The notes beneath the pieces are model-generated. The model did no database searches, was not told the DNA's origin, and saw only the letters and a list, made by a program, of their open reading frames with translations. The translations under genes and the position numbers were made by a program. From Conchocele bisecta (Eukaryota; Mollusca; Bivalvia; Lucinida; Thyasiridae): a DNA stretch of 64,000 bases. This document shows positions 1 through 64,000 of this stretch, in pieces. Numbering within the stretch: position 1 is the stretch's first letter; every line of letters starts with the position of its first letter. The stretch covers positions 44,385,331 to 44,449,330 of the forward strand of contig CM055265.1 in the NCBI GenBank assembly GCA_029237695.1, read 5' to 3'.

Positions 1-2091
1 ACCCAGTATCCTAATATGCCAGACACTTCTAAAATTACTATTGGTTTGGTGCCAATATTTACTAAAGCAGCAGCAACAATAACATATTTTAAATTGAATC
101 ACTAGTGCCAATGTGTATAAATGTAAAGCAGGTGATGTGCACTCTTGTTTACATACAATCTAAATACGACTTTAATAACTTCAAAGCATATTACACAAAT
201 GTTTTTATACGGCGGTGCGAGAAGACAGCAATGAAAATTCAGCAACATCAACATGAAAGCCCAAAAGTCAGCGGCTGAATTACAGACATTCAGCAACAAC
301 AACAACAACAACAATAAAAGTGTGAGTCATTATAAAGATTTTAACCCGGGAAATTCAAAAAAACTAATAATGAAGGAATAACGAAAAAAGGGTATTACAA
401 CTAAATATGTTATGGATGATACTTTACTGGTGGGAGTGATGTACAATATGTACAATATGTGGAATATCCAACATGTTTTGACAGTTATGGGAATTGTCAT
501 TGGTTTTCGTGTCTGTATTAAAACACAACCCTATCGACCTACACCGCTCTCTCTCTATATATATATGTATAGTATTAGTAAGGTATACATTCAAGTAGTG
601 TTTTCCCTAGCAAGAAATGGGAGGGCGCGGCGCCCTGCCATTTTTTTTTGCCGCCCACCTGCGCCCCCCTGCTGTAAAACAATTGTAAAAACAAAAACAT
701 TTTTTTTTTTTTTTACTTTTACTTTTTTACTTTTATATATCATTCTGATATATTGAGTGTCTCCTTAGAAGATGGGATTATATGGTTCTAGCACTGTTTT
801 ACCTTCATAAATATGCAGAAAATAAGATAAAATTGCAATATTTGGAGATTATACTTGATACTTTTCTGTCTTTATTTCGTGCATGCCTATATAAATGTGC
901 CTTTTTCCGATTTCACGAATTAAAATGTGCCCTTTTTTCAAGTCCAGCACCGTGCTCCTTTTTTGGTCTGGGGGAAACACTAATTCAAGCATCCATATTC
1001 GTTGCAAAAGGCAGATAGTATCACCCTAGCTGAGAAGGTTAGTTGTGAATGCGTACGTAACATTGGATTAAATGAGTTTAATTGTGAGCACGGCAACTTA
1101 TTTGTCTATATTAATAAATGTGTTCATGTTTGAACCAGTAGGTATGTGTGTTGGGACGCATTTCACTATCTTTTTATATACTCTGATCATGGATACATGT
1201 GATTTCAAGCGCTTTTATGAAAAAAATAACCATATTTTTTAAGTTATTTTGCGTATCCAGCAGTTTTGTAAATTGTAATGTTACTGTTTATCACTATCTA
1301 TAGCTACACACACACTATTATACATCGCTAGCATGGAAAAAGCGCACAGTAGCTAGGATGTTTCTGTTATTTACAGCATAATTATAATGTATTGTCCCGT
1401 TTGTAGAGTCTGTGACACTTTTTCATACACGTATTCGATACTCAATAACTATTAAACTAGGTGACTACACCTGCACAATACGATACATATATCAAGAGTA
1501 CTGTATTACAGATTACCACGAAACTATCCATGTATTAATGTCTTTCTTAAGATAGGGGTTATTGATTTCAAAGAACAGAGAGAACAGTAATTCTTTTTTT
1601 TTGAAAATGATGCAAATTTCAATTGTCGAGGAATAACTATTTTTGATCGAAATTTTGTAAAACATTTATTGAGATACAATCACATTAGCATATACTTAAT
1701 TGTAAATAGCACATTTGCCACATAAATCATGTTTTTGCAAAAGCAATTATTAATTAAAAAATACATTTCACCAACTGTGTAGAGTCTGTGACGACCTTTA
1801 CCAACCAACTTCCAGCCCGTATTTCGAAAAAACTGTGATAGCTATGTAACTGATATTTCGGGTAAATAAGCATGATATATAATATTTTAGTTTGGTAATG
1901 ACTTTGGAGCTGGAAAAAGAAGTTGATTTTTGTCTAAAAGTGAAAGGTTCTACTGAGCCCTGATTGTGGCCAAGCCGAATATATGTTTTAAGCTAATCCG
2001 ACTTTAAAACAGCAATAGCAGGTTTGTTTGTTGGGGTTTAATGGCCTATCAACAGCTAAGGTCATTTAAGGCCAGGTCAATAAGTTTAGTA

Positions 2092-2329
2092 CTAACCCTT
2101 ACACCACTATCTTATTTTTTTTGTCGTCTGCTGTTTATTTTATATTTTCCATTTTTATCATCAAAAACATGTTTGACAGCACTTTAGAATAATTTACAAC
2201 ATGCTTTGACAGCACTTCAGAATCATTTTCATTAGAAATGCTGTCAAACCATGTTTTTATTGAGAAATAAGGCAAGATATAAAAGCAACAGCAGATGACA
2301 ATTGTTGTGTGTAGCGGTTTAAGGGTTAA
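2092..2329. mobile_element. MITE, TAACCCTTA...TAAGGGTTA family
   Basis: Ends are inverted copies of roughly CTAACCCTTA(C/G)ACC and (GC)GGTTTAAGGGTTA. The inside is a foldback built on 'aaaacatg(c/t)tttgacagcac' and its complement. A fuller copy lies at 48940-49183, and partial copies at 12285-12420 and 42355-42480. No transposase. Confidence 0.6.
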
Positions 2330-2399
2330 ATATTACCTGTTCAAGTACATGTACAAATGGGGGGGAAAATCCCAAAATCAGAACTGAATATTTACAATA

Positions 2400-2750
2400 A
2401 AACCAGATGGCCGTGGCCCGCATGTCGAGCCCGCCGAGGCATTTGATGGTCTCAGAGTATATTTATTTGAAGTTTGCATTAAGGTATGTATGTTGAAAGT
2501 CATTTGACCTTGACCTTGGGGCACAGGGACACAGAATGAATATATGGATGATGACTAATAAGAATTTGAAGTTTCAAGTCAATGTGACTTAGGACTGCAG
2601 AGATGTAAGGTATTTAAAAACTTTAACGCGTATTTCGGACGAACTGATGGACGGACGTACGTACGTACGGACGTACGGACGGACGGACGGACGGACGAAC
2701 ACCCGGACATCATTGTGATCACTATGTCTCGCTTTCCGCAAGCAGGCTTG
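2400..2750 (-). repeat. Interspersed repeat (GTCGAGCCCGC family)
   Basis: It shares the blocks tgtcgagcccgcc, 'catttgaccttgaccttgggg', 'atatggatgatgactaataag' and 'tcactatgtctcgctttccgc' with 5411-5890 (same orientation), and with 41786-42360 on the opposite strand. It contains an ACGG/ACGT-type microsatellite at 2640-2700. No coding capacity seen. Confidence 0.6.
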
Positions 2751-3220
2751 ACAAAAACTAAATATTCAGCCCTGAAATCAGAATAATCCTGATCTGATGC
2801 AAGGTCCTTGCCACACCAGAATCACTTGGCCCCCTCCCAAAAGCAGTAGGATCAGTAATAATCTTACTACTTTTATAATGGATAATATCCCAATTCAACT
2901 CCCAGGTAACAAGCCAAAACCAGGCAAATCGTGATTCCTATAAGGAGGAACCCCTACCGTTAATTTACGCCATCGGGTTCGCCCGACCATCCACCTACCG
3001 CGATAGCAGGTAGCTAAATAAAAACTTTAATGCATATCTCGGACAGACAGATGGACAGAAAAACAGCCGAACAGGGTGATGACTAAATTTCAGGGTACAT
3101 AATAAAAATTATTATTAAAAAGAATTTGTTATTTGCCTTTTTCCAGGAATTTTTATGACGCATGGTAGAAGTGCACGAGGCTTTAGCCCAATGACGTCAA
3201 ACTTACTTGTTTTATCAATC

Positions 3221-3429
3221 AGAGCTCCAGATAAGGTGCAATATTAGCGTATTTTATGCACCTATTTTAGCAGAATATGCATTGATTATCAAAAGTGGGA
3301 GTATACAATACTCACAGGAATGTGAAAATATGCATTGATTTTCAAATTGAGTAGGAAACATACTGCAAGAAAGTTGAAAATGTACTTAGTTGTGCTGCAA
3401 AAAGCATACAAAACTTATCTGGAGCTCTG
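3221..3429. mobile_element. Foldback MITE with AGAGCTCCAGATAAG ends
   Basis: It starts with agagctccagataag and ends with the reverse complement cttatctggagctct. Related copies lie at 48319-48713 and, one end only, from about 18506. It sits in a TBCK intron and is non-autonomous. Confidence 0.65.
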
Positions 3430-3555
3430 ATCAATGGCATATGACCATTATATATATATATATGTATGGGTGAAAGGGATAAACACATGTTCAACTGTAC
3501 ATGCCCAGAATAGTTATAAGCAATGGCACTGGTTAGAGACAGCCCCCAGCCACAC

Positions 3556-3655
3556 CTGTTTTAGTTCATCCAGGGAAAGCGGGATCACAGTGTTGTCAAG
3601 TAGTTCTGCCTGGTCTCGACCCTGGCCAAACACGTCGCCGTTGTCCAGGGTCACA
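3556..3655 (-). CDS. TBCK: TBCK exon 12 (last exon in the window)
   Basis: 100 nt from tgtattacag to gtgtgg. It encodes LDNGDVFGQGRDQAELLDNT and IPLSLDELKQ. The split Ser codon AG|T joins exon 11, so splicing past the tandem array restores the frame exactly. Confidence 0.9.
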
Positions 3656-6600
3656 CTGTAATACACACAAGTCATAGGTGTATTGCTGGTCTAACTGTCT
3701 CATTCAAAATGCATTTGCCGTGTTAATCGTGTTTCATCACCAAATATGAATAGAACTGTATATATGTAGAATTTACAGTAATAAATTAAGACCAGCCTTC
3801 CTTAACACGACCTCAATGTCACATGTTTACCTGGGTAGTATGGTAATGTGAGGTTTGACCTTGATGACGCCGGCCTTTCTTAATATGGCCTCAAGGTCAC
3901 ATATTTACCTGGATAGTATGGTAATGGGAAATTTGACCTTGATGAGACCAGCCTTCCTGAACGTGGTGTCAAGGTCACATATTTACATGGATAGTATGGT
4001 AATGGGAGGTTTGACCTATATGAGACCAGTCTTCCTCAACATGGTGTCAAGGTCACATATTTACATGGATAGAATGGTAATGGTAGGTTTGACCTGGATG
4101 ATACCAGCCTTCCTCAACGTGGTGTCAAGGTCACATATTTACAAGGGTAGTATGGTAATGGGATGTTTAACCTAGATGAGACCGACCTTCCTCAAAATAG
4201 CCTCAAGGTCACATATATACCTGGGTAGTATGGTAATGGGACATTTGACCTTGATGAGAATGGCCTTCGTCAATACATCAAGGTCACATATTTACCTGGG
4301 TAATATGGTGATGGGAGGTTTGACCTTGATGAGAGCGGCCTTCCTCAACACGGCCTCAAGGCCACCGCCGGCTAGCCGCCACAGGTAGTACACCTCCTCC
4401 ATGGTCCGCTCTGACAGGTGGTCCTTATTATAATCTGTAGCCAAGTAAAGTATTTAGTTTTCAATTTAAATTTCAAGATAAAAAAATATGACACTTCTGT
4501 AACAAATTGATGTTTCATAAATCCTTTTACCCAGGGCCACCAGGGGGCTGTTTCACTAAACTTTGTAGACTAAAATGTATGTAAGTGCAAACTTATTATA
4601 GCCTGTAAATTTCACACTAACAATGTTTTCTTGTAAACAATTATTGGATTTACATTTATTGAGCATAGGCTGCATATGCAGCCTATGCTCAATAAATGTA
4701 AATCCATCAATTGAAATTTTCAGACGATCCTACATTTGCACTTACGAACATTTTAGTCGTACGACGTTTAGTGAAACGGGCTCCAGTTTCACAACAGTGA
4801 AAGACCATCACTTATTTGTATAAAGTTCATTAAAATCGGTACAACCATTCAGGAGATCTAGCTTAAAGGTACATGCCCACTCAGTAGACACAAAATGTTA
4901 TTTATATCAGAGACATCATCTGAGACATTTTCTGGCAAAATAAACATTCATTCACCATTATTATACATTTTATATCAGTCGTAAATGTACTCACTGATAC
5001 CAGGGGCGATAACAGTGTTTCCTTAAAATGTTAACGAACATGACTATTTATTTATATCTGTATATATTTTTTGATGTGCAGTGATCATACTTTATAATCT
5101 GTCAAAAATATAATTTTTTCAGATGACTCATTTAATTAGTATAAATAATCTTGAACCTTTGGCATAGGTGAGCTAAACTTATTGCCAGTATAAGTCATGT
5201 GATCATGACCTTGGGTTTGTGGGTAAGATAGATATGGTACATAAATTGATAATGAATAGTATCATTCAAACTGTGGTTGGAATACCATGCATAAGAAAGT
5301 GAAACGCATAATGAGGATACTTTGCACACACACACACACACACACCTGACACAAGCACAGATAACATTTTTAAGCAGTACAACGTGGTCTCTTCAAAAGT
5401 ACAAAACAAATCAGACCAGATGGCCGCAGCCTGCATGTCGAGCCCGCCCAGGCATCTGGTTATCTCAGGGTAAGATATATATAATGTATAATGACCTTGA
5501 CCTTGGGGCACAGGGGCCGCATGAGTGGGACACAGAATGAATATATGGATGATGACCAATAAGCATACAAAGTTTACGGTTACAGAGATAGTAGGTATGT
5601 GAAAAGTTTAACGCAAATTTTTACAAAAATTTAACGCAAAATTCTAAGTCATTTGACCTTGAGCTTGGGCACAAGGGCTGCATGAGTGGAATACAGCATG
5701 AATATATGGATGATGACTAATACTCATATGAAGTTTCAAGTCAATGTGACTTAGGACTGCAGAGATATAAGGTATTTAAAAACTTTAATGCAGATTTCGG
5801 ACACACGGACACACGGACGGACACATACATGGACACCCGGACGTCATTGTGATCACTATGTCTCGCTTTCCGCAAGAGGGCTCGACAATAAACACATACA
5901 TCCATTCTGACAGCTGGATTGTTTGAAATATAATTAACATTCACAGGCATGCAAAAATAGATACTTACCTTTTAATATATTCTCTGTCAAACTTGGCAAT
6001 TCCAGATATTTGCATCGTAACTCAGACGTGAACAATTTGTAACCATTTTTGTGGGGTACCTGAAAAACATACAAGACCAGCTTTGTTTTCACCATTATTG
6101 CATATGGTTTTCGAAAAAACTCAACATTTTCTGTAAATGATATAGCAATTGACACAATACTCAGTAAATTAATTTGGAAGAACACTGCTACATCAATCTG
6201 AAATATTAATTTGTATTTCTCATCAATACATTCTGTTAATACTCATTTGAAACATCATAATAACAGGAGTTTAATTAATATCACACCAACAAATCTGTAT
6301 ATACTCATTATGTAATAATTCCAGCACAAAAATACACAATTCCCTAACATTTGATTGGCCCGTAGCAAGTCACTGTCCAAAATATATATCCCAGTAAACA
6401 GAACTACTTTCTGTAACCGTGAGGCGCAGTTAAAATAATTCTTAAGAAAACGGAAAATAAACACATTTTCTTGATGAATTTATTTCAAATGCTGGAATTA
6501 TAACGAATGAATGGCATTTTTGTTGAATTTATCGGGGATATAAACTTGGAAAAGTCGCGGGAATACTGGACGAAGGCCTTCTGGCCTTCGTCCAGTATTC

Positions 6601-9600
6601 CCGCGAATTTTCCAAGTTTATACCCCGATAAATTCCACAAAAAGGCCATTCATTCCTATAATCCATGAAGGAAGATGGGTGTTTCACACATCTATGCTAT
6701 ACAAACAGTAATGCAGTTCACATATGAGACACACCATGTGATTTTGTACCTTTGGATATCTGCGTAATTTCATGAAAGACGTTTACAAAATTTACAATAT
6801 TTTCCGTAAATGGCGTCAAAAGTTGACAAAGTTTTCAGAGTACATGCAGAATTATATTTAGACAATTTTGTCAACTTTTGACTTTATTAATGAAAAATAT
6901 TGAAAATTTTGTACACGTATTTCATGAAATTACACAGATGTCCGAAGGTACAAAATCACATGGCGTGTCCCATATGTAATAGCATTCATTGTGTGTGTAT
7001 ATATGTGTATACATTTACTGCATATTGGGAACTTGTATGTACAGTGAAACCTCGCTAAAACGGACACCCTGGGAGGTCCCCAGGGTGTCCGGCTTAGAGA
7101 GGTTTTCACTGTAAATCAAACATTTGATCATTCCTAGCCATAGTTGTGGGCTATACGATCACGAACAGGCAGTATCACCGGAGACAAATGACCAAGAAAT
7201 CCTTCAAAATTATGATCACATGTTTCTTGTTGTCCGGTTTAGAGAGGTTCCACCGTATGATTAATAAGACTTACAGTTTTCCGCCTGTGTTTGGCAAATA
7301 CGTCGTGTTCTAGCAGTTCTGATGGACTAGGCCTGCAATAGAACACATATCCCACAAACATACAAGTAAGTGACCTTGAAACTGGGCTTAGCGAGGTTGG
7401 GACGATCGTGGATTAGTCACAGGTGAAATATCAAGCAGATACGTGTAAGGAAACAGAAATTACAAGACATTTGCCCGAGCGGTGAGGTTTCGGGATGGAC
7501 AAACGGACGGACGTTCCTACAAATGGATACTTATGTGACTAACCTAACCTTTTCCTTTGTTCATCCCTATTGTTCTGTAGCCACATAAACCCATTTTTAG
7601 CCACATAAAATCAAAGAACAATAGAATATTACATAACCTATTGTTCTCCTAGCCACATATGTATCCATTTGTAAGCTCGGACGTACGGACACCGGTAACA
7701 CTATATGCCCCCCTCACAATTCTGACAGATGCAGACACACAGGCAGTGTTTTTATCCTGTAAATGATCTTTAACAACAAAAGTAGTTTGTATATCCAATT
7801 TCATCTTGACATTGAACGTCAATTACCGTAATAACCTTATATATTCAGACACTTTTTATTCTGGGAGAAACGCACATAAATATAAGGTTTCTCACAACAA
7901 AGAGAGTCCCAATATGTAGGATTAATGTGGTTGTACTGGTTTATCCCAGTAACAATGTATTTGGATAGTGTTTCCGGAAAGAAATTGTGTCCGAATATTT
8001 AGAGTTGTTACTAATGTTACGGTAGTCAGCTGAATGGTTTTTGTACATCGACTAACCTCTCCAGCACAGACACTGCCAAACATTTCTCCAGGAAATCCAA
8101 AGTCTGTGGTCCCAATTTCTGAAAGAAGACATCCAAGATTTGAGAAACGCAGGAAGATATGCTAACTGTACAGTACCCGCTGGCATACGTCGTGAATGAT
8201 ATTGACTGATACATGACATTTCGATTTGCAATGATCATAGCCAGCCCAGATCTATTTTATACTACAGTCGAACCTCTCTAAACCGAACGCAGAGACAAGT
8301 TAGTTGTGCTTAATTTTTATATATTTAATTTCCATTTATATCCGATGATGATGTCATGATCGCAAAGCACCCACACGTACCTTGAAGTAGTTATATGCAT
8401 GTTTCAAAGTGGAGCCTCTCTAATCCGGACACCCTGGGATGTCCCCAGGGTGTCTGGTTTAGAGAGGTTCCACTGTATGTAGAGTCACTAGTGTATGAAT
8501 GATGACACATGACCTACACATATCAAACTGTTCGCTTTGTTTATCTGGCCCACATGCATTCTATGCATTTATATTGGACATTTGAAACCATGTTTGGTTA
8601 TAATTCCAGCAAAAAAATATTTATAAAATTCCCTAACATTTGATTGGTCCGTAGCAAGTCTCTGTCCAAAAGTTATATCCCAGTAAACTCCCATGACGAA
8701 CTACTTTCCATAACCGTCAGGCGCAGCTAAAATAATTCTTAAGAAAACGGAAAATAAACACATTTTCTTGATGAATTTATTTCAAATGCTGGAATTATAA
8801 GGAATGAATGGCCTTTTTGTTGAATTTATCGGGGATATAAACTTGGAAAAGTCGTGGGAATACTGGACGAGGCCTTCCGGCTTTCGTCCAGTATTCCCGT
8901 GACTTTTCCAAGTTTATACCCCGATAAATTCCACAAAAAGGCCATTCATTCCTATAATAACTAATGCTAAGATGTTAATGCAGTTTTGATTAAAGGTACA
9001 TGCCCACTTAGTAGGCACAAAATGTTCTTTATAGAAATTAAATAAGTGTATAATTGTGTAACTATTCCACCACTTTTAAAAATTACAAGTACCCGCTATA
9101 CAGATATAATCATTTAGAAATATTTATTTTACTGATAGTGACGCACGGTTGTATCAGGCTATTTTCATATGCAAATGAGGCATGATATTTTTTAATTATT
9201 TATACTAATTAAATGCGTTACCTGAAAAAATAATATTTTCGACAGACAATAAAGTATGATCATCGGACATCAAAAAATAAACACAGATACTAAATCATAA
9301 TATCCGTTAACATTTTAAGGAAACACGGTTCTCGCTCCTGAAAATCAGTATGGAAATGTACTTCTGATATATATTGTATAATGCCAATCAATACGTGGGG
9401 TAATGGTGAATTAATGTTTATTTTGCCAGAAAATGTCTCAGATGATGTCTCTGATATAAAGAATATTTTGTGACTACTGAGTGGGCATGTACCTTTAACA
9501 ACCAACAACAACTAGAGTAAACTACTAATATTAGATAAGTAATCTGTTTACCTTGATTTTTTCCTCTGATTTCAGTTCACCCACAATATAGTCGAATGGA

Positions 9601-12600
9601 TTGGTACCTATAAAATATTAGCGCATGAACAAGCAAAACTAGAAAATGTGGTCTGTCAACGCACTTAGGGACCCTATTTGAGAAACTCTTACAAAACTTT
9701 CAAATAAATAAACAGACAGATGGACGGACATACAATCAGTAGCGAGGATAATTGTATTAATGTTGATGGATGTGTGCAATATGAAGATATTAGCTGAAGG
9801 CAAACAGAAATTATAGGTGATTTGAGAAACTGTTACAAAAGCTTTAAAATAAAACTTAGTAACGAGGGTAATTCATTGTATTAATGTGGAATAATGTATA
9901 GTTATGACACGCTTTGCCTGCCCACTACCAGAACATATATCATGAATACTACCGTCATGAAACCTGTCCAAATCTTACGCCTATATATATACAAACAATA
10001 TTTTTTTTGTTTCGTAAAATTTGGTCGAATATTGATTTTCTTGCAAAATTTTAAATACCTATAGACATTTTTACAGGGTAAAGACAGATGTCTATGGGGA
10101 TTGAACAAAGGGAATAGTGGACTGATTTTCAAAATCTAACTTTTGTTTTCTTAGTTAGATCATATCTAGTCAGGTTTCAGAGTCAATTTCCATTTTTTTT
10201 TCGTTTTTTAAATTCCTCCTGCATTGTTTTTGCATTGTTTATATAGACGTAAAATTTGGGCAGGTTTCGTATAACAGACAGTACTTAATACGTCCCATTT
10301 TTATCAGACCACCGTTCGCATGTACAGCATGTATACACAATATGTCCTGTTTTTCCATATAAAATTGTAGATGATTATAATTATAATTTGCGAAGATTAT
10401 ATCAATATAAGAGATCAAGTAGTTGTGTAACCAGCCAGGAGATCACAATCCAAGCAGTGTATGACTAAATGCTCCAAACAATGCCAAAACCAACAAGGTA
10501 TACAACTCCAAGAATACACATCCAGATGTGTCTTTGAAACATGTGACATGTGATGTACACATATGTGAAGTATCATGAAAATATTCTAAGAAGTTTGGAG
10601 ATACTCAACAAGGTGAACATTGATTCAAAGGAAGAAAACTCCCAAAATACAATATCCAGAACAGACTTTCTTGTACACGACACACGTTTGCAGCCTAATA
10701 AATTTCTGCACATAGTGTACTATATTAACCCACCAAAGCCTAAGGACACAATGATTTTATTTGAAACAATATCAAGAAAGTGTTTATTACTCCATATAGG
10801 TATATGTTGTTACCACTCATTTGAACCGTCTCGTCGAGACGGTTCAAATGAGTGGTAACAACATATATTTCTGAGATGAAATAAAGAAAACAGGGAATTT
10901 GTTCCTCAAAAGTTTCATACTACTGTAATTGTATCCTGTCACTAATGGGTTAAAACAATGTTTCCATTACCTGAATTCAGGAAGCCCAGGACAGTTCGTA
11001 TAATTTGTGTCGTCTTGTATCCCGACCATAAACTCTTCCCCTGCAACAAGGAGTGATACACATGCTTGAACAATTCTTTTCCACGAATTAACAATTCGTT
11101 CCCGTGGGAACGAATTGTTATTTCGTGGGAACGAATTGTTATTTCGTGGGAACAAATTGTTATTTCGTGGGAACGAATCGTTAATAAAAAAAATAATTCT
11201 ACCTCCCTGCGGAGTTCCACAGATATGGATGGCCGCAACAAATATATGCACTAATGAGGGGGAAACAGCCATTACACATACAAGCATATGTGTGGCTGTG
11301 GCTGGAGAAATTGGGCCTATGGCATTTGTGATCAGTGTAGATCCAGGCCAGACTATACATCAAGGAACAGAAACAACATCAGATTGGCTCAATCATGACC
11401 AGCAAAGACCCTGATCAGATGTTGATCGTACATGTCATAATTTCATTTGTTTTTTTGCTACTACTGTAGATCCAGATCATCTTACAAACAAAAAGAGTAG
11501 ACATATTGATCAAATCCAACTGTCACTGGAGACTATGGGTGTACGGTCTTTGACACCAGTGCATACTGGGCTAGACAGGACATAAGTTCCATACACTTCT
11601 CCAGTCACAGCCATAAATATGCTACATAACCAGAATAGAAATGTACCAGTACCACAACAAAGAATGGCCAATATTACAATCATGCTCAGTTAAACATGTA
11701 TAACATACAATTATCCCCACTATATATTTTGAATTAGAGTTTCTCGTAAGTCAAAACTGTCTGACCCTTTTCCATAAAGATGCGATTATTTTTATCGACT
11801 ACAGGAATTACTTTTTATTTTAATTTGAGTCTATTGTGAGTGAATTATAATTATTTATATTTTTATGAGATGTTTTTTTCAAATCTGATCCCTGATAGGG
11901 GTGATACTATAATATCCAAACACAAACGGGAGAATAAATTGGCCCGTTACCAAATGTGCATATCATGTACATCATTTATCCTGCATGATTAAATATAGTT
12001 TATAACCGTTTCAACCCTACATACCATAAAGCCAACATTTGTAAACACTGTAGATCCGGGTGAGCTGGCTCGTTACGCGCCGTCTCACCTGGATCTAAAG
12101 TATTTGTCATCATATTCAAGATTAAAGCAATACCTTTTTGTTGGTACAGTGCAACCTCTCTACAACAGCCAACCATGGAAAGACGTAAAACTGGCTGTTG
12201 TAGAGAGGTGGCTGTTGTAGGGAGGTTAATGCTGAATTAAATTGTGTCATCCACTGTTTATTTATTTTCTTCGATAATTCTTATCAAAACATGCTTTGAC
12301 AACATTTTAGAATCATTTCCAATGGAAATGATTCTAAAATGCTGTCAAAACATGTTTTTATTGAGAAAGAAGGCAAAAACAACAGCAGACGACAATGTTC
12401 GTGCTCAGCAGTCGAAGAGTTAGATACAGAGGAAATCATCCATTTGGGATATAAAATAGCGGCTGCTATAGAGAGGGTGTTGTTGTAGAGAGGTGGCCGT
12501 TCGGGGAGGTTCGACTTTAATTCAAAAACTCTAAAAACTAGCATCGAGTATTCAATGCCAGATATTTACATTGTATGAGCGAAAGGGTTAAATAAAACAA

Positions 12601-15600
12601 ATTGTTTTTTTATACATACTGCTATAAGCTCCATGAGGAGACAGCCCAGTGACCAGACGTCCACCTTGGAACTGGATGGTGGCAGAAGGGACTGCTCAGT
12701 GGCCTCGTCCACTACAACAGGACCATAGGCCAGCACCTCCGGGGCCGTATACTGGGGTAGCCTGCAAATACAGTGGGGGATTATTGACCCTTCCACCACC
12801 ATAATTTGGAATGGATGCTACCGGGTTAAATTTTGGATGATTTTATGGGCTGTATAGTAGGATAGCCTACAACCAAAGGGGGGGGGGGGTGGGGGGGGGG
12901 GGGGGTGGTATTGACTCTTCCAGGTTCATCTTTTTAGAATATTATCATTTCATTAGTTTAATAGTTAATAATTCCAGCACAAAAATATTTACACAATTCC
13001 CTAACATTTGATTGGTCCGTAGCAAGTCTCTGTTCAAAATTTATATCCCAGTAAACTCCAACGCCGAACTACTTTCCATAACCGTGAAGCGCAGTTAAAA
13101 TAATTCTTAAGAAAACGGAAAATAAACACATTTTCTTGATGAATTTAATTCAAATGCTGGAATTATAAGGAATGAATGGCCTTTTTGTGGAATTTATTGG
13201 GGATATAAACTTGGAAAAGTCGCGGGAATACTGGACGAGGCCTTCCGGCCTTCGTCCAGTATTCCCACGACTTTTCCAAGTTTATACCCCGATAAATTCC
13301 ACAAAAAGGCCATTCATTCCTATAGAAAATGATCTTAATTTTTAGGTTTGAGGAATTTGATTCCTCAAACCTTTTGTTTTCGTTGGTTTTTTTTTTTTTT
13401 TTTTTTTTTTTTATTTTTTTTATTCAGCCGTCGAGACTACAGCCCAAACCGCTGGTCGGATCGACTTCAAATTTTGTATACCGATTCGCATCAACAGTGA
13501 GACGAGAATAACGCAATTTTCAGAATTCTCATGACGTCACTTTTTACGAAACCGGAAGTGACGTCATATATCATATAATTCCCTATAACTTCTTTATTTT
13601 CCAACCGATTTCAAAAATTATTTTTGAATTGTAAAGCTGCGAGAATTCTCTATCTTCGCTTCGCTGACAATGTTTGGCTATCTGCTCAAATGAGAGAGCT
13701 ATAGACATGTGAAATTGAGGAAAATGAAAAAAATCAACAATTTCAGATTTTTATTTTATTTTAACGGGTGGTCTTTGAAAACAGTTTCCAATTTGTACAG
13801 TAATCTCAGCAACATAATTTTTTGACAGCGTCACGCGGGACATTCATCCGCACAGAAGATGATATTTTTCAGAGCAATGGCTTGAATAGTTCTGATTCTA
13901 TTGTCTTTCAAACTTGGACGTTTTTTTTCAATTTTTCAAATTTGAAATGGTCATAACTTTTTTATTATCTAACGATTTCAAATATTTTTTTTTGCATTAA
14001 AAAGCCAACACAATTCTCTATCTCCGTTTCGCTGGTAGTTTTTGGCTATCTGCCCAAATGAGAGAGTTGTAGGCATTTGAAGTTTTTAAAAAAAATTGAA
14101 ATGGTCATAACTTCCTTATTATTCAACCGATTTCAAATATTTTTTTTGCATTAAAAAGCCAATAAAATTCTCTATCTCCTGTTCGCTGGTAGTTTTTAGC
14201 TATCTGCTCAAATGCGCGAGCTACATGCATTTGAAGTTTGAGAACGAGCATATAAACTTAGCCGCCTAGAACAGTGTGTACAGCTGACAAACTTCGAGGT
14301 GGAGGCCAGACAGGTATGGTGGGCTGTATCAGACACTGGTTTTATATACGAACTGACATGCTGTGAGTGCTTTAGAATCGTCTCAACTTCAATGTCAGAC
14401 TAGGGGGTTAACGGTACACATTTCGTAGAACGTTATATAATGAAAAATGCTTAGGATAGTCAAGCGATTCTGAAAATACAAAACTTTATTTTTTCAATTT
14501 CATTGGAATTGCATCAATTTTTTTGAGTTTCATATGTTTTCGTCATTGGCAATGTCTTCTAATCACTTTGCCAGTGTACGTTTGTCAGTACATCAAGCCT
14601 CAAGCCGTTGATGCAGCTTCAGCTGCTCTAGTTTTTTATTATTTTCTTTGGATTAGTTACATTAGTTAGAAAAGGATTAGTGTGAACAAATCAGAAATTA
14701 CCATATTACAAATACAATAGATACTAATGAGATGGTTCATTATGAGCCTGCTCATCTGTATCTACAATGATTGCATACACGTACATCAGATTACAGGTAC
14801 GTAGTGCTGAAAAGCTTATAACTTTATTGGGGTAATTTGCAAATATTCAGAAAATTATCTAGATCCTAATGAGTATGTTATGTTATGAGCCGTCTACCGG
14901 TAATCGGCATCTATACTGTTTATACACTTTAGGCAAGGTTTGTATGAAGGTTATAATTTTATTAGTTAGCCATAAAAAATAAGAAGTTTGGTTCTCAGAC
15001 ACTGAGTTTGTGGAATGTGAGATGTTCGTCTATATTTTTTTTGATGCATATATGTATCTGGCAACTTGAAAACAATCAGAGACGAACATCTCAAACAATA
15101 TCTGAGATATCTGAGAACCAAAGTTATGGCCTTAGCGGTAATTCTACTACATTCAGGGATTGTTGTAGAGAGGTGGCTGTTCATGGATGTTTGACTGTAT
15201 CAGACATGGTGCCAGGTGTACTTAGCACAACGTGGCCCCATACGTGTGTGAATCTTACAAAGGAGGAATTCGCTGTTCAAGTTTGAATCCCAATGTGGAT
15301 GGATTCATTGCTCAGGTAAGTGTACCCACTTGGTAATTGAAACAATCCATCAAGCTATACTGAAGTTATTTCATGATTAAAGTGAAAATGGGTTTAATGT
15401 ACCAGCAACAGCTAAGGTCATATAGAGATGGTACCACAGTGTAATGTAAAGTCTCGCCCTATAGACAGTGGGGTGGAAATACTATGAAAGTATTTTTTTT
15501 GTTCCCTAGGAGAGGTTTGAACCCACAACCTCCGGATTGGAAGTCAGGTATTCTAACCCCTAGGCCACAACCCATCCTATGGCATGATTAAGAATTGTAC

Positions 15601-18600
15601 AAATGTCTTAACCCTTTCAACACCACAGGCCTGAATAGTTGTATTGGCAAATACCGTAGTGTAGATCCAGATGAACCAGCTCGTGATGAGCCGTCTCATC
15701 AGGATCTGCACCTTTTGCAAGTAATTTTCATATTTTTTAGAACAAAAACACCCCCCTTTACATAAATGGACTTGTCTGAAAATCATTTTGTGATGATTGG
15801 ATTGGTTGAAAAATTAACATATCAAAATCCATTCCAGTTACTTAGGGGTGAAAGAGTTAATGAAAGCTTCCTCATAAATAAGAGATTACATGTTCACTGT
15901 TGGTGAGAAACTCACCCTATAGGGAAGCCAACATCAGTCCCACAGTCAGTCATATAATACATGCCATACATCGACAACTTCACCTGGCCCTGAAAATAGG
16001 ACAATATATAGCACGTCAATCCAGGCCCGTACGCAGGATTTTCTATTGGGGGGTGCGTCAGGGGTGAGCCCCATGTAGTGGCGCGAGTACGCTAAGCGTA
16101 CTCGCGCCACTACATGGGGCTCGCCCCTGACGCACCCCCCTTAAATTTGTTAAACCTAGATGGCCTGAAATGCACTCTCCTGCATTTTATGTCATTTAAA
16201 TTCGGATTTCAACGGTGGCATTTGCATGCAAATTACCTGTATATTAATACATTTCAAGATTTGTTGAGATTACTGTTTGAAAAATAGCGGACCTCGGCGA
16301 ATTTAGGGATCGCACCCCCCCTGCGTACGGGCCTGCAATCGCTTGCTCAATGCAATTAGTAAACTACATGTGTGTTGAGAATTTTGTCATTATTGACTGT
16401 CCAGTCTGAAGCTATAATTCCAGAAATTTACTGATGAAATTGATATATAAACACTGACTAATTGATGCCTATATTATTCTGAATGGTAAGATTTGTTCAC
16501 ATAACGACGATGTTAGTGCTGTTTTTTATGATGAAATCCAGGAAGCTGTTTGACAATAGGAAAATGTCGAAAACTGCTCTGTGCACGACATTTTTATATA
16601 GGATATCCCTTATTGATTTCGGGCTATGACTTCATTATACATGTAGGACCGAATATTGAAAAATTATTTACTTTTAACTTATAACGCAAACTCGGACGCA
16701 CGTACGTACGCCAATGTGCCGACTATATCGCACTGCCAGCAAGCGGGCACGACAAAATGGTTGACTACCTATAACAGTTTGTGATCTATGTAGCCCCAGA
16801 TCAGCCTGTGCATCTATCCAGTCTGATGCAGGTCTACATTGTTCGATATGGAGTTACATAATTATTCCTGGTGCGTCTACAGAAAACTTATCCATATCAG
16901 GTTACATGTGTGTACTAACTGATCAGGAGTTTTATGGGTAAAACAGAAAATCAGTAACACTGATGGATGTACCCCTCAAAAGCTTTAACGCAAATAAAAA
17001 AACAAAAAAAACCCATAAAGATCTATCATTTGACCTTGAGCAATGGGGTCGCATGGGTCAGCCACAAAATGAAAATATGGATGATGTTTTAAGCCAATTT
17101 GACTAATGGTTACAGATATAGTAGGTGCCCTAAAACTTTAACCCAAATCTCGGACAGACGGGTGGACAATTGTACTATATGTACCCCAAATGTTTTTTTG
17201 GGGGACATAAAAATTGATAAAGGTTACCTCGTTGTTGAAGAGGATATTATCCATCTTCAGATTCCTGTGTGTGACACCGTGTCTATTCAGGTAGGCCAGT
17301 CCTTGTAATATCTCAAACGCCAGCTCCAGTATCTCCTCCTCACTACTCCAGAAAATAGAGATGATTTGTTGATTAACCCTTTCAACCATATACAGATAAA
17401 GCCATAAAGCCAACATTTGCATACACTGTAAATCCAGATGAGCCAGCTCATAACGAGCCGTCTCATCAAGATCTACAGTATTTGTCAGGATTTTTAAAAC
17501 TTTTATAAAAAATATTCCTCATATGATTAATGAACTAGTCCACAAATTAACCCTTGCAACACCACAGGCATGCACATATATAGTGGTATTGGCAAACAGT
17601 GTAGATCCAGATGAGCCGGCTCGTGACGAGCCGTCTCATCAGGATCTGCACTTTTTGCACGCAATTTTCATGTTTTTTAAAACAAAAACTCCCCATTACA
17701 TTTATGGACTTGTCTGAAAATCATTTTGTGACAATTGGATTTGTAGGAAAATTAACATATTAAAATGATTTAAATCTATTCCAGTTACTTAGGGGTGAAA
17801 GGGTTAAAATGAGCAAGTCTATGTCGATTATTTCGGAGTGAAATGGTTCAAATTGCCCAGGCAATAGGGGGATTTTGTTTGCGACCAGTCTAGCCCCATA
17901 TCAGCCAGCAGGTCTGATACGGGGCTACACTGTTCCCTGTTGACTTGGCAAAGATTTCCTTTTGCACATGAATATTTCACATACATGTCAATCTAATATT
18001 GCTTATTAGAGGCACGCTGGGTGTTTCATTGATGGAATGGTGAACAGTGCAGACCCTGATCAGATAGTACAAATGCACAGGCTGGTCTGGATCTACGGTG
18101 GTTCCAAACATGTAAGCCCCATTTCTCCAGTCACAGCCACTTCTGTAGCCTATTTCATCAACATTGCAAAGTATACTTTAGTAGCAAAGTATACTTTGAG
18201 GGAGAAATTTTCAATTTTATGATAAATTTATTAATTTTTATTATACTGAATTTATTACATTATCACAGCCATTATGGCTGTGATAATGTAATAAATTCAG
18301 TATAATAATTCTGCATACTTTTAATCATGAAATACATGCATTTGTTAGTTCTATATGAAATAATGCATTTCAGGAAAAATAAATGATTACTCCCTCAAAG
18401 TATACTTTGCTAGTAAAGTATACTTTGCAATGTTGATGAAATAGGCTACAGGGGATTCATTACAATGGCAGAATGCTAAACACATGAATAATGTTGTACA
18501 TGAGAGCTCCAGATAAGTTTTGTATCTAAGGAGCATTATACCCCCAGATTTCAATTTCAATGCGTATTTTACTTTTACAAATGTATAATTGATTTTCTTC

Positions 18601-21368
18601 CTTATTAAATAGGGAAAAAATGATAAAAAACTAGAAAATGTGTTCACAGAATACGGATGCCCCACATACCGCTTTGATAATAAACGAGGCAAAATTCCAA
18701 GTACAAATGATGCATAACCCAGGGGTCGAATCAAAAATAAAAATAAACTTTGCGCATCTACAAGAGTTACAAGAAAAATTGCCAAATTCTAAGTAAAAAA
18801 GGGGGAAATAATCCATGACCCGGTCTCAAATCAACAATCAAAATAAACTTTTCTCATCTACTCATCATAAGGAAGCTACATACCAAGTTTCTATTAGGGT
18901 TTAAATGTTTTATGAGTTATAAGGAAAAATTGCCAAATTCAAAGTTTCAGGTCTGTAGCTAGTATGGTTAAAAAGTATTACGTCCTACAAGGCAAAATGC
19001 CCAATTCTAAGTCGAAAAGGGGGAGATAACCCCAGGGTCGAATAAAAAATCGAAATAGACTTTGCGCATCTACTCATCATAAGTAAGCTACATACCAAGT
19101 TTCAGCTCTGTAGCTAGTATGGTTTAAAAGTTTTAAGACTTACAAGGTTGGTGACGGATGGAAGGAAGGATGGACAAGGGTAACACTAAATGCCCCCTCC
19201 ACTATCGTGGTGGGGCACAAAACTAAAACACATTTAAAAATTCACTTATTTGAGCTGCGAAAGGTAAACAGTGTTTGTATTTTGCAGCTCAACTAAATAA
19301 ATTTCAACTTTATTACAGTATTTTCACTACTCAATTTGAAAATCAAAGCATATTTTCACATTGTACTCCCACATTTGATAATCAATGTGTATTCTGCTAA
19401 AATAAGTGCATAAAATATGTCAATACGCACCTTATTTGGTACATGTACAGAATTCCTTACTTTGAATATTTTCCAGTGCTCTTGATGATGGATAAGTTAT
19501 CTTTGTAATGTTCTGACACGATTATGATCCTTTCTGAAAAAATAAGAAAGATATATACATGTATAGTATACAAAATGCAGGTACATGTACATACAAACAG
19601 CACTAGAGAAAGTGAGCAGGGGCTCACATATACCCCCGGCCGATGCCTGGACCGACAAATGAAAACTTTAACGTGGACCGACAGAAAGACTTACAAAAAC
19701 TATATACCCTCGACATACTTTGTATGCCGGTGGTATAAATATAGTATATTGTTTCTTTCTACAGGCTATTTGTGGAAACTTAATAAATCTGCCATATGCC
19801 ATTTGTTAGTTTGTTTGTGTGTATTGTTATGTAACGACCTATCAACAGCTAAGGTCATTTAAGGCCAGGTCAATAGGTTCGATCCCGTACTTAACCTGCT
19901 GCATTGGGGGGGGGGGGGGATCCCAAAATCAGAACAGAATATTTACATCGAGAAAAAAAAATATATTCAGCCCTGAAATTAGAATAACCTGACCTGGTGC
20001 CAGGTACATACAAGACCAAATTCATTTGGCCCCAAAGCAAGCCAGCAGTTATATAAAATAATTCATACCAATAAATTACCCATATGTGTGACAAGTATAG
20101 ACCAAGACCAGCATGTCAGGGCCTCATCTTTCACAATTAAATAAATCTTAGGCCATAGAAAAACTACTTTGGTTCTCAGATATCGCTGCATCAGAAAAAT
20201 CCATGCGCATCGAACATTTTATCTTACTGTAAATTCGCCACATAATCAATAAAACTATCATGCAAACCTATGTTGAATCCTAATATGGCCTTGGTGTTCA
20301 AACAGTTCCCTCGTGCCACGGCTAGACATTGTCAAACCTTATAACAAAGGGGAAGGGCATCATTTGGAAATGCACTTCCACTATTACCAGGAAGCAACAT
20401 TTGTGTAACCACAAACAGTAATGCTACGCATAGGTACGACTTTTCGGCACATTTTATTATTTTCTCGATGGACTTCTGTGACTGGAGAAGTGGAGTGGAG
20501 TTTGATCAGGGTCTGCACTGTTCAACATGCAGTTGGTGAAACACCTGTCATGCTTCTATAAAACATAATCAGGATACAGGAGAGCATTAGTATATCACTC
20601 AGATTGATCATAAATGCCACGAGCCCATTTCACCAGTCACAGCCACATTTATAGCAATACATCTACACAACCACCTGCATTAAACTTGCCCATATGCCAA
20701 TATTTCTGAACATCTATTGGCAATCTCAACTCGCAATCAATCACTTACTACAGCTCAGGCTTAGCCAATCAAGCTGCTGGATTTCAAACTCAATATTCAA
20801 GCACTTTGAAAGAAAATAATTGACAACGAAGGGCAAGATCAGGGGGCCGTTTCACTAAACTTTGTACGACTTAAATAATCGTAAGTGAAAAATTATGATA
20901 GTCTGTAAATTTCCCATTAGCATTGCTTTCTTGTAAACAATTATAGGATTTACATTTAATGAGCATAGGCTGCATATGCAGCCTATGCTCAATAAATGTA
21001 AATCCAACAATTGAAATTTCCAGACTATCCTAAATTTGCACTTACGAATATTTTAGTCATAAACTTTAGTGAAACGGCCCCCAGCATAGGCGGTGGTGGT
21101 GTAAAGTCCGCTTACCATGTTTTCCTTTAACACAGTCCAGGTATTTACACACATGGTCATGCTCCAATGTGAGGAGGTGCTGGAAGCGTCCAATGACCTT
21201 GATGGAGTTGGGGGTCAGTGGCAGTCCATTGGGTCCACACTTGTCTTGGCCATGGCTCGACGCGAAGAAAGTTGAAACACCAAAGTGGGCATTTCCAATC
21301 GCTGTCATGGTAAATTATACGTTGTCCTCTGTTCCTAGGTCACATGCATTCTGGGAATCTAAATGTTT
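3556..21368 (-). CDS. TBCK: TBC domain-containing protein kinase-like (TBCK), 5' two-fifths of the gene, spliced
   Basis: Twelve exons on the minus strand, all with matching phases and GT-AG junctions, give 392 codons: 21308-21116, 19533-19461, 17345-17228, 15989-15916, 12761-12620, 11040-10971, 9607-9552, 8118-8057, 7332-7275, 6059-5969, 4434-4296, 3655-3556. The protein opens with the TBCK signature NGLPLTPNSIKVIGRFQ (residues ~26-42), followed by a kinase fold. The catalytic loop is HRN instead of HRD (~117), the DFG position reads MYG (~135), while APE (~160) and DVWSLG are kept, so this is a pseudokinase, as known for the family. After the kinase fold come ERTMEEVYYLW and FGQGRDQAELLDNT, which match the linker before the TBC domain. 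In animals TBCK is linked to endosomal Rab biology and mTOR signalling (family knowledge). The gene runs off the left edge. Confidence 0.93.
3786..4362 (-). repeat. Tandem array of the TBCK exon 11 donor edge (78-bp unit)
   Basis: On the minus strand the unit is the last 65 nt of exon 11 plus 13 nt of intron, including the GT donor. The donor-side motif 'tttacct/tttacat' of the plus strand recurs at 3826, 3904, 3982, 4060, 4138, 4216 and 4291, a spacing of 78 nt except the last (75). The copy at 4291 is the real exon end, so six degenerate copies lie in the intron. Copies keep GTAAA(C/T) or GTATAT donors; three read AT or TT instead of AG before the GT. Confidence 0.92.
4296..4434 (-). CDS. 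TBCK: TBCK exon 11 (next to its own exon-edge array)
   Basis: 139 nt from ctacag to gtaaat. It encodes DHLSERTMEEVYYLWRLAGG and then LEAVLRKAALIKVKPPITIL, a very clear TBCK match. The last 65 nt plus 13 nt of intron are the unit of the tandem array that follows immediately in the intron (3786-4295). Confidence 0.92.
4543..4783. mobile_element. Foldback MITE with GGGGGC(T/C)GTTTCACTAAAC ends
   Basis: Inverted ends gggggctgtttcactaaac and gtttagtgaaacgggctcc enclose a central palindrome, gagcataggctgcatatgca with its complement. A second copy is at 20842-21081. Non-coding. Confidence 0.7.
5411..5890 (-). repeat. Interspersed repeat (GTCGAGCCCGC family), second copy
   Basis: Same blocks as 2400-2750, with internally repeated segments 'atgaccttgaccttggggcac' and 'gaatatatggatgatgac' about 190 nt apart. 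A (CA)n tract at 5326-5345 precedes it. Confidence 0.55.
5969..6059 (-). CDS. TBCK: TBCK exon 10
   Basis: 91 nt between gtttttcag and gtaagt. It encodes KLFTSELRCKYLELPSLTEN, comparable to the family's L-F-x-S-x-L-R-C stretch after the pseudokinase. It leaves phase 1. Confidence 0.88.
6315..6662. mobile_element. Foldback MITE, TAATTCCAGCA family
   Basis: The left ~200 bp are bounded by taattccagca and tgctggaattata. The right ~160 bp form an almost perfect hairpin, from aatgaatggc...ggaatactggacgaagg to its complement. Other copies: 8599-8957, 12968-13324, 42881-43229 (plus a half copy at 43305-43382) and 49285-~49660. Confidence 0.75.
6726..6975. mobile_element. Foldback MITE, GACACGCCATGTGATTTTGTACC family
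   Basis: Ends gacacaccatgtgattttgtacc and ggtacaaaatcacatggcgtgtc are inverted. Inner arms carry tttcatgaaa, and a second palindrome is built on tgacaaaattgtc-like sequence. Related copies: 24305-24485, 45317-45592, 47581-47851. Confidence 0.7.
7041..7256. mobile_element. MITE with CAGTGGAACCTCTCTAA-type ends
   Basis: It contains acagtgaaacctcgctaaaa, a short palindrome ggacaccctgggaggtccccagggtgtcc, and the inverted end ttagagaggttccac. Relatives are at 8262-8478, 12150-12220, 12470-12515, 33341-33562, 47250-47447 and, as a fragment, 49505-49545. The end sequence resembles pogo/Tigger-type MITEs; this is inference. Confidence 0.6.
7275..7332 (-). CDS. TBCK: TBCK exon 9
   Basis: 58 nt between ctattgcag and gtaagt. 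It encodes RPSPSELLEHDVFAKHRRKT, the RP-x-x-x-x-L-x-x-H/D-x-V/F end of the kinase-like domain. Phase 2 in, phase 0 out. Confidence 0.9.
8057..8118 (-). CDS. TBCK: TBCK exon 8
   Basis: 62 nt between cttctttcag and gttagt. It encodes KLGPQTLDFLEKCLAVSVLE, matching the conserved kinase-tail pattern of leucines followed by KCL. It ends with AG of a split Arg codon. Confidence 0.88.
8599..8957. mobile_element. Foldback MITE, TAATTCCAGCA family, copy 2
   Basis: Nearly the same layout as 6315-6662: a 200-bp left part and a ~150-bp hairpin ending ggccattcattcctata. Lies in the TBCK intron between exons 7 and 8. Confidence 0.75.
8991..9497. mobile_element. MITE with TAAAGGTACATGCCCACT ends (507 bp)
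   Basis: Starts taaaggtacatgcccact and ends agtgggcatgtaccttta. A second complete copy is at 21755-22221, and a left-end fragment at 4863-~5170. Without a transposase ORF. Confidence 0.7.
9552..9607 (-). CDS. TBCK: TBCK exon 7
   Basis: 56 nt between tattttatag and gtaaac. Only the phase-1 frame is open and reads TNPFDYIVGELKSEEKIK. Its length and position agree with the poorly conserved C-lobe segment of the family. Confidence 0.78.
9608..10970. other. TBCK intron 6, little recognisable content
   Basis: Apart from short AT-rich stretches, only a perfect palindrome at about 10808-10861 stands out (ttaccactcatttgaaccgt and its complement), probably a small foldback element. No exon or RNA gene seen. 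Confidence 0.5.
10971..11040 (-). CDS. TBCK: TBCK exon 6
   Basis: 70 nt between cttgttgcag and gtaatg. It encodes GKSLWSGYKTTQIIRTVLGF and the start of LNSG, fitting the family segment after the F-helix. Phase 0 in, phase 1 out, and the G|GT codon is completed by exon 7. The acceptor lies ~30 nt from a 21-bp tandem array. Confidence 0.82.
11070..11191. repeat. 21-bp tandem repeat beside TBCK exon 6
   Basis: The unit ttatttcgtgggaacgaattg repeats about 4-5 times, preceded by an inverted copy (ttccacgaattaacaattcg), so the locus folds on itself. It lies 30-150 nt upstream of the exon 6 acceptor on the minus strand. The unit is not derived from the exon. Confidence 0.75.
12620..12761 (-). CDS. 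TBCK: TBCK exon 5 (APE / DVWSLG exon)
   Basis: 142 nt from atttgcag to gtatgt. It encodes LPQYTAPEVLAYG and then SSKVDVWSLGCLLMELIA, the activation-segment APE and the kinase F-helix. A weaker donor 4 nt downstream would shift the frame relative to exon 6 and is not needed once exon 6 is included. Confidence 0.9.
12968..13324. mobile_element. Foldback MITE, TAATTCCAGCA family, copy 3
   Basis: Full-length copy with the long hairpin 13180-13324. A poly-G tract at about 12881-12906 precedes it and a poly-T tract at 13386-13412 follows. Confidence 0.75.
13325..15404. other. TBCK intron 4: low-complexity and short tandem units
   Basis: At 13590-14240 a ~145-bp segment (around 'tcataact...ttcaaatat', 'gctggtagtttttggctatctgc', 'aatgagagag') is repeated about three times with divergence. 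No exon seen. A palindromic stretch at 14985-15120 contains gatgttcgtc twice in opposite orientation. Confidence 0.5.
15405..15576 (-). mobile_element. tRNA-derived SINE
   Basis: On the minus strand it starts gggttgtggcctaggggtta (box A-like), has an anticodon-loop-like cttccaa and a box B-like gtgggttcaaacc, followed by a non-tRNA body ending in 'acagctaaggtcat'. The tail motif recurs at 2045, 19845 and 43470. Resemblance to a tRNA-Gly head is inference. Confidence 0.55.
15608..15861. mobile_element. MITE, TTAACCCTTTCA...TGAAAGGGTTAA family
   Basis: Inverted ends ttaaccctttcaacaccac and ggggtgaaagagttaa, with a central palindrome gatccagatgaaccagctcg / cgtgatgagccgtctcatc. Full or near-full relatives: 17547-17807 and 32594-32826; partial: 12019-12125, 17372-17490, 25315-25430, 27290-27440, 33560-33770. 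Confidence 0.65.
15916..15989 (-). CDS. TBCK: TBCK exon 4
   Basis: 74 nt from tattttcag to gtgagt, phase 0 in and phase 2 out. It encodes GQVKLSMYGMYYMTD and VGFPIG. The DFG motif position is occupied by MYG, consistent with a pseudokinase. Confidence 0.9.
16024..16333. mobile_element. MITE with GGCCCGTACGCAGG ends
   Basis: ggcccgtacgcagg and cctgcgtacgggcc are perfect inverted ends. Near the left end lies a long perfect palindrome around gcgcgagtacgctaagcgta. No coding capacity. Confidence 0.75.
17228..17345 (-). CDS. TBCK: TBCK exon 3 (catalytic-loop exon)
   Basis: It encodes EEILELAFEILQGLAYL and then VTHRNLKMDNILF: the pseudokinase catalytic loop with N in place of the catalytic Asp. 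The donor is gtaacc (phase 0). Two acceptors 3 nt apart (exon start 17345 or 17342) both keep the frame, so a one-residue difference is possible. Confidence 0.9.
17547..17807. mobile_element. MITE, TTAACCCTT(T/G)CA family
   Basis: Same structure as 15608-15861, with the central palindrome agccggctcgtgacgagccg. It lies in a TBCK intron beside a partial copy at 17372-17490. Confidence 0.65.
18150..18450. mobile_element. Foldback element with AAGTATACTTT arms
   Basis: The left arm tagcctatttcatcaacat...gcaaagtatacttt is inverted at 18400-18450. The centre is a perfect hairpin around cagccattatggctg (18249-18307). A split copy at 37325-38330 is interrupted by another repeat. Confidence 0.7.
18506..19440. 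other. TBCK intron 2: repeat-derived, no gene
   Basis: It begins with an agagctccagataag end and contains three diverged copies of a segment with 'gggggagataa', 'catctactcatcataagga' and 'aagctacataccaagtttc'. No open frame with a recognisable protein. Confidence 0.45.
19461..19533 (-). CDS. TBCK: TBCK exon 2
   Basis: 73 nt between ttttttcag and gtaagg. It completes the split codon (G|AA) and encodes ERIIIVSEHYKDNLSII, the pseudokinase N-lobe strand that reads as R-hydrophobic-hydrophobic-E-H in the family. It ends with two bases of the next codon. Confidence 0.88.
20842..21081. mobile_element. Foldback MITE with GGGGGCCGTTTCACTAAAC ends
   Basis: Copy of the element at 4543-4783, with ends gggggccgtttcactaaac and gtgaaacggccccc and the same central palindrome. 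It ends ~35 nt from the TBCK exon 1 donor. Confidence 0.75.
21116..21368 (-). CDS. TBCK: TBCK exon 1 (first coding exon)
   Basis: Coding part 21308-21116 (193 nt, ends in phase 1 before gtaagc). The ATG at 21308-21306 has context acc-ATG-a, and the protein MTAIGNAHFGVSTFF...LPLTPNSIKV aligns with the family N-terminus. A ctttttttcag acceptor just above 21368 suggests that ~60 nt of 5' UTR share this exon and that a non-coding exon lies further upstream. Confidence 0.9.
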
Positions 21369-21754
21369 CTGAAAAAAAGATACACCACTGTTGGCCTTCA
21401 AATTTATGTCATTGTTAAATTGACTTTGTTTGTCTCATAATGTAAAATTCATTCTGGCTATCTATATGTGACTGAAAAATATACATGTAGAGGTATCGAT
21501 ATATTGAATCTAAAATATTGACGATACATTGATATATCGATTGATAGATGAAAATATAGAAGTTACACTTACAATACTACATGTGGACTATTTAACATGA
21601 TGAAATATAATTCATATATTATAAAAAAATATTATTCAAATATTTAGTACCCCCATACATAAATTTTATATCTAGATATACATTTTTTTAAGATTCAGTG
21701 TTTTAAACAAAATAACAAAATGATACATAAATATTCTATTCTAGCAATGACACC

Positions 21755-22221
21755 TTAAAGGTACATGCCCACTCAGTAGGTCCAACATGTTCTTTATAGG
21801 AATTAAATAAGTGTAGAATTGTGTTCCACCAGTTCTAAAAAGTATGAGTGCCTGCTATACAGATATAATCATTGTATCAGGCTATTTTCATATGCAAATG
21901 AGACATGATTATTTCTACTATTAATTGAATTTGTCACCTGAAATATTATTTTTGACAGATTATAATGTATGATCATTGCACATCAAAAAAATAAATACCG
22001 TACAGAGAATAAATAGTAATGTCTGTTAACATTTTAAGGAAACACGGTTATCGCCCCTGATATCGGTGTGGAAATTTACGTCTGATATAAAATGTAGAAT
22101 AATGCCAATCAATATGTGGGGTGATGGTGAATGAATGTTTGCTTTACCAGAAAATATCACACCAACAGATTATACAAAACTATCTGTCTCCCTATATTAT
22201 AACCTACTGAGTGGGCATGTA
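21755..22221. mobile_element. MITE with TTAAAGGTACATGCCCACTC ends, copy 2
   Basis: Second full copy (467 bp) of the element at 8991-9497. Ends ttaaaggtacatgcccactc and gagtgggcatgta. It sits in the TBCK-CHM intergenic region. Confidence 0.7.
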
Positions 22222-22680
22222 TTGAAAGTCAAAAAGGGGGAGATAATTCAAGACGAGGGGTCAAATACAAAATCACCTTTGCATATCTATATATACTCAC
22301 CATAAGAAAGCCACACCATAAGAAAGCCACACCAAGTTTCAAGTCTCTATGTTTTAAAGGTTTGACTTCTTACAAGAAACGTGCTGCACATACGGACAAA
22401 CATAGACAGACACCGGAGACGAAAACAATAAACCCATTTATTTATTTTCTTCAAAAAGTTTGTATAATTAAATCGAGCATGCCCATGGCCATGGCAGACA
22501 AAAATATTTCAACTTAGACTCTCAAAATGGCGTTTCCTACGTTGTACGGCCAAAAATAGTGCCATGGCACTCCATGGCTGTCTTGGTGGTGTCTACGGCT
22601 GTGCATGAAAACTTTGAACAAGCACAAAAAAAACAAAATTTTATAAGTGTAGTGTCCGGGTGTGGTGTTGAGACACGATC

Positions 22681-22754
22681 GCTCAGTTAGCTCAGTTGGT
22701 AAGAGCGCCGTGCTAGTGTTATGGGGGTCGTGGGATCAAATCCCACATTGAGCG
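22681..22754 (+). tRNA. tRNA-Thr(AGT)-like gene or tRNA pseudogene
   Basis: A cloverleaf can be drawn: acceptor GCTCAGT pairs ATTGAGC (one G-T), D arm GCTC/GAGC, anticodon stem CCGTG/TATGG with loop CTAGTGT (anticodon AGT), T stem GTGGG/CCCAC. A run of five T (22757-22761) follows as a Pol III terminator. The T loop is ATCAAAT rather than TTCGAAT and the anticodon stem has two wobble pairs, so a decayed copy or SINE head is also possible. Confidence 0.45.
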
Positions 22755-23439
22755 ACACTTTTTCCCCTTAGAAATACTTCATAATTGTGTATATTTTCAA
22801 AGACTAATTCCGACAGACAGACGCCATGTCCAAATATGCTAAATAGCGTTATCTTTTATTTATTTTTTAAAAACTTTTTTCTGTTATTGTATCACGGGAG
22901 AATAACAGCAGTGGGTGGGATTATATGTTGGCAATAATGCTATGGCTTACATATGATATGTTGACTGCATAATGTGACGGGTTCTGGTTATGACGAATAA
23001 CCGGAGTGATGCCTCGGCGATAGGGTGATAATTATTCTAAATTGTCAGCACATCCTATTATACATTTACAACATTAACGATTATGACAATAGCTCCACGT
23101 GTACATTAGTCAATACTTTGTTGTCATCGCTATTAACAAACAGAACATAGTAATCGATATAAATACATACCTAATGGAAAATTAGGGATGTATTCGTGAC
23201 CTTTGACCCTTAGAAATTAGCTTCCGCTTTCGGTTTTAAAATGAAACTCAGTTTCGTATTCAATATAACAGTGCAACAACATTAATATTAAGACATTTAG
23301 AAGTTAGTTTTCGTAAACTATTATGTTTTGCATTAAATATTATCATCGTATTTATTGTTAATATAAAGTTACAAAAGAAAATGACTATTTTAAAATACGA
23401 ATGTATAAGCAAATATATTTTACTATAAAATATCCCATC

Positions 23440-23488
23440 ATGGCCGCCGATTTACCAAAAGAATTTGACGTTATAGTTTTAGGCACAG
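23440..23488 (+). CDS. CHM: CHM exon 1
   Basis: 49 nt encoding [17 protein letters not shown], ending phase 1 before gtttag. An in-frame upstream ATG at 23401 exists, but the family N-terminus starts at this Met. Confidence 0.92.
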
Positions 23489-26400
23489 GTTTAGTAATTG
23501 TGCCCTTTAATTTTCGCTTTATTGTTATATTTTTAGCAAGATACGGAACATTACAGATTTTTCACTATGTTGTCACTGATTTTGATGCACCTTACTTGGT
23601 TATTTGTGATATTTCTGTACGTGTCGTATGGAAAATTCAGTGGGTGGGGTAAATTTAGTGGGTGTGAACATTTAGTGGGTCTTCTTATTGTTTGTTCCTG
23701 AAATCTGATAATTAACCAAATACAAATATTTGATGCAGTGATGGTGTATTTGATTTGATTTTGTGCATATCGTTCATAATTTGTTGACATTATTAACTAC
23801 AACCTTTCTATTTTGGGGGTCCGACGTTTTTTCACATGTCTAAATAAATAAAATATGGAGACATTTATATGCACTTGTCATTAGGATGGCAAAAAATAAA
23901 TTCCAACATTATCATGCTTCATATTACTTATCAGATCGTAACCACATTTGCTGAAGAAATGAGGTTTATGGCTTTTGTGTCCAGACTAGCTGTTGGTCTG
24001 TTACTGCACCCCTGCAATCTAATAAGGATTTATATGGTAAGAACTAAGAAGCATGGCTAGTGTTTCGACTTAATGGTGAACAGTGTAGACCCTGATCAGA
24101 CTGCGCAGATGCGCAGGCTGATCTGGGTCTGCACTGGTCACAACGGCCATAAGCCCCCTGTCTCAAGTCACAGCCAAGTTTTGTTTTAATGTAGCACAGA
24201 TATTATTACAATTTTCAGGTATGCCGGAGAGTATCATGGCTGCTGCGTTCTCCAGGATAGGACAGACAGTACTGCATTTAGACAGGTATGAAGTATTCAT
24301 CGCTAAATATCAGACACACCATGCGATTTTGTACCTTCTGACATCTGCATAATTTCATTAAATACCTATTAATTTTTTTCCGTAAATGGTATCAAAAGCG
24401 CCAACTTTTGACTGTATTTATGACAAATATTGTAAATTTTGTAAATGTATTTAATGAAATTATGCAGATGTCTGAGGGTATATATTTAGTCAGTTCATAA
24501 ACACATGTTCATAGGCATATTTGTACTCCCCGATGCGATTGTAAGGTGGCATATTTGTTCCTTCTATATTATCTGTACGTCCATCACCATGTACGTCTCA
24601 GACATTTAGCATATTTGGAAGAATTCATAGCTATGGTCCTGTGACTCTTGTCATCTGAATCAGGAAGTTGGAGTGGACCAGACAAACATCCTCATTTCGA
24701 GCTTGAGAACCGAGCACATACCCAGAAAGTTTAAAATCTTGGACCTAGCAGCTGCACTGGTGACAAATGCCATACATCCATCTTTAGTCACAGACAGAAT
24801 TGTGTACTTTGTAGGAATGATTACTATAGCGGAGACTGGGCCTCATTCAACTTGAAGTCTATAGAGAAATGGGCACAAGAACACTCGGTGGTAAGTAAAA
24901 CACAAACTGGATATACTTCTATATGTAGTTGTACAATATGTAAAAGGAACAGTATTATTTTGTATGTGTTATCAGTGTCAGCGTCAAAAAGGTTAATGCT
25001 AGTGATTCTATGCACATCTTGGCATCTGAAACTTGTCTTATGTATCTACATGGTAGTATTAACAAGACATCATTTCAGCACTATGAGAAGCCAAATGGCT
25101 ACTTTGGCTGCCAGTAGCACCAACCTAGGATCTACGGTGTGTAATACAACCCTGGATTTGAAAATATACGACCAGCATAGCGCCAGATCTGTGCAGTCTG
25201 ACCAAGGCATATGCTGTTCATAATTTAGCCACTAAAGTAACATTTCTGCCATTGGCAAAATAAGTAGATCTTAATCTGACATTGTTAGTATGCAACTGTA
25301 TAGGGATCTACATTTAACCATTTCAACCCTACAGATCATAAAGCCAACATTTGCAAACACTGTAGATCCAGATGAGTCGGCTTGTTATGAGCTATCTTAT
25401 CTGGATCAGCTGTATTTGTCATGATTTGAAGATTTTGAAAAAAAATCCTTTTTCAATTATGGTTATGGAATCGTCCAAACATTAGCATTTTGTCAGCCAG
25501 CAGTCGTTACAGGGTGTAGATGATACAGCGAGCCCGGACAACTGTTTGACGCGGCCCGAGGATGAGGGGAGTCACGTGGAGGGTGGGGAGAGCCTGGTAC
25601 AGCTGCCCCTATACAGCCGCAGCTTCAGTCAGGCCGACATGCAGTTCCACGTGAGGTACTGATACAGCCGATAAATGTCATCGTATCTTCTTACTCTCCT
25701 AACCTGAAATGGAATTGTTCTTTTCTGATGAGATATTAACCTGATAATACCACGGTCATTGTATCACACACTACTACATGTAATCATGGCCGCAAATGGC
25801 ATGCTTCTGTTAAACGCCATTCCATTATCTTTAATTATTACATTTCAATCTATTATATACATGGATTTACCTGTGAGAGAAGTCAACATTAAAATACAAG
25901 TAATACACTGTGAAGAGAACACCCGTAATCACCTGCGTGCACTCTCCCACAGTTGATATAAAATAAGCACCACCCATAAAAATGCATACGCAGTTACAAA
26001 CGTACCCGATGCATCATGAAATGTATTTTTGTTCGCAAATGTTGTTCATAAATGTAATAAATAGGATATTCATCATACATGTAATTGTTTGAATAGCTCG
26101 AAATAATACACTCGTGTACGTCGGCTTCCGCGTAAACAACTTGTTCGCTTCGCTTACTCGTTGTTTACGTAGAAGCTGACATAAACTTGTGTATTATTTC
26201 ACGCTATTCAAACATATACGATGGAATATCTTCTATATCTTTCATTTCAAGACTCATTACAAGACAGATCGTCTGCATCTACAATGTTTGCAAACATTGA
26301 CCTTATGTGGGGTTTAGAGGGCTACTTTAATTAGTTAATAACTTGTTAAGTTATTGTATTATAGGAATATGATTGACAAACTATAAATATAATCACATAC

Positions 26401-29400
26401 AACGTTAAAGCAGTTGACAGTGTAATACTACAGATGATTTACTATCCGTCCACTCCTAATTAGCATAATGAATGGGGATTTCAATCACCTGCAGTATTTC
26501 TGCCATACACTCGAGGCTGATCTTTAAACTTTACACATTGGGAGGGTGTGTATATAAATTATGTTATTGATTTGTGTTGCTTTAATTAACCTTAATCTTT
26601 TCAGTGATGTAGATGAGAGTGCCAGCAAAAGTGTTGAAGCAGGAATTAATCAGTCATTAGGGAAACTAAGTTTGGCAGAAACAGAAGTCCGGAAAGAATG
26701 TGATGATGCTGATTCCAAAAACGAACATGATGAATTATCAACAAATGTCAGTAGTCAATCAGAGGTTGAAGGTGGTTCTGATAGCCAGCATGATGTTGGC
26801 AATATAAACACAGAGACATGTGGTAGCCAGGATACAACTGCTGTGGTTGGTGAAAGCTTGTCTCGATCAACTGCTGAAAGTCCTGGAGGGCAGATTCCAT
26901 TGGAAGGAAGTGAAATGACTGATAACTCTGACAAATCTCTTGAAAGCAATGTAGTCCAAGGTGATGCTGTTGTCTGTGATGATATTAAAGGAGATAGTCA
27001 TGATGATGGAGCTGAGATGAAAGACAAGCCTGACACATCGGAAAAGCAGTCTGAGAATGATGCAAATGGTGAAGCTGTTCAGTCAGGGGAGACACTATCC
27101 TCAATGGAAGTGAAAACAGAATTGATATGGACAGTGTCAAAACTGAGAGAGGAGTGGAGGAAGTTCAATTTGGACTTATCACCAAAAGTAAGCTATTTTT
27201 GTGATCATATATTTTCCCCACAATCCACATAGTTATGGTTTAATAGTTTCATGCTAATTATTGGGCTATTCCATCAATAAAAACATTGTATGTTTTGGAT
27301 CTAAGAATACTGACAGACATTGTAGATCCAGATGAGACATCTCATTATGAATGTTGTATTTCTGACCTGTCCTGTTGATATAATGAGCCATCTCATCTGG
27401 ATATACAACATTTACAAATATTGTATCTATGGCCTGTTGGGTTAAAGGTGTTACTTTTCATCCAACGTTTCCAAGAGCTGAAATATTTGATTAATTTTTA
27501 GCTCATGTAAGCTATTGTTACCGCAATATGTCCGTCGTCCGTCCGTGAACATTTTCAAACGTCTTCTCCTCATTAAATTTCTTGCCCTACAATACAGATG
27601 AGCCTACCTCACCCATGTGTGTATTACCACACTGGCCAGGTGTAGGCTCATCAACACGGTACATCCAAACCCAGTCTAGCTGGGTTTGCCATTTACCATG
27701 TACTTGTGTGTATGGATCAGGAGAATAAAATAGATGAACACAACTCAGGTTTTGGGAAAATGAATCATATATATACTTGAAAATTATTGATGGGAGAAGT
27801 ATGTGATAAGGCATAACACAATGTTCAAAGTAACCAAAATACATGCATGCTCATTATTTGGCATGTGAAGCATAGACCTCATGAATGGTGATAGCCTGAG
27901 AAAGGAGGTCATGGATTGTGCACTAACGTACAGACGAAAATGTAATCGCACTGACACTGTTTGTCTCCCGAGGACTAGAACATACATGTACCCCTCTCGA
28001 ATTGCAATACGATATAGAGTAATGTAGTAATACTGCATGATGGCAGGGCCTATTAATTAAGTTAACATTTGACCCAGACGATGTCCACTATATATGATTC
28101 AAGCTATTCTACAGACAACACATATTTTAATACCTAAACTACACATGTATATAACATCAATGCATGCCTACAATGCTCATCACTCAGGGAGGGTGGGCGG
28201 GGAGAAAGTGTCGACAACACGTCTTATCATACGCCAAGTTAACAAAGGAATGAGGCCGCTTCCAAACATTTCCCGCGGTTCAGTCAGCCTCTGCCGGGGC
28301 TGGTGTGAGATGCGCTGTGATTGGACAGATATTAAGGCGCCCACAGGGACCGCTGCTATGATTGGTTGGGAAAGATAATCTCCAACCCCGTGAAGTCCAA
28401 ACGATAGACCAGTGGGTTAGAGATTATCCCAAATCCCCGGGAGAGATATGCTCGGGTCACTAGGTTACCGATGCGTTGCAACCAACCATGACGGACGGAG
28501 CAGACGCTTGAAACTGCACATGTTGGACATGTAACTGATCGTGAACCAGGACCTAATCCCGAGTGACTCGCTATGTATCCATGCATGTACATAAATTGCT
28601 TGTTGCCGGGTGCCCAATTTAAAACCAGATTACAACCTAATCTGACTCTTAAATTTCTTGCCCTACAATACAGATGAGCCTACCTCACCCATGTGTGTAT
28701 TACCACACTGGCCAGGTGTAGGCTCATCAACACGGTACATCCAAACCCAGTCTAGCTGGGTTTGCCATTTACCATGTACTTATGTGTATGGATCAGGATA
28801 ATAAAATAGATGAACACAACTCAGGTTTTGGGAAAATGAATCATATATATACTTGAAAATTATTGATGGGAGAAGTATGTGATAAGGCATAACACAATGT
28901 TCAAAGTAACCAAAATACATGCATGCTCATTATTTGGTCTTATAGCATCAACAATTTCCCAGTATACCTCCAAATTCCCAAAATCTATAGTGAGTAGAGT
29001 AGTTTAGAAATACATGTACATGATACTAATTAAGATGGCGACGGTTATAAGTCGACAGCCAATCATTACGGTGAAATTGTGTCTGACAATCAGGAATTAG
29101 CTGCTGCTGCACCCATTGTGGATGCCACCAGACGGCGCAATTGTAGAGAAGGCTCCAGATAACGCTCATACGCACTGCTGTTCCAGTCACCTTGTATTTT
29201 TATGAGATCCGCCGGTAAGCCACATTGAAGAGCATATGTAGCGCCACCACGACGAAAGCTATGACCGGAATACTGGGCTGGGGGCACTCCACAACCACGC
29301 AGACAGGATCGGAGCCTGTCTGTAAAAGTAGTGGCTGTTAAAGGGACTACGTTATCACCTGTTTTATATCGAAATAAAGGGGTCGGTTTGACATCAAGCG

Positions 29401-32400
29401 GGCACTCCAAAGCCAGCTGAACCAAGATTGTGGACGGGCAAAATGGAGAGTTGGGGATAAGGGGAAGTGGGATATTCAAAGTGCGCTGGCGAAATTGAAT
29501 CACCTTGGACCAGCGGACCGTAAGCACTACCCCATCTGACGCGAAATCCGCGTCCCCGGTGCATAAATGACGGGTGGGATAAAACTGCGAAACAGACGGA
29601 ATAAGAAGATTAGACTTACGGAAAAAGGAGAAGAAACCAACTAGACAGGCCGCCCAAAATGTTCTGTCTAACGAGAGCTGAAGATTCAATTGTCGGAAAA
29701 TACCCCGTAATAACTGAAATGTAATGGGAAGTTTTTGATTAGTAGCGTGCCCTTTCATTCTACGGACACCTTTGAGAATGGAAGTCACATACCAATTGTC
29801 ATGCAGGGGGTTTGGTAGACCAGCTTCCAAGTGAAAAAGGCGGACAACATTTAGATATTGCCGGACAGACGAAAAAGAGAGTCTGCGAGAGAGGTAAGCA
29901 ATATAACGGCCCAAATTAATGTGGGACAAAGGCACAGGTGCAATTTTGAGTTCAGCACAGAACCGCAAATACGAGGCCCGCTGACTGCCATATGTCTTAG
30001 TGGTAGACGAAGAAAATGTGTTGCTGCGATATAGGTGGACCTCATTGTCAAGACTGACCGGAAGGGTAGTTAGCATCTCGCCAGGAGCGGAGGGGTTCAA
30101 GTTTCGCTGAGATCTAACCAGCCTGTCTGCACATCCAATATCCGACTCTGTCAAGAAGAAAATGTAAAGACCCTAATGACATATGCCAGATCAGTGGGGT
30201 TTGGGAAATGTAAGGCATCAACCTTTCAATATGACCTGGGGAAGGCAGTCTTGACGCACTATCAGCGACAAAATGTATGCCTGGGATGTGTTTTGCAGTC
30301 AAGTGGAAATTGTATGCACTAGATAACCAAAAGAAATGACGGAGACACTGCATAACTACACTATTGCGGGATGTACCCTTGTTAATTGATGAGACCGTGA
30401 CTGAGTTGTCCGAATATATTATGATATTTTTGTTTGTCCAGTGTGGGGCCCATCTCTGAGCTGCAATGACAACTGCCAACACTTCCTTTTCATTGATGTG
30501 TAGATCTTGGGCACGTGGCCAATCAATTCCCCAATTGCAATAAAACCAATCTGTGCCGAAACACTCCCCTGCTGCATCCCCACAGGCATCAGTGAAGACG
30601 CATTCAATTGGGGTGCGATCCAGCAACATCGATCTACCATTGAAACATTCTAGAAATCGTGACCACCAGAGAAGATCCTCTAGAATGTCCATAGTCAGTA
30701 AGGTTCTATGTGACCCGTGTTTGAGGGTGCGGAGGGTCCGCCTTTCACCACTCCTGCAGCCGACGACAACCGTCCCGCGATGGACTGTAATTGTCGTTTA
30801 GTAACGCGCTTTTGTCGCAAGAACCCTTGCAGTTCTTGTTTCATTGCTTCAAGCTTTTGTGTGGGCAAACGCAACTGCATAGACGTCGAGTCTAACTCTA
30901 TTCCGAGGAATGTGATTACTCTAGTGGGATCAACGACTTTTCCCCAGTGAATATTGAATCCAAGCTTCCGGAGAAGCTGAATGAGGCACGCGAGTGCCTC
31001 CGCACATTGCACTTGCGATTCCGAAGTCGTCAAGGTACGCGATTATCAGGTCGTAGCCCTTCCTCGCCATCATACGTTTAACGGCTTGAGTTAGTCTATG
31101 GAATATGCCGGGGCTGAGCTTAGCGCCGAACGGAAGCCTGGTATCTTTAAGGTAAACAGTGTTACCACCAAAGTCCCATTTAAACCCTGTGACCTGTTGA
31201 CTGCGTTGACTTATTCCCACAGAGCGGTACGCAGACTTTAAATCGACCTTGGCGAACCAGCAATTTTCTGTCATAAGGGCAGCTGCATCATCGACACGGT
31301 CAAATTTTTGTCGCCAGTCTGATGAGCAAAAATCATTAACCGCGTTCTCGACTGGTCTAGAACAGTCGTGTATGAGGCGGACTCCGCCATCAGGTTTGGG
31401 GATGGCGGCCATAGGACTAATGATTTTTGGCAGCCCATTACAAATGACATAATTACCATGTTCTATCTCAGTCTTAACTTGTTCAGATGCTTTATCAAAA
31501 AGCGGGCTCTTAGGCTTGACTGATGGGTGATTTGAGGACATTACTGATGGTATATTGGTACATTCATCTATTATATCAAAACCATTGTGTATACCACCTA
31601 GTATAAATGTTTTATCCTCATCGTCACCCAGTTCTCCAGCCCAAGCAGCTAAGTTAAGACCATAGGAAGGGCGGACCTGAACCCCTAGTTTTTTTCAAGC
31701 GTATGTATTGCCGCTGAATGTTGATAGTCACCAAACTTCATGGTCATAGTCCTTAGGTAGGGGAATTACAAAATTGTTAAAATGACGTCATTACCTAATC
31801 CAAGATGGCCGACGTCTAAAAATAGCACAAATTCTTCAAAAAATTTCTTCTCTAGAACCGCCAACCGGATTTCGACATAACTTGGTAGGAATGATCGATG
31901 TACAATGCTCTTTCAAAGTTGATGACCCCGGGGTCAAAAATGGGCGTGGCCCGTGGGGTAAAATTTTATTTTTGACCGAATATGGTCATGTCTATATCAA
32001 ATCGAAGGTATCGATGAGGCGATTGCTCTGGTGCAATATTTGTCGGAATTGGATGATTATGTTATCCATGATGGCCGCCAAAAGGTCCATTTATTTGAGA
32101 TTTTGAACGTCTTTTTCTCAGGAACCACATGGCCGATGCTGGCCAAACTTCAGAGTAAGTTAAGATCCTTGGGTGAAGCATTTTCAGATTTGGTAACATG
32201 AGAGTCATCGCTTAATCCAAGATGACCGCCATCTAAAAATAGCACAATTTTTTTAAAACACATGAACACATGAATGTCACATTCTCCTCTGGTGTTCATG
32301 GAGTCAGGTGAGCGAATTAGGGCCATTATAGTCCTCTTGTTTTAATGTTCACATCGTCCACTCCACCTTTGTTCATCTGGCTATATCATGTTTGTCACAC

Positions 32401-35400
32401 CATAACAAAACTGAAGCGGCCATTGGAAGATGTGTGGCTAACATTATGGCATTTATGACCAGTGTACAGCGGTCTGAACAGGTTCTACACAGTTCACCGT
32501 TAATCAGTGAAATGGCTGTCATGTTTAACAGGAATGGTCCATATCAGGTTCAGGAGTATACAGGCATACATGTATCAGGAACTAGATCATCCATTAACCC
32601 TTTCACCCCCAAGTAACTGGAATGGATTTTAATATGTGAATTTTGCAACCAATCCAACTGTCACAAAATGATTTTCAGACTAGTCTATGAGAAGGGTGTG
32701 TTTTTGTTCTCAAAAATTACTTGCAAAAAGTGCAGATCCTGATGAGACGGCTCGTCACGAGCCGGCTCATCTGGATCTGCACTTTTTGCCAATACCACTA
32801 TACAGGCCTGTGATGTTGAAAGGGTTACTGCCATGAGCCCCATTTCCCCAGTCACTGACCCGGAGCTAGATCAACTGCAAATGCACATATCCCAATTTAC
32901 CTGTATTCCATTACCTATATTCCTGGTGTATTGCCATTTTCAGGTGTTGTTCTCTGGTGGCGACATGGTGGAATTGCTGATATCATCCGACATCGCCAAG
33001 TATTGTGAATTCAAGACAGTTACCCGCATTCTAACTATTTTGAATGATAAATTGGAAAAGGTAAGTGATTAAAGTTCACATCATTATTGCGTACTTTTGA
33101 CACCATAGAAATACACATTGGTCACCACCACTCGCTAAAATAATATTTATAAGCACATTAAAAAATTTCTGCACACATCCATCAAAATTGTAGCATCAGT
33201 GCTGAAATTTATAGAGAATCATACAAACTTCCTTTTCAAGTATGTCTTGGAATGGTTCCTGTAAACTCCATGTTTAGCAGAATAAAGTATCTATGTGCAT
33301 GTGTTGGGATCCATATTCATGATGTGTAGAGGGATTGTATTCTACAGTGGAACCTCTCTAAACCAGACACCGTGGAAATATATGTGATCTCATTTGATTG
33401 GTTTCTTGGTAACGCATCTCAGATAATAATGCATGTTCATGATTGCAAAAGTCATATGTATGTCCCAAAATGGTAATATGTCCGATTTACAGTGGAACAT
33501 CTCTAAATCGGACAACCTGGGTACCTCCCAGGGTGTGCTGTTTACAGAGGTTTCACTGTTTAACTATTTCACCCCTAAGTAACTGACATGGACTATTTCC
33601 TGGTGAGACTGTTCCATTACACAGAAAAGGGGGTCATTTTGTAAAAAATAAAAAAATATTCACAAATGGTGTAGATCCTGAATAGACGGCTCATTATGAG
33701 CCGTCTAATCAGGATCTACACCGTTTGCAAATGTTATATTAGGAAAGAGGTCTCTAGTATTGAAAACGTTATCCCAAATTTACTGATTGTATCATGATGT
33801 GACAGAAAGTCGATAGGTACTTGTTCAAGAGTGGAGTAGCTAAGAGTCTATGTTTTAGCTACCTTGTCAGAGCAATAGGATGTGTCGAGCAGTAAGAAAG
33901 TGTCTATGTTTTTTAGCTAACGATGTTCCAAGAGCGGATGTGTTCAGCAGTAAGAAAGTGTCGATGAATAGGTACTGTTCCAAGAGCGAATGTGTTCAGC
34001 AGTAACAGTTTTAGGATTCGACGATGTAGAAGTGACCTGTTCAAGAGCGAATGTGTTCAGCAGTAAGAAAGTGTCTATGTTTAGTACCTTGTTCAAGAGC
34101 GGATGTGTTACGAAGCATGTTTTGGTACCAAGCTGTAGCAGTGTCTATGTTTTAGGTTACATGGTTCAGAGCGATGTTTTCAGCAAGTAAGAGTGTCGAT
34201 GTTTTAGGTACCTTGTTCAAGAGCGGAATGTCACAGTAAGAAAGTGTCTATGTTTTATACCTTGTTCAAGAGCGTAATGTGTTATCAGCAGTAAAGAAAG
34301 TGTCCTATGTTTTAAGGCTTACCTTAGTTCAAGAGGCGAATTTGTTTTCAGCAATTAAGAAAGTGTCGGATGTTTAGGCACCTTGTTCAAGAGCAATGTG
34401 TTCAGCAGTAAGAAATGTCGATGTTTTAGGTACCTTGTTTCAGAGCGGAATGTGATTCAGCTAAGACAAGTGTCGGAATGTTTTAGTACCATTGTTCAAG
34501 AGCGGAATGTGTTCAGCAGTAAGAGAATTGTCCGAAAAATCGTTTATGTAGGTCAAGAGCCGAAAATTGTTCACAGTAAGAAAGTGTCGATGTAGTACCT
34601 GTTCAAGAGCGGATGTCAAGAGTAAAAAGTCGATTTTTGTTTTAGGTACCTTGTTCAAGAGCGGATGTGTTCAGCAGTAAGAAAGTGTCTATGTTTTAGG
34701 TACCTTGTTCAAGAGCGAATGTGTTCAGCAGTAACAAAGTGTCGATGTTTTAGTACCTTGTTTCAAGAGGGAATGTGTTCAGCAGTAAGAAAGTGTCTTA
34801 TGTTTTAGGTACCTTCGTTCAAGAGCGGTATGTGTTCAGCAAGTAAAAAAGAAAGTGGTCTTGATTGTTTTTAGCCAATCACCTTGTTCGAAGAAAAAAT
34901 TAGCGAAGGTAATTTGTTCAGAAAAAGGACAGTAACAAAGAGTGTAAAAACCGATGTACCAAACCGTAAACCAAACAAAAAGGGTTTTGGTAAAAAAAAC
35001 AAGAGCGGATGTGTTAACACATAAGTAATAGTTTAAAGTAAAAAAAAAACCAAGTCAAAAAAAGCATTAAAAAAAAAGTTTAGTCCAACAAATGCCATTA
35101 TTGTTCAAGAGCGAATGTGTTCAGCAGTAAGAAAGTGTCGATGTTTAGGTTACCTTAAGAATTCAAGAGCCAAAGATGTGATCAGTTCAGTAGAGTAAAG
35201 TGTCGATGTTTTAGGCACCTTGTTCAAGAGCGGATGTTGTTCAGCAGTAACAAAGTTTCTATGTTTTTAGGTACCTTGTTCAAGAAGCGGATGTGTTCAG
35301 CAGTAAGAAAGTGTCGAGGTTTTAGGCACCTTGTTCAAGAGCGGATGTGTTCAGCAGTAACAAAGTGTCATGTTTTAGGCACCTTGTTCAAGAGCGATTG

Positions 35401-38400
35401 TGTTCAGCAGTAACAAAGTGTCGATGTTTTTGAGTACCTTGTTCAAGAGCGATGTGTTCAGCAGTAAGAAAGTGTCTATGTTTTAGGTACCTTGTTCAAG
35501 AGCGAATGTGTTCAGCAGTAAGAAAGTGTCGATGTTTTAGGTACCTTGTTCAAGAACGAATGTTTTGTTCAGCAGTAAAGAAAGTGCGATGTTTTAGGTA
35601 CCTTGTTCAAGAGCGAATGTGTTCAGCAGTAAGAAAGTGTCGATGTTTTATGTACCTTGTTCAAGAGCGAATGTGTTCAGCAGTAAGAAAGTGTCGATGT
35701 TTTAGGTACCTTGTTCAAGAGCGGATGTGTTCAGCAGTAAGAAAGTCGATGTTTTAGGTACCTTGTTCAGGAGCGGATGTGTTCAGCAGTAAGAAAGTGT
35801 CTATGTTTTAGGTACCTTGTTCAAGAGCGGATGTGTTCAGCAGTAACAAAGTGTCGATGTTTTAGGTACCTTGTTCAAGAGTGGATGTGTTCAGCAGTAA
35901 GAAAGTGTCTATGTTTTAGGTACCTTGTTCAAGAGCGGATGTGTTCAGCAGTAAGAAAGTGTCTATGTTTTAGCTACCTTGTTCAAGAGCGAATGTGTTC
36001 AGCAGTAACAAAGTGTCGATGTTTTAGGTACCTTGTTCAAGAGCGGATGTGTTTAGCAGTAAGAAAGTGTCGATGTTTTAGGTACCTTGTTCAAGAGCGA
36101 ATGTGTTCAGCAGTAAGAAAGTGTCGATGTTTTAGGTACCTTGTTCAAGAGCCGATGTGTTCAGCAGTAAGAAAGTGTCGATGTTTTAGGCACCTTGTTC
36201 AAGAGCGGATGTGTTCAGCAGTAACAAAGTGTCTATGTTTTAGGTACCTTGTTCAAGAGTGGATGTGTTCAGCAGTAAGAAAATGTCGATGTTTTAGGCA
36301 CCTTGTTCAAGAGCGGATGTGTTCAGCAGTAACAAAGTGTCTATGTTTTAGGCACCTTGTTCAAGAGCGGATGTGTTCAGCAGTAACAAAGTGTCGATGT
36401 TTTAGGTACCTTGTTCAAGAGCGGATGTGTTCAGCAGTAAGAAAGTGTCGATGTTTTAGGCACCTTGTTCAAGAGCGGATGTGTTCAGCAGTAACAAAGT
36501 GTCGATGTTTTAGGTACCTTGTTCAAGAGCGGATGTGTTCAGCAGTAAGAAAGTGTCGATGTTTTAGGTACCTTGTTCAAGAGCGGATGTGTTCAGCAGT
36601 AAGAAAGTGTCTATGCTGGAGAAGAGAATGCTGATGAAATTCCTCAAATTCAGTGTGGACTACGAGACGAAAATAAAAGAAATACAAGGTATGTTTCAGC
36701 AGTTCAGCAGTCCTATCTTCTTATATAAATGTAAAAATACATATTCATACATGTATTATTCCCATCCCACTGGTCTTTCAGATGAGACTTGCAACCGAGG
36801 TCACGTCTCTCTATGACCTTAGCTGTTGCTGTCATGTTAAACCCATTCACTTTCACTTTTTAAATTTATGACTATGATCGGAGAAATGGAGTTTCTGGCA
36901 TTTTTGGCCAATTTAATTTCTCATCTGCTGGCACAAAATGTGCCAACAGATGAGAAATTAAACTGTTAAAAAATAGTGACTGACATTCTTACAGCTTGAT
37001 ATGAATATATTCTGTTGGTTTGAAGCATAATGTGCCATTTCTCCAGTCACTATTGTGTAAGAATATATATGATTATCAAAAATGTGTTACTTTCATGTTC
37101 TTTGTATCATGGAGTTTTGGATACATCTATCGGGTAATTCTGTCATGACACTGTTTGCCGAAATAAAAAGTAGCGATACCCTTTGCTGTGTTTTAGACTA
37201 CCTTGAGAGACCATTCACCGACTTCCTTGTTTCTCTGAAGATGACGCCAAACATCAAACATTTTGTTCAACATTCCATCGCCTTCGCCACTGATTCAACA
37301 TCTACAAAACAGGTACCAGTACCTGATTTCACCAAAATTGCAAAGTATACTTATCTAGCAAAGTGTACTTTGAGGGAGTAATCATTTATTTTTCCCGCAA
37401 TTCTTTATTATACCCTCCGCAACGAGTTGTGGTGGGTTTACTGGAGTTTGTCCGTGCGTCCGTGCGTCATTAAACTTAACATCAGCAAAATATTGTTATA
37501 ACTTCTATTTCCTTCATCTAAAATGCTTAATATTTCACCCATGCATTCCTGTAAGGCTCTACTACCATGCTGTGCCAAATCCACGACTGTCCAACCCCCG
37601 CTGATCCCAAGGTCAAGGTCAAATACTTGGTCTCTTTACAAAACTTTAACATCAGAGAAATAAGTTATAACTTCTATTTCCATCATTGAAAATTCTTAAT
37701 ATTTCACTTGTGCATTCCTCTAAGGTTGTACTATCATGCTGTGACAAATCTACGACCGTCCAACCCCCGCTGATCCCAAGGTCAAGGTCACATACTTAGT
37801 CTCTTTACAAAACTTAACATCAGAGAAATATATTATAACTTTTATTTCTTTCATCAAACATTCTTAATATTTCATGCATGATTCCTCTATTTACAAAAGT
37901 TAATATCAGAGAAATTGGTTATAACTTCTATTTCCTTGCTCGGATCTGCTTCACATTTCACACACACATTGCTCCAATGGACCTCTACCCCCCTATGACA
38001 AATTTACATTTGTGCCGCCCCTGCTAAGCCCAGAGTCAAGGTCACAAGCCCACACACGTGTATTTTTTTTACATGTTTAGAGGTACCTGGGCCCACGTGG
38101 TGGGGGGGGGGGGGGGGCTGGGGTATTCCGTATTACTGACCAATCTAGTTTCATATTGAACTAACAACTTCATATATTTGATGATTAAAAGTATGCAGAC
38201 ATTTTGGCTGTGTTAATATAATAAATTCAGTATAATAAAAATTTATAAATTTATCCTTAAATTGAAAATTTCTCCCTCACAGTTTATTTAGCAAGATAAG
38301 TATACTTTGCAATTTTGTTGAAATAGCGACTGATACCGAGTACTCTCTTTAACTACATTGTACTTGAGGTGTATCTTCTGTAACTACATCAGCCATGCAG

Positions 38401-41400
38401 AGGTCCTGTTGAACTATTGTATGTAAATTCAATAAACACAAAAGATTACAAACATTAATGGAAATATATCCAATATTCCAAAATGATAGTTGAATAAATT
38501 ATACGACAATTGAAATTGTTTCTAAGGAGCACTTTGACGTTTTGAAATTGACTATTTTGACACTCACATATTTGCCTTTTTCGGCTATGGAATTAATTCC
38601 TGAAAAACTATGTTAAATTACATTTTGTTGTGTACTAGACTGCTTTATTTGACCTCAAGATTTTGTGACCACTTGATGGGTCAAATATGTACACGTACAT
38701 AGACAATTGTGTCTCCTAAATTTCATGTTATATATCATTATTATGCCACTATGCGATAGCATTGGGGATCTTATTGCTTTACTCTTGATGTTCTGTCCAT
38801 TGTAATTTATGCCAAACTGTTGGTTAGGGTTTCACCATTGTGCCAGAACTTCAGTATATCTAGATGGATTAAGTTCAAACACTCGACACTTATTAACAAG
38901 GCTCACACCACCTTTAACATGATCTTGACCTCTTTGACTTTCACAAATCCATTGTATCAAAGCGTTTCTAACAGTTTATTCATCATGCCATTAGTTCAAT
39001 TAAAAAAACTTACAGGATTACCAGTAATTTAATATTTGGACACCCAATATTTGTTGACATATGTGACCACTCATACCACCATTAACGTGACCTTGCCCTA
39101 CATAAATGTAACAAAAGCCCTTAGTCATTACACTGATGCTATTCGTCCAACAAAAGTAGTTCTGAATCCATTGTAGCACTGATTTATGTGTATCTACTCA
39201 ATGCTGGATATAACTATGTGTTATCAGACACTATGTATTCAGCCAATACAAAGTTTGTTGCCTGATAACCTGAGTGAATCACTGCCTCACCAACAGGGCC
39301 TGGAGCAGACCCAGAAGTTCCTGCTCTCCCTGGGGAGGTATGGCAACACCGCATTCCTCTGGTCCCTGTACGGCAGTGGCGAACTGCCACAGAGCTTCTG
39401 CAGGTATCGTCTCCCACTCAACTACACAAGTGGAAGACTCGGAACTATGACACCAAAAAAATGCCTATTAAAAAAATCCCATTACCCCACCCACTTGGTC
39501 TCGTACAATACCATCTTCTATGGTACTTTATGAGACCAAGTGGGTGGGGTAATGGGATTTTTTTAATAGGCTTTTTTTTAGCTCACCTGAGCGAAGCTCA
39601 TGTGAGCTATTGTTACCGCAATGTGTCCGTCGTCGTCGTCCGTCGTCCGTCGTCGTCCGTGAACATTTTCAAACGTCTTCTCCTCGGTAACCATTGGGTC
39701 TATAGTCACCAAACTTCATGGTCATGGTTCTTAGGTAGGGGGATTACAAAATTGTTAAAATGACGTCATTACGTAATCCAAGATGGCCGCCGTCTAAAAA
39801 TAGCACAAATTCTTAAAAAATCTGATTTCGACAAAACTTGGTAGGAATGATCGACGTACATTGCTCTTTCAAAGTTGTTAAAATGGTGACCCTGGGGTCA
39901 AAAATGGGCGTGGCCCGTGGGGTCAAATTGGGGTCAAATTTTATTTTCGACTGAATATGGTCATTTCATATATCAAATTGAAGGTATCAATGAGGCGATC
40001 ACTCTGGTGCATTTTTTGTCGAAATCGGATTGTTATGTCATCCAATATGGCCGCCGAAAGGTCAAAAGGTCGCTCTTTTATTCGAGATTTCAAAATTCTT
40101 CTTCACATGAACCGCTTGGCCCATGGTAGCCAAACTTAAAAGTTATGGTCCATGGGTAAAGCCTTTTCAGATTTGTTAAAATGGAGGTCATCGCTAATCC
40201 AAGATGGCCGCCGTCTAAAAATAGCATAAATTCTTAAAAAATCTTCTTCTCATGAACCGCTTGCCGGATTTCGACGAAACTTGGTAGGAATGATCGATGT
40301 ACATTGCTCTTTCAAAGTTGTTAAAATGGTGACCCCGGGGGCCAAAAATGGGCGTGGCCCGTGGGGTCAAATTGGGGTCAAATTGGGGTCAAATTTTATT
40401 TTTGACCGAATATGGTCATGTCATATATCAAATTGAAGGTATCAATGAGGCGATCACTCTGGTGCATTTTCTGTCGAAATCGGATTGTTATGTCATCCAA
40501 GATGGCCACCGAAAGGTCAGAAGGTCGTTCTTTTATTAGAGATTTCAAAATTCTTCTTCACATGAACCGCTTGGCCCATGGTAGCCAAACTTAAAAGTTA
40601 TGGTCCATGTGTGAAGCCTTTTCAGATTTGTTAAAATGGAGGTCGTCGCTAATCCAAGATGGCCGCCGTCTAAAAATAGCATAAATTCTTAAAAATTCTT
40701 CTTCTCATGAACCGCTAGCCGGATTTCGACGAAACTTAGTAGGAATGATCGATGTACAATGCTTTTTCAAAGTTGTTAAAATGGTGACCCCGGGGTCAAA
40801 AATGGGCGTGGCCCTTTGGGTCAAATTTTATTTTTGACTGAATATGGTCATGTCATATATCAAATCGAAGGTATCAATGAGGCGATCACTCTGGTACATT
40901 TTTTGTCCAAATCGGATTGTTATGTCATCCAAGATGGCCGCCGAAATGTCAAAAGGTCGTTCTTTTATTAGAGATTTCAAAATTCTTCTTCACATGAACC
41001 GCTTGGCCCATGGTAGCCAAACTTAAAAGTTATGGTCCATGGGTGAAGCCTTTTCAGATTTGTTAAAATGGAGGTCATCGCTAATCCAAGATGGCCGCCG
41101 TCTAAAAATAGCATAGCCGGATTTCAACGAAACTTGGTAGGAATGATCGATGTACATTGCTCTTTGAAAGTTGTTAAAATGGTGACCCCGGGGTCAAAAA
41201 TGGGCGTGGCCCGTGGGGTCAAATTGGGGTCAAATTTTATTTTTTACTGAATATGGTCATGTCATATATCAAATTGAAGGTATCAGTTAGGCGATCACTC
41301 TGGTGCAATATTTGTCGGAATCGGATGATTATGTCATCCATGATGGCCACCAAAAGGTCCATTTATTCAAGATTTTTAACGTCTTTTTCTCAGGAACCAC

Positions 41401-44400
41401 ATGGCCGATGCTGGGTGAAGCATTTTCAGATTTTGTAAAATGAGAGTCATCGCTTAATCCAAGATGACCGCCATCTAAAAATAGCACAATTTTTTTAAAA
41501 CACATGAACTCAATGTCACATTCTCTTCTGGTGTTCATGGAGTCAGGTGAGCGAATTAGGGCCATTATGGCCCTCTTGTTTTATGTCATAGGTCCGAGTC
41601 TTGCACCTGTGCTCAACTACTGTCTACTCAACTACTGTCTGTGCCACATAAAGTCCAGTGATGGGTGAAACACAGGATGATACTAGTATTATCCCTTTCA
41701 ACCCTAAATAACTGGAATGGACTGTGATATGTTAATTTTGTGACCAATCCAATTGTCACAAAATTATTGTCAGATAAATCTTTTTTGTCGAGCCCGCTTG
41801 CGGAAAGCGAGACATAGTGATCACAATGACGTCCGGGTGTCCGTGTGTGCGTGTATCCGAAATCTGTATTAAAGTTTTTAAATACCTTATATCTCTGCAG
41901 CACTAAGTCACATTGACTTGAAACTTCATATGCTTATTAGTCATCATCCATATATTCATGATATGTCCCACTCATGCGGCCCCTGTGCCCAAGGTCAAGG
42001 TAAAATGACTTGAAGTTTGTGTTAAATTTTTGTAAAAATTTGTGTTAAAGTTTTCAGATACCTACTATCTCTGTAACCGTAAGTCGGATTTGCTTGAAAC
42101 TGTGTATGCTTATTGGTCATCATCCATATATTCATTATGTGGCCCCTGTGCCCCAAGGTCAAGGTAAAATGACTTAGAAGTTTGCGTTAAAGTTTCTGTC
42201 AAAATTTACGGTAAAGTTTTCACATACCTACTATCTCTGTAACTGTAAGTCAGATTTGCTTGAAACTTTGTATGCTTATTGGGCATCATCCATATATTCA
42301 TTCTGTGTCCCACTCATACGGCCCCTGTGCCTCAAGGTCAAGGCCAAATGACTTTCCAATGGAAATAATCGAAGCATGTTGCAAATTATTCTAAAGTGCT
42401 GTCAAAGCATGTTTTTGAAGACAAATATGGAAAATAGTAAATCAACAGCAGACGACAAAAAAATTAAGATTGCGTTCTAAGTGTTAATGAGGATCAAGCA
42501 GGATCAACAGTATTTGTAAATGGTGGATTTATGGTATGTGGGGTTGAAAGGGTTTAACAGGTTAAATATATTATCATATTATCAAACTTTATATGAACTT
42601 GTATTTTTTCTAAATAATACATTTTTCTAATAATATTTTTTCCCCAATGAAACAATTCCATCAAATATTGATTTAATTATGAATAATAGATTTATCTAGT
42701 ATAGGGGATTTTAATATGGTGAAGATTTTGAAAATAATTTTTTTTATTATGTGTAAGCTGATATTCAAAATACATGTAAAACTTTTGCTATTGTGATTGA
42801 CAAACCCAAAATATAAACTCACTTCAGAAAGAAGAAAAATTGTGGCTTTCGCGACTGCACGTTATGAACGTAAAGATAAATAATTCCAGCACAAAAATAT
42901 TTACACAATTCCCTAACATTTGATTGGTCCGTTGCAAGTCTCCGTCCAAAATTTATATCCCAGTAAACTCCATGTAGAACTACTTTCCGTAACCGTCAGG
43001 CGCAGTTAAAATAATTCTTAAGAAAACGGAAAATAAACTTATTTTCTTGATGAATTTATTTAAAATGCTGGAATTATAAGGAATGAATGGCCTTTTTGGG
43101 GAATTTATCGGGGATATAAACTTGGAAAAGTCGCGGGAATACTGGACGAGGCCTTCCGGCCTTCGTCCAGTATTCCCGCGACTTTTCCAAGTTTATACAA
43201 ATTCCACAAAAAGGCCATTCATTCCTATAGTGAAATCTCTCTAAATCGGACACCCTGGAATTCCAATTTTTTTTTTTTTTTTTCGAAAATTGTAATTTTT
43301 TATCGCTTCGTCCAATATTCCCGCGACTTTTCCAAGTTTATACCCCGATAAATTCCACAAAAAGGCCATTCATTCCTATAATGTAGTTGATGGTTTTCAG
43401 ATAATACAACAATGATGCTTTCTGGATACAAACGTTATTGCACATTACCCTGCAATAAATCACCTTAGCTGTTGATAGGCCATTATACCCCAACAAACAA
43501 ACAAATTACCCTGCAAGTAACTTGTTTTTAATTTTCGCAAAACGCCAGGCACATATACTATCTATCTAATTCAGGATGTGTGCGGTGTTCGGTGGACTAT
43601 ACTGTCTGCGGATGTCTGCATCATCGCTGATACTGGATGACAACAATAAGTAAGTAAAATTCCAATTATGCAGTATTCATTATTTTTATCCTTATAATAC
43701 TGAAGTAAATTGTGTTGTCTGCCAATTTTCTGATGTATATACAGTGAAATCGCGATGGCTCGAAATGCGATGGCTCATAATGCGATGGCTCATAATGACG
43801 GGCTCGCTCGAAATAGCATCGCAGTCCCGATAATTTTCCCTATATGTTTAATGTAATTTACATGCGATGGCTCAAAATGCAACTCCTCGAAAAATGCGAT
43901 CCCTCGAAACATGTTTCGAGTCCCGCGGACTCATTTCTCGCTATTTTGCTATACGATGACTCGAAGTTTGTGTTTGGCTAATTTTCACACCTCTGCGTCC
44001 AACTTGTTACGATCAAAGACCGAGCCACGCTCTACCTGTCTATGAAATGTGGTTTGTTTTCAAGTCCAGTTAATTGCCTAAAGTGGTGCAATTTGATCGT
44101 TAACGTTGTTGATTGCGATCAACGATATACAGAGATTTATTAAATAGTCTGGGCTTCGGCCTCTCGGCGCATTTAATAGTCTGTTGTAAATCATTTCTCG
44201 TTTTTCCGGTAACTCACGGGTTGTACTCGTCGAGTAACCCGAGTATCACAGGAACAACCAGAGTCGTTGCTCGGGTTCAAGTCGAACCCTAGTATCCCAT
44301 GTTCTAGTGGTCTTCATGTTATTCGTGTGGCTACCCGGGAGTCACAATGAAAAACGCCCACTAATAATACCGCACTTCCTAGTTAGGCAGAGATGACTGG

Positions 44401-47400
44401 TCGTGACAAAAAATATTTGCTCTACTGAATTTCCAATCAATGCAGCATTAAATCGGCCTGCACATTCAGTTCAGGACCTGAAATGTTCGTCCTCGACAGC
44501 TATTCATGATGAATAATATTATAGTGAAATAGTAAACACATGTCAAGTTGCAGGAGTCTGCAAGTTGATCAGCGTTTACACTGGTCAAACATTAAGTAAA
44601 GCACGTTTTGTTGCATCACAACATTTTACGATTCACGACTGATTCCCGATTTTTTATGGGCGCCGTATAACGACATTGTTTGAGCTGGGCCCATACTATT
44701 GTTTTGAGTGACGTCACAAACAACTGCGACATTAATTATGTGCGCCACAATTTATAGTAAATACTGGAGCTTTGATCATTTGATAATAATTGAAATAAAG
44801 ACAGTTTTGTAAATACATTTAAATAGTTTATTTAATGTCACATGATAACTTTAATCTGCGAATAAATACTATTATCATCTAAAACATGGATTCACTCTAT
44901 TATGCTTTGTTATTTCCTAATTCTGACGGGTACAGTAGTCAACAAGTATACCAAAATCGCAAGATGCGATGGCTCGAAAGATGCGATCACTCGAACAAAA
45001 TATGCAGGCCGTGGCATTTCGAGCCATCGCGATTTCACTGTATGTATGAATATTTATCTTCTTTACGAGAAGCTTCAAATGAGTGGTCACAACATATACT
45101 ACAAATGAGAAATAACAAAAATAAAATGTTCATAAATTTCATACGCATACAGATATTCCAAAATATGTAATATGTTAAAGGCTTTTCTCATGTACAGTAT
45201 ACAAGCACCTGCTAGTACGCTATTATTATCATGGTACAATTGGGCTTGATTGCATACATATCTAAATATTACATCAGAAGCATGAATAATTTATTTTACT
45301 GAATCCATCTCTATTTGAGACACGCCATGTGATGTTATACCTAAGAACATGTGTGATTTTTCATGAAAATTATTTACAAAATTTTCCATAAATGACGTAG
45401 AAAGTTGACGAAAATTTTCACAGCAAATGCGTATTATACGCATTTGCTGTGAAAAATTTTGTCAACTTTCTATGTCATTTATGGAAAATGTTGTCACCTT
45501 TCGGCGTCATTTACAGAAAATATAACATTTTCTGTAAAAATATTTCATGAAAAATCACACATGTTCTTAGGTACATCACATAGCGTGTCCCATATTACCT
45601 TTAATAGCTGTTACTGGTATATTAAACCGTTGCACTGTCACTTTATTTCCCTGACAAAATGATGTTGAATGATGTGGGCATACTGGTTGCTATGACATTT
45701 TCTCGTAACATATCGGACTGATTGTTTCAGGTGTAAAGGTGTGGTTACCACGGAGGGACAGAGAATAAACTGCAAGTAAGTACAACTTAAACTGTTGTAA
45801 AAAGATTAAAATATACATTTACTGAATTTATTGCGTAAAATTGGCTTTCACAGTGTAATATTAATAATCTTAATACACTAGTGTATTAAATACACAACTA
45901 AGACTGCTATGGAAATGTATTTTGTGCTCAATGCTTTGTCCATGTATAAAGCTGTGCCAATGCAATATATACAATTTAACATATGTGTTGAATTAATTAT
46001 ACCCTGGCTTACGAAGTATGTCGAGGGCACAGGTGATGGGAAAAAATAATCTGATAATCTCTCATTGTATAAATAATAATATACTACATGTATATATACT
46101 GTCATGTGATTATTTTCCCGTCACCTGTGGTCGAGGGGTATATAGTTTTCGTAATTCCGTCCATCCGTTTGTTGAACTTTGTCCGTCCACATTAAAGTTT
46201 TTGGGTACCCATTATCTCTCTAACGGTAAGTCAGATTGACCTCAAACTTCATAAACTTCCTTATCATCATTCATATTTTCATTCCATACCACATTCATGC
46301 GGCCTTCATGTCCAAGGTCAAGGTCAAATTACTTGGAAAGATTTGAGTTAAAGTTTTTGGGTACCCATATCTCTGCAACGGTAAGTTGGATTGACTTCAA
46401 ACTTCATATACTTCCTTATCATCATCCATATTTTCATTCCATGCCACACCCATGCGGTCTTCATGTTCAATGTCAAGGTCAAATTACTTTAATAGATATT
46501 TGTGTTAATTTTTTAAAAAAATATTTGCTTTAAACTTTTTATTTGTCGGTCCATGCAGTGGCCGGGGTAAATGTGAGCCTCTGCTCACTTCACTAGTATG
46601 ATATTTATTAAAGATGTTGATTGATTGGATAAGAAACTTGGCATAGCATACCAGTTTGAGGATAAAAGAGTACATGTTCAATAATTGGTAGACATGTAGC
46701 CACTGAGTTTGAGTATGCCAGCTGTCTAATGACATTGATGTGGTTACACATGGGTTTCTTGTTCATAGATTACTTATACGTTTGTAGTACATGTTGTTCT
46801 ATACAGTGTGTCTGTACATCTACCACTATATTTGCAGATGGCTGATCATGGAACACAGCTACGCTCCAGCATCATTCCTCTCTACACATGGACAGAGGTA
46901 GACATATTAAAGATTATATGTTATGAATGATCAGCAATCTTTACACCAATTTCTTGTTTATTTTTATGTTGAAACCATGGTGTGAGGGTGGAGATGATGG
47001 CTTACCGGTGTAACTGCTGTCAGAATTCCCCCCTGGGCAGGCCCAAACTCCCCCCCCCCCCTTGGGGGGATTTCTGACTAGTCCACATCCCCCCCACCAG
47101 TCCGAAATCCCCCCCCCCCCCCCGGCCCCCCCCCCTATTTTTAAAAGGTTTTAATGATAAGAAACAAATAATATAACAGTGTAGTATTTGCAGTATATAT
47201 GACCTCTTTATAGCCTAAAACTATTTTATTAGGGGTGGGACAAATATACAGTGAAACCTCTCTAAACCGATCTCCAGGGTGTCCGGCTTATAGAGGTTTC
47301 ACTGTAAATCAGGCATTTGATCATTTTGAGCCATAGTTGTGTGCTATTCGATCATGGACATTACCACCTTAAATGAGTTAAATGACCAAGAAACTCATCA

Positions 47401-47547
47401 AAAATAAGATTTTCTTTGTGTCCAGTTGAGAGAGGTTCCACTGTAGTATAGTCTATGGCATACAGACTTGTTTTAAATGTTTGTAGGTGTATATCGCGGT
47501 GTATCCTGCTGACAGACAAGCCCTTGCTTCCAACTGACTCTCAAGAG
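23440..47547 (+). CDS. CHM: Rab escort protein (CHM/REP), 5' 13 exons, spliced
   Basis: Thirteen GT-AG exons with consistent phases give 544 codons: 23440-23488, 24219-24285, 24815-24890, 25501-25655, 26605-27187, 32944-33060, 36568-36688, 37197-37312, 39297-39403, 43575-43649, 45731-45775, 46838-46897, 47487-47547. The protein starts [20 protein letters not shown], the GDI/REP dinucleotide-fold glycine motif. It carries a long acidic Ser/Asp/Glu-rich insert (exon 5) typical of REP rather than RabGDI, then [34 protein letters not shown] and [22 protein letters not shown] presents newly made Rab GTPases to geranylgeranyl transferase II (family knowledge). The ATG at 23440 has a strong context (atcATGg). 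The C-terminal exons are outside the window. Confidence 0.94.
24219..24285 (+). CDS. CHM: CHM exon 2
   Basis: 67 nt between attttcag and gtatga. It encodes [20 protein letters not shown] and then D, with split Gly and Arg codons at its two ends. Confidence 0.92.
24815..24890 (+). CDS. CHM: CHM exon 3
   Basis: 76 nt between ctttgtag and gtaagt. It encodes [20 protein letters not shown] and QEHSV; the YYSGDWASF block is the conserved GDI/REP N-terminal motif. Confidence 0.9.
25501..25655 (+). CDS. CHM: CHM exon 4
   Basis: 155 nt after gtcagccag, donor gtactg. It encodes an acidic stretch and then [14 protein letters not shown]. Phase 0 in, phase 2 out, joining exon 5 through AG|T (Ser). Sequence conservation is low in this part of the family. 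Confidence 0.75.
26605..27187 (+). CDS. CHM: CHM exon 5 (acidic insert)
   Basis: 583 nt, the largest exon. It encodes a Ser/Asp/Glu-rich, probably disordered stretch of ~175 residues followed by [16 protein letters not shown], which re-enters the conserved domain. The donor gtaagc follows in phase 0. Confidence 0.9.
27290..27440. repeat. Partial MITE (TTAACCC family) in CHM intron 5
   Basis: Contains 'tgtagatccagatgagacatc' and its complement 'gatataatgagccatctcatc', the central palindrome of the family described at 15608. Confidence 0.5.
27502..27572 (+). repeat. Left fragment of the GCTCACCTGAGC repeat, split by the DIRS-like insertion
   Basis: It reads 'agctcatgtaagctattgtta', then a tccgtcgtccg stretch and 'cattttcaaacgtcttctcct', matching 39590-39686. 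The same repeat resumes at 31727, so the retrotransposon lies inside it. Confidence 0.7.
27573..27861 (-). repeat. DIRS-like element, 3'-terminal direct repeat B2 (289 bp)
   Basis: Starts ttaaatttcttgccctacaa and ends catgctcattatttgg. Only two differences to 28649-28937 were found by eye, so the two copies are young relative to each other. Confidence 0.85.
28649..28937 (-). repeat. DIRS-like element, internal direct repeat B1 (289 bp)
   Basis: Same length and near-identical sequence to 27573-27861. It lies just 3' of the recombinase gene, as expected for B1 of a split direct repeat. Confidence 0.85.
29090..30154 (-). CDS. Tyrosine recombinase (integrase) of the DIRS-like element
   Basis: 354 aa, intact. 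The C-terminal catalytic domain shows [15 protein letters not shown] (H-x-x-R at ~307-310), [13 protein letters not shown] (W and the nucleophile Tyr ~333-336), and an upstream Arg in [11 protein letters not shown] (~180). The N-terminal half ([29 protein letters not shown]) is the SAM-like DNA-binding core. This class integrates element DNA as a circle by site-specific-type recombination, without target duplications (family knowledge). It overlaps the RNase H frame by ~40 nt in another frame, a common DIRS arrangement. Confidence 0.9.
   Translation of the reverse strand: MTESDIGCADRLVRSQRNLNPSAPGEMLTTLPVSLDNEVHLYRSNTFSSSTTKTYGSQRASYLRFCAELKIAPVPLSHINLGRYIAYLSRRLSFSSVRQYLNVVRLFHLEAGLPNPLHDNWYVTSILKGVRRMKGHATNQKLPITFQLLRGIFRQLNLQLSLDRTFWAACLVGFFSFFRKSNLLIPSVSQFYPTRHLCTGDADFASDGVVLTVRWSKVIQFRQRTLNIPLPLIPNSPFCPSTILVQLALECPLDVKPTPLFRYKTGDNVVPLTATTFTDRLRSCLRGCGVPPAQYSGHSFRRGGATYALQCGLPADLIKIQGDWNSSAYERYLEPSLQLRRLVASTMGAAAANS
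30114..30692 (-). CDS. RNase H domain of the DIRS-like element
   Basis: The open stretch contains [17 protein letters not shown] (first Asp), [10 protein letters not shown] (Glu), [14 protein letters not shown] (second Asp), and [14 protein letters not shown] near the end. These are RNase H active-site positions in the order used by DIRS polyproteins. It is separated from the reverse transcriptase by a frame change near 30695. Confidence 0.85.
   Translation of the reverse strand: MDILEDLLWWSRFLECFNGRSMLLDRTPIECVFTDACGDAAGECFGTDWFYCNWGIDWPRAQDLHINEKEVLAVVIAAQRWAPHWTNKNIIIYSDNSVTVSSINKGTSRNSVVMQCLRHFFWLSSAYNFHLTAKHIPGIHFVADSASRLPSPGHIERLMPYISQTPLIWHMSLGSLHFLLDRVGYWMCRQAG
30695..31541 (-). pseudogene. 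Reverse transcriptase of the DIRS-like element, frameshifted
   Basis: 31541-31030 encodes the fingers and palm: [54 protein letters not shown] and the active-site YLDDF. The thumb/connection ([19 protein letters not shown]) continues in another frame down to 30695. A frameshift near 31030 therefore breaks the gene. The Met before it is not the natural start; upstream gag-like sequence survives only to ~31690. Confidence 0.85.
31727..32340 (+). repeat. Right fragment of the GCTCACCTGAGC repeat
   Basis: It resumes at tagtcaccaaacttcatggt and ends cctcttgtttta, matching 39704-41580 but with fewer internal units. About 18 nt around the insertion point are missing compared with the intact copy. 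Confidence 0.7.
32594..32826. mobile_element. MITE, TTAACCCTTTCA family, intact copy
   Basis: Ends ttaaccctttcaccccc and tgttgaaagggtta; central palindrome cggctcgtcacgagccgg. It lies ~120 nt before CHM exon 6. Confidence 0.7.
32944..33060 (+). CDS. CHM: CHM exon 6
   Basis: 117 nt, phase 0 at both ends, acceptor cattttcag, donor gtaagt. It encodes [20 protein letters not shown] and [10 protein letters not shown], a strongly conserved GDI/REP block. Confidence 0.93.
33341..33562. mobile_element. MITE with CAGTGGAACCTCTCTAA ends in CHM intron 6
   Basis: Carries acagtggaacctctctaaac near its left side and ctgtttacagaggtttcactgt at the right, with an internal inverted copy at 33490-33515. A partial TTAACCC-family MITE follows at 33560-33770. 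Confidence 0.55.
33800..36567 (+). repeat. Tandem array of the CHM exon 7 acceptor edge (54-bp unit, about 50 copies)
   Basis: Each unit is ttttag plus the first 48 nt of exon 7 (gtaccttgttcaagagcgga...gtgtctatg). The right half (35400-36567) is almost perfectly periodic and alternates variants (gtacc/gcacc, gtaagaaag/gtaacaaag, tctatg/tcgatg). The left half has many small indels and an A-rich patch at 34860-35100. In the exon 7 frame every unit ends in TTT-TAG, a stop. A cysteine-rich open frame on the plus strand (35777-36634) is a by-product of the 18-codon period. Confidence 0.95.
36568..36688 (+). CDS. CHM: CHM exon 7 (source of the upstream array)
   Basis: 121 nt. It encodes [20 protein letters not shown] and [20 protein letters not shown], a clear REP match. 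The real exon is recognised because only the last unit continues into ctggagaagagaatg. The acceptor gttttag is identical to those of the array. It ends phase 1 before gtatgt. Confidence 0.95.
36890..36968. repeat. Small perfect hairpin
   Basis: tttaatttctcatctgctgg and its complement are separated by cacaaaatgtg. Probably a short MITE. Confidence 0.5.
37197..37312 (+). CDS. CHM: CHM exon 8
   Basis: 116 nt between gttttag and gtacca. It encodes [20 protein letters not shown] and [14 protein letters not shown]. The split Asp codon G|AC joins exon 7 correctly, which supports the exon 7 start chosen. Confidence 0.93.
37325..38330. mobile_element. Foldback element (AAGTATACTTT arms) split by a CCTCCGCAACGA-type repeat
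   Basis: The left arm at 37325-37420 and right arm at 38180-38330 match the intact foldback at 18150-18450. Between them an interspersed repeat begins ataccctccgcaacgagttg and contains three ~170-bp tandem units ('aacttctatttccttcatc', 'gctgatcccaaggtcaaggtc'). A poly-G run lies at 38100-38117. Confidence 0.6.
39297..39403 (+). CDS. CHM: CHM exon 9
   Basis: 107 nt between caccaacag and gtatcg. It encodes [20 protein letters not shown] and [13 protein letters not shown], the central conserved block. Visibly GC-richer than the surrounding introns. Phase 0 in, phase 2 out. Confidence 0.95.
39464..39572. repeat. Long hairpin
   Basis: gcctattaaaaaaatcccat and the following ~20 nt are repeated in inverted form on the other side of a ~20-nt loop. 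A small MITE abutting the repeat that starts at 39581. Confidence 0.6.
39581..41580 (+). repeat. Two-kilobase repeat with GCTCACCTGA ends and four ~440-bp internal units
   Basis: It begins gctcacctgagcgaagctca and near its end carries the inverse tcaggtgagc followed by gggccattatggccctcttg. Inside, a unit with gtgaccccggggtcaaaaat, ggcgtggccc and ccaagatggccgcc recurs at about 39903, 40346, 40800 and 41198. Open frames across it are repeat by-products. A second copy is split by the DIRS-like element (27502-27572 and 31727-32340). Confidence 0.8.
41786..42360 (+). repeat. Interspersed repeat (GTCGAGCCCGC family), plus orientation
   Basis: Starts ttgtcgagcccgcttgcgga and holds three ~150-bp units, each with 'catccatatattcat' and 'aaggtcaaggtaaaatgac'. 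A variant of it, starting tatgtcgagggcacaggtg, lies at 46016-46500. Confidence 0.6.
42881..43229. mobile_element. Foldback MITE, TAATTCCAGCA family, copy 4 plus half copy
   Basis: Full copy whose right arm lacks the accccgat step. A second right arm (43305-43382) follows after a poly-T stretch and a fragment of the CTCTCTAAA MITE, which indicates nested insertion. Confidence 0.7.
43575..43649 (+). CDS. CHM: CHM exon 10
   Basis: 75 nt between taattcag and gtaagt. It encodes [20 protein letters not shown] and DDNN, with split Arg and Lys codons. The CAVFGG-YCLR block is diagnostic of REP. Confidence 0.94.
43742..45040. mobile_element. Non-autonomous pogo/Tc-like DNA transposon, 1299 bp
   Basis: Perfect inverted ends of ~27 bp (cagtgaaatcgcgatggctc... 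and its complement) are flanked by TA on both sides (43740-43741, 45041-45042). Repeated 'atgcgatggctc' motifs lie inside near both ends. No transposase frame is present. Family assignment rests on the CAGTG start and the TA duplication. Confidence 0.8.
45317..45592. mobile_element. Foldback MITE, GACACGCCATGTGAT family
   Basis: Ends gacacgccatgtgatgttat and acatagcgtgtc, with a central palindrome agcaaatgcgtattatacgc. Lies just before CHM exon 11. Confidence 0.65.
45731..45775 (+). CDS. CHM: CHM exon 11 (45-nt microexon)
   Basis: Between attgtttcag and gtaagt. It encodes [14 protein letters not shown] with split Lys codons on both sides. It matches the KCK...GQ(R/K)I stretch of REP. Confidence 0.9.
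46838..46897 (+). CDS. CHM: CHM exon 12
   Basis: 60 nt between atttgcag and gtagac. It encodes [19 protein letters not shown] with split Lys and Arg codons. Moderately conserved. Confidence 0.85.
47025..47137. repeat. C-rich low-complexity tract
   Basis: Several runs of 7-18 C, with one G run (ttgggggga), lie in CHM intron 12. Could form G-quadruplex or i-motif structures; run lengths may be inexact in the assembly. Confidence 0.6.
47250..47447. mobile_element. MITE with CAGTGAAACCTCTCTAAAC ends, in CHM intron 12
   Basis: Begins acagtgaaacctctctaaac and ends gttgagagaggttccactgt. It ends 40 nt before exon 13. Confidence 0.6.
47487..47547 (+). CDS. CHM: CHM exon 13 (last exon in the window)
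   Basis: 61 nt between gtttgtag and gtaagg. It encodes [20 protein letters not shown], matching the I-S-R-x-V-L-I-T-D region. Phase 0 out; the next exon was not found up to 49660. Confidence 0.92.
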
Positions 47548-47580
47548 GTAAGGGCAGCCAGGCAAAAGACAATAATATAT

Positions 47581-47851
47581 AAGACAAGCCATGTGATTTT
47601 GTATTTAAGAATACGTACGATAGCACATGAAAAATACTTTACAAAATTTATGATATTTTCCGTTAATGACGTCAAGAGTTGACGAAATGTTCAGAGCAAA
47701 TGCGGAATAGAATGTCGCTTTAATTTTGCTACGAAAATTTTGTCATGTTATGTCATTTACAGAAAATATCACAGTTTCTGTAAATAATTTTCATAAGAAA
47801 ATGTGCACATCTTAGGTACAAAATCATATAGCGTGTCTCATATGTGACTGG
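47581..47851. mobile_element. Foldback MITE, GACACGCCATGTGAT family
   Basis: Begins gacaagccatgtgattttgt and ends with the inverse tacaaaatcatatagcgtgtc. Same internal arms as 6726-6975. Confidence 0.6.
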
Positions 47852-48318
47852 GAAAATGAATTATGGATTTATACCATCTGTGGCAAGTCTAGTTCCTGAT
47901 ATACTATTGCACTCCTGCAGCCTCATAGAGATATATACTCTTGTTAGAAGTGACAAGTGCTTCACTGACTGAATGGCTAACAAGGCATGCACAGATCAGA
48001 CTGTGATGCACAGGCTGATCACAAAGGCAAAATCACTGGTCGCAAAGGCAATAAGCCTAATTTCATCTATGATCAATTACATATAACATACATTGACAAA
48101 ATGTGTTTTGTTTAAGTATGTAAATTATTTATTAGAGGTATGAGAAATATTTCACAGGTATAGTGACAAATGAACTATGGAGAATTACAAGCTAATTTCA
48201 AGAAATCAATGATAATTGCCGAAAACAACTCGCAAAGGATATGCATTGCAAGTGCAGTTATATTTCATCGGCTGTGTCGGTATTGTCAGATTCCACAACA
48301 CATACATTTTAGCACTGC

Positions 48319-48713
48319 AGAGCTCCAGATAAGCTGCGTATTTGCTTAAGTACCCAATTAAAATTGCCCAAAACCCTATTGAAATCAGAAGTAGCGCGTA
48401 TCAAAAAGCAATAAAAAATTTGTTGTACCTTTATCATGCTGCAGAAAACAATAAACAGACCACAAATATAACATTTTGCTTATTTTCCATGAAAACATAT
48501 CTTGGTATTTCATTAGAATTGTCTCCAAGGAGACAATTCTAATGAATTGCCAAGACATGTTTTCATTTCGAAGCAAACTATTCAATAATTGCTGTATATT
48601 GATGTGTAAACAGTAGTGTGATTTTATTTTACCCAATTAATATTTTGAAATAGCCAATTGCTTCAAAAATGATGGAGTGACAATACTCCATTACTAATTC
48701 CTTATCTGGAGCG
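48319..48713. mobile_element. Foldback MITE with AGAGCTCCAGATAAG ends
   Basis: Starts agagctccagataagctgc and ends cttatctggagcgct; central perfect hairpin around attagaattgtctccaagga. Relative of 3221-3429. Confidence 0.65.
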
Positions 48714-48939
48714 CTGGCACTGGCTTATGCAAACTTGTACAATAGAGGACAGACTATGCCGGATGTAGTTAATGTTACAAATGTCTGATGATCTTTTTCC
48801 ACACATCTCAAGGTTACTGTACATTGATAATACTTCACATGCCAAATACATTGGTTCAATTTCCACACTTTATCTCCCAACAATAGTTGATCATAATATG
48901 TTTTGGTAAGTCCTATATTTTTATGGGGCAATAACACAT

Positions 48940-49183
48940 TTAACCCTTAGACCGCTATCTTATTTTTGTTGTCGTCTGCTGTTTGTTTTCTAATTTCCAT
49001 ATTTATCATCAAAAACATGCTTTGTTTAGAATAATTTACAACATGCTTTGACAGCACTCCAGAATCATTTCCATTGGAAATGATTCTGAAGTGCGGTCAA
49101 AACCATGTTTTTATTGAGAAATAAGGCAAGATATAAAAGCAACAGCAGACGACAATTGTTGTGAGTAGCGGTCTAAGGGTTAA
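48940..49183. mobile_element. MITE, TTAACCCTTAGACCGCTA family
   Basis: Inverted ends taacccttagaccgcta and tagcggtctaagggtta, with a central foldback around 'atttccattggaaat'. Fullest copy of the family seen at 2092-2329. Confidence 0.75.
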
Positions 49184-49284
49184 CATTGTTAACAAATGTA
49201 TTTGCTTCTATATTAAAAGGATTCTGTAAAACATGCTAACCCATACAATGCTGAACTAAAGTTTGTCTTCTGCTGTTAATATGT

Positions 49285-49664
49285 TATAATTCCAGCACAA
49301 CAATATTTACACAATTCCCTAACATTTGATTGGCCCGTAGCAAGTCTCTGTCCAAAATTTATATCCCAGTAAACTCCCACGCCGAACTACTTTCTGTAAC
49401 CGTGAGGCGCAGTTAAAATAATTCTTTAGAAAACGGAAAATAAACACATTTTCTTGATGAATTTATTTCAAATGCTGGAATTATAAGGAATGAATGGTAT
49501 TTTTGTGGAATTCCAGGGTGTCCGATTTAGAGAGATTTCACTATAGGAATGAATGGCCTTTTTGTGGAATTTGTATAAACTTGGAAAAGTCGCGGGAATA
49601 CTGGACGAAGGCCGGAAGGCCTCGTCCAGTATTCCCGCGACTTTTCCAAGAGTTTAATACCCCT
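49285..49664. mobile_element. Foldback MITE copy 5, rearranged; host site of the Polinton-like element
   Basis: The left part is intact, but the hairpin carries an inserted fragment of another MITE (49505-49545, ccagggtgtccgatttagag). Its right arm is cut after ttaataccccta, where the next element begins. Confidence 0.65.
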
Positions 49665-49732
49665 AGTAGTATAGAGGGATTCAAAATGATACCACCTAAC
49701 GGTGGTATCATTTCTCCACCCTCTATACTACT
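49665..49732. repeat. 68-bp hairpin at the left boundary of the Polinton-like element
   Basis: AGTAGTATAGAGGG (49665-49678) and ATGATACCACC (49686-49696) are followed by their inverted copies GGTGGTATCAT (49701-49711) and CCCTCTATACTACT (49719-49732). It starts with AG, as Polinton ends commonly do. Candidate terminal structure. Confidence 0.6.
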
Positions 49733-49807
49733 CCACCACCCCCCGAAAAATCAAAAATTGGTTAACGAGGAAATTGTCTCCCACCAACCACAAACATCCA
49801 AAATGTG

Positions 49808-49992
49808 TGTCATAAATACATCATGTTGTTTTCACGTCCAATTGAACATATAAAACTATAGTCTTAAAAAGGATTTATTTTTGTCTCGTTGTCATAAATA
49901 CATCATGTTGTTTTCACGTCCAATTGAACAGATAAAACAATAGTCTTAAAAAGGATTTATTTTTTATCTCGTTGTCATAAATACATGATGTT
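49808..49992. repeat. 82-83-bp subterminal tandem repeat, ~2.3 copies
   Basis: cataaatacatcatgttg starts at 49811, 49893 and (cut) 49976. The unit contains ttcacgtccaattgaaca and gtcttaaaaaggatttat. A related fragment with agaccaattgaacagataaa is at 50395-50420. Subterminal repeats are usual in Polintons. Confidence 0.75.
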
Positions 49993-50020
49993 TTTACGAC
50001 AGTAAATTTATGAATTTATT

Positions 50021-50336
50021 CTAATAAGTTTCCGATTTAAATGCGTCCTCGCGCAATAGTCTATATTCCAACACCATATTTTCCTCCTCCGATATAGCTA
50101 ATTGATTCCGTAGATCAGCAACTAATTCTACCAGCTCTAGTCTACCACGTTCACCTGTAGCCACAGGGCAGCGTAGTTGCTTATGTCTACAAAGAGTTTG
50201 GGCACTAACGAATTTACAAGGGCATCTGGGGCATTGAAATTGTGGGGGGGGCACAAGGAAACTTTCTACGTCTCGCTAGATGCCTTCGTAGATAGTCTTT
50301 ACGCGTAAACGTTTTACAACAAGTCTCACACTCCAT
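50021..50336 (-). pseudogene. Two-finger C2HC zinc-finger protein of the Polinton-like element, frameshifted
   Basis: From ATG at 50336 the frame reads MECETCCKTFTRKDYLRRHL, a CxxC-x12-H finger, then runs into a run of eight C (plus-strand G, ~50245-50252). The downstream half continues in another frame with FQCPRCPCKFVSAQTLCRHK (CxxC-x12-H-x4-C) and a Leu/Glu-rich tail that may form a coiled coil. The break coincides with the homopolymer, so a consensus error is as likely as a mutation. Function unknown; DNA or RNA binding is inference. Confidence 0.6.
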
Positions 50337-50452
50337 TATATATGTATATGTTTATGTTTATATTCAATTGGTCGTAAAAAAAAACATAATGTTTTCAAGA
50401 CCAATTGAACAGATAAATTTCATAGGTTATACAAAAGTATATTACAGAAAAT

Positions 50453-50992
50453 ATGATAACGTCAGAAACTAGAGCAGAAATAGAAAGTTTGAGAAGAGAA
50501 GCCGAATCTCTAGGGATTACTTATAGTAAACGGTTGAGAGTTAGGGGGTTGACAAATCTTATAAACTCCACAAAGAATGAGGCGTTTATGAAGCGGTTAC
50601 CCGCGCCCACAAACGAGGAGCCTTTAAAGATATATCCAAAGCGGAGGAAGTAGGTAACAGAATTCAAAAAAGAAAGTATTGCGGGGTTAAGGGCTAGTGT
50701 AATCAAACCTTCAAGCACAAATAATTTGTCCCAAATTAGACGCCAAAATAATAATAAGAAAAAATCTATCGTTAGCGCGATAGTGGAAAAAGGTGAAGAA
50801 ATATTGGGGGCTCACGATGAAACATTGGAAAAGGTAGAAAATGGAAGACGGGTAGTTACATTATCCTTTCGTAAAAACATTAACATTAACGAGTCTGAAC
50901 GCATGTCCGATAAACTCGCTCCGTATCTAACAACCAATTTTTATTTGAGATATTCATATTCTTACAAGCTAGAAACATATGGAGGAAATTAA
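50453..50992 (+). pseudogene. Unrecognised ORF upstream of the polymerase, with an in-frame stop
   Basis: Starts MITSETRAEIESLRREAES. After residue 66 there is a TAG (50651-50653), and the same frame stays open to 50992, ending KLETYGGN. In total ~180 codons, basic, with a Lys/Asn-rich middle and Arg-Arg-Val-Val-Thr-Leu-Ser-Phe towards the end. Its last codons overlap the proposed polymerase start (ATG 50980) in another frame, suggesting one transcription unit. No family recognised. Confidence 0.5.
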
Positions 50993-53900
50993 AAATGGAA
51001 AACCTAAAACTATAATATTTCACAAAAATCTCGGTGGTAGCGAACCACTATCATCAATGAAAACGTTAAAAAATGGCTGTCAGATAAGGAGCAAACACGA
51101 ATAATGTCCGATAAAATAGACAGACCAAATACAAAGTGGAAGTTTGTAAGATGGGTAGAGGGGTTTTCGTAAAGCTAATACAGGGTAGTAGGGGAATAGA
51201 TTTGGGACTACAATCCAAAGAAGCGGCAGGAGGAGAACTTCCAGAATGGCTGAAGATAAAAAAGGTATGTATTCTTTAGTAGATAAGTAATGACGACCTT
51301 TGTCTGTTCAGGTGTATAGCTATGCATATGACAGATAAAAGACCCGACAGATGTACAGAAAAGGCGAAAGAACTTAGTAAGCAATATTTTGGTAGTAATG
51401 TGGTTTCACACCAATTCCTTTTTCAGATCTGAAAAAGGTTGAAGAGTTTTTTAAAATCGGTATAGAAGTATATCAACCCACCGAATGTAATGTATGGTGG
51501 TTGAAAAAGGTACCAGCACACTATAAGGCAATAGGTAATAAACCAATGACAATAGGACTGTTTAATAATCACGCATTTCTGATAAAAAACCTTAAAAACC
51601 TATCTAAAATTTACGCCTGCGATAATTGCAAACAGAAATTCACGACAGCGAGTAATATGAAGAGACACGGACCAAAATGTATGAAAGGTGAGACAAAAAT
51701 AGTATGTGATGGTAATTATTTAGAGCGCCCGCGTTCGTCGTTCGAGAAAGCGTTTTACCCAAAAGGTTCTAACAGTTATGGGGCGATCGATTGGATGTAT
51801 TCTGTGGAAAAGCGGGAGGGAATTCACATTCACCACGAACAGTGCGGACACGGAGGTGAAAGATGGATTTTAGGAGCTCCGGTAGATGGATACTGTCCAG
51901 AAACCAATACCGTATATCAATATCACGGCTGTTACTGGCACGGGTGTGAGATTCATGCAAAGCATAAAAAGAAGAACGCGCATCCACAATGAGAAGAGAT
52001 AAAGTTATTAGAAAAAGCAAAGAATTCAACCTAGTAGTTATGTGGGAATGCGAATTCCAAAGAACGGGTAAAGATATAAAGATCGGTTGTGACACTACTC
52101 TTTATCCATATCAGATAGTATACGATTTTGAGGCGTATCTCCAGCCAGAAGTTGAAACTACCGGTAATAGTTTAGAGTACGAAGCTGAGCACGTTCCGGC
52201 AAGCGTTAGTATAGGAGATAATTTCTCAGGAACAGTAACTCATATTTGTGATAAAGATCCCGCAAAACTTATAGAAAAAATTCATAGAAGATTTGAAAGT
52301 CAGGGGAAAAGCTATAAGAGAAGAAGTGTGGTCAAGATATAAGTTTAATACGGAATATTTACGTAAAAAACCAAATCGCCAAGATCGAACAGTGGATAGA
52401 GCAAGTACCGGTTATAGGTTTTAACAGCAGTAAGTACGATATAAACTTAATAAAGAAATACCTAGTAGGCGAACTGACATCAACAACAAAGAAAGTAATG
52501 GTCGGAAAACGTGCAAACGCAACAATATTTCTATTTACTCCAGAATTTAGATTTCTGATGTAATACTTTATCTAGGACCTGGTGTAAGTTATGATAGTTG
52601 GATAAAAGCCTACGACTGCAAAGGACAGAAATCTTTCTTTCCTTATGAGTGGTTCGATTCTCCAGACAAACTGGATTACCCAGGACTACCCGATATAGAG
52701 AATTGGTATTCCAAACTATCTGGGAAAAATGTTAATAGATGAAACAGAATTAAGTAAATGTCGTAGAATTTTCGAAGAAAATAATATGAAAACTTTCAGA
52801 GATTGGTTGAAATATTATAACGATTTAGATGTAGCACCGTTCCTAGAAGCGGTGGAAAAAAATGTGTGAATTTTATAAACACAGAGGTGTGGATATTTTC
52901 AAAGATGCGGTAACACTACCTGGAGTAGCTATACAATATTTATTGAGAGGAACCATTAAAGAACAAAAATCTTCAAAGACGATTATACCGGAGGATGCTC
53001 TATATGCACCAAAAGAAGAAACATACGAAATGATGAAGGACGCTCTAGTTGGTGGGTCCATCAATAGTATTTACACGCTATGAGAAGCGGTGTTTCATAT
53101 ATTAGATCTAATTCCTCAAATGAAATTAACAAATCTTGCAAGGCTGTTTTGGGGTACGATGCAAACGCGTTATATTTATCTACGTTAAATAAAGAGATGC
53201 GTGTGGGAGAGAAACTATACACCATATAGATACCCCACATAACCCTAAATTTATTAAAAAGTTTTGTAAAAGAGTTTTATCTGGAGACTGGTTTGGGTTT
53301 GCGGAGGTGGATATAGAAGTTCCACACAACTTAAAACATAAGTTTTCTGAAATGTCCCAATATTTATAAACAGAGAAGTAGAGGTTGATGAAGTTCCCAC
53401 ACACATGTTAAAATATTTGGAAGATACTGGAAGAACTAGAGGAAATGGAAGAAAAATTGGTGGGATCTATGACCGCCACTAAAGTATTGCTGTACGCGCC
53501 ACTGTTGAAATGGTATTTAAAACGGAGGCCTAGAAATAACGGGAGTTCATCGTGTTATAGATTATATTAGTGGTAAACCCTTCGAATGGTTCGCAAAAGA
53601 AGTTACAGCCGCAAGACGAACAGGCGATGTAGAACCAAATAAGAAACCAGTAGCGGATATAATGAAATTATTAGGCAATTCGTGTTGTGGAAAAATGATA
53701 GAGGCAAAAGAGAGACATTTAAATACGACTATACACAAGACGAAACCTGTGTTGACAAAGCGTTAAGATCTGCATTCTTTGATGATTTGGAAGAGATAGG
53801 AGATGCGTACGAAATATCTTCCCGAAAACCCCGGTGTGCAGTAAAGAGCCCCTTCCACTGTGGAATAGCGGTTTATCAACTAGCTAAATTGAGAATGTTG

Positions 53901-54446
53901 GAATTTTACTACGAATTTCTAGATAAATACGTAAAAAGAGAAGACTTTGAATTAATACAGATGGATACAGATAGTATGTATATAGGAGTTAGTGGAAAAA
54001 CGATAGAGGAATTGATTAGACCTAACTTACTAGACGAGTTTGAAAAAGAAAAAAATAAATGGTTGGCTTGGGATAAATGGAGCGAAAGAGAGCCCGGACT
54101 TTTCAAAATGGAATTTAGCGGGGATAGGGCGATAGCGTTATCTAGTAAGTGTTATTTCGTAGAAAAAATTAATTTCACTAAAGATAATTTGGAACAAATT
54201 AAAATTAATAAAAACTCTGCGAAAGGAATGTCCAAGAGAACTAACAATTTAAATTGGGATAGATATAAACGAGTACTAAGTGAAACTACAGAAGATGGAA
54301 AACACATTATAGATGTAGCGCAAAATAGAGGATTTAAAATGAAAGACGGTGTTATGAAAACGTACTGTCAAAAAAAATTAGGACTCTCGGCGTACTACGA
54401 TAAAAGACGCGTGTTACCAGACGGAATACATACCGAACATCTCTAA
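50980..54446 (+). pseudogene. Protein-primed family B DNA polymerase (Polinton PolB), broken by several frameshifts
   Basis: The ~3.47-kb span fits a ~1,150-residue Polinton PolB. Seen in order: a Cys2His-type finger (CDNCKQKFTTASNMKRHGPKC core, ~51625), a PD-(D/E)xK-like patch APVDGY...YQYHGCYWHGCE (~51880), ExoI YDFEAYL (~52125), ExoII VIGFNSSKYDINLI (~52415), ExoIII YYNDLD (~52815), palm motif A LGYDANALYL (~53150), motif B KLLGNSCCGKMI (~53665), and motif C MDTDSMYI (~53960). Open segments are 51501-51992, 51989-52342, 52862-53083 and 53682-54446, in different frames with at least five breaks. It would copy the element by protein priming (family knowledge). The last 254 codons are intact. 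Confidence 0.88.
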
Positions 54447-55470
54447 AGAATCTGACGATCCGGGGGTAGCTGGGTGTCAGAAGGCACCATAAGAAGTTCT
54501 TCGCGAACAAAACCGCGAGATGGACCATCAGTCAAATAATAGAGCACGGGCTCATCAGGTTTGGTAATAGAGCGATCCAGATGATATACATTCATTGACC
54601 ACACGGGATCAGTCGCGCGGCGGCTGCCACCTTCGAGCTCTCCCGGTTGATAGAGGTACCGGACGTCAATATCTGATGGAAGTGCAATCGCCGATTGCTG
54701 CTCCTCTAAACCAACTGGTCGCCCGCGCGAGACGGCAGAGGGCTCGCTCGTCACCCTTTTAAACTTGATAGCATCTACGGGCTTCTTACCTATCTGGTCA
54801 CCTCTCCGTTCAGTGCGGAGACCACGGCGGGCAGTCTGGCCACCCACTCGGTCGATCGCGAATGAGGGTTTACAAGTTCTTTAGCGTATTGGTGTCCGAA
54901 CAGTCTCTCAGCCAGGGTTCGATTGAAGCGTTCCACGATCCCCTGGTCCCGGTGGATGTTGACGCGGCCGCGTCTGATAGAAACTTTATGCTTAGACAAT
55001 AGATGAGAGACCGCGCCCATGAACTCGCGGCCGGGATCGACCTGGAGAAGATTCGGCCATTTGAGAGGACTCCTCTTATATATTCGGGAAAGAGCCTCGG
55101 CCACTTCCTTAGACTCTTTAGTGGCCAACGGCTCAGCCCCCTTGTAACGACTCGCTACGTCAACGATTGTCAGTGCGTACTTGTACGTTTTGCGACCGAC
55201 GCGATCGTGAGGGAGAAACAGGAGATCCGCTTGGTGAACTTGGTTCGGCACCGGAACGTCGAATTTTGGGCGCGGAATATTGTGAGGCGCGGGTAAATAG
55301 ATCTGCCAGATGGCCTGCTTCTTGAGCCATTCCTTGACAGCGTTTTCTGAAACCTTGGTCGCCGCCGCGAGGTTCTTGATGGCCGCGAGTCCCTTCCAGT
55401 AGCCGCGGGGGCTATAGTATGTATTCGACAGCTTGCGCGTTAGTTTGGTATCAAGTTTGCGCGTGTTCAT
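54443..55470 (-). pseudogene. Retroviral-type (rve) integrase of the Polinton-like element, one frameshift
   Basis: From ATG 55470 the first 226 codons contain the DDE core: HQADLLFLP (first Asp, ~80), LLQVDPGREF (second Asp, ~143) and DQGIVERFNRTL (Glu, ~176). Near 54800 the frame shifts and the C-terminal domain continues to 54443 with LPSDIDVRYLYQPGELEG and the tail DGPSRGFVREELLMVP, an SH3/chromo-like barrel by position. It is tail-to-tail with PolB, the ends overlapping by ~4 nt. It would insert the element into the host genome with short target duplications (family knowledge). Confidence 0.88.
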
Positions 55471-55803
55471 CGTATGCGAAGTATTCTAATATATCGGACA
55501 ATCTCCAACATGCCCTCGCCAGTTCGTCCGGTAACTGCGTCGTTAATAATAAACCTTTGTTGGAAGTTTCGCTGCAGCCCCAATCGCGTTTGGGTTGGAA
55601 CAGGAGAGGGGAATCTAATTCAACATTGTTGATGGAGGAATCTAACATCCGCTTTGCGAAAAGGGTGGCCGCTTTTTCGTCCTCGCGCCACGTCTCGAGA
55701 CAATCTCGGCCAGACGAATCATACTCTTTGCACCAGGTAAACGATGTTTTTGGGCAGTGTAGCCTACATCGATCATAGCGTCATAAAGTTCGTCAACTAA
55801 CAT
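55451..55803 (-). pseudogene. Unrecognised small gene upstream of the integrase, frameshifted
   Basis: ATG at 55803 (MLVDELYDAMIDVGYTAQKH) and, after a frame change near 55680, FAKRMLDSSINNVELDSPLL to the stop at 55451. It overlaps the integrase start by 20 nt in another frame, a compact arrangement typical of viral gene blocks. ~117 codons, no recognisable domain. Confidence 0.5.
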
Positions 55804-55851
55804 CGTTCTATATATATATTTTTATAAAAAAAATTGTTTTAATTAATTAAT

Positions 55852-56217
55852 TTAAAATCTCGATTGAATATAATAGCCGGCGAGACCCACCACACCCACC
55901 CTTCCCACGATGATGAACGCGATCTCGCGGTCCTTTTGGGGCTCTGACGGTACATAGAAATCTGAAAGTTGGGGCTCGGGATCCATTGGATCGAGACTTT
56001 TGTGCGGATATGCCAGCGCGTACTCGCGTTGGCGGGTTTCTTCAACGTTCTGAAAAGTTTGCGCGGCGTGATTTTCGCGGCGAAGCTCTCATTGACCCGG
56101 GGGGAGTCCAGATGGGGTGGCGGTTCGTTTTTTCGACCATGCTTCCTTTGCGCTATTGAGTTGTTCTACAGCTAAATCATGACGCTTACGCTCCTCATCC
56201 ACGTTCGAGCTTTTCAT
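55852..56217 (-). pseudogene. Small protein with a C-terminal membrane segment
   Basis: Starts MKSSNVDEERKRHDLAVEQL (charged, helix-forming). One TGA interrupts the frame near 56091, then it continues to DREIAFIIVGRVGVVGLAGY and a stop at 55852. The ATG overlaps the stop of the next upstream gene (ATGA). Predicted tail-anchored; role unknown, possibly virion-associated. An alternative frame gives an open but composition-odd peptide and was not preferred. Confidence 0.5.
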
Positions 56218-56530
56218 TTTAGAGAATATAAAGTTGCTACCGCTGAAACGCCAACTGCGTTTACAAGCGCACCACTTACTATACTGCGATTGAAGCCATT
56301 ATTTCCTATATTAACTGGTAGAATTCCAGCTTTAACTAGATAATCTCGGGTCCAAACTGCGGCCGCTACATCTAAGTCGCGAGCCCTACGTCTCTCACAG
56401 TAAAGTCCAATTTGGGAGCGGTTCCTCCTAGGGCCATCTTTGATAGTCGAGCATACCCGATACTGAAACCCGATATCACCACGGCGTGATAAAGCGCATT
56501 CACTAACATTTTACCATCTTGTTCAGCCAT
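56214..56530 (-). pseudogene. Small hydrophobic Polinton protein, frameshifted
   Basis: ATG 56530: MAEQDGKMLVNALYHAVVIS, then FSIGYARLSKMALGG and LDFTVRDVGLA. A frame break follows near 56375, after which VWTRDYLVKAGILPVNI continues to the stop at 56214. Two apolar helices are likely. Its position among structural genes suggests a virion or membrane component; this is inference. Confidence 0.55.
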
Positions 56531-56622
56531 TGTTATATTAATTATTGCATATAAAAATGGGTCGCGATCAATGTTTAAATGGGGCGCATCCAACAGTGTC
56601 GGGGGTTGTTTTTTCTTTTTAA

Positions 56623-57020
56623 TCAAAACCTCGTTGATGACCTGTTGTTGCAACGGTAAAGCACATACAAGGTGCCCACAACCGACAGACCACCAACAAC
56701 AACCCACGGGATCCAATCAGTATTGGGAGTTGGAGCAATCGGTTCGATCCAATAGCGATTGGGGGAGAAACAGCTGCACCGGGTGTTTTGTCGTCTCGAT
56801 TGCAACTCCAATCTCAATTTGAGTTTGACATCTTGAAGCTCGGCGTGTATTTTATCTTGTTTAACTTTTCGGGTGACAGCCGCCGCCCGCCCAGCTGCCT
56901 GTCTTTTCGGGTTTTTATGTCGTGCTGTTGAGGGTTCATACAACGTGCTCTGGTTCAACTCCAATTTCGATTGGGTTGAGTGTGGTTTCCGTCACTCTCG
57001 GGTGTGTCTTGTGTCATCAT
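56623..57020 (-). pseudogene. Basic protein with one membrane segment
   Basis: ATG at 57020 or, after a frame break, 56964. It has a Lys/Arg-rich region (HKNPKRQAAGRAAAVTRKVK) and a charged helix, and ends with the apolar stretch WIPWVVVGGLSVVGTLYVLY. Small frameshifts near 56780 and 56960 blur the middle. No family recognised. Confidence 0.45.
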
Positions 57021-57063
57021 TTATAATATCAGGGCTTATAGTTTCGTGGGCATATATGTCCAA

Positions 57064-57582
57064 TTATTGACAGTGTTTACCCGTGGTCAACGCGGTTGTC
57101 AGCGGAGCTAAGTACATTCCAAACTTGTGATAAATTGAGCAGCATGCCGTTCTAAGAGTGTGTCCTATAAAAGGGTCAGTCTCTAGATCGTGAATCAACC
57201 CTTCGGTGTTTGGTATAGGGAGAAGTCTACTAACGGCGGTAGCGTACAAAATGAATAGCCGCGATCCAAGAGTTTTTGTCATCTCTGCTCCCAATTTGGA
57301 TTCGTATCGCGCATACATTTTTATCAATCTCCGCATCTGACATCTTATCCACCTGACAAACTGAGAGACGCCTACCGAGATAATGCTCCGATTGTCCCCC
57401 AGCAACCAGCGCAGCTAGCGCTCTCGTCGCGCCGCATTTTCATTTTCATTCGGAGTCGTTGCCATCAACCCAATATACCAACCGCCGTTGGAGTTGATTC
57501 CGATTGCTCTGTCGGATCATTATTGTTGGCAGTCGGAGTTGAGGTTTCTTCTATTATGATCGAGAAGTTCGTCGCAGTTCAT
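57064..57582 (-). pseudogene. Unrecognised structural-block gene, frameshifted
   Basis: The clean part (57330-57064) reads YARYESKLGAEMTKTLGSRL, FILYATAVSRLLPIPN, TDPFIGHTLRTACCS and FGMYLAPLTTALTTGKHC. It is alpha-helical with apolar faces. Upstream frames are broken between ~57440 and 57330, so the start may be 57465 (MATTPNENENAARRER) or 57582. Function unknown. Confidence 0.5.
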
Positions 57583-57885
57583 TTTTCTTAAAATTAATTT
57601 AACTATCAACAAGTCTCATCACTTTAACATATTTATTTATTACAAAAATAATAATAAAGCGCACCACCCCGATACTTATGATCACCATTATGCTCGCAAC
57701 AAAAGCTCGCAGCGGAGCACCAAATTGTTAACATTGTTAACCATTGTTCAGCATTTGCTCAGCATTATTCAGCAATTGCTAAGCATTGTTCAGCATTGTA
57801 ATAGCTTATTACTTTGCAATTTTCCTAATTTTCTTAAAATTAATTATTAATTAATAACTTTATAAGCCAGTTGGTTGATCAGTCT
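57583..57885. promoter_or_regulatory. AT-rich intergenic block with shared motifs and iteron-like repeats
   Basis: It holds tttttcttaaaattaattt at 57582-57600 and aattttcttaaaattaatta at 57827-57846. The 19-mer is present in inverse at 63093-63111. Between them ~10-11-nt repeats of the type ttgttcagca occur about seven times (57724-57799). Candidate promoter or replication signal. Confidence 0.45.
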
Positions 57886-58523
57886 TTAGCAGAAGCTTGG
57901 CGTGATTAGTTTCGGAAAGCATCTGTCGAACCTCCAGGCTCCTCGCGCGTTGGGATAAACGTCATTCTCTCGAAGACAGTCATCGAATGAGTCTCGGTCC
58001 TTGCAGTGAAAGAGGGCGACCCATTTCGTTTGCTCGCGCAGATCCTTGAGGACGGCGTTGTACTTTTGAGTGGATATCCATACGCTTTGCCTAGCATGGC
58101 GGCCAGAAAATGCGAGCTCGGAGAGCATGTCCTTCTTTTTGGTCATCGCCGCCTTGGCTGTGCAATCATCAATCACGTATAGGGTGGGCTCACCCTGGAA
58201 TTTTTGGTATAAACACGCAACCAATCGTGAAGCCTATCACCAGGGTCAATAACGTATACCTCAGGGTCGGTCCATATCCACGGGCACCGCTGATAAGTAT
58301 CGTTGTGCCGACAGTGGGACATAGGATCACAATGTGACGAAAGGCATCGCGGTAGGATCCCTCGAGTAAGTCGAGGATGAAAACCGTTTTTCCCACATCC
58401 TGTCTGCCCACATATTATGGCAGAGTGAGCATCTCCAATCGTGAATTGGTATTGATTGTTAATTTTCTTAATTAATTCTTTAGAATTATCAAAATTAGTA
58501 GATCGCTGATACGTATCGACCAT
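57886..58523 (-). pseudogene. FtsK/HerA-type genome-packaging ATPase, frameshifted
   Basis: ATG 58523, MVDTYQRSTNFDNSKELIKK. Walker A is AIICGQTGCGK(N/T) (~residues 35-45), with the frame breaking right after it. Further on come EPTLYVIDDCTA (Walker B with two Asp, ~58180), GRHARQSVWISTQKYN (sensor-like Ser-Thr-Gln) and KDRDSFDDCLREN. About 212 codons, the usual length for this ATPase in Polintons and relatives. Its start overlaps the end of the capsid-like gene by ~29 nt. It would translocate element DNA into a capsid. Confidence 0.82.
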
Positions 58524-59439
58524 CTTCGATGTTGAGTTGTGCGTCTGTAATTATATATAAGTACACGTTCAATGGCCCGGCTCCGTCCGCCTCTTTGGTT
58601 ATCTGGATCGTCACACCCTCACTAGCGTTCTCAACTTGGCGTCCGCTACCGTGTATTTGTCATCATCGCTGGCTCGCAGTTCTAGCCATACGCGTATTTG
58701 GTATTCAGGAACTCCGCGAGGGAGACGGCCGAGAGATGCAGATCTTTGGCAACTGCTGCAACCTCCGGAGAGCGCTTAGAGCCGGCAGCAAACTGCTTTC
58801 TTACTTCGTCCCATGCTGGTTCGCGCGAAGACCCGCGCTGTAAGAGTTGATTGGGACTCCTCGATCGTCACCTCTACCTTCGTGATTTTGGGGTTATAGA
58901 ATCTGTCGGTTTTTCTAGCACCGAACGCGAACGAGCATCCTCGAACAACATCAGTATACCTTTCATCGAGCGGGCGGGTACGTTGACGTTAATATTCCAC
59001 AATGTGTCGCTTTGTCTTTCGTCATCTTGCGATGGCGAAGAACTCGGTCGTAAAGTATGGCAACGCGCCCGGCGTACTGGGTTCTGATCAATCGTGCTAG
59101 TTCGGGCATCGTGACCATGTCGTTACTCCAGCGAAACATTATCGATCGCATACGTCGATAAACATGTCGCTGGCTATGATAACTCGGGCCGTAGTCGTTG
59201 AACGTTAGTTCGTATTCGAGGCGGTCAGCCAAAGCGCTCTGATAGTAGGGCATGTGACTCTCCAGCAACTCAAAGTCGTTAGCTCCGAGGTTGGGGAAGC
59301 GGACTAAGAGCTGCTGGTTCTGGTCGATCGTCGATGGGTTGTTCGTAATAACGACACTCTGTCTCACGCCTTTTGCCCCGAGGGGCTCACGCAGTCTGCG
59401 GTATGGATTGAGTTTGCGACCGTATTGACTCGAAGACAT
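58495..59439 (-). pseudogene. Candidate jelly-roll major capsid protein, internally shortened and frameshifted
   Basis: ATG 59439: MSSSQYGRKLNPYRRLREPL, then NNPSTIDQNQQLLVRFPNLG directly followed by FELLESHMPYYQSALADRLE and YELTFNDYG, and MVTMPELARLIRTQYAGRVA with ILYDRVLRHRK. After a frame change come ARSMKGILMLFEDARSRSV and a conserved tail ending in a TAA at 58495-58497. It is about 300 codons long. The resemblance to widespread Polinton capsid-like proteins is by memory of the family only; the junction after FPNLG looks like a missing internal segment. Confidence 0.55.
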
Positions 59440-59505
59440 AATTAATTTTATTGAAACTATTAAACCTGTATTGTTTTGTCTTTAATATAATAATAATTAT
59501 TAAAG
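59440..59505. promoter_or_regulatory. Divergent AT-rich intergenic spacer (66 bp)
   Basis: Lies between the minus-strand capsid-like gene (start 59439) and the plus-strand gene starting at 59506. It contains aattaatttta and a T/A-only stretch; a shared promoter is likely. Confidence 0.45.
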
Positions 59506-60997
59506 ATGGCTGGTCTCGATATTGGCATGGACGAATTCGATCGCACTACTAGCGACCGAGAAGATTACCTCGATGATGATGATTTATGTTGATGATCTCT
59601 ATCCATATAGCCGCGGAGAGGGCGTGGACGTTGATGACTACCTCAATGATGATGATTATGTATGATACCTATCCATATCCGCCGCGGGAGAGGACTTGGA
59701 CGCTGGTAATGAGGACGAAACGTCCTTCATAGAGTACCCGCCCGATGCGAGTACCACATTTCGAAACGTGGGAGGCCAAATCCAAAACTCGGCATGGGCG
59801 GGTGGTGCCAAGATTCTGAGGGATCTCCAAGAATGAGCTGGCGTCTACCGAGGAACGGAAACTCTGGTGAAACGGTGGGAGCGTATAGTGTCTAAAAGCG
59901 GCATCTCCGCCACGTTGGAGTTTTCGCAGCACTAAAAGAGGAGACCTGTGGGTTTAAAATGGGGCAATACCTGGATGTTTGCTGACGTACAAGAACAACC
60001 CAAACAAGTTCCTCAAACCCTCTTCATTGAAGCGATATGGAGCACTACTCGCTCGAGCTCTCGGAGTGCTCGACGACATTCAGGGCGCGCCCGCTGCCTA
60101 CAAAAATGGTAAAAAACCCTACAGTCTACCGACGAAACGCTGGAGAAGAACGGCCGCCACTATAGAAACGATCGAGCTCAGCGAGATCCCTCGCGTAACC
60201 ACCGACGTTATTAACACGATTGAAACCAACGGTCAACGAAATAAACGGCACGAAGTTTGACTACCACCGTTACCTCTTCGCGAACTCCGGGGACTCGATA
60301 AGGTTCTGCAAACAACTGGGCGAACTAGTCATAACCTCTCCAAACTCTCAGCGCTGGACAAACATATCGCTCTAGAAGAAAAAAAAAATAAAGCAAGCAC
60401 GGGGCGATAGAGAATCTACCGAGCGGATCAACAAACTCCTGCGGTCGTTGCGGGACGAAAGAGAAGCTCGATTGGAGGCTGCCTCAACTAACCGTTGAGA
60501 CGCTTTCGGTCAATTAAGTCGTAGCCGCGAAACAATCTCGAGGGTCCTGCACGAGGACACTACACTCGGTGGCGCGTATTCGCACTCTGTTCAGAGAGAA
60601 GGGCTCACGATAATAACCGTCATCGCGGCTTTCAGCATGATTATATCGACCCTAATTCTATCTATATCGTCTCTAGTTCTATCTATACAGGTGGTTCAGC
60701 ACCAGCTCCATCACCCGCTCCAGCACCAGCTCCAGCTCCAGCACCAGCACCATCCGGTGGGGTAAAAGAATGGATAAAAAAAACAACTAAAAGCCCTCGC
60801 CAATCTCCTGGCTAAATTAGCAGGAAAGTTGGCTACCGCACTACCTGGGACTGATCGGAAGTATCGTTTTTCTTACTTGCTATCTATATTATCAAAAACG
60901 GTCGGATGGCTAGCCAATAATACTTGGGCTTTAATTCGTGGCAATCGCCGGTCTCCTTATTATTCTCTGTCAGAGAGTTCCTACAACCAAAGCGTAA
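59506..60997 (+). pseudogene. Unrecognised membrane/linker protein, multiply frameshifted
   Basis: Starts MAGLDIGMDEFDRTTSDRED with strongly acidic repeats (DDDD, VDDLY, DVDDY). The middle holds the longest open stretch (59979-60260, NPNKFLKPSSLKRYGALLAR). Then come TIITVIAAFSMIISTLIL (membrane segment, ~60610), a Pro-Ala linker (SAPAPSPAPAPAPAPAPAPS, ~60700), an Ala/Leu-rich helix and a second apolar region near the end. It meets the next minus-strand gene tail to tail near 60990. No family recognised; at least five breaks. Confidence 0.45.
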
Positions 60998-62390
60998 ATA
61001 ATCCGATCGCCACGAGGGCGACGACGAGCGCTAATTTCTCCTCCTCGTGTGTTGTGCTTCCAATTTCACCCAATTTGTAATTGATTGGTGTTTCTCCAAT
61101 CGCGATTGGTCTGTTGATGGATTTCGATGGTTCATCCAATTTACGAATTGGGGGTACTTGGTTCGATTTACGAATTGGGGGAGGTGTATCCATTTTGTGT
61201 TTTATGAAATCGGTTCCACTGTTGGGGGTGCGCTTGATGATATCCGTGTTCACGTTACCGTTGTGGCCGATTTTTTGATTGGCGGTGGCGATTACGATAT
61301 GATTATTGTAACCGTCAACCGGGTCGTCTCGTAGTATCATATTGCTCGGCGCCATATAAAGACCTATTCCAAATACATAGTCTACTGGGGTGCTGGCATT
61401 CTGTAAAACGTCTTGATAATTCTGGATCGCCTTCTCCAGGTCCACCCTAGCCGAGATGGCGTCCTCTACAAGTGCCAAGAATTGTTTTTGTGCATCAAAC
61501 GCTGTTCCCATGCCCAGTATAGAACTGCGAGTTTGCTTCTGTGCGCCGAGGATGGCCCAGACGTACGTGCGAATAGATTCGTTGACGTGAGTAACCCCGG
61601 CCTGCGTGAACCCTATACCCTTATAACATAAATGTACCCCACGCGTCCTGAACCTCAGCAGCCTGCTGTATGTAATCGACGTGAGCCCGTTTCGGAGGTA
61701 ACATTTTACAAGAAAACACACCACAGTGCCGACCTCCAGACACTTCTGGCCCGAAAGTCATCGTCGCGGGGTCAAAATTCCCGGCGTTCCGACTGACGAT
61801 GTGGTCACCGGAGTGATCGTGTCTAAAATCAGTCTGTGTCCAATTCCCGGACTGGCCGTGAATGAGAACGTCCCCGAGGCCGGTGCTGGTAGGAAATGCT
61901 TTCTGTCTCCAGTCCGCGTCTTTTGAAACGTTAAATTCGTTACACAGTCTTTCAAAGGCCATACGGTCGTATGCGTTGGAAATGGGATCCCAGGCGTCGT
62001 CTTGAGGTAGTGAAATACCTAGTTCTTTGAGAATCCTCCTAATAGTATAATACGTGTGAAAGTTGTAGACACTTCGGAGCATGACATTCTTGGATGTCAG
62101 ATGGTCTTTATGTGAAACTCCACACCCGGCTGTTGCGCACCATACAGCGAAATTTATTTGGTTCTGCCAAAACTGCATCGGTGTTGCTTTCCAGCCGTTT
62201 ACCACCTCCATCGTAGTAATCTTGGGCAACCTATATTGTTCAAAGATGTTAGGGAAGTTGGTGGCAAAGCCACTGTCCGGTCTAACCGTTACGGTTGGGT
62301 GTACAGGCGGTTAACAACGTCTTTTTGTGTGTATTTACCTCCGACCGCGTACTTTACATTAGAGTTAAAGCTAAATGCTTTGGTATCCAT
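60981..62390 (-). pseudogene. Large unrecognised structural-block protein with C-terminal membrane anchor
   Basis: ATG 62390 (MDTKAFSFNSNVKYAVGGKY). Open segments are 62229-61621 (MQFWQNQINFAVWCATAGCG, VYNFHTYYTIRRILKELGIS, AYDRMAFERLCNEFNVSKDA, HIVSRNAGNFDPATMTFGPE) and 61724-60981 (AQKQFLALVEDAISARVDLE, SKSINRPIAIGETPINYKLG). The protein ends in LALVVALVAIGLFTLWL, a membrane anchor. Two frame breaks lie near 62290 and 61640. About 470 codons; Cys/Gly- and aromatic-rich. Probably a virion component, by context only. Confidence 0.5.
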
Positions 62391-62404
62391 TGAAAGATAT
62401 TATT

Positions 62405-63030
62405 ATGTTTGCTACTATAACTAATGTTCAAAAAGGGAGTTGTGAACTTCAAAAATTAATAGACAACTGCTGCGGAAAACGTCGGGTAGGACCTTAGATC
62501 AATCACCTTCACGGTTGGATGGCAGAATGTGGGGAAGAGCGAATGTTTTACTATGTGAAGGATGGACTACAATTAGAAGTAAAGCTGCCTCACGGACTGT
62601 GGGGAATAAGACAGCTCAAAGATTTTGTCACTCAGAGCTTGACGGTATAATCAACCTCACAGTATCGAATGCTACCAGGGGCTCGCAACAATGACCATCA
62701 GCAGTGATAATAAGGTAGTGGTCTCCCCGGGTGTTGGGTATTCAACTCGGTTTTAGAGAGACATACTCCTCAAACAAAGGAGTGTTTACCCCGGGTGAGT
62801 ACGTCGGTGATAAACCGGTGGACTTCACCTTCACAAAAACTCTCAGGGTGCACCTGGATCGGGTGAACACATCGTACAACACGATAGACGGATCCCCCAG
62901 CACATTACTGAAAACTGTGCCCGCCAGCGATTGTTTCTATGGCGAGACTGTAACGTTAGACTTCCCACACCCAGAGATGAAAGTTTTGGAATCGGGACAC
63001 ATCCACGAGTTGAAGATTTTATATTCTTGA
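62405..63030 (+). pseudogene. Candidate minor capsid (penton-like) protein, frameshifted
   Basis: It starts 14 nt from the divergent minus-strand gene (MFATITNVQKGSCELQKLID). A middle frame has VKLPHGLWGIRQLKDFV. The C-terminal 99 codons (62731-63030) are open: LGIQLGFRETYSSNKGV, FTFTKTLRVHLDRVNTSYNT, CFYGETVTLDFPHPEM, and an end HELKILYS that looks beta-rich. The single jelly-roll assignment is inference from size, position and beta-rich pattern. Confidence 0.4.
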
Positions 63031-63092
63031 TGATAAAGGGCGAGAGTTGAATAACGATTACCCGATTTCGGTCGTCCTAGAAATTTCAAATT

Positions 63093-63111
63093 AATTAATT
63101 TTAAGAAAATT
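63093..63111. promoter_or_regulatory. Inverse copy of the 19-bp AT-rich intergenic motif
   Basis: aattaattttaagaaaatt is the exact reverse complement of 57827-57845. It lies 40 bp upstream of the coiled-coil gene and may be its promoter element. Confidence 0.45.
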
Positions 63112-63152
63112 ATTTAGAATTAAACGCATGTTCGTAATATATTATCAACATT

Positions 63153-64000
63153 ATGAGTATATACGGACCAGGTAGTTCTTCCGATTGGGTGACAAATTCA
63201 AATAATTTGGAACCTGCAGAAGGGGGATTCATCCCGACAGAGGGCGACTTTTTAACTACCCAAAAAACAAAGGCCTTGATTAATAGAACTATATCGAGGG
63301 CCACGGACGAGATTCACAAGAGTCTACTATCACAACTTAGAATATGCCCTGGCTGTGAATACACAAAGTCGTGAAGAAACGCATACGGAACTAAACGAAC
63401 TAGGTAAAAAAATAACCAAATTTAGAAAAGAGGCCCGGTTGGGGATTGATAAAGCCCGAGAAGACCGTAAGGCTGACATTACGGAGGTTTTATGATGCGT
63501 TGCGCTTAGAAGACTCTCTCAGCAATGAAGCTACACTTGCTGAATTAGACGGGAAAATAATCGATTTTCGAAATGAGGCCACGTCGGGTATTGAGAAAGC
63601 ACGAGAAGACCACCAGGCGGACCTTATGAAGGCTTATGAGGTGTTGCGCTCAGAGGACTCTCTCATCAGAGAAGCGGCACTTACTGAACTAGATAAAAAA
63701 ATAAACCAAATTACGAAAAGAGACCCGGTCGGGTATTGATAAAGTCCGAGAAGACCACCAGTCTAACCTTGCAGAGGCCATTGCGGAGGCTTATGATGCG
63801 TTGCGCTTAGAGAACTCTCACAGTAAAGAATCGACACTTACCGAACTAGATGAAAAAATAGCCGAATTTATAAAAAGAGACCAGGTCTGGGGTTGAGGGG
63901 GTCCGAGAAGACCACAAAGAGGCCATTGCGGAGGCTTATGGGGCGTTACGCTCAGAGAACTCTCTCAACAGAGAAGCGGCACTTACTGACCTATATGAAA
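63153..64000 (+). pseudogene. Coiled-coil repeat protein (fibre-like candidate), frameshifted, runs off the window
   Basis: N-terminus MSIYGPGSSSDWVTNSNNLE, then a charged region and ~48-residue repeats (AREDHQADL, YEVLRSEDSLIREAALTELD, KKI). On DNA the repeats start near 63491, 63635, 63792 and 63937 (144-157 bp apart). Heptad-like Leu/Ala/Ile spacing predicts a long coiled coil. Frame breaks lie near 63365, 63490 and 63720, and in later units. Position after capsid-type genes suggests a fibre or spike-like virion protein, which is inference only. Confidence 0.5.

Follow-up and report, generated by a model that had tools for sequence, protein, structure and literature searches.

A tandem array of a splice acceptor and its exon edge in the CHM gene of the bivalve Conchocele bisecta, probably a mirage minisatellite

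Intron 6 of the CHM gene of Conchocele bisecta ends in a tandem array of a 54-bp unit that spans the intron 6/exon 7 boundary and fills positions 33800-36567 of the window, the 64,000-nt stretch of DNA that we analysed (coordinates are window positions unless marked C1). That the array is real and specific to this locus is confirmed, while its true copy number, about 50 as assembled, is uncertain. With a probability of roughly 0.7, we interpret it as a "mirage" minisatellite, that is, a passive array without a dedicated role, whose last acceptor is chosen by exon definition. A fifty-copy array in a conserved, single-locus bivalve exon would be a natural competition test among near-identical acceptors, for which first-come use, nearest-across-exon use and stepwise re-splicing each predict different junctions. 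The array also illustrates one way for an intron to lengthen in a genome rich in minisatellites while the gene stays intact.

The array and its host gene

The unit consists of the last 6 nt of intron 6 followed by the first 48 nt of exon 7, as the preliminary description had proposed and as cyclic alignment to a reference unit bears out. The reference unit (GTACC...TTTTAG, 36514-36567, + strand) starts with an AG/GT boundary, contains an inner cryptic donor, GCA/GTAAGA, and closes with the acceptor TTTTAG. The alignment resolves the region into a partial unit at the left edge (33800-33816), 50 units up to 36567 and the coding 48-nt copy at 36568-36615, all on the + strand, and gives the array a score of 3653, whereas an equal length directly upstream scores -1633 and five shuffles score between -1322 and -1406. 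Tandem Repeats Finder reported an array of period 54 at 34140-36615 (45.2 copies, 80% matches, 10% indels) and a second at 33924-34109.

The array adjoins the authentic boundary at 36568 and derives from it. The reference unit and exon 7 are equal at 47 of 48 positions, the single difference falling at a position that is also variable within the array; after base 48, CTGGAG in the exon replaces the TTTTAG of 15 clean units, and the earlier statement that only the final unit runs on into exon 7 holds. The copies derive from exon 7: of the 120 relatives listed among 870 matched, 119 have its 13-letter protein motif in exactly one copy, and the remaining one, P0026, gave no match by the motif used. 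Only three fixed differences separate the exon from the clean units across 54 nt, and all three lie in TTTTAG/CTGGAG, an arrangement with a chance of 0.0008. An intron-derived TTTTAG is therefore favoured; an origin of the unit from exon nucleotides 1-54 (18 codons), in which mutation would have turned CTGGAG into TTTTAG, is disfavoured. A search of the 1.89 Gb assembly with a 175-nt probe, in which very common words were skipped, returned at least 39 matches, one of them spanning the entire probe. All 39 lie at the CHM locus (C1:44419150-44422018, window 33820-36688), and on this search, with its skipped words, a satellite dispersed in the genome is rejected.

The host gene is CHM/REP (Rab escort protein), an identification made earlier and upheld here by exon searches with human and relatives' probes. 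Seventeen CHM exons were located around the array, 13 within the window (23440-47547, + strand) and four in L009 and L010; exon 4 (near 25495-25653) and exon 12 (near 46833-46898) were found only by tblastn with relatives. Exon 6 (32944-33060, + strand) ends GAAAAG/GTAAGT in phase 0. Intron 6 (33061-36567, + strand) measures 3507 nt, of which the array makes up 79%. Exon 7 (36568-36688, + strand), whose first 48 nt are the last unit copy, ends CAAG/GTATGT and is followed by an intron of 508 nt. Exon 8 (37197-37312, + strand) has the acceptor GTGTTTTAG and the donor CAG/GTACCA; the two resemble both edges of the unit, a control within the same gene, and the donor is of the same type as the AAG/GTACCT that a splice from exon 6 to a copy would rebuild. 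When exons 5-11 are joined in silico across the array, one open frame results. A broken gene was considered, the human probe having missed exon 4 and another exon and one distant match having appeared frame-changed. It was rejected when probes from six relatives (P0001-P0005 and P0008, among 120 listed) recovered the missing exons and aligned to the doubtful one without any change of frame.

Choice among the acceptors

Mirages are known from amphioxus, where they reportedly duplicate intron-exon boundaries, vary in length and, judged by RT-PCR, seem to leave splicing undisturbed. The hosts named there are Adh3 (units of 10-72 bp, as described in PMC3087553), the globins BflGb6 and BflGb9, TnC and PGBD5. 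The BflGb6 mirage is built from an intron's 3' end together with the 5' portion of the following exon, as the CHM array is; many mirage units carry AG/GT, as here, and regular mRNA is reported for amphioxus. The CHM array differs in its mollusc host and its roughly fifty 54-bp units, BflGb6 having 6 and 3 units of 150-160 bp and PGBD5 three units of 108 bp. It is larger than these mirages of 3 and 6 units, which have a lancelet host and a handful of copies. The claim that no such array had been described therefore fails for the kind; what remains new to us is its greater scale and its occurrence in a mollusc, no mollusc case having turned up in open-licence papers.

Under the mirage interpretation, a tandem duplication would by chance have straddled the intron 6/exon 7 boundary and been enlarged through slippage or unequal exchange; long minisatellites abound in this genome. 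Four arrays of at least 2.4 kb lie in 280 kb sampled outside the window (80 kb beside it and 200 kb on one contig), a small sample from which arrays of this length may be extrapolated to number in the tens of thousands genome-wide. Copies that kept the acceptor would supply their own exit, and every copy except the last would be read as intron. The last acceptor would be selected by exon definition across the 121-nt exon 7, giving normal mRNA because it is the acceptor nearest the strong downstream donor; for large introns, PMC9225289 reports a preference for the splice sites that lie nearest each other across an exon. We infer the expansion mechanism, the use of the last acceptor, exon definition and neutrality alike. 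With only 508 nt in the following intron, exon definition is not certain, and harmlessness at fifty copies is extrapolated from mirage copy numbers of 3 and 6.

The splice sites themselves also provide objections to the mirage interpretation. Scored with matrices not taken from a source (11 CHM donors and ten CHM acceptors), the real exon 7 acceptor reaches 5.7, the lowest of the ten (others 5.8-8.2). Upstream of it lie 35 exact TTTTAG hexamers, 14 of them identical in its 15 bases and 13 scoring above it on the same matrix. No yUnAy occurs within 60 nt upstream of the real acceptor, a weak objection since exon 8 is likewise without one. Two matches, TTTAC and CTGAT, precede the leftmost copy, their A lying 35 and 31 nt before the acceptor at 33817. 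A near-consensus flank follows 29 of the 35 hexamers (GTACCT in 20, GCACCT in 7, CTACCT in 2), so that the "some fifty near-identical acceptors" of the preliminary description overstate the number of intact ones.

It is unlikely that exon 6 joins any copy, rebuilds AAG/GTACCT at the junction and is re-spliced stepwise to the last copy, intron 6 being removed in unit-multiple steps without a scar. Since 33 of the 50 units start with GT, a premature splice can rebuild AAG/GTACCT (GTACCT follows 20 premature TTTTAG copies), and the junction sequence could allow a second splicing; it does not follow that the last acceptor, which the preliminary description says must be used, has to be reached in a single step. 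Moreover, 23 of the 50 units read GT...TTTTAG, formally an intron and exactly 54 nt long in 13, and a premature splice could thus be re-spliced scar-free; TTTTAGGT occurs 22 times in 33800-36570, the real boundary counted. On the matrices used, the unit-start donor scores 3.6 in place and 5.0 when joined to exon 6, where it beats three of the 11 CHM donors (0.7, 3.6 and 4.5, the 0.7 belonging to a perhaps misassigned exon 1); these donors span 0.7-12.4, exon 6 having the highest. The unit also possesses the parts of a recursive exon as outlined in PMC8605326, namely an acceptor/donor, a 31-nt exon and the donor GTAAGA. However, nine of the 50 units start with GC and three with CT, rebuilt GCACCT donors score -1.6, and the rebuilt GTACCT donor is barely above the inner donor of the unit (5.0 vs 4.4). 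A length of 54 nt is possibly too short for a single intron, and PMC8605326 also describes how the exon junction complex silences recursive donors of some mammalian exons. That about twenty interchangeable acceptor/donor sites form such a ladder, with a copy number that should differ between individuals setting the speed and yield of CHM mRNA, is less likely still.

The array has further relatives among known systems. Dual-specific splice-site arrays (human UBC and VCX3A) share with CHM the AGGT unit boundaries, a unit that is a multiple of 3 and an intron length that is a multiple of the unit, and the use of arrays of this sort in UBC favours re-splicing; in CHM, AGGT recurs at successive unit boundaries, though only in those 33 units that start with GT. 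The ratchet points of Drosophila Ubx, kuz and Bx resemble the CHM unit in presenting an acceptor/donor and then a short exon with its own donor, but sit in long introns with conserved sites, whereas CHM has many copies, a modest donor and a 3.5-kb intron. Intron gain by tandem duplication (the Rogers 1989 model as cited; potato RdRp; fission yeast; Cryptococcus) is also kin. In potato RdRp, too, the duplication crosses a 3' boundary and its exonic part holds a cryptic GTAAG donor, but it comprises two copies and a new working intron supported by RNA reads, whereas the CHM array, as drawn, gives a lengthened old intron rather than a new one.

Uneven quality of the copies

The copies vary greatly in quality along the array. 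Per 100 aligned bases, the fifteen units 37-51 (35758-36567) carry 3.0 substitutions and 0 indel bases, units 17-19 (34646-34808), also fairly clean, 3.7 and 1.9, and units 25-36 (35095-35757) 4.0 and 4.2. These values rise to 7.8 and 14.0 in units 2-16 (33817-34645) and to 30.6 and 18.0 in units 20-24 (34809-35094), which are A-rich (45% A, A-runs up to 10) and barely recognisable; all are on the + strand. In both of these stretches the sequence resembles raw-read consensus, and the initial trust in the left half of the array was overstated.

An assembly artefact, in which a few real copies were multiplied or the noisy left half is a redundant raw-read copy, would suit the A-runs and the climb in indel bases, which start at 0 and reach 14-18 per 100 in places within the left half. 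Another sampled array, L026, suggests that the assembly contains redundancy of this kind: 800 bp of noisy sequence there match clean sequence some 850 bp further on (block alignment scores of 312 and 365 vs means of 178 and 196; z 4.3 and 4.5). This sign is itself weak, since z reached 3.6 in a clean control from L026. In CHM, none of four noisy blocks (33820-34880, one of which overlaps two others) stands out in its match to any clean block (z 1.0 to 1.9), and the fifteen clean units carry different allele combinations. Allele autocorrelation, and block alignment without units 21-24, did not find the noisy left half to be a redundant copy of the clean half, and we consider an artefact improbable.

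Coding status of the copies

Each of the 35 premature TTTTAG acceptors, the only class of AG tested, opens a frame that runs into a stop, 4 to 49 codons on (exactly 17 in 18 of them), and for this class the proposed truncation of the protein by earlier acceptors is borne out. A regulatory decoy, in which stop-containing RNAs from premature acceptors let copy number tune CHM through nonsense-mediated decay, would draw on the stop within 49 codons in all 35 cases, but is very improbable, as an exon-derived copy ending TTT TAG gives a stop anyway. Here the array also departs from UBC, whose units are coding and retainable in mRNA, whereas all 35 CHM copies entered via TTTTAG hit a stop.

The copies do not look protein-constrained, given that the exonic portion of units 37-51 holds 10 distinct variants, 7 of them nonsynonymous, which speaks against coding exons; no relative among the 120 listed of 870 shows the array as protein repeats. 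A 297-codon open frame crosses the right part of the array, and we take it to be a by-product of a 54-nt unit equalling 18 codons.

Host gene and anatomy of the array

A PDB search matched the exon at 36568, together with its neighbour exon, to Rab escort protein 1, and a human CHM probe (with exon boundaries placed by hand) located eleven CHM exons in the window. The use of six bivalve relatives as probes added exon 4 (near 25495-25653; E-values 4e-6 to 0.01) and exon 12 (near 46833-46898; 5e-5 to 0.02), as well as four in L009 and L010, two flanking loci, giving a total of 17. Exon 4, which the relatives matched weakly and the human probe did not find, is more diverged than its neighbours. 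The best relatives are the bivalves Ruditapes, Mercenaria, Mactra, Dreissena and Mya (49-50% identity), and exons 5 to 11 form a single open frame when joined in silico across the array.

The array in intron 6 fills 33800-36567 with a 54-bp tandem unit, and its right end is directly the start of exon 7 at 36568. The preliminary description read the unit as the final 6 nt of intron 6 followed by the opening 48 nt of exon 7, and comparison with the exon bears this out: after TTTTAG, the reference unit agrees with the exon at 47 of 48 positions, the remaining position being itself variable within the array. Beyond base 48 the two part company, with CTGGAG in the exon and TTTTAG in the 15 clean units, and since all three fixed differences between exon and clean units sit in these terminal six bases, the hexamer is more likely to derive from the intron than from mutated exon. 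The exon is the source of the copies, as a 13-residue motif that it encodes occurs once in 119 of 120 listed relatives (of 870 matched); the motif pattern used did not find it in P0026, one of these relatives, and none of the 120 shows the repeat within its protein.

Alleles at unit positions 2 and 36 are linked, with all seven GC-starting units among the 30 better-preserved ones (17-19 and 25-51) carrying GTAAC rather than GTAAG. Two units run counter to the linkage: unit 12, a GC start with GTAAG in the noisy part, and damaged unit 25, which had C at position 2 and G at 36 in the first alignment. The linkage points to block duplication. A 297-codon open frame crossing the right part of the array (35216-36700) is probably a by-product of the 18-codon unit.

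Sequence quality and copy number

Units 37-51 are free of indels, with substitutions at 3.0 per 100 bases. Indel bases rise to 4.2 per 100 in units 25-36, 14.0 in units 2-16 and 18.0 in units 20-24; these last five (34809-35094) are 45% A, with A-runs up to 10, and are hardly recognisable as the unit. In units 2-16 indel bases exceed substitutions (107 vs 60), from which we infer that they resemble uncorrected long-read consensus more than old decay. The noisy CHM blocks tested showed no special match to clean blocks of the array. We conclude that the array is real and that at least its right half is well supported, with a provisional count of about fifty copies.

Selection of the exon 7 acceptor

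Between 33800 and the real acceptor there are 36 TTTTAG hexamers, 35 of them premature, and 29 of the 35 continue as GTACCT (20), GCACCT (7) or CTACCT (2). The some fifty near-identical acceptors proposed earlier are thus an overstatement. The accompanying prediction of a truncated Rab escort protein is borne out in silico for the premature TTTTAG acceptors: joined to exon 6, each of the 35 reaches a stop 4-49 codons on (exactly 17 in 18 of 35), and only the last acceptor gives an open frame.

Scored with a splice-site matrix, the real acceptor (5.7) is the lowest of the ten CHM acceptors scored; its exact 15 bases recur at 14 premature sites, and 13 others score higher. No yUnAy branch-site match lies within 60 nt of it, whereas two such matches precede the leftmost copy, CTGAT by 31 nt and TTTAC by 35 nt; exon 8, however, likewise lacks one. 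In the features scored, the last acceptor is set apart by place only, being nearest to the donor at 36688 and defining an exon of 121 nt. PMC9225289 reports that splicing of large introns favours the sites nearest across the exon. It is plausible that the last acceptor would be picked through exon definition, as the nearest to that donor, and this is our preferred reading by inference, although the next intron is only 508 nt, which makes exon definition less certain.

Alternatively, the right mRNA could also be reached if premature splices were cleaned up by a second splice from a rebuilt donor. Units starting directly with GT number 33 of 50, and 23 of 50 also end in TTTTAG (13 of exactly 54 nt) and are therefore formal GT...AG introns. 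Joining exon 6 to a premature copy with GTACCT rebuilds AAG/GTACCT, whose score of 5.0 exceeds three of the eleven CHM donors scored. The unit also holds, 31 nt on, an inner donor GCA/GTAAGA, and so contains the elements of a recursive exon outlined in the introduction of PMC8605326. Exon 8 has the donor CAG/GTACCA and an acceptor ending GTGTTTTAG.

Comparable arrays and genomic setting

The preliminary description knew of no array of this kind on such a scale; the kind itself is nonetheless described, in the amphioxus mirages, minisatellites duplicating an intron-exon boundary. In the portion of PMC3087553 available, regular splicing is apparently undisturbed by mirages, many units carry AG/GT, lengths are unstable and one mirage is aberrant in a draft assembly; the part of PMC3902484 available adds TnC and PGBD5. 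Since its anatomy fits these descriptions, the CHM array, judged from sequence, is a mirage. Related cases are the UBC arrays, in which AGGT splice sites are dual-specific (PMC10809524), fungal repeats that make introns (PMC3629103, PMC2395259), and a two-copy potato duplication across a 3' boundary (PMC4974935), whose cryptic GTAAG donor is shared with the CHM unit. Among comparable cases in the cited portions of these papers the size of the CHM array is exceptional, and as far as literature searches of open-licence papers tell, a mollusc is a new host group. What makes it interesting is the clean test it offers of how an acceptor is chosen, rather than any new principle.

A dispersed satellite is ruled out as far as a 175-base probe (last unit plus exon) shows, all 39 matches in the 1.89 Gb assembly falling within the array and its exon. 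Among 280 kb sampled outside the window, four arrays exceed the 2.4 kb threshold (L023, L025, L026 and L027; 2.7 to 7.1 kb); on this sample the Conchocele bisecta genome is rich in long minisatellites, which makes an array beginning at an exon edge less surprising. Near the start of the 19-bp minisatellite L026, the successive blocks of a noisy 800 bp (L026:80-880) each match a clean segment that begins about 850 bp later. This noisy part may be raw-read sequence retained redundantly by the assembly, although a clean control in L026 also scored high. Within the window, a 455-bp repeat (2.9 copies) occupies 39824-41115, within the intron that follows the exon at 39297, and a repeat of about 145 and 302 bp runs from 63397 to the window's end at 64000.
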